From positions 1 to 42,055 of the forward strand of contig JAFVOP010000009.1 of the NCBI GenBank assembly GCA_017505745.1: a DNA stretch of 42,055 nt. The letters run 5' to 3'. This DNA is from Clostridia bacterium. GTDB taxonomy: Bacteria; Bacillota; Clostridia; Oscillospirales; CAG-272. How positions within the stretch are numbered: the stretch's first letter is position 1; each line of letters begins with the position of its first letter. The notes under the pieces were generated by a model. The model was not told where the DNA came from and ran no database searches. It worked only from the letters and a program-made list of their open reading frames with translations. The translations under genes were made by a program, and so were the position numbers. Below, piece after piece: positions 1 to 42,055 of this stretch.

Positions 1-538
1 CATATTCTCCCGTTCCGTATAGACCAATATTCATTTTTATGGGTCGAAGACCAGTTTCGTTCATTTCAGTACACTCCTTTTTTAGTTTCTTCCGAGCTTC
101 CAAAAGTCGCCATGTGACAGTACCTTCGGGAATGTTCAATTGCTCGGATATCTGCTTGGTTGAAAGGCTGTCATAATAGTAAAGAACGATGATATCGCGA
201 TATATCGAAGAAAGCATTGCGATTTTTGTGCGCAACAGATCATAAACTGCTTCTTGATCGTTATCAAAAGCTTCTTCATACGCTATGTCTTCCGGAATGT
301 CATAGGAATACATCGCGCGCTGTTTTCCCATATGACGTCGAAAACTTTTTGTTACGTTACTTGCAATCCCCCAAAGCCACGGTTCAAATTTATTCTCGTC
401 TTTGAGTTTCGGCAATTCTCGTACTACCGTAAAAAGTATTTCCTGCGACAGATCATCAGCCTCCTCGCGAGAATAGGTATGATTTACCGCATATCCATAT
501 ACTTTTTCCACGTAGCTTTCTATAATATTCGCATCCAT
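1..538 (-). CDS. ECF-like RNA polymerase sigma factor, 3' end cut by the window
   Basis: Reading leftward from the ATG at 538, an open frame of 179 codons runs off the left edge. Sigma region 2 spans residues 1-70 (YSREEADDLSQEI, FEPWLWGIA) and sigma region 4 spans about 105-153 (KQISEQLNIPEGTVTWRLLE helix-turn-helix). Unlike an ordinary ECF factor it does not stop after region 4 but continues with GLRPIKMNIGLYGTG. The gene at 4217-5842 has the equivalent GMKPIEACGFGHSG at the same point, so this is probably a paralog with the same long C-terminal extension. An AGGTG ribosome site lies 6-7 nt before the ATG and an extended -10 promoter lies about 77 bp upstream. The sigma fold is certain; the function of the extension is unknown. 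Confidence 0.88.
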   Translation of the reverse strand, partial: MDANIIESYVEKVYGYAVNHTYSREEADDLSQEILFTVVRELPKLKDENKFEPWLWGIASNVTKSFRRHMGKQRAMYSYDIPEDIAYEEAFDNDQEAVYDLLRTKIAMLSSIYRDIIVLYYYDSLSTKQISEQLNIPEGTVTWRLLEARKKLKKECTEMNETGLRPIKMNIGLYGTGEY

Positions 539-614
539 CGTTCTCACCTGCCTTTCACCCATAAAGTGCATTGAATGGATTTTTCATTGGGTACTTTTCA
601 AAATTGTTTGAAAT

Positions 615-623
615 ATTATACCA
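615..623 (-). promoter_or_regulatory. Extended -10 promoter of the left-edge sigma gene
   Basis: On the minus strand the sequence is TGGTATAAT, an extended -10 (TGN-TATAAT). No good -35 is seen. The stretch just downstream (TTTCAAACAATTTTGAAAA) resembles the one after the promoter of the other ECF sigma gene at 20819-20827, which has the same TGGTATAAT. Confidence 0.6.
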
Positions 624-650
624 TAAAATTATGAATTAGTCTATAACGAA

Positions 651-686
651 ACCGCCGAGAGCGACCAAACGGTCACTCTCGGCGGT
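651..686 (-). terminator. Hairpin terminator after the ribbon-helix-helix gene
   Basis: A 16-bp inverted repeat (651-666 with 671-686, one G-U pair, loop of 4) lies just past the stop codon at 692. The T-tract on the minus strand is short (TTTCGTTA), so termination may be partial. Confidence 0.65.
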
Positions 687-691
687 CGTAT

Positions 692-892
692 TCAGATGTC
701 CAATTCCGGCGGGACGTCGATCTCATCGGATACGTATTTTCCGTTTTTCTTCCGCTGCCGTACACATTCCGAAAGGAGATATTCGATCTGGCCGTTCACC
801 GAACGGAAATCGTCCTCCGCCCACGCGGCGATCGCGGCGTAAAGCTTTGGGGAAAGCCGAAGCGGGATCTGCTTTTTTTGCGATTCGTTCAT
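692..892 (-). CDS. Arc-family ribbon-helix-helix DNA-binding protein
   Basis: A 66-aa protein. Residues 8-46 match the Arc/MetJ-type ribbon-helix-helix fold: a beta strand ([14 protein letters not shown]), then two helices around [20 protein letters not shown]. Such proteins bind DNA as dimers; here the target is unknown. The start lies 13 bp after the stop of the SPFH gene (906-1934), so the two are very probably one operon, and a small RHH protein next to an SPFH membrane protein is a pairing I know from Clostridia. The weak ribosome site GGGTGAT precedes the ATG. The C-terminal 20 residues are charged and probably disordered. It may autoregulate the pair, but no operator was identified. 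Confidence 0.85.
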
Positions 893-905
893 AGGGGATC
901 ACCCA

Positions 906-1934
906 TCAGTACAGGCTGCCCGAATTCACTACGGGCTGCGCATCGCGGTTTCCGCAAAGCACCACCAGCAAATTCGATACCATCGCCGCCTTGCGCTCCT
1001 CGTCCAACTGTACGGTCTGATTTTCCGACAGGCGTGCAAGTGCCATTTCCACCATGCCAACCGCGCCGTCCACGATCATCTTTCTTGCATCGATGATGGC
1101 AGACGCCTGTTGCCGTTGCAGCATGACCGCCGCGATCTCGGGAGCATACGCCAGATAGGTAATGCGCGCCTCCACGATCTCAATTCCGGCCTCCTCCACG
1201 CGCTTCTGGATCTCTCCGCGGATCCGATCGGCCACCACGTCACTCGAGCCGCGCAGGCTGCCCTCGTCGGCAATGCCGTCGCCCGTGGTATCTACGTTGG
1301 GCGAGACGTCGTAAGGATAGACGCGTACCACGTTCCGCAACGCGCTGTCGCATTGCAAAGAGAGGAATTCCTTGTAGTTGTACACGTTGAACACCGCCTT
1401 TGCGGTATCCACGATGCGCCACGTCACTGCAATACCGATCTCCACGGGGTTGCCGAGGCAATCGTTGATCTTTTGGCGGTTGTTATTCAGGGTCATGATT
1501 TTCAGGGAGATCTTCATCCCCCCCGACGCCAAAGCCGCCGCATCGGCCGAGCTGCCCTTCCCCAAAGCATCGCGCTTGTTGCTGACGTCTCCGCTCTGAT
1601 TGAGCTTGGTGTAGGCGGCAGGATTGACGGCTCCGCAGAAAGGATTAACCGCGTAAAAGCCCTCGCCCTTCAAGGTGCCCACGTATTTTCCGAACAACGT
1701 CAATACCAGAGCCTCCTGTGGCTTGAGCACGCGCAGACCGCACAGCGGGATCCATCCCACGCAGAGCACCACCATCGAGATACCAAAGAGCACCCAAGCT
1801 GCCGAATAGCCGTAGTCCTCCGCCAAAATGCCTCCCGCAATCACACCTGCGGTGGCAAGCAACAACACCAACAGATTCACGATCAATACGGGCATACCCT
1901 TTTTCGCATTCTTCAAAATCTTTTCTTCCATCAT
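906..1934 (-). CDS. SPFH/Band 7 domain membrane protein
   Basis: A 342-aa protein. Two hydrophobic segments near the N-terminus (about residues 13-34 and 45-66) are followed by a prohibitin/stomatin-type SPFH domain: [20 protein letters not shown], an internal [20 protein letters not shown] strand-helix, then [32 protein letters not shown] and a coiled-coil-like helix with [16 protein letters not shown] proteins oligomerise at membranes and organise microdomains or regulate proteases; the client here is unknown. AGGAGG sits 4 nt before the first ATG (1934) and 7 nt before a second in-frame ATG (1931), so either could start translation. It is the first gene of an operon with the ribbon-helix-helix gene at 692-892. 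Confidence 0.9.
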
Positions 1935-1963
1935 ACGACCTCCTATAGTCTTTTGATATTAAA

Positions 1964-1992
1964 ATGATATCACAATTATTTCAAATTGTCAA
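1964..1992 (-). promoter_or_regulatory. Sigma-A promoter of the SPFH operon
   Basis: Minus strand TTGACA (1992-1987), 17-nt spacer, TATCAT (1969-1964). It lies about 30 bp before the SPFH start codon. Confidence 0.75.
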
Positions 1993-2028
1993 TAGTTTTT
2001 GAAAAATTTTTGAAAAAATATATAGAAA

Positions 2029-2061
2029 GCTCCGAGCCGGAAAAACTGCCGGGCTCGGAGC
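2029..2061 (-). terminator. Intrinsic terminator of the GH13 gene
   Basis: A 10-bp GC-rich stem (GCTCCGAGCC / GGCTCGGAGC) with a 13-nt loop, directly after the stop codon at 2067 and followed on the minus strand by a T-rich stretch. Confidence 0.8.
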
Positions 2062-2066
2062 AAATC

Positions 2067-4076
2067 TTAGTTTTGCTTTTTCTGTTTCGTGGGAATCCGT
2101 TGGATGCACAGCCCCGTCCGCGCGGGCAGATAGATCGGCACCTTGTAGTTGCCGTCGGGATGCTTGGCGGCCTTGTAGACGTAATCCTTGGAGATGCGGT
2201 CCCAACCGCCAAAGGCCTGCTCGTCCGTAGAAAAGGACACTTGATATCGTCCGCTCTTCGGCACGGGGATAAAATACCCCTCGTAGGAGCATTCCGGGCT
2301 GAAATTGAGCGCAAACGTGCAGTCGCCGCGCCGATACACCAGCACCTGCTTGCACTCATCGATAAACAGACACTCGGGCGCGCGCAGAAGGAGCTTTTCC
2401 TCCTTCGCCAAGGCCAGGAGCTCCCGATCAAAGGCCTGCAGGTATTGATACTTCAAAAAGGGACTGTCGGCAAGGCTCCATTGGCGGCGGCAGTAGAAAT
2501 AACTCCACCCGTTGCCTTCTCGCGGGAAGTCGATCCACTCGGGATGCCCAAATTCGTTCCCCATAAAGTTGAGATAGCCGTCGCCGCCCACCGTTACGGT
2601 AGCCATGCGGATCAGCTTTATCAACGCCATGCCGCGCGCCACCACGGGGTCGCGGCTTTCGCAATTCATGTCGGTGTACATGTGGCTGTCGCACATGCGG
2701 AAAAGCAGGGTCTTGTCCCCCACCAGGGCTTGATCGTGTGACTCGGCATAGCCGATATACTTCTCACCCGGTCGCCGTCCCGTCAATTCCCCCCATATCT
2801 GCCACATGTTCCAGTGCTCGTCGGGGACCTCCCGAAGTAGCTTGATCCAAAGGTCGGGCTCGCCCATCGCCAAGCGGTAGTCAAATCCGATCCCGCCCTC
2901 GCGGATCGGCAAGCACATGCCGGGCATCGCCGACATATCCTCCGCCACCGTTACGGCGTGCGGATTGACCTCGCGGATCAGCTCGTTGGCAAGCTGGAGA
3001 TAGGTGATCGCCTCGGTATCGGTGTTCAGCGAAAAATACTTGCTGTAATCGGTAAACGCCGTTCCAAGGCCGTGATCGTGATAGATCATCGAGGTCACCC
3101 CGTCAAAGCGGAAGCCGTCAAAATGATATTCGGTCATCCAGAATTTGAGATTAGAAAGCAGAAAATGGAGCACTTCATTTTTGTTATAATGAAAGAGCTT
3201 GGTTCCCCATGCGGGATGCTCTCCGCGCGCGCCCTCGTGGAAAAACTGATACGCGGTGCCGTCAAATTCGTTAATGCCCTCGGCGGTGTTTTTCACCGCG
3301 TGGGAATGCACCAGATCCAACAGGACCGTGATCCCCAGCTGATGCGCGGCATCCACCAGCTCCTTCAGCTCCCGAGGGGTTCCGTAACGCGACGAGGCGG
3401 CGAAAAAGGACGACACCTGATATCCAAAGGACCCGTAATAGGGGTGCTCCATGATCGCCATGATCTGGATCGTATTGTATCCAAGCGCATGGATGCGCGG
3501 AAGGATCTGCTCGCGAAATTCGCGATACGTTCCCACGCCCTCGCGCTCCTGCGCCATACCCACGTGGCACTCATAGATCAAAAGCTCCTTTTTGCGAGGA
3601 ATAAACGCGGCGTCCTTCCATTCGTAAGGAGCCTCATCCACGATCGCGCCGCTCCATTGGTAGGTCTGCGGATCTTGCAGGACGCGGCGGATATAAAGCG
3701 GGATCCGTTCGAGCAGTTGGCCGCCCGAACGCACGACCGTTTTTACACGGCATCCGTCCCAAAGAGCCTCCCGTCCGGGCAGAAAGATCTCAAACACGCC
3801 GTTCCCAAGAGGCGTGAGTTTCAGATCCAGCCAGCGCCAATCCACCATGTCGCCGGTAAGATAGACCTCCTCGGCGGCAGGCGCCCATTCGCGGTAGTAC
3901 CAACCGTCCTCGGTTTTGTGGAATCCAAAATACTCGTGACCGTTGGCAAAATCCAAAAGACGTCCTTTCGCACCCACCAATTCGCGCTTTTTTCGACGGT
4001 AGTTTTTCATGCGGAGCGCAATATCCTTCTCATACGGCACCAGATACGGATCCCGTTCCAAAATTTTATACGGCAT
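2067..4076 (-). CDS. Glycogen branching enzyme-like GH13 alpha-glucan enzyme
   Basis: A 669-aa protein. A CBM48-like N-terminal region (about 60-130) precedes the GH13 barrel. All four GH13 motifs are visible: DLVHSH (254-259), GFRFDGVTSM with nucleophile Asp325, AEDMS with acid Glu379, and ESHDQ with Asp448. FDYRLAMGEPDLWIKLL and the overall order resemble the eukaryote-type branching enzymes (GH13 subfamily 8), which transfer alpha-1,4 chains to form alpha-1,6 branches. The start at 4076 is chosen because AGGAGG lies 6 nt upstream and the promoter (4131-4159) is just before it; a longer frame to 4241 would run through the promoter. It is monocistronic, with no other glycogen genes nearby. 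Another branching or debranching GH13 activity is possible. Confidence 0.88.
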   Translation of the reverse strand: MPYKILERDPYLVPYEKDIALRMKNYRRKKRELVGAKGRLLDFANGHEYFGFHKTEDGWYYREWAPAAEEVYLTGDMVDWRWLDLKLTPLGNGVFEIFLPGREALWDGCRVKTVVRSGGQLLERIPLYIRRVLQDPQTYQWSGAIVDEAPYEWKDAAFIPRKKELLIYECHVGMAQEREGVGTYREFREQILPRIHALGYNTIQIMAIMEHPYYGSFGYQVSSFFAASSRYGTPRELKELVDAAHQLGITVLLDLVHSHAVKNTAEGINEFDGTAYQFFHEGARGEHPAWGTKLFHYNKNEVLHFLLSNLKFWMTEYHFDGFRFDGVTSMIYHDHGLGTAFTDYSKYFSLNTDTEAITYLQLANELIREVNPHAVTVAEDMSAMPGMCLPIREGGIGFDYRLAMGEPDLWIKLLREVPDEHWNMWQIWGELTGRRPGEKYIGYAESHDQALVGDKTLLFRMCDSHMYTDMNCESRDPVVARGMALIKLIRMATVTVGGDGYLNFMGNEFGHPEWIDFPREGNGWSYFYCRRQWSLADSPFLKYQYLQAFDRELLALAKEEKLLLRAPECLFIDECKQVLVYRRGDCTFALNFSPECSYEGYFIPVPKSGRYQVSFSTDEQAFGGWDRISKDYVYKAAKHPDGNYKVPIYLPARTGLCIQRIPTKQKKQN

Positions 4077-4130
4077 GGCAACCTCCTTCGGGCAAGCCTC
4101 GTTTTCCGGTATACGGCTTGTCCTACCTTT

Positions 4131-4159
4131 ATTATATCCGTTTTTATGCCGTTTGTCAA
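4131..4159 (-). promoter_or_regulatory. Consensus sigma-A promoter of the GH13 gene
   Basis: Minus strand TTGACA (4159-4154), exactly 17 nt, TATAAT (4136-4131). It fixes the GH13 start downstream at 4076. Confidence 0.9.
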
Positions 4160-4177
4160 CTCCAACCTTGCAAAAGA

Positions 4178-4211
4178 ACAAGCCGAAACCGTTCGTGCGA
4201 TTTCGGCTTGT
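4178..4211 (-). terminator. Intrinsic terminator of the long sigma-factor gene
   Basis: An 11-bp stem (ACAAGCCGAAA / TTTCGGCTTGT), 12-nt loop, followed on the minus strand by TTCTTTTGC; it starts 6 bp past the stop codon at 4217. Confidence 0.8.
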
Positions 4212-4216
4212 TTCGA

Positions 4217-5842
4217 TCATACCTGCGGCAATACGTCGCAAAATAGAAGCAACTGCGAGCTTACCCGTTCCTGTTCGGTCAGGGGCTTGAAGGTTCCATT
4301 TTCATACAAAATATCCATCACCATCAGTGCCACCATGTTGTCCACAAAGCCGCCGGCGCTCCAATTGATCACCAGATCACGCATCTGCGGCGGATATTTT
4401 TTTGCTTCCATGGATGCCATCTCCAACGCGGAGTCGGCAAAATGTCTTTTCAGGGACTCCTCAAGAGACGGAAGCGCTTTGAAAAACGCCTTTGCCTCGC
4501 CTCGCACCATCATGATATTCACCTTTCCGTCATCGGTGAGGTATCTGCGCTGGCGCAACCGCTTGAATTTGTTTTCATTCGCGCAACCGTCTGTGATCGC
4601 GCCGGTCAGATATTCGTACAGATATTCATAATCCGCCGTGCGATTGTTTTCCCATGCCCCTTCCCGAGAGCTGTAACGGGTATCCACCGACCAGGAATAT
4701 ACCGATGGATATTTCTCCGACCAACGCGTCATATTTCCACACGCCCAATAGGGGGGCAGATTTGGATAGATGCTTGTGTATTCGGGATCGGATTGCGTTT
4801 TCGGCAAATGAACGTATGCAATATAATCGCCGCCGTCCGCGGTCTGGATGCGATAGGAAGCAAGATCCTTTTTTACGGAAAGATCGCACTTATTGAGCAC
4901 AGCGTAAAAGATCACCGCAGCTTCAAAAAGTTCGCGATTTCCGCTCGGAATATATACGTCCGATACGTCCGCAATCGCGCGACGCACCGCAGGTACGTAT
5001 TCTTTTACCAGCAACTCCGCCAGCTCACGCTTCTTCCCAATCAAAAGATCCCTTTGTTCCAATGAGTAGGTTTCCAAATCGAATTTTACAAACGTGGTAT
5101 ATCGCTCTCCCGCCTGACGAACCAAAAAGCCGTTTTCCTCCAGCATTTTCACCTTGTCTTCAATAAATACGGGAGTCATTCCAAGCTCTTCGGCAATCTG
5201 CTCCTTGGTCTTGGGAGTAAAATACACACTGTATACAATGTTGAGGTTTAGTTTATCCTCCAGATAGTATTCGGGACCGCCGTTCTTCCCGGGGGTTCCG
5301 CTGTGCCCAAAGCCGCAAGCTTCGATCGGCTTCATTCCAAGCTTTCCAATCTTTCTTTCCATAGTAAACCCTTTCTTTAATTCATTTCGTGCTTTGTTGA
5401 GATGCCACTTTACGGTCCCCTCGGGAAGTCCCATCTCATTGGCAATTTGGGAAATGGGACGGTTTTCGTAATAAAAGGAATAAACAATCTCGCGACGCTT
5501 TTGCGTTAAAAAGGCAATCTCTCGACGCAACCGTCGGAGCTCCTCTTCGGGATCCTCATCCAAAAGCTCCGAATCATCGGGAAAATCCATTCCGTCGATC
5601 GAAATTCCCACCCGATTCTTTTTTGATGCAACAAAGCGGGAATATACGTGTTCGCTGATGCGCCATATATATCCGTCCGTGTTGTAGATCTCTTTTGCGG
5701 AAAGCAAGGACAAATACACCTTCTCTACAATATCCGAGCAGAGTTCTTCTGCTTCCTGATAATAAAAGGCTTTTTGCATTGCAAATCCGTAAATTTTGGG
5801 GAGATATTCAACGATGATCTCATCTGCTTTTTGTTTATCCAT
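4217..5842 (-). CDS. Sigma-70 family factor with long C-terminal extension
   Basis: A 541-aa protein, about three times the usual ECF length. Sigma region 2 is at about 10-70 and region 4 at about 110-157 (ISQIANEMGLPEGTVKWHLN). A short glycine-rich linker follows (GMKPIEACGFGHSGTPGKNG, 169-188), then a winged-helix-like segment (about 200-252, TKEQIAEELGMTPVFIEDKV and a wing ending TTFVKF), then about 290 residues that I do not recognise, with no membrane segment. The extension could be a built-in ligand-sensing or anti-sigma module. GAGG lies 8 nt before the ATG. It stands alone, with no anti-sigma gene beside it, which fits a self-contained regulator. The truncated gene at 1-538 shares the post-region-4 motif. 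Confidence 0.85.
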   Translation of the reverse strand: MDKQKADEIIVEYLPKIYGFAMQKAFYYQEAEELCSDIVEKVYLSLLSAKEIYNTDGYIWRISEHVYSRFVASKKNRVGISIDGMDFPDDSELLDEDPEEELRRLRREIAFLTQKRREIVYSFYYENRPISQIANEMGLPEGTVKWHLNKARNELKKGFTMERKIGKLGMKPIEACGFGHSGTPGKNGGPEYYLEDKLNLNIVYSVYFTPKTKEQIAEELGMTPVFIEDKVKMLEENGFLVRQAGERYTTFVKFDLETYSLEQRDLLIGKKRELAELLVKEYVPAVRRAIADVSDVYIPSGNRELFEAAVIFYAVLNKCDLSVKKDLASYRIQTADGGDYIAYVHLPKTQSDPEYTSIYPNLPPYWACGNMTRWSEKYPSVYSWSVDTRYSSREGAWENNRTADYEYLYEYLTGAITDGCANENKFKRLRQRRYLTDDGKVNIMMVRGEAKAFFKALPSLEESLKRHFADSALEMASMEAKKYPPQMRDLVINWSAGGFVDNMVALMVMDILYENGTFKPLTEQERVSSQLLLFCDVLPQV

Positions 5843-6069
5843 TTCATTACCTCGGCGCCGTTTGCCTATACAGTGTCAAGAAAGCCGAAAAGGTTGGCGT
5901 TTTTTAAAAAAAAGATTGAAAAAGAACACTATGAGGGGCGGTAATTGCGCGTCTGCCGCGCGTAGCAGAAACCAATTTAGTAATAAACAACGTGTCAAAA
6001 GTTCTTGAAAGGGGGCAAAACGTGCAAGCACGTTGGGGAACTTCCTCCAAGAAGTTCCCCAACAAAAAT
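5843..6069. other. Gene-free spacer with hairpins
   Basis: No coding frame is supported. Apart from the tandem hairpin at 6019-6063 it holds a weak inverted repeat (TCTGC..GCAGA, near 5951-5968) and a TTGACA-like hexamer (5879-5874, minus strand) without a matching -10. The promoter of the sigma gene at 5842 is therefore unclear. Confidence 0.4.
6019..6063 (-). terminator. Tandem hairpin terminator after the SGNH hydrolase gene
   Basis: Minus-strand order: a 12-bp stem (GTTGGGGAACTT / AAGTTCCCCAAC, 6032-6063), then an overlapping 7-bp palindrome AACGTGC-TT-GCACGTT (6034-6019) followed by TTTTG. It starts 7 bp after the stop codon at 6070. Confidence 0.7.
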
Positions 6070-7167
6070 TCAAACCGTCTGTTGTGTGAATGCGCGCTCA
6101 AGCGTGGCACCGATGGCATCGGCCATCAGAGCAAAGCCGAGATCGTTGGGATGACAACCGTCCACGGTGCACATGTTGGCGTATTTGCCGCGGAAGATCG
6201 ACTCGCCGTCGATAAAATAGACGTTGCGGTCGCCCTGCGCGCGCGCATAGCGATAGGTGTCGATGATCACGTCACGTCGGGTCATCGCATCCTCATAATT
6301 GCGGTCCACATGCACACGCGAGATCATGATATACGGAATATCCGCATGCTTTGCCCGAATTGCCTGATACAGAGGCAGGTGCGTCTCTCGCAGATGCTCG
6401 GGCGTAGGCGCGTTGGCATCGTAGTCGCAAACAAACGCCATCATATCGAGCCCGGCCAGATACCGAACGATCTCAGGCTCTCCTTTCCCGCTTCCCGAGA
6501 AACCCAGATTGATATAATCCAGTCCCATGCGTTGCGTGATCACGTTTTGGTAGCTATTGCCCGGACGCGAAGCGCATCCGCCCTGCGTGATCGAGCTGCC
6601 GTAATACACCACGGGCTTTTCATTGCGGTATTTCATACCGCCTCCAAGCGTTGCGTCCTGCTGCAATCCGATCTGCAGATCACGCACACGGCTGTAGGAC
6701 GGAAAGTGGATCGTAAAATGCCGCATCCTTTTCTCGGAAAACCGCACGACCGACTCGTATCCGCCCGTAAAATCAAACGCGGGACGAAACTCTTTGTAAA
6801 AACGCGTGATCCCCGTTGCCAGATCGTCCACGTACAGATCAAAGGCCGAGCTTCCCGTGAGCGCAAAGTGCGGCATCCGTCCGATCTTCGGCATCTCTGC
6901 CCGAATCGCCACGTACAGAGAATCGGTGGAAAAACGCACGCGACCGCCTGCCGTATGATAGGCCATACCCGCTACGCCCTTACTTACCGTTTGTGCTACT
7001 TCATCGGGCATCCGCTTAAAATCGGGCTCGGTTCGGTAGTTGTATAATCCGTACACCTCAAACGGCGCGCGACGAACATCATAGTACGCAATGTCGGGCT
7101 CGTTGACCGTAGACTGCACCGCCATATTTTTGTCGATCAACTCGATTTTTTCAATATTTTCTCTCAT
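6070..7167 (-). CDS. SGNH/GDSL-type hydrolase
   Basis: A 365-aa protein with an N-terminal beta-sandwich-like region (about 1-180) and a C-terminal SGNH domain: GSSITQG with candidate nucleophile Ser192 (190-196), GFSGSGKGE (block II), DYDANAP (block III, Asn252), and VDGCHPND with Asp336 and His339. These enzymes are esterases, often deacetylases of carbohydrates or envelope polymers. No signal peptide is seen, so it is probably cytoplasmic. The gene at 39968-41056 is a full-length paralog with the same motif order. It starts 57 bp after cysK with no terminator between, so it may be co-transcribed. The ribosome site AGAGG is 12 nt from the ATG, a little far. Confidence 0.88.
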   Translation of the reverse strand: MRENIEKIELIDKNMAVQSTVNEPDIAYYDVRRAPFEVYGLYNYRTEPDFKRMPDEVAQTVSKGVAGMAYHTAGGRVRFSTDSLYVAIRAEMPKIGRMPHFALTGSSAFDLYVDDLATGITRFYKEFRPAFDFTGGYESVVRFSEKRMRHFTIHFPSYSRVRDLQIGLQQDATLGGGMKYRNEKPVVYYGSSITQGGCASRPGNSYQNVITQRMGLDYINLGFSGSGKGEPEIVRYLAGLDMMAFVCDYDANAPTPEHLRETHLPLYQAIRAKHADIPYIMISRVHVDRNYEDAMTRRDVIIDTYRYARAQGDRNVYFIDGESIFRGKYANMCTVDGCHPNDLGFALMADAIGATLERAFTQQTV

Positions 7168-7223
7168 ATTTGCTGAAAACCTCTTCTTTTTTAGAGAAAT
7201 TCTTATTCTTATTTTCGATTATG

Positions 7224-8150
7224 TCAGTTTTGAAACAACGGCGTGGATAAATACCGCTCTCCCGTATCGGGAAGCAGGACCGCGATCCGCAGATCCTTGT
7301 ACTCGGGGCGATTGGCCAGCGCGGTAGCCGCGTGCAATGCTGCGCCCGAGGAAATACCGCAAAGAAGCCCTTCGCACGCCGCCAATCGACGGGCGGCCTC
7401 GTAGGCCTCCTCTTCGGTCACCGCAATCACTTCATCGTACAGGCTTCGATCCAGATTTTCGGGCACGAAATTGGCTCCGATCCCTTGAAGCCCGTGCGCC
7501 CCCGCGCACCCCTTGGAAAGCAGAGGCGAGGCGGCCGGCTCCACCGCAATCACGCGGCACATTGGGTTCTGTTCTTTGAGATAGCGCCCCGTTCCGCTCA
7601 GCGTGCCTCCCGTTCCCACGCCCGCCACAAACGCGTCTACCCGCCCCTCACAGTCCCTCCAGATCTCAGGGCCCGTGGTTTGATAGTGCGCCATCGGGTT
7701 GGCGGGGTTGTCAAACTGAGACGGAAGAAAGCTTCCTTCCATTTCGGCGGCAAGCGCTTTGGCTTTCTCAACCGCCCCCTGCATTCCCTCATTTCCGGGC
7801 GTGAGGACGATCTCGGCGCCGTACGCCGCCAACAGCTGCCTGCGTTCCATGCTCATGGTATCGGGCATAGTCAAAATCAACCGATATCCTCTTGCCGACG
7901 CGATTGCCGCAAGTCCGATTCCCGTGTTTCCGCTGGTGGGCTCGATCACGGTTGCCCCGGGTTTTAACAGACCGCGCGCCTCGGCATCATTCAAGAGGAA
8001 CAGGGCCACACGGTCCTTCACGCTTCCCGCGGGATTGAAGGACTCTACCTTACAAAGCAAGGTTGCTGACGGACAATAGGTTCGGCAATAGCGTTCGGGT
8101 AACAGCATGGGCGTGTTACCGATCATCTCTTCCATACGGTGATAAATCAT
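7224..8150 (-). CDS. cysK: Cysteine synthase (O-acetylserine sulfhydrylase)
   Basis: A 308-aa fold-type II PLP enzyme that makes L-cysteine from O-acetylserine and sulfide. The PLP lysine lies in NPAGSVKDR (Lys45), the substrate-binding TSGNTG loop is at 72-77, the phosphate loop GTGGT at 179-183, and GISSGA is near 264. Length is typical for CysK/CysM. The ATG at 8150 has only a weak adjacent ribosome site; a strong AGGAGG (8180-8175) lies upstream, separated from the ATG by a small GC-rich hairpin (see 8161-8180). An internal ATG six codons in is an alternative. It has its own consensus promoter, and the SGNH gene follows in the same direction. Confidence 0.93.
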   Translation of the reverse strand: MIYHRMEEMIGNTPMLLPERYCRTYCPSATLLCKVESFNPAGSVKDRVALFLLNDAEARGLLKPGATVIEPTSGNTGIGLAAIASARGYRLILTMPDTMSMERRQLLAAYGAEIVLTPGNEGMQGAVEKAKALAAEMEGSFLPSQFDNPANPMAHYQTTGPEIWRDCEGRVDAFVAGVGTGGTLSGTGRYLKEQNPMCRVIAVEPAASPLLSKGCAGAHGLQGIGANFVPENLDRSLYDEVIAVTEEEAYEAARRLAACEGLLCGISSGAALHAATALANRPEYKDLRIAVLLPDTGERYLSTPLFQN

Positions 8151-8160
8151 AAACTTCTGC

Positions 8161-8180
8161 GGGCGAACGTCGCCCCTCCT
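8161..8180 (-). promoter_or_regulatory. Hairpin between Shine-Dalgarno and start of cysK
   Basis: On the minus strand AGGAGG (8180-8175) is directly followed by a 6-bp stem GGGCGA-CGT-TCGCCC (8175-8161), then 10 nt to the ATG. If the stem folds, it brings the ribosome site to a usable distance; if opened or shifted, translation could change. It could be simply a structural spacer. Confidence 0.45.
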
Positions 8181-8204
8181 CCGCTCCTGGATTTTGTTTT
8201 GTTC

Positions 8205-8233
8205 ATTATATCACGCTTTTGAGTTGGTGTCAA
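8205..8233 (-). promoter_or_regulatory. Consensus sigma-A promoter of cysK
   Basis: Minus strand TTGACA (8233-8228), 17 nt, TATAAT (8210-8205), placed just after the rpsT terminator. Confidence 0.9.
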
Positions 8234-8244
8234 GAAATCCAAAA

Positions 8245-8278
8245 GAAAAAACGCAGCAACGAGATCTCATTGCTGCGT
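8245..8278 (-). terminator. Intrinsic terminator of rpsT
   Basis: A 9-bp stem (ACGCAGCAA / TTGCTGCGT, 8251-8259 with 8270-8278) with a palindromic GAGATCTC loop, followed on the minus strand by six T residues. Confidence 0.92.
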
Positions 8279-8327
8279 ATTTTCGCGGCTTGCGGTGGGT
8301 TATTCCGCTTGCCGTATGGATTTTTGA

Positions 8328-8594
8328 TTACTTGCCCATTGCGTTGAGCTTTTTGGTAAACTGGCTCTTCTTGTGAGCTGCGGCATTCTTATGGATGATT
8401 CCGTAAGCTGCTGCCTGGTCAACCTTCTTAACGGCTGCCTTGTAAGCGGCCTGTGCAGCTGCCATATCGCCGGAAGCCAAAGCTGCCTCGTACTTCTTCA
8501 TCTCGGTCTTCAAAGCGGTACGGTGCATTTTGTTCTGCAGAGTTTTGGTTTCGATAACCTTTACTCTCTTTTTTGCGGATTTGATATTCGGCAT
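8328..8594 (-). CDS. rpsT: 30S ribosomal protein S20
   Basis: An 88-aa basic helical protein with the S20 signature: MPNIKSAKKRVKVIETK at the N-terminus, then alternating Ala/Lys helices (ASGDMAAAQAAYKAAVKKVD) and a HKNAAAHKKSQFTKKLN C-terminus. It binds 16S rRNA early in small-subunit assembly. The ATG at 8594 is chosen because GGGAGG lies 8 nt upstream; an in-frame GTG at 8603 overlaps that ribosome site. It is a single-gene unit with its own promoter (8684-8712) and terminator (8245-8278). Leaderless pairing with other genes is not seen. Confidence 0.96.
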   Translation of the reverse strand: MPNIKSAKKRVKVIETKTLQNKMHRTALKTEMKKYEAALASGDMAAAQAAYKAAVKKVDQAAAYGIIHKNAAAHKKSQFTKKLNAMGK

Positions 8595-8683
8595 GTTGTT
8601 CACCTCCCTTAATTTTTTAAAAAATCATACTTGAAAAGCAGCGCCTGAGAGGGTGCGCACAGCTTTTATCCATATACCCGTAT

Positions 8684-8712
8684 ATTCTATCACAGTTTGC
8701 AAAAAATTGCAA
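8684..8712 (-). promoter_or_regulatory. Promoter of rpsT
   Basis: Minus strand TTGCAA (8712-8707), 17 nt, TAGAAT (8689-8684). The leader of about 85 nt before the ATG could hold regulatory structure, but none was clear. Confidence 0.7.
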
Positions 8713-8749
8713 GTGTTTTTTCAAAAAAAGTTTTATTTTTTTTGAGAGA

Positions 8750-9826
8750 TCAGAAGCTGACGTCGGCAGCCACCTGATACAGCTCGCGAATCTCTGCCTG
8801 TCTCTTTTCCACAATGGCCTTCATTTCTTCAATCTGCTCGGGAGTAAAGGCATCCAGGTCCCCGGGCTGGAGCTTGTTTTTGTACATCCGGTCTACGATC
8901 AGTGCAAACGAGATATCCACGGTGCTGATCTGATTATCGATCAAAGACATGGTCAGATTGCTCTTTCCTTCCACCAGCTGCTCCACCGCCTTTACCGCCA
9001 TTGCAGTTGCAATCGAACGGTCTCTCATCGTGGGATCGCCGCCGCGAACCGCATGCGCCACGCGCATGAACTTACATTCCACGCCGGTTTCGTCCTGAAT
9101 CTTATTACGAAGCGTCTGCGAATAGGGTGAGCCATCGGGATTCACCATACCCTCGGCCACGATCACGATCATGCCGCGCTTGCCTGCCGCGCGGAGAGTC
9201 TTGATCTTCTCAATAGCGGCCGCTTCATCAAAGGGAACCTCGGGAACAGCCACCGCAACGGCGCCGCAAGCAATGGCCGAATACAGCGCGATCTGGCCGC
9301 AGTGACGGCCCATCACCTCAACTACATTCAATCTTGCATGGGATTCGCAGGTATCGCGCAATTTGTCGATGATCGTTACCATGGTATTCACGGCAGTATC
9401 AAATCCGATGGTGTAATCGGTTGCCGTGATATCATTGTCGATCGTACCGGGCAGACCAATGGAAGGAATGCCGCGCAGAGTCATATCGGTAGCACCGCGG
9501 AAGGTTCCGTCGCCGCCGATACAGATCAATGCATCGATCGCATTCTTCTTACAAGTCTCAATGGCTTTTGCCATACCCTCTTCGGTTTTGAACTCGGGGC
9601 AACGACTGGAATACAGAACCGTACCGCCGCGGCTTACAATACCGCTCACGCTCTGATTGGTCAGAGGGATCAGATCACCCTCAATGAGGCCGGCGTAACC
9701 GCCAACCACACCAACCACCTCAATGCCCATCGAAAGCGCCTTGTTTACAACTGCCTTCACACAAGCATTCATACCGGGAGCATCCCCGCCCGAAGTCAAA
9801 ATACCGATTTTTCTAAAAGTTGCCAT
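8750..9826 (-). CDS. pfkA: ATP-dependent 6-phosphofructokinase
   Basis: A 358-aa glycolytic enzyme that phosphorylates fructose-6-phosphate. Visible motifs are GILTSGGDAPGMN (8-20), GGDGTFRGA (104-112), PGTIDND (126-132, with the catalytic aspartates), MGRHCG and RGGDPTMRDR. Glycine rather than Asp in GGDG, and Gly rather than Lys in PGTIDND, indicate ATP rather than pyrophosphate as donor. It is about 35 residues longer than the classical 320-aa form, mainly at the C-terminus. The ATG at 9826 begins the conserved sequence; a further in-frame ATG at 9880 lies too close to the promoter to have a ribosome site. The ribosome site AAAGG is 11 nt upstream. A 19-bp palindrome (9847-9865) lies in the leader. 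Confidence 0.95.
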   Translation of the reverse strand: MATFRKIGILTSGGDAPGMNACVKAVVNKALSMGIEVVGVVGGYAGLIEGDLIPLTNQSVSGIVSRGGTVLYSSRCPEFKTEEGMAKAIETCKKNAIDALICIGGDGTFRGATDMTLRGIPSIGLPGTIDNDITATDYTIGFDTAVNTMVTIIDKLRDTCESHARLNVVEVMGRHCGQIALYSAIACGAVAVAVPEVPFDEAAAIEKIKTLRAAGKRGMIVIVAEGMVNPDGSPYSQTLRNKIQDETGVECKFMRVAHAVRGGDPTMRDRSIATAMAVKAVEQLVEGKSNLTMSLIDNQISTVDISFALIVDRMYKNKLQPGDLDAFTPEQIEEMKAIVEKRQAEIRELYQVAADVSF

Positions 9827-9846
9827 GATAAATCCGACCTTTCCAT

Positions 9847-9865
9847 TTTTCTCACCGTGAGAAAA
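9847..9865. promoter_or_regulatory. Operator-like palindrome in the pfkA leader
   Basis: TTTTCTCACcGTGAGAAAA: two perfect 9-bp arms around one base, between the promoter (-10 at 9894-9889) and the pfkA start. A near-perfect palindrome with almost no loop is more like a repressor site than an RNA hairpin. Confidence 0.5.
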
Positions 9866-9888
9866 GACCTTTTTTTCCATACCTATAT

Positions 9889-9917
9889 ATTCTAATATAT
9901 TTTTGTCAGGAAATCAA
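9889..9917 (-). promoter_or_regulatory. Promoter of pfkA
   Basis: Minus strand TTGATT (9917-9912), 17 nt, TAGAAT (9894-9889). Confidence 0.65.
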
Positions 9918-9987
9918 GATGTTATGCGAAATTTCTTCAAAAAAATTGTTAAAAAAATACCAAAGCGGCAATTCCGACAACCCAAAA

Positions 9988-12087
9988 TTACTCTTTTCGA
10001 CACAACGCCCGATGTGCTCGCAGAAGCGCCACGCATGCGAAGGAGGCAAACCCATGATCCTTGCTTCCCTTCTCCTGTCGGTACTCCCAAAGGGTTCCCG
10101 TTTCGGCCTCCATACAACCGAAAAAGTCCGCAATGTCACGCAGCACCAAACGGTATTCCTCCAGCTTCAGTAATACCTCCAGGCGCAGGTACGCGCCGAT
10201 GAAGGCGTTGATGGGATGAATCTCGGGGTGGCTCTTACGGTCCGCGCCAAACACGTTGTAAATAAGATCCCTCAAGTATGCATACGTTTGATCCCGCAGA
10301 TCCACGTCTCCAAACAGGATCGCGTAATACTGCCCTGCCTCCGAGCAATCCTCGGGACAAACCACCAGCTCCCCGGTCTTCTCCTCGCGCACCGCGTGAT
10401 CCAAAAACACCTTGCCGTTAAAGGACTGGCGCACCGTTTCACTCTTCACGGCACAGCTTTTCTCCAAAAGCGACGGGTCTCCGTATAAGCGGTACACTGC
10501 CTCCAGGGCCGCTGCATACAGGAAGTTTGTAGGGTAATTGACGTCCATCGTCCAGTCATTTGCGCGGCTCCATTCCACAAAATTAAAGGACGGAAGCCGT
10601 TCAAGCAGACCATCTGAATTTTCATATTCGGCATACAGCGCCAAAAGTCCCTCAATGGAAGGGCGAAACAGCTCCGCCTCCTCCCGGTGCCCCCGTTGAT
10701 TGACGTATTGCTCTACCTCCAGGATATACCACATCGTCCACTGGGGAATAAACCGATCGGTATGATGCTCCGAGGGATACCGCATCGGCAATGCGCCCTT
10801 TGGGTACTCTCCCCGATTTTGATACAGCCGATAATTTTGGAGGAAGGCGTCCTCCACACGGGTCTCACCAAACAGCGCGTATTCGGTTTGCGCCGTAAAA
10901 TAGGAGTCGCACAGCCATCCCGCGCGTTCCCGGGAGGGACAGTCCATAAAAATATCCAAGGCATTGTGCGCAAACGTCCGAACACCGCCCCGATAGACCG
11001 CGTTGAGTGTTTCATCCCCGAAATCGGGATATTCCACCTCGCGGATATCATGCGCAAAATTCTTGATGCCAACCCGATGCAAGGTAATACGTCCGCTTTT
11101 CACCGCCACGATCAGCGTTTTCATCACGTAGGGCTCCATCGACGTCAGCTCCATCGGTTTCCCCGCGGGAAGCAGATACTCCAGTACATTGTGGGCGTGG
11201 ATATTGGTAAATGTAAAGTGATCGGCCGAACCGGCTTCACTAAAGGCCACTACTACGTCACACTCCCTGTCGGCAAGTGCCGAAAGCAACACGAAGCCGG
11301 TTTCGATCCTTCCAAAATCAAAGATCGCGTATTCCCCTTCCCCAAGGGAAACAGGAAGCATCTCCGCATCTTCGGTTTTGGTTTGCACATGCCGCTGGAT
11401 CCATTCGTACGGGAAATGCGTGATCTCCTCGCGCGCATAGCGTGAAGGTGCGGACGGATCGGAATAGAACTCCGTATGGTACGAAAGCGTTTCATCAAAG
11501 GTAAGCCTTCCGCGCGAGCCGATGCTGCGGAGCCAAATATCCTCATAATGCGGATAGGGTGCCAGGCGGTCAAGGACCGTGAGTCCAAGATCCAGCGTCT
11601 CGCACTCCACGGGCACGGATCTGTCCTCCAAATAATGTCCCTTTCGAAAATCCCACACCTCGTTGAAATGCCGCTGGCTGGAATAGCGCTCCACCGAAAG
11701 GCATTTGCTGCTTGGAAGATAGGCCTGAAAATCACGCCCCGTAGCAAGGAGCACTTGATCCCCGCGGCAAAGCTCGGCCTGAAGAAACGATTCCTGACGT
11801 ACCGTTGCGCCCCCAAAGGTATAATAGCCAACCACGGCGATCAGAATTTCATTCTGCCCGTCACCGTACGCATCCAAAGAAATCACGTCCTCCCGCGCAT
11901 ATCCCTTGGCAGTACGCGCCGGTCCGCGCGCAACAAAGCTTCCGTTCACATAAAGCTGATAAAAAGTGGAAGCTGCAATATGGATCTCTGCCCCTTGGAG
12001 AGAACCCACCGTTGCGCGAAAGCAACAAAAGGAATGCAGATCCTTGCTTTTTCCAACCGGATAGACCGGCATTGCTAATTGAAACAT
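9988..12087 (-). CDS. GH78-like alpha-L-rhamnosidase family protein
   Basis: A 699-aa protein. The N-terminal part (about 1-350) is beta-rich with ASTFYQLYVNGSFVARGPAR, the typical carbohydrate-binding sandwich that precedes GH78 catalytic domains. The C-terminal half looks like an (alpha/alpha)6 barrel, with the hallmark DIFMDCPSRERAGWLCDSY near 378-396 (DCPxRxxxGW type, candidate acid residues) and WTMDVNYPTNFLYAAAL further on. GH78 enzymes release L-rhamnose, but the substrate cannot be predicted. No signal peptide is seen, suggesting action on imported oligosaccharides. ATG at 12087 is preceded by GGGAGG at 4 nt; the upstream in-frame TTG overlaps the ribosome site. No sugar transporter lies beside it. 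Confidence 0.78.
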   Translation of the reverse strand: MFQLAMPVYPVGKSKDLHSFCCFRATVGSLQGAEIHIAASTFYQLYVNGSFVARGPARTAKGYAREDVISLDAYGDGQNEILIAVVGYYTFGGATVRQESFLQAELCRGDQVLLATGRDFQAYLPSSKCLSVERYSSQRHFNEVWDFRKGHYLEDRSVPVECETLDLGLTVLDRLAPYPHYEDIWLRSIGSRGRLTFDETLSYHTEFYSDPSAPSRYAREEITHFPYEWIQRHVQTKTEDAEMLPVSLGEGEYAIFDFGRIETGFVLLSALADRECDVVVAFSEAGSADHFTFTNIHAHNVLEYLLPAGKPMELTSMEPYVMKTLIVAVKSGRITLHRVGIKNFAHDIREVEYPDFGDETLNAVYRGGVRTFAHNALDIFMDCPSRERAGWLCDSYFTAQTEYALFGETRVEDAFLQNYRLYQNRGEYPKGALPMRYPSEHHTDRFIPQWTMWYILEVEQYVNQRGHREEAELFRPSIEGLLALYAEYENSDGLLERLPSFNFVEWSRANDWTMDVNYPTNFLYAAALEAVYRLYGDPSLLEKSCAVKSETVRQSFNGKVFLDHAVREEKTGELVVCPEDCSEAGQYYAILFGDVDLRDQTYAYLRDLIYNVFGADRKSHPEIHPINAFIGAYLRLEVLLKLEEYRLVLRDIADFFGCMEAETGTLWEYRQEKGSKDHGFASFACVALLRAHRALCRKE

Positions 12088-12109
12088 ACTTCCTCCCAAT
12101 CAATTGAAA

Positions 12110-12115
12110 ATTATA
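12110..12115 (-). promoter_or_regulatory. -10 element of the GH78-like gene
   Basis: Minus strand TATAAT 22 bp before the ATG; the best -35 candidates (TTGTTG at 18 nt or TTGGAG at 15 nt) are weak. Confidence 0.5.
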
Positions 12116-12135
12116 CGGAATTGCAGGTAGCTCCA

Positions 12136-12169
12136 ACAAAAAGAGGTAACCCGGTGGGCTACCTCTTTT
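12136..12169 (-). terminator. Intrinsic terminator of the CofE-like gene
   Basis: A 13-14 bp stem (AAAGAGGTA.CCC / GGG.TACCTCTTT, one mismatch) with a GGT/ACC loop, followed on the minus strand by five T residues. Confidence 0.88.
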
Positions 12170-12181
12170 GAACCGCTTGAA

Positions 12182-13384
12182 TCAGTTCGTATAGTTATCG
12201 AAATAACCCTGTACCAAAACCACAGGGGTTCCCTTGTCGCCGGAGCCACTGGTCAGGTCGCAAAGCGAGCCGATCAGGTCGGTGATCTGACGGGGCGTGG
12301 TGCCCTGTGCAGCCATGTTTCCAACCAGCGAGCCGTTCTTTGCGCGAATGCTCTCGGAAATTGCCTTTTTCAGAGCCTCTCCGCTAAGATCCTTGAAATC
12401 ATTATCGGCAAGATATTTCAGCTTGAGCTCGTTGGGCGTTCCCACCAGGCCGTCGGTAAATGCGGGAGACACCACCGGGTCGGCAAGCTCCCAGATCTTG
12501 CCCTTCGGATCCTTAAAGGCGCCGTCGCCGTAGACCATAACCTCCACGTGCTTGCCGGTTGCCCGAAGCATCCGCTCCTGGATATCGAACACCAACGCGG
12601 TGCATTCCCGCGGGAAGAGCTTTACGGTATCCTCGTTGGATTTGTTAGAGCCCAACAGGCCGTATTTTTCATTGCAACCGCTTCCGTTGATGGGAGAGGT
12701 GAGGATATCGTCCAGGCCGCACACAACCTTTGCGCCCGCAGCCTTGAGGATGCGCTTGGTGCGCGCACGGGTGTGAATATCGCAAGTCAAAACGCAGTCG
12801 GTGTAATCGAGGATCGCCTTGGGCTGATTTGCAAAGATGATCTCCACCTCGGTACCAACCGAACGGATCAGATCCGCATAGTATTCCACATAGTCCACGC
12901 CGGTAAATTCCAGCTTGGTATCGTTGCCAAACAGCTCACGGTAGCGAGCAAGCGTCAAAACGTCGCTGTAAGGATTTACGCCGGCCTCGTCGAGCTGATC
13001 GAGCGAGATCATCGAGTTTCCAACCTCGTCGGAAGGATAGCTGAACATCAAAACGATCTTCTTCGCCCCCTTGGCGATTCCGCGCAGGCAGATCGCAAAG
13101 CGGTTACGCGAAAAGATGGGGAAAATGACACCGACCGTGCCACCGCCCAGCTTGTTTTTTACGTCCTGTGCAATCGCGTCCACCGAGGCGTAATTGCCCT
13201 GCGCACGCGCCACGATCGATTCGGTGAGCGAAATAACGTCGCGGTCACGAATCTCAAAGCCTTCGATCTCCGCAGCTTCCAACACACTGTTGGTAACGAT
13301 AGTGGCGAGGTCGTCCCCCTCGCGGATGATGGGGCAACGAATGCCTCTCGACACCGTACCAACTCTACGTTCTTTCTTTTCCAT
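12182..13384 (-). CDS. CofE-like F420-0:L-glutamate ligase family protein
   Basis: A 400-aa protein similar to the F420-0:gamma-glutamyl ligase (CofE) family: GIRCPIIREGDDL at the N-terminus, VISLTESIVARAQGNY, GVIFPIFSRNRFAICLRGIAKG, and a long C-terminal part with GSGCNEKYGLLGSNKSN and VMVYGDGAFKDP. CofE adds glutamates to coenzyme F420, but members in Clostridia without other F420 genes are likely to ligate glutamate to some other acceptor. No F420 gene is seen here. It is longer than archaeal CofE (about 250 aa), so it belongs to the extended form. The ATG at 13384 starts the conserved region; its ribosome site is weak (GAGAAAACA). Leader of about 90 nt. Confidence 0.8.
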   Translation of the reverse strand: MEKKERRVGTVSRGIRCPIIREGDDLATIVTNSVLEAAEIEGFEIRDRDVISLTESIVARAQGNYASVDAIAQDVKNKLGGGTVGVIFPIFSRNRFAICLRGIAKGAKKIVLMFSYPSDEVGNSMISLDQLDEAGVNPYSDVLTLARYRELFGNDTKLEFTGVDYVEYYADLIRSVGTEVEIIFANQPKAILDYTDCVLTCDIHTRARTKRILKAAGAKVVCGLDDILTSPINGSGCNEKYGLLGSNKSNEDTVKLFPRECTALVFDIQERMLRATGKHVEVMVYGDGAFKDPKGKIWELADPVVSPAFTDGLVGTPNELKLKYLADNDFKDLSGEALKKAISESIRAKNGSLVGNMAAQGTTPRQITDLIGSLCDLTSGSGDKGTPVVLVQGYFDNYTN

Positions 13385-13483
13385 TGTTTTCTCAAACCCT
13401 TTCTTTCCCGCGCGGAGCAAGCCGGAATGGTCACAACGGATCCGCCGCGAGACGCAAATAAAGAAATGTCGTATTACTTATAT

Positions 13484-13512
13484 ATTATACCCCGATTTGG
13501 AGCCGTTGTCAA
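13484..13512 (-). promoter_or_regulatory. Consensus sigma-A promoter of the CofE-like gene
   Basis: Minus strand TTGACA (13512-13507), 17 nt, TATAAT (13489-13484). Confidence 0.9.
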
Positions 13513-13570
13513 TAAAAAGTGAAAAAGATACCCAAAAAATATTCCCAAAATTCGCAAAAAAACGAGGGGC

Positions 13571-14155
13571 TTATCGGTGAGAATGATACAAATTTCGCCA
13601 CGCCTCTACCGACTCGGCAACGCTTTTGCTCGAATCAATCACAATCAAGTTTCCCATTTCCCGCATGTGCGCCTCCGAGAAATCCTTTTGGTCGGCCAAA
13701 AAGCGGCGGCAGACCTCGGCATAGTCGGGAGTAGCCTGCCTGGATTCGCGCTCGATGTAGCGCAACAGCCGGGTCTTATCGTCGGCCTCCAGATAGACCA
13801 CCGACACCGTTTCGGCGCCGTAATGCCGCGTCAGGCTTTTCGCGCCCTCCAGCGTGTTGATGAGAATATAATCCTTGCCCTCTTCCAGCTCAAATTGCAG
13901 CGTGAAATACACCCAAAGCCCTTGGGTGGTGTGGTATTCGCGTTTTTCGATCACCCGTCCCGCAGCCTCAAATGCGGCCAGCTCGTCAAAGCTGACGAAA
14001 TGGTAATCCACGCCGTTGCGCTCTCCCACCCGTTGCGGACGCGTGGTATAGGGCACGATCGGGATCAGCGAATCGGGCCGCTCGGCCAGGATCTCCCGAT
14101 ACACGGTGTCCTTTCCCGAGGCGCTTTTTCCAACGATGCAATAAATTCTGCTCAC
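13571..14155 (-). CDS. Guanylate kinase-like P-loop protein
   Basis: A 194-aa protein with a Walker A motif GKSASGKDT (9-17) close to the N-terminus and the guanylate-kinase GMP-binding pattern YTTRPQRVGERNGVDYHFVS. The following segment reads REYHTTQGLWVYFT instead of the canonical GNYYGTP-type loop, so it is a divergent relative rather than the housekeeping Gmk. The proposed start is GTG at 14155 with GGAG about 10 nt upstream; a longer frame to 14347 is excluded because the promoter (14246-14274) lies inside it. The substrate is unknown; a nucleoside-monophosphate kinase is likely. Confidence 0.8.
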   Translation of the reverse strand: MSRIYCIVGKSASGKDTVYREILAERPDSLIPIVPYTTRPQRVGERNGVDYHFVSFDELAAFEAAGRVIEKREYHTTQGLWVYFTLQFELEEGKDYILINTLEGAKSLTRHYGAETVSVVYLEADDKTRLLRYIERESRQATPDYAEVCRRFLADQKDFSEAHMREMGNLIVIDSSKSVAESVEAWRNLYHSHR

Positions 14156-14214
14156 GATCTTTTCTCCGTCCGTAAATTGAAGCAAAGCGAGAAAAAAGGC
14201 CTCTCCAACGCCAT
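14152..14214 (-). CDS. Possible 20-codon leader peptide before the kinase-like gene
   Basis: ATG at 14214 opens MALERPFFSLCFNLRTEKRS, whose TGA (14154-14152) overlaps the GTG start of the kinase-like gene (GTGA). This is the geometry of translational coupling. The ribosome site before it is poor (GAGG one base from the ATG), so it may be chance. Confidence 0.25.
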   Translation of the reverse strand: MALERPFFSLCFNLRTEKRS

Positions 14215-14245
14215 GCCTCGGGGAGGGCTCGCTCCGTCCAATATC

Positions 14246-14274
14246 ATTATAGCATACTTCCAAAAAATTGTCAA
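14246..14274 (-). promoter_or_regulatory. Consensus sigma-A promoter of the kinase-like gene
   Basis: Minus strand TTGACA (14274-14269), 17 nt, TATAAT (14251-14246). The leader is about 85 nt. Confidence 0.9.
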
Positions 14275-14323
14275 GAAAAGACAAACTTCGGAGGTAGATT
14301 TTTTTGGCAAAAGACAAAAAAGA

Positions 14324-14349
14324 AGGTGCAGATAAAAAAGTCTGCACCT
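14324..14349 (-). terminator. Intrinsic terminator of the RHH-SLOG operon
   Basis: A 9-bp stem AGGTGCAGA / TCTGCACCT with an 8-nt loop, followed on the minus strand by TCTTTTTTGTCTTTT. Confidence 0.85.
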
Positions 14350-14455
14350 ATATCTGCAAACGCCGCAATTAAGTGAAAGGGTGGCTGAAATTGTAGTCGG
14401 TTCAACTTTTTGCATTGCTTTTACAATGTTGCGAACTACGCTGCTACAAGTTGCT

Positions 14456-14517
14456 CACCGGAGAAACGGTGTGTTGGCGTTGCGGATACCAAGGGTATCA
14501 CCGTGCATTTTGCACGG
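14456..14517. other. Three adjacent short hairpins in the 3' region of the SLOG gene
   Basis: The gene-free stretch 14350-14534 holds CACCG-GAGAAA-CGGTG (14456-14471), GATACC-AAG-GGTATC (14485-14499) and CCGTGCA-TTT-TGCACGG (14501-14517). They lie between the SLOG stop codon and the terminator at 14324-14349, hence in the 3' untranslated region of that mRNA. On the plus strand the third hairpin is followed by ATTTT. Their role is unknown. Confidence 0.5.
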
Positions 14518-14534
14518 ATTTTAGAGGACGCAGC

Positions 14535-14984
14535 TCAAAGGTCAGCCAAATTGAAAATTGGCTTCCCCTTTTGCTTGGCACATTTATACATTTGATATGC
14601 ACCGCCCCAAGTGCGATTTACATAGACAATCATCAAATCGGCCTTTTCCGCCATATATCTGTTGCGATATACAAGTGCATATTTAGGTGGCTTGTCTTCG
14701 ATGGGGGGATAAAGAATCGCATCGTATTGGTTTTTTTGCTCTTCCAAACACTTTTTTTGATATGCGGCAGTTATATAAGGCGTTACAAAAACCAACGAAA
14801 CCTTTGGATTTACTTTTTGATATTTTTTGCAACAAGTATACGCAAAGCGGTCAAATGCGCCATAGCCGCCCAAATACAAATCGGCAGACCCGTCTCCGAT
14901 TTTGTCTTCCAAAACCACCAAGAAACGGCGCTCGTACTCTTTCGTCGACACAAAGTCTGCATGTCCGCAAAATGTGATTATCAT
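14535..14984 (-). CDS. SLOG-family nucleotide-binding-like protein
   Basis: A 149-aa protein beginning MIITFCGHADF, then LYLGGYGAFDRFAYTCCKKY, VSLVFVTPYI and a final ADLMIVYVNRTWGGAYQMYKCAKQKGKPIFNL. This order of short beta strands and a glycine loop is that of the SLOG superfamily (YpsA/LOG-like Rossmann fold), which binds nucleotides or ADP-ribose-like ligands. Its start overlaps the stop of the ribbon-helix-helix gene (ATGA), so they are translated together. Partners of this sort occur in stress and toxin-antitoxin-like settings; no effector activity can be read from the sequence. Confidence 0.75.
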   Translation of the reverse strand: MIITFCGHADFVSTKEYERRFLVVLEDKIGDGSADLYLGGYGAFDRFAYTCCKKYQKVNPKVSLVFVTPYITAAYQKKCLEEQKNQYDAILYPPIEDKPPKYALVYRNRYMAEKADLMIVYVNRTWGGAYQMYKCAKQKGKPIFNLADL

Positions 14985-15160
14985 GATTCGAAATCGGATT
15001 TTGAAGATTGAATATTCTCAAGTGCATAATCACAGCATTGAATAATAAGACTATTCAACGACACTTGCGCCTCTTGTGCAAGGCTTTCAAGTTTTTGAAC
15101 AAGCTCCACCGGCATCCGAAATGTTTTATTGATATATTGCGGCTTTTTTACACTAAACAT
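14981..15160 (-). CDS. Ribbon-helix-helix DNA-binding protein
   Basis: A 59-aa protein: QYINKTFRMPVELVQKLESLA forms the strand and first helix, VSLNSLIIQCCDYALEN the second. It is the likely transcriptional regulator of its own operon with the SLOG gene, to which it is fused by an ATGA overlap. The ATG at 15160 has GGAG 8 nt upstream; the in-frame GTG at 15169 overlaps that site. Inverted ATATTTTACAATATT-type sites lie just upstream (15180-15195, 15236-15248), the expected place for autoregulation. Confidence 0.82.
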   Translation of the reverse strand: MFSVKKPQYINKTFRMPVELVQKLESLAQEAQVSLNSLIIQCCDYALENIQSSKSDFES

Positions 15161-15179
15161 AATAACCACTCCTCACACC

Positions 15180-15248
15180 AATATTTTACAATATTCGACA
15201 CAAAAATAAAACACCTTATTTTTGCACTTGTTTTTGTATTGTAAATAT
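15180..15248. promoter_or_regulatory. Putative operator pair upstream of the RHH-SLOG operon
   Basis: AATATT-TTAC-AATATT (15180-15195) overlaps a TAAAAT -10-like element (minus strand), and a related motif in the opposite orientation, GTATTGTAAATAT (reverse complement ATATTTACAATAC), lies at 15236-15248. RHH proteins usually bind such short repeated palindromes in their own promoters. The binding itself is inferred. Confidence 0.45.
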
Positions 15249-15291
15249 CTCGTATTATTTGCGGCGATTCAATAAGTATCTACTATCATTC

Positions 15292-15329
15292 AAAAACAAA
15301 AAAGTGCGCGCAACCGAGGTCACACGCAC
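15292..15329 (-). terminator. Intrinsic terminator of the structured RNA
   Basis: A 12-bp stem with several G-U pairs (GTGCGCGCAACC, 15304-15315, with GGTCACACGCAC, 15318-15329), followed on the minus strand by TTTTTTGTTTTT. Confidence 0.85.
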
Positions 15330-15516
15330 CGAAAAATGCAAACCCCGATTGTTGCTACACAAAACTTAACAAGCTCACAGGAAGTCCTGCTCATCCGTCA
15401 AGTGGAATTTGCATTTTTGCCAAATTCATGATTGACGGATATGCACGGCAATAAAACTCTCTATAAAAATATAGAGAGGCTTCTCACAGAGCTTGTTATC
15501 AAAATTTTGTGTAGCA
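15298..15516 (-). ncRNA. Candidate independently transcribed structured RNA, about 220 nt
   Basis: A consensus promoter (15522-15550) points leftward into a stretch with no credible reading frame, and an intrinsic terminator closes it. The minus-strand RNA folds as a four-helix junction. The closing helix pairs 15505-15517 with 15352-15364 (13 bp) and 15489-15497 with 15368-15376 (9 bp). Inside are a perfect 9-bp hairpin with an AAAA/UUUU loop (15457-15478), a 9-bp plus 6-bp hairpin (15393-15440) and a small hairpin (15378-15389). The apical loop of the second hairpin (15408-15418) is exactly complementary over 11 nt to the single-stranded tail (15332-15342), a possible pseudoknot. Length and long closing stem would also fit 6S RNA or the raiA-motif RNA; I cannot decide between these and a new class. 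Confidence 0.75.
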
Positions 15517-15521
15517 AGTAT

Positions 15522-15550
15522 ATTATAACACAGTTTAAAAAAACTGTCAA
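15522..15550 (-). promoter_or_regulatory. Consensus sigma-A promoter of the structured RNA
   Basis: Minus strand TTGACA (15550-15545), 17 nt, TATAAT (15527-15522). The predicted start, about 15515-15516, coincides with the first base of the closing helix. Confidence 0.9.
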
Positions 15551-15587
15551 GTGAAATTTTAGAACTTCTCACGCCTCCCCCCTGTGT

Positions 15588-15685
15588 GTCATCTCTGAGA
15601 AGGCTCGCGTTCGTTTCACTCACGGCTCACCGGTCGAAGCTTTTTGCAGTCGAACGAAGTGAGCGGCAAAAAGTCGAGTTGCAAG
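15588..15685. repeat. Repeat A, copy 1 (98 bp)
   Basis: Matches 16404-16501 with one difference in 98 bp, in direct orientation. It contains an internal inverted repeat (CTTTTTGC / GCAAAAAG). No reading frame is conserved between copies. Confidence 0.95.
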
Positions 15686-15785
15686 ACAAAGCTGCTTTGC
15701 CTTGCAACGAAGAGAGCTACGAAGGATTTTGATATACTTTTTCAGAGGAATGATACTTCCATTTGGCAAGTGATAGCGCATCCCT

Positions 15786-15904
15786 CCCCGCGTCATCCTG
15801 AGCGAAGCCGAACTTTCGGCTTGCCGAAAGCGCGAGGCTTGCCGAGCGGGATCTCGCGGGGACGTTGTAGGAATGTTACTTTCATTTGGAAAGTTATAGC
15901 GCAT
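15786..15904. repeat. Repeat B, copy 1 (about 119 bp)
   Basis: Direct repeat of 16276-16393 with a handful of differences. It begins CCCCGCGTCATCCTGAGCG, contains the perfect hairpin CTTTCGG-CTTG-CCGAAAG and ends TATAGCGCAT. Its 3' part also occurs alone at about 15749-15782. The GTCATCCTGAGCG motif reappears inverted at about 16043-16058. Such GTCATCCTGAGCGAA elements are intergenic repeats in many Clostridia. Confidence 0.93.
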
Positions 15905-16275
15905 CATATTGTAGATCCCACTGCGCGCCGCCTGTCGGCTTCGCTTGTGGTTTTGCTCCATTCCACGCGTACCGCGTTTTATTGCGCAAAACTTCGACTC
16001 CGCACGCCGAGGCCATGCGATCCTCGTTTCCGTTTCGCGTCCTCGCGTGCTCCGCTCAGGATGACGCGTAGAGTGCATGTGCGGTGGTTTTCCGTAGGGA
16101 GACCGTCCTCGTTTTCGTTTCCCATTCTAGCGTGCTTCGAGCATTGCTTGCAATGCGGGGAGTGCGCGGCAACGCCGAGCATCTCCTTCTCATAGATGAC
16201 GCACGGGACGCGATGGCGATTGCACTACGGAGAGCCACCTCACAAACACTTTCCGTGTCATCCTGAGCGTCATCC
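15905..16275. other. Gene-free spacer within the repeat nest
   Basis: No supported gene. It includes an inverted copy of the repeat-B head (GCTCAGGATGACGCG, about 16044-16058) and a fragment near 16256-16275 (GTCATCCTGAGCGTCATCC). The frames open in several directions but none has a ribosome site or recognisable product. Confidence 0.6.
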
Positions 16276-16393
16276 CCCCGCGTCATCCTGAGCGAAGTCG
16301 AACTTTCGGCTTGCCGAAAGCGCGAGGCTTGCCGAGCGGGATCTCGCGGGGCGTTGTAGGAATGTTACTTTCATTTGGTAGGCTATAGCGCAT
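16276..16393. repeat. Repeat B, copy 2 (about 118 bp)
   Basis: See 15786-15904. Together with repeat A the order is A-B-spacer-B-A, all in direct orientation. Confidence 0.93.
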
Positions 16394-16403
16394 TTCTCCC
16401 CGC

Positions 16404-16501
16404 GTCATCTCTGAGAAGGCTCGCATTCGTTTCACTCACGGCTCACCGGTCGAAGCTTTTTGCAGTCGAACGAAGTGAGCGGCAAAAAGTCGAGTTGCAA
16501 G
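16404..16501. repeat. Repeat A, copy 2 (98 bp)
   Basis: One mismatch to 15588-15685. Sequence similarity continues loosely past the right end of both copies (TTTTGAT.TAC.TTTTCA). Confidence 0.95.
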
Positions 16502-16577
16502 GCGTTGCAACCACAACAAAGAAATCGACGAAAAATTTTGATGTACCTTTTCAAATGGATTTTATTCCCCAAGATAC

Positions 16578-16626
16578 AAGCCCCGCTCGACCAAGGACAG
16601 TTCCTTGAACTAGCGGGGCTTTTTTC
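16578..16626 (+). terminator. Strong hairpin whose T-tract faces the plus strand
   Basis: A 10-bp stem (AAGCCCCGCT, 16578-16587, with AGCGGGGCTT, 16612-16621) with a nested small hairpin, followed by TTTTTT only on the plus strand. The adjacent gene (16634-18511) is on the minus strand, where the tail GTATCTTGG is a poor terminator. It may still serve that gene or mark a lost plus-strand transcript. Confidence 0.6.
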
Positions 16627-16633
16627 GGTTCGA

Positions 16634-18511
16634 TTATTCCTCGGGATATGCGTTATATGCGCTCAGATCTCCGTAGGGGATCTCCTTTTCTATGCGAACG
16701 TCCGCGCCGTCAAACGCGATCTTGGTAACGGTGTGACCCGCAGCCAACACGTTTTCCCGGCCAACCTCCTCGGCAAAATGCACCTCGGGCAGCAGGCACT
16801 CCCGGGTGGGTCCCTCCTCCTTTACATGATACCATTGGTAATAAACGGTTCCGCCAACCACCGACGTGGGCCAAAGCACGTATTTTGCGCGCACGTTGCC
16901 GTATTCGCCCTCCTCGGGATAATACTCCTCGTAGAGCGCGGTTCGTCCGGTCTGCTCCAGCTCAGCGCGCAGCTGCGCACGGTTTTTGCGCTCCCCGTAA
17001 AACAGATCCAGCTGGGCGGGGTGGCGGTAGGTGAACCAACACTCCTTATCCTTTTTGAAATTCAAGGCAATTCTGGCATAGGGCGCATGCGCGGCCAAAA
17101 GCTCCTCGCTCACCTCTCCAATCTCCCCAAGCTTCACTCTGGGAAAGTGTCCGCAGCCGTGGTGCGGAGGCTGCACAAAGTCACTCTTCATGGCCTTGCC
17201 GTAGGCGGCGTTCATCCATTCCAGCGCCTCCCACGTCGCGTCTCCCGTAAAGAGCGCGCGATGCTCTGCCCCATCCACATGTACGGTTGCCTGCGTGACC
17301 ACCGAAACCACGTTGGTGTAGTCATTTTTGGCATACGCAAGGTAGGTAACCGTGTTTTCGAGCGCAGGATTTTTTGCGCGGCTGCGCCCGTGGTCGGTCT
17401 CGCCCCAGGTGCGCATATAATGATCGCGCGCTTTGTTCAATTCTACCGTGACCGCCGTATCTCCGTAGGTATAGGTCACGGTTCCGTCGCCGTTTTCTGC
17501 GCGCGAAACGCTTTCCTTGCCGTGCTCGGCAACGTAGGCATCGTAGGCCTGATATTGCAGATCCTCCTCGCTTCCCTCCTCCACGGAGAAATGCACGGGC
17601 AGGATATTGGGAGCCAGCATATCGGGCGTGAGAATATCAAAGGTGAACAGCACCTCCACGGTGAGATTGCCCAGATAATACATCTGCCCCGCATGTGCCT
17701 TGTAAACCTGCACGCCGCCAGCGCGAAGCGTTTGCAGCACGCGGTTGTAGCCCTCCACCTTTTCCGCCGTTACCGAGCGCTCGTAGCCCTCGGGTGCGGG
17801 CGTGGTTTGGGTATCCACGTTGCACAGGTTGCAGATCACGCGCTCGATCGCCACGTTGTATTTCGGGTCCTGCCAATACAGCTTTACAAAATCCACAAAT
17901 GCGCCCATGTGGTCGGTGTGCGGATGGGTAAAGAACCATGCGGCAACCGTGATCTTGCCGTCGGGTGACACACAGTGGTCCTTCATCACCTTGTACAGGC
18001 GCGCGGGATGATTGCGCGTCCTGTCAAACAATCCACCGTCCCAGATCACAAATCTGCCGTCCGACAGGCGATAAACATAGCTCATGCCGATCCACCAAGC
18101 CTTTTCCTCCTGCGCCATCGCATCCCCCTGCGGCAGTCCGGCAAGCCCCAGCTGAAACAGGAGCGACTGCGCCGCACCATCGGTGGCGGCGGCAGGATCA
18201 AACACCGAAAGATCCAGGCCCTGCAAAGGCTCCACGGTGATCTTGACCTCGTTGCGGGACGCATCGTAAAACAGGTTTACCAGGTCCTCGCCGTTTGCGT
18301 AGATCGCAGCCTGATTCTCGGTTCCCAACACGCGGCGCAAGGGGCTCTTTTCCGTGTAGCCCGCATCGGTCAATGCGGCTAAATATGCGTCAAAGGCTTC
18401 CTTGGAGGTTTCCTTTACCGTCATCAGCGTGCACTCGTTATAGGTATCGGTATACAAAATATCTCCGTGTTTTCCTTCATACAAAGGCAACTGCTTCCAA
18501 TTCATATCCAT
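16634..18511 (-). CDS. Large metallo-beta-lactamase-fold hydrolase
   Basis: A 625-aa protein. The metal-binding motif THPHTDH (His196, His198, Asp200, His201) follows the expected strand VIWDGGLFDRTRNHP; further histidines occur in FTGDATWEALEW and VQPPHHGCGHF, which fits a two-metal site. About 140 residues precede the MBL domain and have no recognised fold, and the domain itself carries long insertions. No signal peptide or membrane segment is seen, so it is probably cytoplasmic. Substrate unknown; phosphodiesterase or lactonase activity are options. The start at 18511 has AAGGA 4 nt upstream and lies behind a consensus promoter; 18505 is an alternative. Confidence 0.82.
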   Translation of the reverse strand: MDMNWKQLPLYEGKHGDILYTDTYNECTLMTVKETSKEAFDAYLAALTDAGYTEKSPLRRVLGTENQAAIYANGEDLVNLFYDASRNEVKITVEPLQGLDLSVFDPAAATDGAAQSLLFQLGLAGLPQGDAMAQEEKAWWIGMSYVYRLSDGRFVIWDGGLFDRTRNHPARLYKVMKDHCVSPDGKITVAAWFFTHPHTDHMGAFVDFVKLYWQDPKYNVAIERVICNLCNVDTQTTPAPEGYERSVTAEKVEGYNRVLQTLRAGGVQVYKAHAGQMYYLGNLTVEVLFTFDILTPDMLAPNILPVHFSVEEGSEEDLQYQAYDAYVAEHGKESVSRAENGDGTVTYTYGDTAVTVELNKARDHYMRTWGETDHGRSRAKNPALENTVTYLAYAKNDYTNVVSVVTQATVHVDGAEHRALFTGDATWEALEWMNAAYGKAMKSDFVQPPHHGCGHFPRVKLGEIGEVSEELLAAHAPYARIALNFKKDKECWFTYRHPAQLDLFYGERKNRAQLRAELEQTGRTALYEEYYPEEGEYGNVRAKYVLWPTSVVGGTVYYQWYHVKEEGPTRECLLPEVHFAEEVGRENVLAAGHTVTKIAFDGADVRIEKEIPYGDLSAYNAYPEE

Positions 18512-18559
18512 TCGTTCCTTTCTCCATGGGAGGATTGCCGCAAGGTTGCGTTCCGTGTC

Positions 18560-18588
18560 ATTATAGCAAAAAAAAACGGCCGTGTCAA
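18560..18588 (-). promoter_or_regulatory. Consensus sigma-A promoter of the MBL gene
   Basis: Minus strand TTGACA (18588-18583), 17 nt, TATAAT (18565-18560). It rules out starts further upstream. Confidence 0.9.
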
Positions 18589-18630
18589 TGGACAAACCCA
18601 TCTTTTTTCCGTCTTTTTTCCTCATTTCAG

Positions 18631-18666
18631 AAAAAGGCATTGACCTCATTGTAAGAGATCAACGCC
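18631..18666 (-). terminator. Intrinsic terminator of the sigma/anti-sigma operon
   Basis: An 8-bp stem (GGCATTGA / TCAACGCC, one G-U pair) followed on the minus strand by five T residues, 18 bp past the stop codon at 18685. Confidence 0.75.
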
Positions 18667-18684
18667 GTTTCCTTATCTGCATCT

Positions 18685-20187
18685 TTATACCGTAGGATAA
18701 ACTATATCACTGTATTTGCCATACTCATTATACTTTCCTGTATAGATATACGTTGATTCATAATCCCCCAACAACTCAATTAAAGCATCCCGATTAATTG
18801 CCTTGCACTCGTCAGAGCCGTATTCTGTAATGTAATAAGCATCATCATAGTAAAATTGACTTTGCTCTGTGTAGAAACACCACGTCACTCTAACTATACC
18901 AATCACACCGTTTTCCGTCTTAGCATACCAACCGAAAATTCCGCTTGTTGTATTTCTCAGCGTTTCCTGATGTTGAAAATGCGGCGGCGTTACCGAACCG
19001 CTATTCAAAGCTCCTTTTACCGATGCAAAGGCAGAAAATAAATCGGGTAAGCGACCGATATCTTCTTCGTTAAAACGAGCTTTTGTATAGGCATAGGTAT
19101 CTTGCTCTCCGCCTGTCCATTCTTTACACCATATGCTGACTGTTTCATTTGTTGCAAAGCCGTTGATATATTTGGTTGCATGAAACTGAACTTCGGGAGA
19201 ATACCATAGAACATTCGTGGAGAATCGGGGAACATAAACACCGTTATCAGATACTTTTATCTGATTCAAAACCTTTTCTGCTTCACCGGAAATATCCTCA
19301 AGCAAATGAACATACAGGTTTTGTTTCCACTCGTCACTTTGTATACTTTCTTCCGTTTGAGTAATTGTACCTATACTCGGTGCTCTATCAGTCGCGGCTA
19401 TCCAAGCTGCGTTTGATGTCCATAATCTGTCATCAAAATGTCCATTGGCATCAAACGCCATCAAGTTTGCGCCCATTACAGTATAACCGTAGATTCGATA
19501 ACCAAAAACAACGAGATTTAGCTGCTCTGCCTTGCCTTGCGATTTATTATACATAACGGTTTGTTCATAAGAGAATTGCGCCATGTTATTAATAACAAAG
19601 CTATCGAAAATTGAGAAATCGGTAAAAAAACCAACAGGAACTAAATAATAGAATTCCTCCGTCATTTCTTGCCCTCTTAAAAGCTTTACAGTCTGCATAC
19701 GCAAAAGCCTAAATTCGTCTTGATTCCAATCATCAAAGAAAGTATATACATCGGGTAACGCTTCCATAAATTTGGCAGTTACCGATATACCGGTTGGATC
19801 GACTTCCATTTGTCCCCCCTCGGATATTCCGCTACTGATATCATCCCCATAATATTGCGGTGCAGACGATGGGGATTGAATATTGACAATCGGTATATTA
19901 GGTCGATTATCCGGTCCCGAAATTACACCCGGATCATCCTCTCGCAGCATTGGCACAACGAGGACCGCGCTTGCAATTAACAAGAAACAAGCTGCGATTG
20001 CTCCAAAGCGAAGCCAACCGCCTTTGGTCGGGTTCTTCTCTTTCTTTAAGTTTATTTTTGCATATACCTTATCCTTGATCGAGGAACGCATATCCGCCGA
20101 AACCTCGGGCGCAGCGTTCTGTTTGACGAGCTTGTCAATCTCATTGGCCTTCGCTTCGTCGAAAATATGAGTTAGTGTTTTCTTCAT
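18685..20187 (-). CDS. Membrane-anchored anti-sigma factor-like protein
   Basis: A 500-aa protein with a short cytoplasmic N-terminus (1-60), one membrane helix (about 61-81, FGAIAACFLLIASAVLVVPM) and a roughly 420-residue extracellular part. The ATG overlaps the stop of the ECF sigma gene upstream (ATGA), the classical arrangement for a sigma factor and its membrane anti-sigma. The cytoplasmic part lacks an obvious zinc-finger anti-sigma motif (no HxxxCxxC). The extracellular part is probably the sensor and contains no domain I recognise. Coordinate control with the sigma factor is likely; the signal is unknown. Confidence 0.75.
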   Translation of the reverse strand: MKKTLTHIFDEAKANEIDKLVKQNAAPEVSADMRSSIKDKVYAKINLKKEKNPTKGGWLRFGAIAACFLLIASAVLVVPMLREDDPGVISGPDNRPNIPIVNIQSPSSAPQYYGDDISSGISEGGQMEVDPTGISVTAKFMEALPDVYTFFDDWNQDEFRLLRMQTVKLLRGQEMTEEFYYLVPVGFFTDFSIFDSFVINNMAQFSYEQTVMYNKSQGKAEQLNLVVFGYRIYGYTVMGANLMAFDANGHFDDRLWTSNAAWIAATDRAPSIGTITQTEESIQSDEWKQNLYVHLLEDISGEAEKVLNQIKVSDNGVYVPRFSTNVLWYSPEVQFHATKYINGFATNETVSIWCKEWTGGEQDTYAYTKARFNEEDIGRLPDLFSAFASVKGALNSGSVTPPHFQHQETLRNTTSGIFGWYAKTENGVIGIVRVTWCFYTEQSQFYYDDAYYITEYGSDECKAINRDALIELLGDYESTYIYTGKYNEYGKYSDIVYPTV

Positions 20188-20744
20188 ACCTCATTACCTC
20201 CAAACATTTTACGCAATTTGTTCAAGGCTCTGTGTGTTCGCGTATCCACATTAGAAACTGAGAGTCCGATAGCCTTGGCGATCTCTTTTGAGGACTCACC
20301 GTAATAGTATTTGCGGAAGATAATGCTTGAGTCCGGCTCTCCGAGATCCTCAACAGACCTAATAACCTCGCGCCGAAGTTCCTCATCGGCAAGCTCGCTG
20401 TCGATCATCACCTCATCTGCAACCTGCAAAAGCGATTGCTCGTCATCCAGAGAAATACCACCTTCCAGGCTTCGTTTCTTGGCAACGTTGATCGCATGAT
20501 TCCGTGCAATGACGCACAGATAGGATTTGATGCTCGACAGTGCAGGATCATAGTCCGCAAGCTCCGTATAGAATTTGCTGAATACGTCTGCCACACAGTC
20601 TTCAAGATCCGATGAAACGCAGTAAGAACCGTCAAGCTTGCTTTTGACAACTGCATAAACAAGACCTGTGTATTGATTCAATAACTGTTCCATTCCGGCG
20701 TTCGGGTCTTTATGTAGTAGTCGCAGTAATTTCCTGTCCTCCAT
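20184..20744 (-). CDS. ECF-type RNA polymerase sigma factor
   Basis: A 186-aa sigma factor of normal ECF length. Region 2 covers about 20-90 (QYTGLVYAVVKSKL, DCVADVFSKFY), region 4 about 135-180 (SSKEIAKAIGLSVSNVDTRTHRALNKL). GAGAGG lies 7 nt before the ATG. It is the first gene of an operon with the anti-sigma-like gene. Its upstream region carries an extended -10 promoter (20819-20827) and a TTTTGAAAA motif shared with the left-edge sigma gene, which could be an autoregulated or sigma-specific feature. Confidence 0.93.
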   Translation of the reverse strand: MEDRKLLRLLHKDPNAGMEQLLNQYTGLVYAVVKSKLDGSYCVSSDLEDCVADVFSKFYTELADYDPALSSIKSYLCVIARNHAINVAKKRSLEGGISLDDEQSLLQVADEVMIDSELADEELRREVIRSVEDLGEPDSSIIFRKYYYGESSKEIAKAIGLSVSNVDTRTHRALNKLRKMFGGNEV

Positions 20745-20818
20745 GGTTTCACCTCTCTTTGGAATCGATTCACTATTTCATACAATCAAACACGCGAAAT
20801 CTTACATTTTTCAAAATT

Positions 20819-20827
20819 ATTATACCA
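20819..20827 (-). promoter_or_regulatory. Extended -10 promoter of the ECF sigma operon
   Basis: Minus strand TGGTATAAT followed by AATTTTGAAAA; no clear -35. Confidence 0.6.
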
Positions 20828-20899
20828 TATTTTTCAAAAAATGTGTGAACAGATGAAAAATTATGGGTGCAGCCGCAGTAACCCCTTTCGGATGAACAA

Positions 20900-20927
20900 A
20901 CGGCAGGAACATTCCTGTTCCTGCCGT
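20900..20927. terminator. Strong hairpin in the intergenic region 20828-21020
   Basis: A 12-bp perfect stem (ACGGCAGGAACA / TGTTCCTGCCGT) with a 4-nt loop. T-rich sequence follows on the plus strand (TGTTTGTTATTCTG) and on the minus strand (TTGTTCATCC), so it could work either way, for instance for transcripts leaving the RpiB gene. Confidence 0.6.
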
Positions 20928-20944
20928 TGTTTGTTATTCTGTTT

Positions 20945-21154
20945 GGTATCAAAACAATATCAAAAACTCGCTATGAATGCCGAAAAGCCTGGATATATAA
21001 GGATTTTTCGATCCCTGTTTATTATTCCCACTCGCTTAAATTAGCATTATATGGAGTGAATTTAGGTCTTTTCGAGCGGTTTTTCGGGGGATTTGACCGC
21101 CTTTTTCTGCTTCGTCTATGGAGTCTGCGAAAAAACGGTATCAAAATGGTATCA
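20945..21154. repeat. GGTATCAAAA repeats around the left guaA-end copy
   Basis: GGTATCAAAA at 20945-20954 and 21137-21146, AATATCAAAA at 20956-20965 and GGTATCAC at 21148-21155. Four related decamers within about 210 bp on both sides of the 13-bp guaA repeat resemble the clustered arm-type sites of tyrosine recombinases. No recombinase gene is present. Confidence 0.4.
21021..21033. repeat. Duplicated guaA 3' end (attachment-site-like), distal copy
   Basis: ATTATTCCCACTC, identical over 13 bp to the end of guaA (21906-21918), where it encodes the last codons and stop (minus strand GAGTGGGAATAA). The guaA 3' end is a well-known insertion site of integrative elements in Firmicutes. Confidence 0.6.
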
Positions 21155-21177
21155 CGCACCGTGCTTTTCATTTTCGA

Positions 21178-21756
21178 TTACTCAGGCTTTTTATCAAAAT
21201 CCAAAGTCAAATCGTAATCTCCAAGTTTATTTACCTTAAAGCCGTTCTTTTTGTATTCTTCGTAATTGAAGGCTTCCAACTCGTCAATAGCAAGCTTATG
21301 AAATTCGTAGAAATTGTGCCACCATTCCCAGCCCGAGCCAAGCTCGTTGGAAAGATACGCATCCGCGATATCACATGCTGTTTGCGGAGCAACGTAAAAA
21401 GCTCCCATAGCCAAAACGTTTACACCATTTCCGGTTATAGCTCTCGTTGCCGCAGGCAAGCTTTCCACCACTCCGGCATGTACGTGTGGACATTTGCTCG
21501 CTGCAATATGAATTCCCATGCCCGTACCGCAAAATAACAACGCTCTTTCATAATTTCCTTCGGAAATTTCCGCTCCCACACGGAGACCTACGCGATGAAA
21601 CATCAAATCCGTATCGTTGGGATTACTATCCTTCTTTACCCCCAGATCGAGAATGTTCCATCCCTTTTTGGCGAGATGCTCTACAACGGCTTCTTTCAAA
21701 GGGAAGCCGGCAAAATCCGCCCCAACAACCAAATATTTATCCTTTATTGTTTTCAT
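21178..21756 (-). CDS. RpiB/LacA/LacB-family sugar-phosphate isomerase
   Basis: A 192-aa protein with the RpiB fold signature: VGADFAGFPLKEAVVEHL, then the anion-binding GTGMGIHIAASK loop preceded by ALLFC, and GVNVLAMGAFYVAPQTA. Family members interconvert ribose/ribulose-5-phosphate or other sugar phosphates. It is about 40 residues longer than classical RpiB because of a C-terminal extension (WWHNFYEFHKLAIDELEAFNYEE), so a different sugar phosphate is possible. GGAG lies about 12 nt before the ATG. The gene is enclosed by the two guaA-end copies and carries its own promoter (21823-21850). Confidence 0.85.
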   Translation of the reverse strand: MKTIKDKYLVVGADFAGFPLKEAVVEHLAKKGWNILDLGVKKDSNPNDTDLMFHRVGLRVGAEISEGNYERALLFCGTGMGIHIAASKCPHVHAGVVESLPAATRAITGNGVNVLAMGAFYVAPQTACDIADAYLSNELGSGWEWWHNFYEFHKLAIDELEAFNYEEYKKNGFKVNKLGDYDLTLDFDKKPE

Positions 21757-21822
21757 AATCAGACTTTCTCCTTGATTTGCATAGTTATCGGTGGCTTTTG
21801 CGTGGTTTTATCTTTTATCACC

Positions 21823-21850
21823 ATTATACCACCAAAGTATTGTTACGCAA
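21823..21850 (-). promoter_or_regulatory. Promoter of the RpiB-family gene
   Basis: Minus strand TTGCGT (21850-21845), 16 nt, TGG-TATAAT (-10 at 21828-21823, extended). Confidence 0.65.
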
Positions 21851-21856
21851 AATTGC

Positions 21857-21894
21857 AAAAAGTGGCTTGGAATAAGGCTTCCAAGCCGCTTTTT
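21857..21894 (-). terminator. Intrinsic terminator of guaA
   Basis: A 14-bp stem (AAAAGTGGCTTGGA / TCCAAGCCGCTTTT, one G-U pair) with an 8-nt loop, and a T5 tail on the minus strand, 12 bp past the guaA stop codon. Confidence 0.9.
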
Positions 21895-21905
21895 AGCCTT
21901 ATTTG

Positions 21906-21918
21906 ATTATTCCCACTC
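21906..21918. repeat. guaA 3' end, attachment-site-like copy within the gene
   Basis: ATTATTCCCACTC, containing the guaA stop codon; identical to 21021-21033. The intervening segment is 885 bp. Confidence 0.6.
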
Positions 21919-22908
21919 AATCGTACCGGTGGGCTTCGGAGTGATATCGTACAGCACGCGGTTGATGCCCTCTACCTCGGAGGTGATGCGGGCGGTGATG
22001 TGATGCAGAATCGCATACGGGATCTCCTCAACCGTTGCGCTCATGGCGTCGGTGGTGTTGACGGCGCGGATAATTGCAGGCCAACCCTCGTAGCGGCTCT
22101 CGTCCTTCACACCCACGCTCTTGATGTCGGGGATCACCACGAAATACTGCCAAACCTTGCCGGCAAGTCCGTTCTTGTCAAACTCCTCGCGCAAAATCGC
22201 GTCTGCCTCGCGGAGCGCATGCAAGCGGTCACGCGTGATAGCGCCCAGGCAACGAACGCCCAGTCCGGGACCGGGGAACGGCTGACGGTACACCATGGCG
22301 TGCGGAAGCCCCAGCGCCTCGCCTACCACGCGCACCTCATCCTTAAAGAGCAGCTTAATGGGCTCCACCAATTCAAATTGGAGATCCTCGGGAAGTCCAC
22401 CTACGTTGTGGTGAGACTTGACCGCCTTTTTGCCCTCCGCCTGCTTGATGCTTTCCAGAATATCGGGATAAATGGTTCCCTGCGCCAGGAAGGAAATGCC
22501 TTCCAGCTTACGCGCCTCATCGGCAAACACGTTGATAAACTCCTTGCCAATGATCTTTCGCTTGCTCTCGGGATCCGAAACGCCCGCCAAAAGGTCGAGG
22601 AAACGGTCGGTTGCATCAACATATACCAGGTTTGCATCCAGCTGATTGCGGAACACCTCTATCACGTTCTCGGATTCGTTTTTACGCATCAGACCGTGAT
22701 TGACGTGCACGCACACCAGTTGCTTGCCGATCGCCTTGATCAGAAGCGCGGCAACTACCGAGGAGTCCACACCACCGGAGAGTGCGAGCAATACCTTTTT
22801 GTCTCCCACCTGTGCGCGAACCTCGGCTACCTGCTCCGCGATAAACGCGTCGGCAAGTTCCTTCGTGGTAATACGCGCCATGGTTTCCGGACGTTTGTTG
22901 TTTTCCAT
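21907..22908 (-). CDS. guaA: GMP synthase ATP-pyrophosphatase subunit, no glutaminase domain
   Basis: A 333-aa protein that corresponds to the C-terminal two-thirds of GMP synthase. The ATP-pyrophosphatase P-loop is SGGVDSS (44-50); later blocks are YPDILES, HHNVGGLP, RQPFPGPGLGVRCLG and the dimerisation domain ending ITPKPTGTIEWE. The enzyme converts XMP to GMP. The N-terminal glutamine amidotransferase domain (about 190 residues) of normal bacterial GuaA is missing, as in archaeal two-subunit GMP synthases; ammonia must come from a separate subunit or from solution. No glutaminase gene is seen nearby. ATG at 22908 has GGAGG 8 nt upstream and a promoter at 22961-22989, so this is not an annotation-truncated fragment. 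Confidence 0.93.
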   Translation of the reverse strand: MENNKRPETMARITTKELADAFIAEQVAEVRAQVGDKKVLLALSGGVDSSVVAALLIKAIGKQLVCVHVNHGLMRKNESENVIEVFRNQLDANLVYVDATDRFLDLLAGVSDPESKRKIIGKEFINVFADEARKLEGISFLAQGTIYPDILESIKQAEGKKAVKSHHNVGGLPEDLQFELVEPIKLLFKDEVRVVGEALGLPHAMVYRQPFPGPGLGVRCLGAITRDRLHALREADAILREEFDKNGLAGKVWQYFVVIPDIKSVGVKDESRYEGWPAIIRAVNTTDAMSATVEEIPYAILHHITARITSEVEGINRVLYDITPKPTGTIEWE

Positions 22909-22960
22909 ATTCAATTCCTCCGCTTTCCTTCCCCTTGGAAGAGTAAAAATTTACGCTCTT

Positions 22961-22989
22961 ATTATAACAAACCCGAGAAAAAAATGCAA
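22961..22989 (-). promoter_or_regulatory. Promoter of guaA
   Basis: Minus strand TTGCAT (22989-22984), 17 nt, TATAAT (22966-22961). Confidence 0.8.
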
Positions 22990-23020
22990 GTGTTTTTTTG
23001 ATATTTTTTAGCGATTGAAC

Positions 23021-23059
23021 GAAAAAAACGGAGAGAAGACGTTGCTGTCTCCTCTCCGT
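23021..23059 (-). terminator. Intrinsic terminator of rpoBC
   Basis: A 13-bp stem (ACGGAGAG.AGAC / GTCT.CTCTCCGT, one mismatch) with a 6-nt loop, then seven T residues on the minus strand. Confidence 0.95.
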
Positions 23060-23067
23060 ATTTTTGC

Positions 23068-26000
23068 TTATCCCACAGCGGTTTCGGCCGAAACCTCTTC
23101 CACGGCAGGAGTTGCTTCCTTTACGCCCACGTTGCGGTAGCAATCCATACCCGTTCCGGCAGGGATCAGCTTACCGATGATCACGTTTTCTTTCAGGCCC
23201 AGCAGGCGGTCGACCTTACCGCGGATGGCGGCCTCGGTGAGCACCTTGGTGGTCTCCTGGAAGGATGCGGCAGACAGGAAGGATTCGGTTTGCAGCGACG
23301 CCTTGGTGATACCGAGCAGGACCGTGCTTGCCTGTGCAGGCTCCAATCCCTCTTCTCCGGCATCCACGCGAGCCTGTACGGCGTTGTTCGCTTCCTCAAA
23401 CTCGAGCATATCGACCACGGAGCCAACCAAAAGCTCGGTGCTTCCGCTGTTCTCCACGCGCATCTTACGCGTCATCTGACGCGCAATGATCTCTACGTGT
23501 TTATCGTTTACGTTACAGGACTGCGAACGGTACACCTTCTGGATCTCCTTGATCAGATACTCATAAACAGCATCCAATCCCAGGATCCGCATGATGTCCG
23601 CAGGCGCCTTGTTACCCTCGGTGATCGCTTCACCCACTTCCAGGTGCTGACCCTCGATGATCGCCAGCTTGGTGCCGTAAGGAATCTGATATTCCTTCAC
23701 CTCGGGGATCACGCCCTCCGGCTGCTCCACATCGGGATGCACGGTAACAACGTGTACGTTGGAATTTTCCGCCATACCGATGTGCGCGCTTCCGCGAACC
23801 TCGTTCATAATGGCGGCCTTCTTGGGCTGACGCGCCTCAAACAATTCTTCAACACGGGGCAGACCCTGGGTAATATCCGAGCCTGCGACACCGCCCGAGT
23901 GGAAGGTTCTCATGGTCAGCTGCGTACCCGGCTCACCGATCGACTGTGCCGCGATGATACCAACGGCCTCGCCAACCTGAACCAGCTTGCCGTTTGCAAG
24001 ATCGGCGCCGTAGCAATGCGCGCAGATACCCTGCTTTGCATGGCACTGGATGACCGTGCGGATATGCACGCTCTTGATGCCGGCCTTTTCGATGGCGCTC
24101 ACCACCTCTTCGGTGATCATCTGGTCATCCTCAAGAATGACCTCTCCGGTTTCGGGATGAACGATCGGTCCCATGGTAAAGCGACCGATGATACGGTCTG
24201 CCAAGGGCTCGAGTACGTTCTTATCCTTTTCGTCAATGACGTCGTTGACCCATGCGCCCTTCGTGGTATCGCACTTGACCTCGCGCACGATCACTTCCTG
24301 AGATACGTCAACCAGACGTCTGGTCAGGTAACCCGAGTCTGCGGTACGCAGAGCGGTATCCGACAGAGATTTACGCGATCCCTTTGCACCCATGAAATAC
24401 TCCAGGATGTTCAGACCCTCGCGGAAGTTGGATTTGATCGGGATCTCGATGGTACGTCCGTTGGTTGCAAACATCAGTCCGCGCATACCTGCGAGCTGAC
24501 GCATCTGTGCCACGGAGCCACGGGCTCCCGAATCCGACATGATCTTGATCGGGTTGAACTGGCTGAAGCTATCCTGCAGGGCGGCAGTTACGTCGTTGGT
24601 GGTCTTTTCCCACAGCTTGACAACGGCGTTGTAACGCTCCTCGTTGGAGTACAGACCCATGCGGTAGTAGTTGTTGAGAACGTCCACCTGCTTCTGCGCC
24701 GCTTCGATCAGCGCGGGCTTTTCCGCCGGAATGGTCATATCGTAAACCGAGATCGAGAAGGAAGCGCGGGTGGAATACTTGTAACCCATCGCCTTGATCT
24801 CGTCCAGCATCTTCGCGCAAACGGCAAATCCGTTGTTGCGGATGCAGCGGTCGATGATCTGACCGAGCTGTTTCTTCTTAATTACGAATTCAACCTCAAG
24901 CTTGAAGAGGTTTTCGGGCTTGCTTCTGTCCACAAAACCGAGGTTCTGCGGCAGAGGCTGGTTGTAGATCATCCGTCCGAGCGTGGTTTCGATCACGGCA
25001 GACTTCATCTCGCCGTCGATCTCCTTGAACACACGCACGTGGATCTTCGCATGCAGACCGAGAACGCCGTTGCTGTAAGCGCACATGGCCTCGTTGAAAT
25101 CGCGGTAGCAATTGCCCTCACCGGGCTCGCCCTCTTTTTCCATGGTAAGGTAGTAGGAACCGAGGATCATATCCTGCGAAGGAACCGCAACGGCCTTACC
25201 GTCCATGGGCTTGAGGAGGTTGTTTGCGGAAAGCATCAGGAAACGAGCCTCCGCCTGTGCCTCTGCGGACAGCGGCACGTGTACGGGCATCTGGTCTCCG
25301 TCGAAGTCCGCGTTGAATGCGGTACAAACGAGCGGATGCAATTTAATGGCACGGCCCTCCACCAATACAGGCTCGAATGCCTGAATCGACAAACGGTGCA
25401 GAGTCGGTGCGCGGTTCAGAAGCACGGGATGCTCCTTGATCACGTTTTCGAGCGCATCCCAAACGCAAGCGTTTGCAGGATCGTATGCGCGGTCGATCTT
25501 CTTCTGCGCATCCTTGACGTTGGTTGCCTTGCCCATCTCCACGAGTCTCTTGATCACAAAGGGCTTGAACAGCTCAATCGCCATTTCCTTCGGCAGACCG
25601 CACTGATAGATCTTAAGGCTGGGGCCGACAACGATAACCGAACGTCCCGAATAGTCTACGCGCTTACCGAGCAGGTTCTGACGGAAGCGTCCCTGCTTAC
25701 CGCGCAGCATTTCGGAAAGAGATTTGAGCGGGCGGTTGGAAGCGCCGGTAACGGGCTTGCCGCGCTTGCCGTTATCGATCAGCGCGTCCACGGCCTCCTG
25801 CAGCATTCTCTTCTCGTTGCGGATCACGATCTCGGGGGTACGGATCTCCATCAGCTTGCGCAAACGGTTGTTGCGGCTGATGATACGGCGGTAAAGCTCA
25901 TTGATGTCGGAGGTGGCAAAACGGCCGCCGTCGAGCTGAACCATCGGTCGAATATCCGGAGGGATGACCGGAATGGTATCCAGAATCATCCAATCTAGGT

Positions 26001-26676
26001 GATTTCCGGACTTGCGGAAGGCCTCAATGACCTCCAAACGCTTGATGATACGCGTTTTCTTCTGTCCGGAAGAGGTTGCAAGCTCTTCCTTGAGCGCTGC
26101 GGAAAGCTCGTCAACGTTAATTCCCGCCAACAGCTCCTTAATTGCCTCCGCGCCCATTCCAACGCGGAATTCGTCTCCGTAAAGCTCACGGTACTCGGCA
26201 TACTGCTTCTCGGAAAGGACCATACCCTTTTCCAGGGGCGCGTTACCGGGATCCAGAACCACGTTCTCGGCAAAGTACAGCACCTGCTCGAGCGCCTTGG
26301 GAGACATATCTAAAACCAATGCCATACGCGACGGCACGGCTTTAAAATACCAGATGTGAGACACGGGAGCCGCCAGCTCGATATGTCCCATTCTTTCGCG
26401 GCGTACCTTTTTGGTGGTAACGTCCACGCCGCACTTTTCACAACGGATGATCTCTCTGCTGTGCGAGTTCTTATATTTGCCGCACATGCAGGCTCCGTCC
26501 TTGGTCGGGCCAAAAATACGCTCACAGAACAGGCCTCCAACTTCCGCCTTCAGCGTTCTGTAGTTGATGGTCTCGGGCTTGGAAACCTCGCCGTACGACC
26601 ACTCGCGAATCATATCCGGAGATGCCAGACCGATCTTTATAGAATAAAATTCGTTATGCTCCACAGTTGTAACCAT
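23068..26676 (-). CDS. rpoC: DNA-directed RNA polymerase subunit beta'
   Basis: A 1202-aa core subunit of RNA polymerase. The N-terminal zinc-binding cysteines are Cys63, Cys65, Cys79 and Cys82. The magnesium-chelating NADFDGDQM motif is at 455-463 (Asp457, Asp459, Asp461). The second zinc site region ([13 protein letters not shown]) and the trigger-loop area [17 protein letters not shown] follow, so all core regions are present. The length is typical of Clostridia, without the large insertions of Proteobacteria. The start, [20 protein letters not shown], has AAAGGA about 5 nt upstream. It follows rpoB after 14 bp and the operon ends at the terminator 23021-23059. Confidence 0.97.
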
Positions 26677-26690
26677 GAATCCTTTCCAAT

Positions 26691-29600
26691 TTATTCGTTG
26701 TCTTCTCCGTCGGGATAAAGACCGTAGTCATCATCCTCCTCGGATTCCTCGTAGTATTCGTCTTCCTCGTCCTCAATGGCATTGCCATCCTCGTCCTCCA
26801 ACAGGAAGGACTTGCGCAACGAGTCATCCTCCACGTTGCGTCCCAGAACCTCGTCGATCGCGGCGGCATCCAGCTTGCTCATACGGGGAGTTTCCTCCTC
26901 ACGGCAAAGCTCGGAAAGCTCAATGTCATTTCCGTCACGGTCCTGTACGCGAACGTCCAGAGCCAGGGACTGCAATTCCTTCACCAGAACCTTGAAGGAT
27001 TCGGGAATACCGGGCGTGGGAATGTTCTGACCCTTGATGATCGCCTCGTACGCGCGGCGACGTCCGTTGATATCGTCGGACTTCACGGTCAGGATCTCCT
27101 GCAGCGTATATGCGGCGCCGTAAGCCTCGAGCGCCCAAACCTCCATCTCTCCGAAGCGCTGACCGCCAAACTGGGCCTTACCGCCGAGAGGCTGCTGCGT
27201 AACGAGGGAGTACGGTCCGTTGGAACGCGCGTGGATCTTATCGTCAACCAGATGGTGAAGCTTGAGGTAGTACATGATACCAACGGTAACGGGGTTGTCA
27301 AAAGGCTCACCCGTACGGCCGTCGTAAAGGATGGTCTTACCGTCCATCACCTTCAGGCGCTTCTCTGCGCGGAGCTGATCCATAAACGCCTGATCGGCGC
27401 GCTCCTCTGCGGAGAGGGTGCGCAGTTCTTTCTTGCCGGTTTCGGGATCGGTGATCTCCTCATACAGATCCTTGCCCTCGGGATTTTCCAAGGGGAACAG
27501 ATCTCTTTGCATGCCCGCCGCTTTGAGGCATTCAAGAATGTCCTTCTCGTTTGCGCCGTCGAATACGGGGGTCATGATCTTCCAGCCCAGCTTTCTCGAT
27601 GCAATGCCGAGGTGAACCTCCAGCACCTGTCCGATGTTCATACGCGAAGGCACGCCCAGGGGATTGAGTACGATATCCAACGGCGTACCGTCGGGCAGGA
27701 AGGGCATATCCTCGGGAGGAAGGATGCGCGAAACGACACCCTTGTTACCGTGGCGTCCTGCCATCTTGTCTCCCACCGAGATCTTACGCTTTTGTGCGAT
27801 ATAGACCTTAACAACTTTATTCACACCTGCGGGAAGCTCGTCGCCCTGCTCGTGCGAGAATACGCGCACGTCCACAACGATTCCGGCTTCTCCGTGTGCC
27901 AAGCGCAACGACGTATCGCGAACTTCTCTCGATTTTTCACCGAAGATCGCGCGCAACAGCCGTTCTTCCGCGGTCAGCTCAGTCTCGCCCTTGGGCGTGA
28001 TCTTACCAACCAGAATATCGCCGGAACGGACTTCGGTACCCTTCTTTACGATACCCTCGGCGTTCAGGTCGCGCAAAGCGTCCTCGCCCACGTTGGGGAT
28101 CTCACGGGTAATTTCCTCCGGTCCAAGCTTGGTATCTCTTGCCTCGTGGGTATATTCCTCGATGTGCAAAGAGGTATAAACGTCATCACGAACCAACCGT
28201 TCGTTGAGCAGAACGGCGTCCTCGTAGTTATAACCCTCCCAGGTCATAAATCCGATCAACGCGTTCTTACCGAGCGAGACCTCCCCGTTTGCGGTCGCGG
28301 GACCGTCGGCAATGATCTGTCCTGCCTCCACGCTCTCGCCCTTCTTAACGAGCGGACGCTGGTTGAAGCAGGTGCCCTGGTTGGTTCTCTTGAATTTGAT
28401 CAGATCGTAAACGTCCTTGCTGCCGTCTTCCGCGGCAACGATGATGCGATCAGCCTGTACGCGCTCCACCACGCCCGAACGCCGTGCAATCACAACAACG
28501 CCGGAATCCACCGCCGCCTTGTACTCCATACCGGTACCAACGATCGGCGAATCGGTCACCATCAGCGGAACCGCCTGCTTCTGCATGTTCGATCCCATCA
28601 GTGCACGCGAGTTGTCGTCGTTTTCCAGGAAGGGGATCATTGCGGTTGCCACCGAAACCAGCATCTTCGGAGCTACGTCCATATACGAGATCTCGGAAAC
28701 GTCGGCCTCCACGATCTCGGATTTGTCACGGGCAGTCACCTTCTTATTGAGGAAGCATCCCTCATCGTCCAACGGCTCGTTGGCCTGTGCGACGATGTAA
28801 TGGTCCTCCATGTCCGCCGTCATATATTCCACTTCGTCGGTCACCACGTGCTTTACGCTTCCGTCGGCCTCGGTAATATGCTTCACCTTGCGGTAAGGAG
28901 CCTCGATGAAACCGTATTCGGAAATGCGCGCGTAGGTGGTGAGATAAGAGATCAGACCGATGTTCGGTCCTTCAGGCGTCTCGATCGGGCACATACGTCC
29001 GTACTGGGTGTAGTGTACGTCACGAACGTCGAAGGATGCGCGGTCACGCGAGAGACCGCCGGGACCCAACGCCGAGAGACGGCGTTTGTGCGTCAGCTCT
29101 GCGAGCGGGTTGTTCTGGTCCATGAACTGCGAGAGCTGGCTGGAGCCGAAGAACTCGCGGATCGCCGTGGTCACGGGGCGGATATTGATCAGAGCCTGCA
29201 CGGTCAGCTTTTCGTTGTCCTGCGTGGTCATGCGCTCCTTGATGATCTTGTCCATACGGGTAAAGCCGATACGGAGCTGATTCTGGAGTTGCTCGCCCAC
29301 CGAGCGGATACGGCGGTTGCCCAGATGGTCGATGTCGTCCACCTGGCCTACGTCGTGCGTCAGGTTGATCAGATAGTTGATGGATGCAAAAATATCGTCC
29401 ACGGTAATGTGCTTGGGGCAGAGATCAGCAATTCTCTCCTTGGCCATTGCCTTGATCGCGTCCACGTCGCCCTCGCAGGCCTCCATGATCTCCATGAGAA
29501 CCGAAACGCGAGCCTTTTCGCGAACGCCGCAGTCCTTCAGGTCATAGCCCAACAGGTACTCGGGCTCCACCGTGTTGTTGCCCATGACCTTGAGAACGAA

Positions 29601-30632
29601 GCCGTTGTCAAGGGTCAGCTTGACCTCGTTGATGCAAGCGTGCTCGATCTCCAACGCCTTTTCGCGCGTGATGACCTCGCCTGCCTCGCAGATCACCTCG
29701 CCCGTGATGGGGCTGACGGCGTCCTCGGCCAAACGGTGGTTGGCGATTCTGCGGTGGATCGCCATTTTCTTGTCATATTTGTAGCGACCGACAGGCGCGA
29801 TATCATAGCGCTTGGGGTCAAAGAAATAGTTGTTAAGCAGGGTGCGAGCCGCTTCCTCAATGGGAGGCTCACCGGGACGGAGCTTTTTATAGATCTCTTT
29901 GAGAGACTCCACTCCCACGGTAGAACGATTGATCTCGGCAAGCTGCTCGGATTCGTCGCGGTCAAAGGTCACCGTCAGGTGATCGTCCTCGCCGAACATT
30001 GCGTAGATGTCCTCGCGGCTCTCCACGCCAAGCGCACGGATCAGCATCGTCAGAGGCAGCTTACGGTTTTTATCGATGCGGACGTACATGGCGCCGGTTG
30101 CATCGATCTCATATTCGAGCCATGCACCGCGATAGGGGATCACCGTGGTCGAATAAGTTTTCTTGCCGGCCTTGTCGATCTCGGATGCATAATACATGCC
30201 CGGAGAACGAATGATCTGGGATACGATCACGCGCTCCGCGCCGTTGATTACGAAGGTTCCGGTCTCGGTCATCAACGGGAAGTCACCCATAAAGATGTCT
30301 GCCTGCTTCACCTCGCCCGTCTGCTTGTTGGTCAGACGAACGTTGACCTTCAAGGGCGCCGCGTAGTTCACGTCGCGCTCCTTGCACTCCTCAACGGGAT
30401 ACTTCGGATGCTTGTCGTCCAGGGTGTAGGAGATGAACTCGATCACCAGATTACCCGAATAGTCGGTAATCGGGGAGGCATCTCGCAGCACCTCCATCAG
30501 TCCTTCCTCTTTGAACCACTCGTAAGATTTGGTCTGGATCTCTACCAGATTGGGGAGCGGATAGTCAAACCGCGATCTGGCAAAGCTTTTTCTTACGTTT
30601 TGACCAAGCTTCTGATCTTTTACATGGATCAT
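26691..30632 (-). CDS. rpoB: DNA-directed RNA polymerase subunit beta
   Basis: A 1313-aa core subunit. The rifampicin-resistance region reads [17 protein letters not shown], then [18 protein letters not shown] and [16 protein letters not shown]; the C-terminal clamp includes [19 protein letters not shown]. The C-terminus is an unusually acidic tail of roughly 35 residues rich in Asp, Glu and Tyr. The ATG at 30632 begins [20 protein letters not shown], matching normal RpoB N-termini, and has GGAG 11 nt upstream. A longer frame to 30764 lies within the leader RNA behind the promoter at 30798-30826. rpoC follows after 14 bp. Confidence 0.96.
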
Positions 30633-30797
30633 TAAATCAATCACTCCATTCAAAAAATTGGTAACGCTCCGCACGTTCCGTGCTGCTGTACTTTTTTCCT
30701 TATATAAAGGTGCCGATTTTTGTGCAAATTGCTGCTGTCCAATTTGTCGCATTTTATCAGCCAAAGCACAGAATGAGCGATTATAATGCAGTTTACT

Positions 30798-30826
30798 ATT
30801 ATAGCACCTTTTTTGGCGGTTGTCAA
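30798..30826 (-). promoter_or_regulatory. Consensus sigma-A promoter of rpoBC
   Basis: Minus strand TTGACA (30826-30821), 17 nt, TATAAT (30803-30798). The leader to the rpoB start is about 160 nt and holds a small GCACG-GAA-CGTGC hairpin (30671-30683). Confidence 0.88.
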
Positions 30827-30901
30827 TACCTTTTTTCCATTTTTCATAAAAAATATCTTTTTATTTGTTTTTTCGGCATTTATTTTTCGCGTTCTTTTTT
30901 G

Positions 30902-30930
30902 TTGACATTGGCTATAATGTGTGATATAAT
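30902..30930 (+). promoter_or_regulatory. Consensus sigma-A promoter of the plus-strand cassette
   Basis: TTGACA (30902-30907), 17 nt, TATAAT (30925-30930). It is divergent from the rpoBC promoter about 100 bp away and should transcribe the three serine hydrolase genes and possibly the genes after them. Confidence 0.9.
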
Positions 30931-30972
30931 ACTAAAAGGTAAAAAATTGATTCTGCAGAAAGGAATGAAATT

Positions 30973-32109
30973 ATGAATTTTTCCAAGGTTGACGATTATC
31001 TGGAGCAGCTTCCCAACTACGGGTTTCCCGCTTGTGAGCTGGCCGTTACCCATAAAGGATCGTTGGTTTATCGCCGCGCGGTAGGCTTCGCCGACATAGA
31101 GAAAACCCGCCCCACCTCCGAGAACGATCTGTACTACGTCTTCTCGGTAACCAAAACCACCACCTGCATCTGTGCGATGCGCTTGGTGGAGGAAGGAAAA
31201 CTGGGGCTGGACGATCCGGTATCCAAATATCTCCCCACCTATGCCTATCTCACCGTAAAAAATCCCAAGGGAGGAGCCCCCACGCCGGCCAAGGAAACGC
31301 TCACGGTGCGCCACCTGTTCACGATGACCGGAGGCTTGAATTACGATCTGAACGCGGCGCCGATCATCCGCGCCTGCCAGGATCCCAACGCCACCACGCT
31401 GGACATCGTCAACTCGTTTGCAGAAACACCGCTCGATTTTGAGCCCGGCACACGTTATCAGTATAGCCTGTGCCACGACGTATTGGCCGCCGTAGTAGAG
31501 GTGGTGTCCGGCATGCGCTTTGCCGATTACGTCCAACGCTATATGCTCGATCCGCTCGGCATGAAAAATACCGGCTTCCATCTGCCCGAGGAGCTTCGTC
31601 CGCGCCTGTCGCAGCTTTATCGCTTTGTGCACGGCGCCATGAAGGCCGAGCCGATGGAAATCAGAAATTCCTTCATTTTTAACGATCACTATGACAGCGG
31701 CGGAGCCGGCTTTTACAGCTGTACCACCGACCAGATCCGCCTGATGACGGTGATGGCAAACGGCGGAAAGACCGAGGACGGCTATTCCCTGCTCCGTCCC
31801 GAAACCATTCGCATGATGATGGTGGGTCAACTCTCCGACGCGCAACACATCTCCTTCTGCCCCACACACCGCTACGGCTACAGCTACGGACTGGGCGGAC
31901 GTGTACACGTTGACCCCATCCTCTCCCGCTCGCGTGCCGCCGTTGGAGAATTCGGTTGGGGCGGCGCGGCAGGAGCCTTTAATCTGATCGACCCCGAAAA
32001 ACAGGTGGCACTTTATTTTGCAACCCACGTCAAGGGGGCACAGTTCGTTTACCACATGGTACATCCCACGCTTCGCGATCTTACCTATGAGGCGATCGAA
32101 GAGCTGTAA
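30973..32109 (+). CDS. Serine hydrolase, beta-lactamase class C/esterase fold, copy 1
   Basis: A 378-aa protein of the serine beta-lactamase-like superfamily. The nucleophile motif SxxK is SVTK (Ser58-Lys61). The second motif region reads RYQYSLCHDVLAAVVEVVSG (Tyr162/Tyr164), in place of the canonical YxN, and the third motif near the C-terminus (HVKG) is poorly conserved. No signal peptide is seen, so it is probably cytoplasmic; family members are esterases or peptidases rather than true beta-lactamases. AAAGGA is 8 nt from the ATG. It is first of three tandem paralogs separated by 12 bp each. Overall sequence and motif positions are shared by all three. Confidence 0.88.
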   Translation: MNFSKVDDYLEQLPNYGFPACELAVTHKGSLVYRRAVGFADIEKTRPTSENDLYYVFSVTKTTTCICAMRLVEEGKLGLDDPVSKYLPTYAYLTVKNPKGGAPTPAKETLTVRHLFTMTGGLNYDLNAAPIIRACQDPNATTLDIVNSFAETPLDFEPGTRYQYSLCHDVLAAVVEVVSGMRFADYVQRYMLDPLGMKNTGFHLPEELRPRLSQLYRFVHGAMKAEPMEIRNSFIFNDHYDSGGAGFYSCTTDQIRLMTVMANGGKTEDGYSLLRPETIRMMMVGQLSDAQHISFCPTHRYGYSYGLGGRVHVDPILSRSRAAVGEFGWGGAAGAFNLIDPEKQVALYFATHVKGAQFVYHMVHPTLRDLTYEAIEEL

Positions 32110-32121
32110 AGGAGAAATACG

Positions 32122-33255
32122 ATGAATTTTTCCAAACTGGATGCGTTTTTCAAGCAGCTTCCCATGTGCGGGATCCCCGGATGCGAGCTGGCGATCACCT
32201 ATCAAGGGGAGTCGGTCTACCGCGCGGCAGCAGGCTTTGCCGATGCCAAGCAAACACGTCCCGCCTCCGAGAACGATCTGTACTACGTGTTCTCGATCTC
32301 CAAGATTTCCACCTGCGTAGCCGCTATGCAATTGGTGGAAAAGGGAGTGATCGCGCTGGATGATCCCGTTTCCAAATACCTTCCCGCATTTGCGCATTTG
32401 ACCGTCAAGAACGGAGCCGGAAAGCCCGTCCCCGCAAAAAACGCAATGACCGTGCTGCATCTGTTCACCATGACAGGCGGATTGAACTACAATTGCGACA
32501 CCGCACCGCTCCTGCGCGCAAGAATGGAGCCCGATGCCGACACTCTGCGGATCGTCAACGCCATGGCAAAGGTTCCGCTCGAGTTTGAGCCCGGCACCAA
32601 ATTTTTGTATAGCCTGTGCCACGACGTACTGGCGGCCGTGGTAGAGGTTGCCTCAGGCATGCGCTTTGCCGATTACGTGCAAACGCATATCTTTGATCCG
32701 CTTGGAATGAAGGATACCGGCTACCATCTGCCCGAAGCGCTTTTGCCCCGCATGGCGGACCTGTACAAAAGCCGTCATTGCGTTCCGGTTGCCGACCCGA
32801 TCGAGCTTTGGAACAACTACACGTTCACCGACCGCTATGACAGCGGCGGAGCCGGACTTTACAGCAGCACCCCGGATCAGATCCGCCTGTTGACCGCGCT
32901 TGCCAACGGAGGCAAGACGGCAGACGGATATTCCCTGCTCCGCCCCGAAACGGTTCGCGAAATGGGCGTCAACCGCCTGTCCGACGAGGTCCTGCCCTCC
33001 TTCTTCCCCTCGCGCCTGTTTGGCTACGGCTGGGGACTTTGCGGCAGAGCGCACCAAAATCCCACCCTCTCGCTCTCACGCTCCTCAATCGGAGAATTCG
33101 GTTGGGACGGTGCGGCAGGAGCATTCGGTCTGGCCGATCCCGAAAAGCAGATCGCGCTGTACTTTGCAATGCATTCCAAGGGCTGCCAGTATGCCTATCA
33201 GGTGGTGCATCCCATCCTTCGCAATCTTGCCTATGAGGCCATCGAAGATCTTTAA
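32122..33255 (+). CDS. Serine hydrolase, beta-lactamase class C/esterase fold, copy 2
   Basis: A 377-aa paralog of the previous gene. The SxxK motif is SISK (Ser58-Lys61), and the middle motif reads KFLYSLCHDVLAAVVEVASG. N-terminal MNFSKLDAFFKQLPMCGIPGC and the DDPVSKYLP segment are nearly the same as in copy 3. AAAGGAG lies 8 nt before the ATG, 12 bp after copy 1. The tandem arrangement and uniform start suggest duplication from a single ancestor, with later divergence of the C-terminal halves (substrate pocket). Confidence 0.88.
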   Translation: MNFSKLDAFFKQLPMCGIPGCELAITYQGESVYRAAAGFADAKQTRPASENDLYYVFSISKISTCVAAMQLVEKGVIALDDPVSKYLPAFAHLTVKNGAGKPVPAKNAMTVLHLFTMTGGLNYNCDTAPLLRARMEPDADTLRIVNAMAKVPLEFEPGTKFLYSLCHDVLAAVVEVASGMRFADYVQTHIFDPLGMKDTGYHLPEALLPRMADLYKSRHCVPVADPIELWNNYTFTDRYDSGGAGLYSSTPDQIRLLTALANGGKTADGYSLLRPETVREMGVNRLSDEVLPSFFPSRLFGYGWGLCGRAHQNPTLSLSRSSIGEFGWDGAAGAFGLADPEKQIALYFAMHSKGCQYAYQVVHPILRNLAYEAIEDL

Positions 33256-33267
33256 AGGAGGATTATC

Positions 33268-34404
33268 ATGAATTTTTCCAAGCTGGAAGCCTTTCTTCAA
33301 AGCCTTCCCGCATGCGGCATTCCCGGATGCGAGGTCGCCGTTACCCACCACGGGAAACCCGTGTTCCGCACCCGTACGGGATACTCCGACCGGGAGCGCA
33401 CCAAGCCCGTATCTCCCGCCGATATCTACCGCATGTATTCGGTCTCCAAGGTAACCACCTGTGTGGCCGCCATGCAGCTGGTGGAAAAGGGCGTGATCGC
33501 GCTCGACGATCCCGTTTCCAAATATCTTCCCGCTTTTGCATATCTGACGGTAATCGGCAAAAACGGAAAACCCACCCCCGCCCAAAACACGATGACGGTA
33601 TTTCACCTGTTTACCATGACAGGCGGACTGAATTACGAAAAAGAGACCGGACCGATCCTGCGCGCATTGCAAAGCCCCGCCGCCAATACGGTATCGGTCT
33701 GCAACGCCATCGCTCAATCCCCGCTCGATTTTGAGCCGGGAACCAATTTCAAATACAGCCTCTGCCATGACGTGCTTGCCGCTGTTGTGGAGGTTGCCTC
33801 GGGCATGCGCTTTGCCGACTATACCCGCGCGCAGATCTTTGAGCCTCTTGGCATGCGCAACACCTGCTTTCATCTTTCCGAGGAGCAGAAGTCGCACCTC
33901 TCCGCGCTCTACAGCTTTCGCGACAAAGCGTTGGAGCTGACTTATCTGGAGGAGGACAACTCCAACATCATGAAGAGCTGTCCCGATTTTGATTCGGGTG
34001 GCGGCGGAATGTTCAGCACCGTGGACGATCAAATTCGCTTTTTGACCGTGCTTGCCAACGGCGGCAAGACCGAGAACGGATATTCCCTGCTTCGCCCCGA
34101 AACCATCGAGCTTCTTACGGTCAACCGTCTGCAAAGATCGGCGCTTCCCAATTTTGCCAAGGGCTTTTTGTTTGGCTACGGTTGGGGGCTGTGCGGATGC
34201 GTGCACATGGATCCCGTGGTTTCCCGCGCGCGCTCTGCCGTGGGAGAATTTGGCTGGCACGGTGCGGCAGGCTCGTACGCGATGATCGATCCCGTAAACG
34301 AGGTGGCAATCTTTTACGCCATGCACGTCAAGAGCTGTAAATACGCGCATTGCGTGATCCATCCCAATATTCGCGACCTTACCTATGAGGGGCTCGAAAT
34401 CTGA
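33268..34404 (+). CDS. Serine hydrolase, beta-lactamase class C/esterase fold, copy 3
   Basis: A 378-aa paralog. SxxK is SVSK (Ser58-Lys61); the middle motif reads NFKYSLCHDVLAAVVEVASG. A distinctive stretch of the C-terminal half (FRDKALELTYLEEDNSNIMK) differs most from copies 1 and 2, suggesting a different substrate. AAAGGAGG precedes the ATG by 7 nt. There is no terminator before the sulfatase-like gene 47 bp downstream, so read-through into the envelope genes is likely. Confidence 0.88.
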   Translation: MNFSKLEAFLQSLPACGIPGCEVAVTHHGKPVFRTRTGYSDRERTKPVSPADIYRMYSVSKVTTCVAAMQLVEKGVIALDDPVSKYLPAFAYLTVIGKNGKPTPAQNTMTVFHLFTMTGGLNYEKETGPILRALQSPAANTVSVCNAIAQSPLDFEPGTNFKYSLCHDVLAAVVEVASGMRFADYTRAQIFEPLGMRNTCFHLSEEQKSHLSALYSFRDKALELTYLEEDNSNIMKSCPDFDSGGGGMFSTVDDQIRFLTVLANGGKTENGYSLLRPETIELLTVNRLQRSALPNFAKGFLFGYGWGLCGCVHMDPVVSRARSAVGEFGWHGAAGSYAMIDPVNEVAIFYAMHVKSCKYAHCVIHPNIRDLTYEGLEI

Positions 34405-34451
34405 CGTTTTTTCTCCTTCTGCTTCACAATACTTGATTTGAAAGGATTATC

Positions 34452-36239
34452 ATGAACCGCGAAGAAATTCATTCCAACCAAACGCCGAAAAAAAGCGCTT
34501 ATGTTGGTCTTACGCTTCGGCAACGGATCCTCCCCTCGGTGCTCTTGGCCTTTGCGGCCTCCTCCACCCTGTGCCTGTTCGGGCCGTTTGACATTTACGG
34601 AAACAATCTTTCCGAATTTGTATTTTCCATCGGTGACTTTTTGGGATGGTGCCTGCTCTTTACCCTGATCGGGCTGGTAGCCATCACGGCTGTGCTCCTG
34701 CCCTTGCGCGGCAGAGTGTTTGACATTGTATACGCCGTCTTTCTTTGGCTGACCCTGATGCTCTACGTCCAGGGCAACTTTCTCAACCAGAGCGCCGACT
34801 CGCTCGCGGGTGACGGCGTGGGAGACGGCTCCGGCGTAACCGCCTATGTGATCAATACCGTGATATGGGTGCTCGTTGGCGCGGCGATCGTCTTCGCCAT
34901 GATCAAATTCTTTCAAAAATATCGCGAAACCGTCCTCACCGTCTGCATCATTGCCCTGATCACCGTAATCGGTATGCAGGCCGTCAACTTTGCCGTTACC
35001 TCCCTCACCACCGATATCTGGACGCAAAAGGACAACTCCCTGCAAGGCGATGAGGAAAAGCACATCCTGACTTATAAAAACATGGATCGGGTATCCACCG
35101 GCAAAAACGTGATCTACTTTGTGGTCGACCGCTTTGACGTGATCTATTATGAGGACTACGGCTTGGTCAAGTGTCCCGAAATCTTTGATGAGCTTGAGGG
35201 CTTCACCTATTACAGCGATATGGTCTCACTCTATCCCCGCACCTATCCCAGCATTGCGTACATGCTCTCGGGCATTGAGCACGACTTCCACGATGCGCGC
35301 CTGGATTACTTTGAGGAAAGCTATTCTACCTCTCCCTTCCTCAAGGAGTTAAAGAAAAACAACTATAAGGTGAATATCTACACCGACACCTACTACGGAT
35401 ACCACGATGCCGCATGCATGTCGGAGTATGTGGAAAACTCTTCGGGAACAACCTCGTATACCATCGGAGATACCCCTGCCCTTTCCAAGGATATGCTCCG
35501 CATCTCGCTGTTCCGTTACCTTCCCATGGTAGCCAAACGCACAACCGGTGACATTCACTCGGGATCCTTTGAGCAATACGTCGACTATGAAACCGAATAT
35601 AATAAGTACACCACCGATATGAAGGATGCCTACGAATTTCTCTCCGCGCATCCGCTCACAACCGATTCCAACGGCAACAACTTCTCGTTCATCCACATCA
35701 CCGGATGCCACATGCCCAACCTCTATGACGAGGACTTTGCCCCCGTAAAGGAATCCGACCGAAACAACCCGGTTGTGGCGCTTAAGCAAAGCTTTAAGAT
35801 TATCAATTTGTATCTGGAGCAGCTCAAGGAGCTGGGCCTTTACGAGGATGCCACCATCATCATCACCGGTGATCACTCCAACATCCGTCTCGACCGCGAA
35901 TTCCGCGGACCTCACACCACCGCCCTCTTCGTCAAAGAAAGCGGCTCTGCAAACGCGCCGCTCAAGGTCAGCCACGCGCCCGTAGCACAGGCCGACATTA
36001 TCCCCACCATTCTCGCCTCCGAAGGGATCGTTTCTGATACCGATTTCGGAAAGCCCGTGTGGGACTACCGCGAGGGAGACGTCCGGGAACGCAAATACGT
36101 ATTCCAGGCCCGCCAAGCGCAACCCGAGGGCCCTGCCACGTACGAGGTGATCGTATACAAAATTACGGGAAGCTCCCGCGACCTGAAGAATTGGGAGATC
36201 GTTTCCTCCGGTGACTATGTGGGAAGCATCTACGAATAA
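34452..36239 (+). CDS. Sulfatase/alkaline phosphatase-fold membrane protein (LtaS-like architecture)
   Basis: A 595-aa protein. Four or five membrane helices occupy about 25-182 (for instance 62-83, 90-110, 131-153, 160-182). An extracellular domain of the alkaline phosphatase/sulfatase superfamily follows: NVIYFVVDRFD with metal-binding Asp226, TYPSIAYMLSG with candidate nucleophile Thr264, IHITGCH, ITGDHSN with Asp474-His475, and His508. This is the layout of lipoteichoic-acid synthases and phosphoglycerol transferases, but the order of helices is not proof of that activity. AAAGGA is 6 nt before the ATG. Its neighbour is the YidC-glycerophosphotransferase fusion 31 bp downstream, so a role in an anionic glycopolymer or lipid headgroup transfer is plausible. 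Confidence 0.85.
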   Translation: MNREEIHSNQTPKKSAYVGLTLRQRILPSVLLAFAASSTLCLFGPFDIYGNNLSEFVFSIGDFLGWCLLFTLIGLVAITAVLLPLRGRVFDIVYAVFLWLTLMLYVQGNFLNQSADSLAGDGVGDGSGVTAYVINTVIWVLVGAAIVFAMIKFFQKYRETVLTVCIIALITVIGMQAVNFAVTSLTTDIWTQKDNSLQGDEEKHILTYKNMDRVSTGKNVIYFVVDRFDVIYYEDYGLVKCPEIFDELEGFTYYSDMVSLYPRTYPSIAYMLSGIEHDFHDARLDYFEESYSTSPFLKELKKNNYKVNIYTDTYYGYHDAACMSEYVENSSGTTSYTIGDTPALSKDMLRISLFRYLPMVAKRTTGDIHSGSFEQYVDYETEYNKYTTDMKDAYEFLSAHPLTTDSNGNNFSFIHITGCHMPNLYDEDFAPVKESDRNNPVVALKQSFKIINLYLEQLKELGLYEDATIIITGDHSNIRLDREFRGPHTTALFVKESGSANAPLKVSHAPVAQADIIPTILASEGIVSDTDFGKPVWDYREGDVRERKYVFQARQAQPEGPATYEVIVYKITGSSRDLKNWEIVSSGDYVGSIYE

Positions 36240-36270
36240 CGAAAATTAAGGAAGTGAAATTACAAGGATT

Positions 36271-38373
36271 ATGGATCTTATTTTGTATTACGTTTGCATT
36301 CCGTTGGGACAGCTGATGAAGTGGTGCTGGCAGCTCATCGGGAATTACGGACTCGCCATTATTTTGTTCACACTTGCAACTAAGATCGTGCTATTGCCGG
36401 TTTCGGTTTGGATCCAGAAAAACTCGATCCAGATGATCAAGATCCAACCCGCCGTCAATTTTCTCAAGGTGAATCACTACGGGGATATGGACACCTTTGC
36501 CGACGAGCAGGCAAAGCTCTTCAAAAAAGAAAAATATCACCCCATGCTCTCGCTCATCCCCCTGGCTTTGCAGGTCTTTCTTCTGCTTGCCGTGGTAGAG
36601 ATCATCTATCACCCCATGGAATACCTATTCGGCATCGACCGTTCCGCCATCGCTTCCCTCGCCGCCTTCATCGGCGCCGACACCGCCGATTCCTCCTGTC
36701 AGCTGCGCATCATTGAGGCCATCAAAACCGGAGAGATCGCGCTGGGCACCGCCATTCCCGGCATTTCCCAAGACGTTCTCGCACATACCGTTGAGCTTGC
36801 CTCGGGCTTTGAAACCGCCTTTCTCGGCTTCAACATGTCCACCGTCCCTGCCGACGTGTGGGGCATTTACATCCTGATGCCCGTGATCGCGGGCGCGTCC
36901 TCCTGGCTCCTCTGCTTTACGCAAAACCTCTCCAACGTCATTCAACACGAGCAAAGCAAGCTGAGCCAATACGGACTTATGATCCTCTCGGTGGGCATCT
37001 CGCTCTACCTTGGCATCGGAGTGCCCGCGGGCATTGCCGTTTACTGGATCGCCAGCAACCTCTTCTCGATCCTGCAAATGTACCTTTTGAATATCGCCAT
37101 CAATCCCAAAAAATACGTCGACTACGAGGCGCTCGAGGCCAGCCGCAAGGCGCTTGCCGATATCGAAAAGCTGGATGAGGGCAAAAAAAAGGATCCCAAC
37201 TACAAAAAGAACCGTATGCGCGAGAAAAAGGACTATAAGCGCTTCTTCTCGATCGTCAACAAGCACCTGGTCATCTACTCCGAAAAGAGCGGCTTTTATA
37301 AGTATTTCGAGGCTCTGATCCGCGAGCTGACCGCGCGCTCCAACATCGTCATCCACTATATCACCAACGATCCCGACGACGTCATCTTCGAAATTGCCGA
37401 AACCAATCCCAAGATCAAGCCCTATTACATCGGTTTGAAAAAGATGATCCCGCTGATGATGAAAATGGAGGCCGACATCGTGGTGATGACCACGCCCGAC
37501 CTCGACAAATATTACATCAAGCGTTCTCTGATGAAAAAAGATATTGAATACATCTACGTTCCGCACGATATGATGAGCGTGCATATGGGCTTCCGCGAGG
37601 GCGCGCTGGACGCGTTTGATACGGTATTCTGCACGGGCGATCACGTGGTGCGTGAGGTAAGAGCCACCGAACGGGTCTACGGCCTTCCCGAAAAGAAGCT
37701 GGTGAAGTTTGGATATCCCTTTGCCGATAAGCTGATCGAGGCGGGAGAACAGGAGCGGCAAAACCACGTTCCCACCGAGAAAAAGGAGATCCTCATTGCC
37801 CCCTCGTGGCAGGAGGACAACCTGCTGGATTCCTGCATCGATACCCTCATCGAAAAGCTTTACTGCGACGAGTATCACCTCACGGTCCGCCCGCACCCCG
37901 AGTACGTTAAGCGCTACGGAGCCAGAATGCAAGCAATTACCGAGCGCTACGCCGACAAGGTGGGCGACAAGCTCTCCTTCGAGCTGGATTTCTCGCACAA
38001 CAAGTCGGTCTATTCCTCGGATCTGCTGATCACCGACTGGTCGGGCATCGCCCTGGAATACTGCTTTGCCACCAAGCGCCCCGCCCTGTTCGTGAATACC
38101 AAGATGAAGTGTATGAATCCCAACTGGGAAAAGATCGATTGCATCCCCACCGAGATCACGCTGCGCGATCAGGTTGGTATTTCGCTGGACAAGGAGCAGC
38201 TTGCCACCTGCGACCAAACCGTAAAGGAGCTTCTGGCACGCGGCGCGGAGTACGAAACGGTGATTGCCGAAACGCTTTCCGCCCATCTTTACAACATCGG
38301 AAGCGCCGCCGAGGCGGGCGCCGATTACATTCTCACCTCTTTGGTGGAGAAAAAGAAACAAAAAAAGAGCTGA
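36271..38373 (+). CDS. Fusion of a YidC/Oxa1-type insertase and a CDP-glycerol glycerophosphotransferase
   Basis: A 700-aa two-domain protein in one uninterrupted frame. Residues 1-285 are a YidC/Oxa1 domain: GQLMKWCWQLIGNYGLAIIL, LLPVSVWIQKNSIQMIKIQP, and five hydrophobic segments (about 23-45, 92-113, 196-216, 236-254, 255-275), with a roughly 80-residue external loop (114-193). Residues 287-325 are a charged, lysine-rich linker. Residues 328-692 resemble teichoic-acid glycerophosphotransferases (TagB/TagF family): YVPHDMMSVHMG (429-440), APSWQEDN (510-517), VRPHPEY (539-545) and SDLLITDWSGIALEY (583-597). Both domains look complete. The sequence has AAGGA about 2 nt before the ATG, which is short. 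YidC inserts membrane proteins; the transferase uses CDP-glycerol. Why they are joined is unknown. Confidence 0.9.
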   Translation: MDLILYYVCIPLGQLMKWCWQLIGNYGLAIILFTLATKIVLLPVSVWIQKNSIQMIKIQPAVNFLKVNHYGDMDTFADEQAKLFKKEKYHPMLSLIPLALQVFLLLAVVEIIYHPMEYLFGIDRSAIASLAAFIGADTADSSCQLRIIEAIKTGEIALGTAIPGISQDVLAHTVELASGFETAFLGFNMSTVPADVWGIYILMPVIAGASSWLLCFTQNLSNVIQHEQSKLSQYGLMILSVGISLYLGIGVPAGIAVYWIASNLFSILQMYLLNIAINPKKYVDYEALEASRKALADIEKLDEGKKKDPNYKKNRMREKKDYKRFFSIVNKHLVIYSEKSGFYKYFEALIRELTARSNIVIHYITNDPDDVIFEIAETNPKIKPYYIGLKKMIPLMMKMEADIVVMTTPDLDKYYIKRSLMKKDIEYIYVPHDMMSVHMGFREGALDAFDTVFCTGDHVVREVRATERVYGLPEKKLVKFGYPFADKLIEAGEQERQNHVPTEKKEILIAPSWQEDNLLDSCIDTLIEKLYCDEYHLTVRPHPEYVKRYGARMQAITERYADKVGDKLSFELDFSHNKSVYSSDLLITDWSGIALEYCFATKRPALFVNTKMKCMNPNWEKIDCIPTEITLRDQVGISLDKEQLATCDQTVKELLARGAEYETVIAETLSAHLYNIGSAAEAGADYILTSLVEKKKQKKS

Positions 38374-38426
38374 TATGTTCAGAAATTATCCTCCTTCCGC
38401 ATCACGCGGGGGTGGAAAACAAGCAA

Positions 38427-38456
38427 GGGCAACCGCCGTGGCGGTTGCCCTATTTT
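38427..38456 (+). terminator. Intrinsic terminator of the plus-strand cassette
   Basis: An 11-bp GC-rich stem (GGGCAACCGCC / GGCGGTTGCCC, 2-nt loop) followed by TATTTT. Confidence 0.78.
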
Positions 38457-38641
38457 GGGATATAGAACCGTTATTTTGCCCTATATAGTGTTGCACGCCG
38501 AAAAGCAACCGAGCAGCAAGCAAAGCAACAAGCGCTCACAGCCGTATCCTTTTTGAGAATAAAAAAGCCCGCACCAACCGTTTTTTCTTTTCCATCGCGC
38601 CAAAAACCGCTTCGCATTTTTTGGAAATCTCTCTTCGAGAC

Positions 38642-38670
38642 TTGACAAACCGAAACGAATATGCTATAAT
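38642..38670 (+). promoter_or_regulatory. Consensus sigma-A promoter of the small membrane protein
   Basis: TTGACA (38642-38647), 17 nt, TATAAT (38665-38670); 34 bp before the ATG at 38705. Confidence 0.9.
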
Positions 38671-38704
38671 GGGGTCGAAATTGAGAAGAAAGAAGGAAAC
38701 AAGC

Positions 38705-38929
38705 ATGGGATTTTTTGAAATTCTGATCGCTCCCACCGCCGCGTACATCGATCCCGCCGCAACCTCCGCCGTCATTTCCGTAGTTGGCGGTGTTGTGATC
38801 GCCGTGAGCGCAACCGCCGTGATCCTTTGGAGAAAGGCTAAGAAAAAGGTTGCCAACGCGCTTCATATCGACGAAAACGCAAACAAAGAAGTGGAAGAAG
38901 AGATCGTAATCAACGACAATAAGAACTGA
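38705..38929 (+). CDS. Small single-span membrane protein with YIDPAA motif
   Basis: A 74-aa protein: MGFFEILIAPTAAYIDPAAT, then one hydrophobic helix (about 21-42, VISVVGGVVIAVSATAVI), a basic stretch WRKAKKKVANALHI and an acidic tail (DENANKEVEEEIVINDNKN). The N-terminus resembles small YIDPxT-type proteins that I associate with envelope loci in Clostridia, but I know of no tested function. AAGGA is 7 nt before the ATG. An upstream in-frame start (38621) would lie inside the promoter. It follows the YidC-glycerophosphotransferase gene but has its own promoter and a bidirectional terminator, so it is expressed independently. Confidence 0.82.
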   Translation: MGFFEILIAPTAAYIDPAATSAVISVVGGVVIAVSATAVILWRKAKKKVANALHIDENANKEVEEEIVINDNKN

Positions 38930-38936
38930 TCAACCA

Positions 38937-38966
38937 CAAAAGCGCCGCTGTTCAGCGGCGCTTTTT
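38937..38966. terminator. Bidirectional intrinsic terminator
   Basis: An 8-bp GC-rich stem (GCGCCGCT / AGCGGCGC, loop GTTC) with A4 before it and T6 after it. It can end the small membrane protein gene on the plus strand and the DUF3021/LytTR operon (ending at 38972) on the minus strand. Confidence 0.92.
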
Positions 38967-38971
38967 TCTTC

Positions 38972-39388
38972 CTATTTCAAGTGTCGGTTCAGCCGCTTTT
39001 CCACCGTTTTTACCGAAAGATAGACCGTCAAACAGATCAAAACGTAACCGCCTGCAAAGCCCGCGGTAAAAAACCAAAGCACACGCCAATCAAACGGAAT
39101 CCACGCATTTACGAGATAGCAGCCAACGTAAGCGAGATAAAGAAATCCGAAATGAAACAATAGCGCTTTTGCACGCGACCACTCCTCAATTCGGTGAAAC
39201 ACGCTTGTGCCGGCCTGTATAAACGCCAGGAGATAGGTGGATACAATGGCCAAACAAACCTCCCCACCGCTCAGGGAGAAATCGGAAATTGAGCAGGAGA
39301 GGATCAGGTATACCACCCCCACCACAATCGGGCCAAACCCGCCAAACAGCATTCCTCTGTGCAAAAAGATCTTTCCGTATTCCTTCAT
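38972..39388 (-). CDS. DUF3021 family membrane protein
   Basis: A 138-aa protein with four hydrophobic segments (about 19-32, 43-60, 76-95 and 103-124), matching the DUF3021 family. Such proteins are usually encoded after a LytTR regulator and are thought to modulate it. Its ATG overlaps the end of the LytTR gene by 4 bp. No catalytic motif is seen. Confidence 0.8.
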   Translation of the reverse strand: MKEYGKIFLHRGMLFGGFGPIVVGVVYLILSCSISDFSLSGGEVCLAIVSTYLLAFIQAGTSVFHRIEEWSRAKALLFHFGFLYLAYVGCYLVNAWIPFDWRVLWFFTAGFAGGYVLICLTVYLSVKTVEKRLNRHLK

Positions 39389-39822
39389 AACCGAAGCCCT
39401 ATCCTTTCTTTTACTGCCTTGAGCCGCCTTCTGGAGACGTAATCCCGATATCCGTTGGAAAAGATCACCAAAAGCGAACCTCCCAAGGAGGTGTCAAAGC
39501 GCCGGATTTTCTTGATGTTTGCAATGCAGGACTGATTGATCTTTAAAAAATCGGGGTCCAACCTCTCCTCCAGCTCATAAAGACGACGGCGGATCATCCA
39601 TTTCCCACTTTCCGCTAAGGCATACACCCTGCCTCCCTCTACCGTAAAGCAGATCACCTCCCGCAAATCCAGCTGGACGATCTGCTGCTCCCCGTAGCCA
39701 AGCAGCTCCCGGGAGTTTTCTTCCAAAAGCGCTTCGATACGCGCGGGCAGATCGCTCTCTTTTTGCAAATAGATCACCACCTCTTCCTCGCGGCTCGGAT
39801 CGATCACCGTGGTGAATTTCAT
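39385..39822 (-). CDS. LytTR-domain DNA-binding response regulator
   Basis: A 145-aa protein consisting mainly of a LytTR DNA-binding domain: QIVQLDLREVICFTVEGGRVYALAES, RRRLYELEERLDPDFLKINQSCIANIKKIRRF and GSLLVIFSNGYRDYVSRRRLKAVKE. The N-terminal 40 residues are a short extension without a receiver domain, so it is not phosphorylated like classical LytR. It pairs with the DUF3021 protein. GGGAGAC lies a few nt before the ATG. It may control its own operon or envelope genes; a LytTR direct repeat was not identified. Confidence 0.9.
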   Translation of the reverse strand: MKFTTVIDPSREEEVVIYLQKESDLPARIEALLEENSRELLGYGEQQIVQLDLREVICFTVEGGRVYALAESGKWMIRRRLYELEERLDPDFLKINQSCIANIKKIRRFDTSLGGSLLVIFSNGYRDYVSRRRLKAVKERIGLRL

Positions 39823-39845
39823 AGTCTCCCCTCCCTTCTCCTTTT

Positions 39846-39873
39846 ATTTTACACCAATCGCCAAAAAATGCAA
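39846..39873 (-). promoter_or_regulatory. Promoter of the LytTR/DUF3021 operon
   Basis: Minus strand TTGCAT (39873-39868), 16 nt, TAAAAT (39851-39846). Confidence 0.6.
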
Positions 39874-39926
39874 GTCCCTTTTTGTGTTCGGTTGCTTTGC
39901 AAGGCTATGCGGGGCCTAAAGCAGAA

Positions 39927-39963
39927 ACGTCCCCGTATTCCGCGGCGCGGAATACGGGGACGT
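39927..39963 (-). terminator. Strong hairpin after the second SGNH hydrolase gene
   Basis: An almost perfect 18-bp GC-rich palindrome (ACGTCCCCGTATTCCGCG..), followed on the minus strand by TTTCTGCTTT. It starts about 5 bp beyond the stop codon at 39968. Confidence 0.7.
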
Positions 39964-39967
39964 TGGA

Positions 39968-41056
39968 TCATGCCTTTTCGCTTTCCTTTTCCAGAATGTA
40001 CTTGATCACCGTTCCAATGCCGTCGGCCATGCGTACAAAGCCGGCGTCGTTGGGATGAATGCCGTCCACCGTAAAATCATACTGGTGCGGCTCCACGAAA
40101 AAGCTCATTCCGTCAATGAAATACACGTTCTTGTCGCCCGTCTCGCGTGCCTTGAGATACGAGGACATGATGTGATCGCGGCGGTTGAGGATCGCCTCGT
40201 GGTTGGCGCGGCAATACCAGAAGTTGGGACGCGTGATCATGATGTACGGAATATCCGGATTCGTCTTTCGAACGGTCTCATACATCGCGTAGTGGGTATC
40301 CTTCAGGTGCGCGAGATTCGGCGCGTTGTGGTCGTAGTCGCAAACAAACACGCTTGCGGGCAGGGTTGCCATCCACTCGGTAAGCACCTGCTCGCCCTTG
40401 GCGTTGCCCGAAAAGCCGATGTTGTAAAAGTCCATATTGAGCATTCTTGAAACAATCGTGGGATACATATACCCGGGGCGGCTGGCCGCCGTTCCGTGCA
40501 CGATCGACGAGCCGTAGAAGAGGATCGGCTTAAGATCGCGGTAGGGGCGCGCCACGTCCACCAGCGCGTCGGGCTTGAGACCGATCTCCAGGGTTTCCAC
40601 CACGGCGTGAACCGGGAAATTGATGGTGTAGGAGCGCATGGCCTGGTTGTCCATTTCGATGATCTGCTCGTACTGATCCACCATATCGTACGGCATACGG
40701 AATTCCTTGATAAAGCGGCTTCCGAAGTCGCCGTCCACGTAAAGGTCAAAGCCCGAGGTGGAGATCAGCGCCAGGTGCGGGGAGCGTCCCACCACGCGGA
40801 ACTTGGCGCGAATGGCGATATAGGGCGAGTTGGTGGAAAAGCGCACGCGTCCGCCGGCAGACTCACGGTGCAGCTTGCTCACGCCCACACTGCTCGCGTC
40901 GGCAACGTCGATCGGCACCCGATAAAAGAAGGGCTCCGTATCAAAAAATCCGTGCAGAGAAAAGGGTGCCTGATGCACGTCGTACCAGGTTACGTCCACG
41001 TCTCCGATGGTGGAGTTCACAATCATATTCTTATCAATATTGATATAAGATTCCAT
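39968..41056 (-). CDS. SGNH/GDSL-type hydrolase, paralog of 6070-7167
   Basis: A 362-aa protein with the same two-part plan as the gene at 6070-7167: a beta-rich N-terminal half, then SGNH motifs GSSIVHG (nucleophile Ser184), GFSGNAKGE, DYDHNAP and VDGIHPND (Asp331, His334). The N-terminus (SYINIDKNMIVNSTIGDVDV) matches that of the paralog (ELIDKNMAVQSTVNEPDI). The substrate is unknown, probably an ester on a carbohydrate. GGAG lies 10 nt before the ATG. It follows trxB by 33 bp with no terminator between them, so they may form one operon. Confidence 0.88.
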   Translation of the reverse strand: MESYINIDKNMIVNSTIGDVDVTWYDVHQAPFSLHGFFDTEPFFYRVPIDVADASSVGVSKLHRESAGGRVRFSTNSPYIAIRAKFRVVGRSPHLALISTSGFDLYVDGDFGSRFIKEFRMPYDMVDQYEQIIEMDNQAMRSYTINFPVHAVVETLEIGLKPDALVDVARPYRDLKPILFYGSSIVHGTAASRPGYMYPTIVSRMLNMDFYNIGFSGNAKGEQVLTEWMATLPASVFVCDYDHNAPNLAHLKDTHYAMYETVRKTNPDIPYIMITRPNFWYCRANHEAILNRRDHIMSSYLKARETGDKNVYFIDGMSFFVEPHQYDFTVDGIHPNDAGFVRMADGIGTVIKYILEKESEKA

Positions 41057-41089
41057 CCTACTGTTTCTCCTTTTATAAAGTGATATTTT

Positions 41090-42001
41090 TTACAAGCTGT
41101 CCAGATAGCGGCAGGCGGCAATTGCGGCAACAGCGCCGTCGCCCGTAGCGGTGGCCACCTGGCGAACTGCCTTGGCACGGCAGTCCCCTGCCACAAATAC
41201 GCCCGCGGTTGCGGTGGTGCAATCCTCGCCCGAAGCATAGTAGCCTCTCTCGTCGAGGGTGGCAACGTCGGCAAACGCGCCGTTTTCAGGCTCCAGACCA
41301 ATGGCCACAAACATGCCGTCCAGGGCCAGCGTTACGCGGTGCCCGTCGGCCACGCGGCGGATCACCACACCCGAAAATTCGGGAGTATCGAGGATCTCGT
41401 CTACCACGGTCCCGGTTACGATCTCCACGTTTCCGCGCTTGGAAAGGATCTCCTGCAAGCGTTGCTCGCCCGTCAGGAAATCGAGATTCTGTAACACATA
41501 CACCTGCTTACAGGTTTCGGAAAGCAGGATCGCCTCCTGGAGCGCGGAGTTTCCGCCGCCCACCAGAGCCACGGTGCGGTTCTTATAAAACGCGCCGTCG
41601 CAAACCGCGCAAAACGAAATGCCGTCGCCGATAAAGCGTTCCTCGTTAGCAAGCCCCAGATGGCGGTGCTTGGCGCCGTTTGCAAGGATCACCGCGTGGG
41701 CCTCGTAAACGTTTCCGTCCTCGGTCTCCACCAGCTTTTTGTCTCCCTCTACGCGAATGGCAGTCACGGTTTCGATCTCCACGTCCGCGCCCTGTCCAAG
41801 CACCTGGCTCACCAGCTTATCGGCAAGCTCGCTTCCGCTCACGCTCTCAAAGCCGGGGTAATTTTCCACCTTGGGCGAAAACGTGATCTGTCCGCCAAAG
41901 GCGTTTTTTTCCAAGATCAGCACGCTCTTGTTAGCACGTCTGGCATACACGGCGGCACAAAGCCCCGCAGGACCTCCGCCTACAATGATAATATCGTACA
42001 T
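41090..42001 (-). CDS. trxB: Thioredoxin reductase
   Basis: A 303-aa FAD/NADPH flavoprotein that reduces thioredoxin. It carries the FAD-binding GGGPAG (8-13), the redox-active CAVC (Cys131, Cys134), the NADPH-binding GGGNSALQEA (148-157) and the C-terminal FVAGDCRAKAVRQVATATGDG flavin motif. Length and order are typical for low-molecular-weight TrxB. GGAG lies 6 nt before the ATG. It is the first visible gene of a minus-strand unit with the SGNH hydrolase; its promoter is probably beyond the right edge. Confidence 0.94.
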   Translation of the reverse strand: MYDIIIVGGGPAGLCAAVYARRANKSVLILEKNAFGGQITFSPKVENYPGFESVSGSELADKLVSQVLGQGADVEIETVTAIRVEGDKKLVETEDGNVYEAHAVILANGAKHRHLGLANEERFIGDGISFCAVCDGAFYKNRTVALVGGGNSALQEAILLSETCKQVYVLQNLDFLTGEQRLQEILSKRGNVEIVTGTVVDEILDTPEFSGVVIRRVADGHRVTLALDGMFVAIGLEPENGAFADVATLDERGYYASGEDCTTATAGVFVAGDCRAKAVRQVATATGDGAVAAIAACRYLDSL

Positions 42002-42023
42002 ATCTATCTCCTTATTGTTTGCG

Positions 42024-42055
42024 GGGGAGGAGCCTTTTGAAAAAGGCTCCTCCCC
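42024..42055. terminator. Hairpin at the right edge
   Basis: A 15-bp inverted repeat (GGGGAGGAGCCTTTT / AAAAGGCTCCTCCCC) around GA. On the minus strand no T-tract follows it before the trxB leader; on the plus strand the sequence ends here. It could terminate the gene to the right or be a dispersed intergenic hairpin. Confidence 0.4.

What the first reader, a model, noticed from the sequence alone, without database searches (positions are those of the whole stretch)
15298..15550. Independently transcribed structured RNA with consensus promoter, cloverleaf fold and terminator
A perfect TTGACA-N17-TATAAT promoter fires into a stretch without a credible gene. The predicted transcript start coincides with the first base of a two-part closing helix (13 + 9 bp) that encloses three further hairpins, and a strong terminator with a T-run ends it. 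Each element could be chance, but together they define a discrete RNA of about 220 nt. Size and closing stem are compatible with 6S RNA or the raiA-motif RNA; otherwise it would be new.
Basis: partly seen in the sequence, partly recalled or inferred. Interest (0 to 1): 0.8.

Follow-up and report, generated by a model that had tools for sequence, protein, structure and literature searches.

The report
New gene-switching RNA leader, gut Clostridia
The predicted RNA is one copy of a large, apparently undescribed family of switch-like RNA leaders that sit in front of surface and accessory genes in gut Clostridia and look able to fold either to stop transcription or to let it through.

Summary
In detail: perfect TTGACA-N17-TATAAT promoter, a 218-nt RNA folding far better than shuffles (z -9.1), and an intrinsic terminator. 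No Rfam family matches, 6S and raiA included.

It belongs to a family. A covariance model from relatives finds it in 104 of 295 genomes of the order, 87 of 341 of the class, and only in the window's own genome (7 matches) among 348 of the phylum.

It is a gene leader rather than a free-standing RNA: 121 of 145 copies precede a Shine-Dalgarno and ORF, 66 of the 121 within 15-25 nt of the T-run.

Two mutually exclusive, covarying structure sets make an expression platform. Tail strand d pairs either with the terminator's 5' half (antiterminator) or with internal strand b (anti-antiterminator); b can instead pair locally with strand a. In 20 separately chosen loci, cis pairing beat permuted partners for the antiterminator (0 of 10,000 permutations as good) and b:d (1 of 10,000).

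Best reading: a new riboswitch-like transcription attenuator family with unknown trigger, in front of lipoproteins, BspA-type LRR proteins, SLOG-like and other accessory genes. Nothing was measured; signal, direction and pseudoknot geometry are inferred or unknown.

The parts
15522..15550 (-). promoter: TTGACA (15550-15545), 17-nt spacer, TATAAT (15527-15522), TG before -10
   Evidence: family consensus TTGACA...TGTGnTATAAT over 144 copies
15298..15515 (-). leader RNA, predicted +1 (15515) to end of T-run
   Evidence: R1 model match 15299-15515, 68.6 bits, E 6e-14
15503..15515 (-). P1 5' strand (closing helix, 13 pairs)
15354..15366 (-). P1 3' strand
15489..15498 (-). P2 5' strand
15367..15376 (-). 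P2 3' strand
15457..15478 (-). P3 hairpin (CTCTCTATATTTTTATAGAGAG)
15433..15442 (-). P4a 5' strand (pairs with 15392-15401)
15392..15401 (-). P4a 3' strand
15421..15427 (-). strand a (GAATTTG): local partner of b (inferred ON state)
15404..15418 (-). strand b (AAAAATGCAAATTCC): pairs with a locally, or with d as anti-antiterminator (inferred OFF state)
15332..15351 (-). strand d (CAATCGGGGTTTGCATTTTT): pairs with b, or with the terminator 5' half as antiterminator
15311..15328 (-). terminator 5' arm and loop that can pair with d in the antiterminator
15303..15330 (-). terminator T2 stem-loop; T-run follows to 15298
14984..15160 (-). first ORF downstream, 59 aa, Arc-like ribbon-helix-helix (PF03869, E 2.8e-4)
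14535..14984 (-). second ORF, 149 aa, SLOG-like; 54% identical over 148 residues to the ORF directly behind the same leader in L168

Best explanation
The RNA is the 5' leader of the downstream gene(s) and works as a transcription attenuator. Supported by comparative sequence: (1) it starts at the base of closing helix P1, at a near-fixed distance from a strong sigma-70-type promoter; (2) its tail strand d can pair either with the 5' half and loop of terminator T2, forming an antiterminator, or with internal strand b, leaving T2 free; (3) b can instead be held by local strand a, and in short members a has a further alternative partner c; (4) the exclusive sets are a:b + antiterminator versus b:d (+ a:c) + T2. 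Inferred: a:b + antiterminator is ON (RNA polymerase reads through into the gene) and b:d + T2 is OFF; b:d coexists with P1/P2 as a pseudoknot; some signal acting on the P1-P2-P4 domain shifts b between a and d. The signal is unknown; a small molecule and a protein are about equally plausible to me.
For: Short-form alignment of 45 sequences: OFF set (with P1) 93.1% of cells paired, 18 of 43 pairs with changes on both sides, covariation score reached by 0 of 500 shuffles, paired cells at most 56.7% when partners are slid 1-3 columns; ON set (with P1) 94.4%, 13 of 34 pairs, 0 of 500, at most 58.4% when slid. Column 83 of b covaries with column 57 of a and with column 171 of d. Long-form alignment of 71, including the window: b:d 97.9% of cells paired, 7 of 15 pairs with double changes; antiterminator 97.6% and 98.9% in its two helices; a:b 84.5%. 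Test on 20 loci picked from matches of a model that holds neither b:d nor the antiterminator as base pairs: antiterminator -18.98 vs permuted -15.02 +/- 0.70 kcal/mol (0 of 10,000 as low), b:d -18.07 vs -15.31 +/- 0.67 (1 of 10,000). Divergent tandem copies 2 and 3 in L193 changed b, d and T2 and kept both pairings, while cross-pairing with the consensus drops. 121 of 145 copies are followed by a Shine-Dalgarno and ORF, 66 of 121 within 15-25 nt and 95 of 121 within 50 nt of the T-run. The d+T2 stretch alone folds as antiterminator in 91 and as T2 in 52 of 143, so the two are close in energy.
Against: No transcript, termination or ligand data. In the window copy d+T2 alone folds as T2, not antiterminator, and the gene starts 138 nt after the T-run with weaker promoter-like sites between, so control of these two genes is less certain than elsewhere. 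24 of 145 copies had no ORF by my rule, several because the contig ends or the SD is weak, and 2 of the 121 ORFs counted look spurious. Outside P1 and the switch strands only 8 alignment columns are at least 90% conserved in short members, fewer than I would expect of a metabolite aptamer (recalled expectation). P2 varies in length, so whether b and d can meet while P1 and P2 stay closed is unproved. The 145 copies were pre-selected for b:d complementarity, which inflates that helix; avoids this, though its loci were hand-picked from match listings. Weaker controls: number of double-changed pairs was reached by 3 of 500 shuffles and 2 of 500, further pair types by 4 and 8 of 500; sliding by +1 still gave 9 double-changed pairs against 10. 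In short members permuted antiterminator partners sometimes did as well as cis. Shuffles and permutations ignore relatedness.
Confidence: 0.82

Rival explanations
1. Same attenuator, but the sensor is a protein (an RNA-binding regulator or antitermination factor recognising P1 or the junction) rather than a small molecule.
For: P1 sequence is conserved beyond pairing in short members (5 of 12 pairs never vary); few conserved non-helical residues; targets are unrelated accessory genes.
Against: No candidate protein was looked for; P1 does vary with compensation.
Confidence: 0.35
2. No sensor: a passive attenuator whose b:d / antiterminator race sets a fixed or transcription-speed-dependent read-through.
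For: Antiterminator and terminator are close in energy; little conservation in the apical domain of short members.
Against: Alternative strands are maintained by compensatory change, which seems costly for a constant leak.
Confidence: 0.2
3. Free-standing small RNA with a constitutive terminator; downstream genes are incidental.
For: Own promoter and terminator; tandem copies with no gene between them.
Against: Short distance to an SD and start codon in most copies examined; d pairs with the terminator arm with covariation.
Confidence: 0.07
4. Trans-acting RNA network: b of one copy pairs with d of others.
For: b and d are similar across copies; three leaders keep d+T2 without b (L040, L044, L050).
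Against: Pairing is better within a copy than with permuted partners; the start of L050's gene resembles that of L015, which has the full leader (by eye), so tail-only copies look like remnants.
Confidence: 0.04
5. 6S RNA, raiA-motif RNA or another known Rfam family.
Against: No gathering-level hit in the window or at the element in 15 family loci; only chance-level lines at E<10 on the stretch; 6S-model match elsewhere in the genome; several copies per genome.
Confidence: 0.01
6. Mobile or cassette-like unit in which promoter plus RNA travels with genes.
For: Many dispersed copies before unrelated accessory genes; tandem copies.
Against: A k-mer search of 105 stretches behind the genes gave no widely shared sequence; no exact tail-pattern match in viral contigs, no plasmid match for one short-form copy. 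Presence/absence at matched sites was not tested.
Confidence: 0.06

Closest known systems
Transcription-terminating riboswitches with anti-antiterminator logic (such as SAM-I; recalled)
   Same: 5' leader, aptamer-like domain, one strand shared by mutually exclusive antiterminator and sequestering helix, terminator just before the RBS
   Different: no Rfam match; the sequestering helix joins an internal hairpin to the tail as a putative pseudoknot; ligand unknown; targets are unrelated accessory genes
c-di-GMP riboswitches of Clostridia (recalled)
   Same: several dispersed copies controlling surface proteins
   Different: no Rfam match
T-box leaders (recalled)
   Same: terminator/antiterminator leader common in Firmicutes
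   Different: no Rfam match; amino-acid genes are not prominent among the targets listed
6S RNA (RF00013)
   Same: about 200 nt, long closing stem
   Different: no model hit here; a separate weak 6S-model match in the same genome; multi-copy; in front of genes
LOOT RNA (RF03000)
   Same: best weak cmscan line for the stretch
   Different: 17.2 bits vs cut-off 46.4, E 0.5, on the opposite strand: chance

Membership tests
6S RNA (RF00013) | covariance-model match at or above gathering score | tested here: not met
   no hit in window or at E<10 on the element
raiA-motif RNA and all other Rfam 15 families | covariance-model match | tested here: not met
   15 family loci gave only RNase P, three tRNAs and one twister-P5, none at the element
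Transcription attenuator (cis-regulatory leader) | located between promoter and RBS of a gene | tested here: met
   121 of 145 copies have SD + ORF; promoter consensus over 144; 19 of 20 with a -10-like box and 16 of 20 with an SD-like motif in the second set
Transcription attenuator (cis-regulatory leader) | intrinsic terminator with a mutually exclusive antiterminator, both conserved | tested here: met
Transcription attenuator (cis-regulatory leader) | measured change of read-through | not testable with these tools
   no transcription or RNA-seq data available
Riboswitch (metabolite-binding) | aptamer with conserved binding-pocket residues | tested here: inconclusive
   only 8 columns at least 90% conserved outside P1 and switch strands in short members; long members not tested for this
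Riboswitch (metabolite-binding) | direct ligand binding that changes expression | not testable with these tools
   needs in-line probing or in vitro transcription
Ribosome-mediated attenuator | conserved leader-peptide ORF | tested here: not met
   an SD-preceded ORF of 8+ codons starts inside only 36 of 145 copies; the sequence of such ORFs was not compared
T-box | Rfam T-box match | tested here: not met

The most novel reading that the evidence does not exclude
An undescribed riboswitch class of the Clostridia, sensing a shared physiological signal such as a second messenger, with nine or more copies in some genomes acting as a global switch for surface-exposed and accessory genes; its sensing domain starts at +1 and is read out by a four-strand switch with a pseudoknotted anti-antiterminator.
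Probability: 0.35. Interest if true: 0.87.

Novelty: new member of a known kind. Interest (0 to 1): 0.68.

Why it matters
A multi-copy regulatory RNA family found in 104 of 295 sampled genomes of the window's order and 87 of 341 of its class, with no match in Rfam 15, appears to control surface proteins and accessory genes in gut and rumen bacteria known mainly from metagenomes. If its signal can be found it would expose a regulon shared by very different species, and the two-state covariation makes the mechanism testable in a tube with one template and a handful of mutants.

Tried and rejected
Rfam at gathering score and at E<10: no family. 6S: rejected. Leader peptide: an SD-preceded ORF in only 36 of 145 copies. 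Two of six exact TTTTTCGGTGCG sites in the window genome (C38, C97) have no promoter or R1 match beside them and are taken as chance.

Rows dropped. 182 tail-pattern matches; 20 fell below the complementarity score of 9 and were dropped: 14 show no leader, the other six are L040 and L050 (tail only), L044, L055 and L108 (decayed, divergent or truncated) and L113 (a full copy missed by the AAAA anchor). Of 162, 10 had no recognisable P1 3' end (152 left) and 7 more had no P1 of 8 pairs (145 left). Alignment A2 uses 45 of 55 short members; A3 uses 71 of 90 long ones (82 had an intact terminator end). The protein survey used 119 of the 121 first genes; two short, probably spurious ORFs (L010, L130) were left out and one start (L119) was moved downstream. 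My first count of antiterminator versus terminator folds (100 and 43 of 143) counted local hairpins of d as antiterminator and is replaced by 91 and 52.

Phage records: one partial hit in an unverified 'Bacteriophage sp.' scaffold, not taken as proof of phage carriage. Literature: searches listed no paper that I recognised as describing this family; PMC8040213 and PMC11109978 were seen only as term passages, all others only as search listings; supplementary motif tables could not be read, so an unnamed candidate there cannot be excluded. Not pursued: a search for a protein partner; the second promoter at 14274; presence/absence of the leader at matched gene sites.

Full report
What was checked. 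The minus strand of 15298-15550 holds a 12-of-12 sigma-70-type promoter with TG before the -10, a strongly folded transcript and an intrinsic terminator, as described. The transcript alone (15515-15298) folds at -91.6 kcal/mol, 9.1 standard deviations below dinucleotide shuffles. cmscan finds no Rfam family in the whole window and four chance-level lines at E<10 on the stretch 15250-15600, two of them on the other strand. The genome carries a separate match to the 6S model on another contig, 36.7 bits, below the cut-off of 46.4.

It is a family. blastn of the element finds matches in 36 of 60 genomes, own included, up to 10 matching pieces per genome; some copies give two pieces. One of them (SVSL01000014.1, Oscillospiraceae bacterium SIG668) has the length and match position of contig C44 of G001, a genome of the window's own genus, so the window is probably from an uncultured Oscillospiraceae-like bacterium. 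That the 'class' of the genome searches is Clostridia is inferred from these labels. The pattern has no exact match in viral contigs; a short-form copy gave none in plasmids; one partial hit fell in an unverified phage-labelled faecal scaffold that carries a short-form copy.

Distribution. Model R1 (45 short-form sequences; P1, top of P2 and T2 as pairs; b:d and antiterminator not modelled as pairs) matches the window copy at 68.6 bits, E 6e-14. It finds 104 of 295 genomes of the order at E<=1e-4, 87 of 341 of the class at E<=1e-5 and 1 of 348 of the phylum at E<=1e-5, that one being the window's own genome; all three counts include the own genome. The phylum run doubles as a false-positive control; of its genomes without a match 20 are listed (11 from the same order or class, 9 only from the phylum) and 327 are not. 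At most 8 or 9 candidates per genome were scored in these runs, so copy numbers are lower bounds. The window genome has 7 matches.

Anatomy. From 182 tail matches I kept 145 copies with b:d complementarity and a P1 helix: 90 long (at least 186 nt, the window's type) and 55 short. The promoter is part of the unit: consensus TTGACA-N17 with TGTGnTATAAT over 144 copies, and P1 starts 6 nt after the -10 box in 111 of 152. P1 is paired in 84 to 88 of 88 long members at each of its first 12 positions, with several compensatory pair types (P1 was located by best helix, which favours pairing). P2 is variable in sequence and length in short members.

The switch. Column-pair scanning of the short-form alignment brings out b:d as the longest helix, then a:b, a:c, d with the T2 arm, T2 and P1, beside shorter chance helices. 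These fall into two exclusive sets. OFF: P1, a:c, b:d, T2; 93.1% of cells paired, 18 of 43 pairs with double changes. ON: P1, a:b and the antiterminator; 94.4%, 13 of 34 pairs. Covariation scores are reached by 0 of 500 shuffles and fall when partners are slid; the number of double-changed pairs was reached by 3 of 500. The a:c helix is the weakest at 77.2% of cells. In the long form, with the window included, b:d has 97.9% of cells paired and 7 of 15 pairs with double changes, the antiterminator 97.6% and 98.9% in its two helices, a:b 84.5%; there the count of double-changed pairs for the ON set (10) is hardly above that at slide +1 (9), although paired cells fall from 93.7% to 45.6%. Position 83 of b covaries with both a and d, as expected of a strand that changes partners.

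Controls for bias. b:d was used to select the 145 copies. I therefore took 20 other loci, chosen by hand from the R1 match listings across genomes, cut segments by position only, and compared cis pairing with permuted partners: antiterminator -18.98 versus -15.02 +/- 0.70 kcal/mol (0 of 10,000), b:d -18.07 versus -15.31 +/- 0.67 (1 of 10,000); 19 of 20 had a -10-like box at the expected place and 16 of 20 an SD-like motif within 45 nt after the T-run. R1 contains the sequence consensus of these strands, though not their pairing, and permutation does not remove relatedness. In locus L193 three leaders stand in tandem; copies 2 and 3 have changed b, d and T2, keep b:d (-17.7, -17.2) and antiterminator (-15.3, -18.3), and pair worse with consensus partners (-2.9 to -11.5), while copy 1 is consensus-like and cross-pairs well. 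Cis beats permuted partners for b:d within both forms. For the antiterminator within forms the effect is smaller because the terminator loop hardly varies: long form -19.25 against a permutation minimum of -19.06, short form -21.39 against a minimum of -21.54.

Direction. Folding d+T2 alone gives the antiterminator in 91 of 143 copies and T2 in 52; the window copy folds as T2. So sequestering d in b:d should favour termination, and holding b in a:b should favour read-through. This is inference. Whether b:d forms while P1 and P2 are closed, as a pseudoknot with P2 or P4 folded back, is also inference.

Targets. 121 of 145 copies are followed by a gene with a Shine-Dalgarno; 66 of the 121 start 15-25 nt after the T-run, 95 within 50 nt, 10 beyond 100 nt, the window among these. 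Of 119 first genes scanned, 16 match BspA-type LRR_5, 7 a zinc ribbon, 5 SLH, 5 HTH_3, 4 a Listeria-Bacteroides repeat, 3 collagen (families overlap). A lipobox-like start occurs in 27 of 121 against 37 of 790 other ORFs of the same loci (the background includes spurious ORFs). LRR_5 domains are common in these genomes (53 domain matches in the own genome), so enrichment for that family was not established. In the window the first ORF is Arc-like and the second a SLOG-like protein 54% identical to the protein that directly follows the leader in L168.

Sensor. In short members only 8 columns outside P1 and the switch strands are at least 90% conserved: one A in the P1-P2 junction, GG before b, one U after b, and the AGCA linker before d. 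That is thin for a metabolite pocket and leaves protein, small molecule or kinetic control open. No leader peptide stands out.

Verdict. I file it as a new family of a known kind.

Noticed in passing
window 14246-14274 (minus): A second perfect TTGACA-N17-TATAAT promoter with TG before the -10; terminator-like hairpins lie just before it at 14361-14324.
   Followed up: no
window 15600-16500: Repeat-like intergenic segments; the same stem-loop CGGCTCACCGGTCG followed by AAGCTTTTTG occurs at 15623 and 16439.
   Followed up: no
L047, L064, L101, L138, L169 and others, first gene after the leader: A recurring cysteine-rich protein of about 60-70 aa (...GNGEQGFECCCDECDYFLLCFPEFD...); no Pfam match for the L101 member.
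   Followed up: partly
L009, L010, L046, L168 and window 14535-14984; ORF start in L206: A SLOG-like family (MIITFCGH... and similar) recurs behind the leader; only weak Pfam matches (DNA_processg_A, YpsA) for the two members scanned singly.
   Followed up: partly
L193:753-1310; also L010, L032, L056, L065, L081: Tandem leaders, three in a row in L193.
   Followed up: partly
L040, L044, L050: Leaders that keep only strand d and the terminator behind a different promoter; possible remnants or recombinants.
   Followed up: partly
L189:2075-2230 (MT835845.1): A short-form leader in front of a lipoprotein-like ORF in an unverified 'Bacteriophage sp.' scaffold from human faeces; may be bacterial DNA.
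   Followed up: partly
L001:1501-1713 (G000:C23): Match to the 6S model at 36.7 bits, below the gathering score: possibly this genome's divergent 6S RNA.
   Followed up: no
L124:1174-1245: Type-P5 twister ribozyme in a family locus.
   Followed up: no
L017:931-1284: RNase P RNA divergently next to a leader copy; a very similar leader and first gene occur in the window genome (L034).
   Followed up: no
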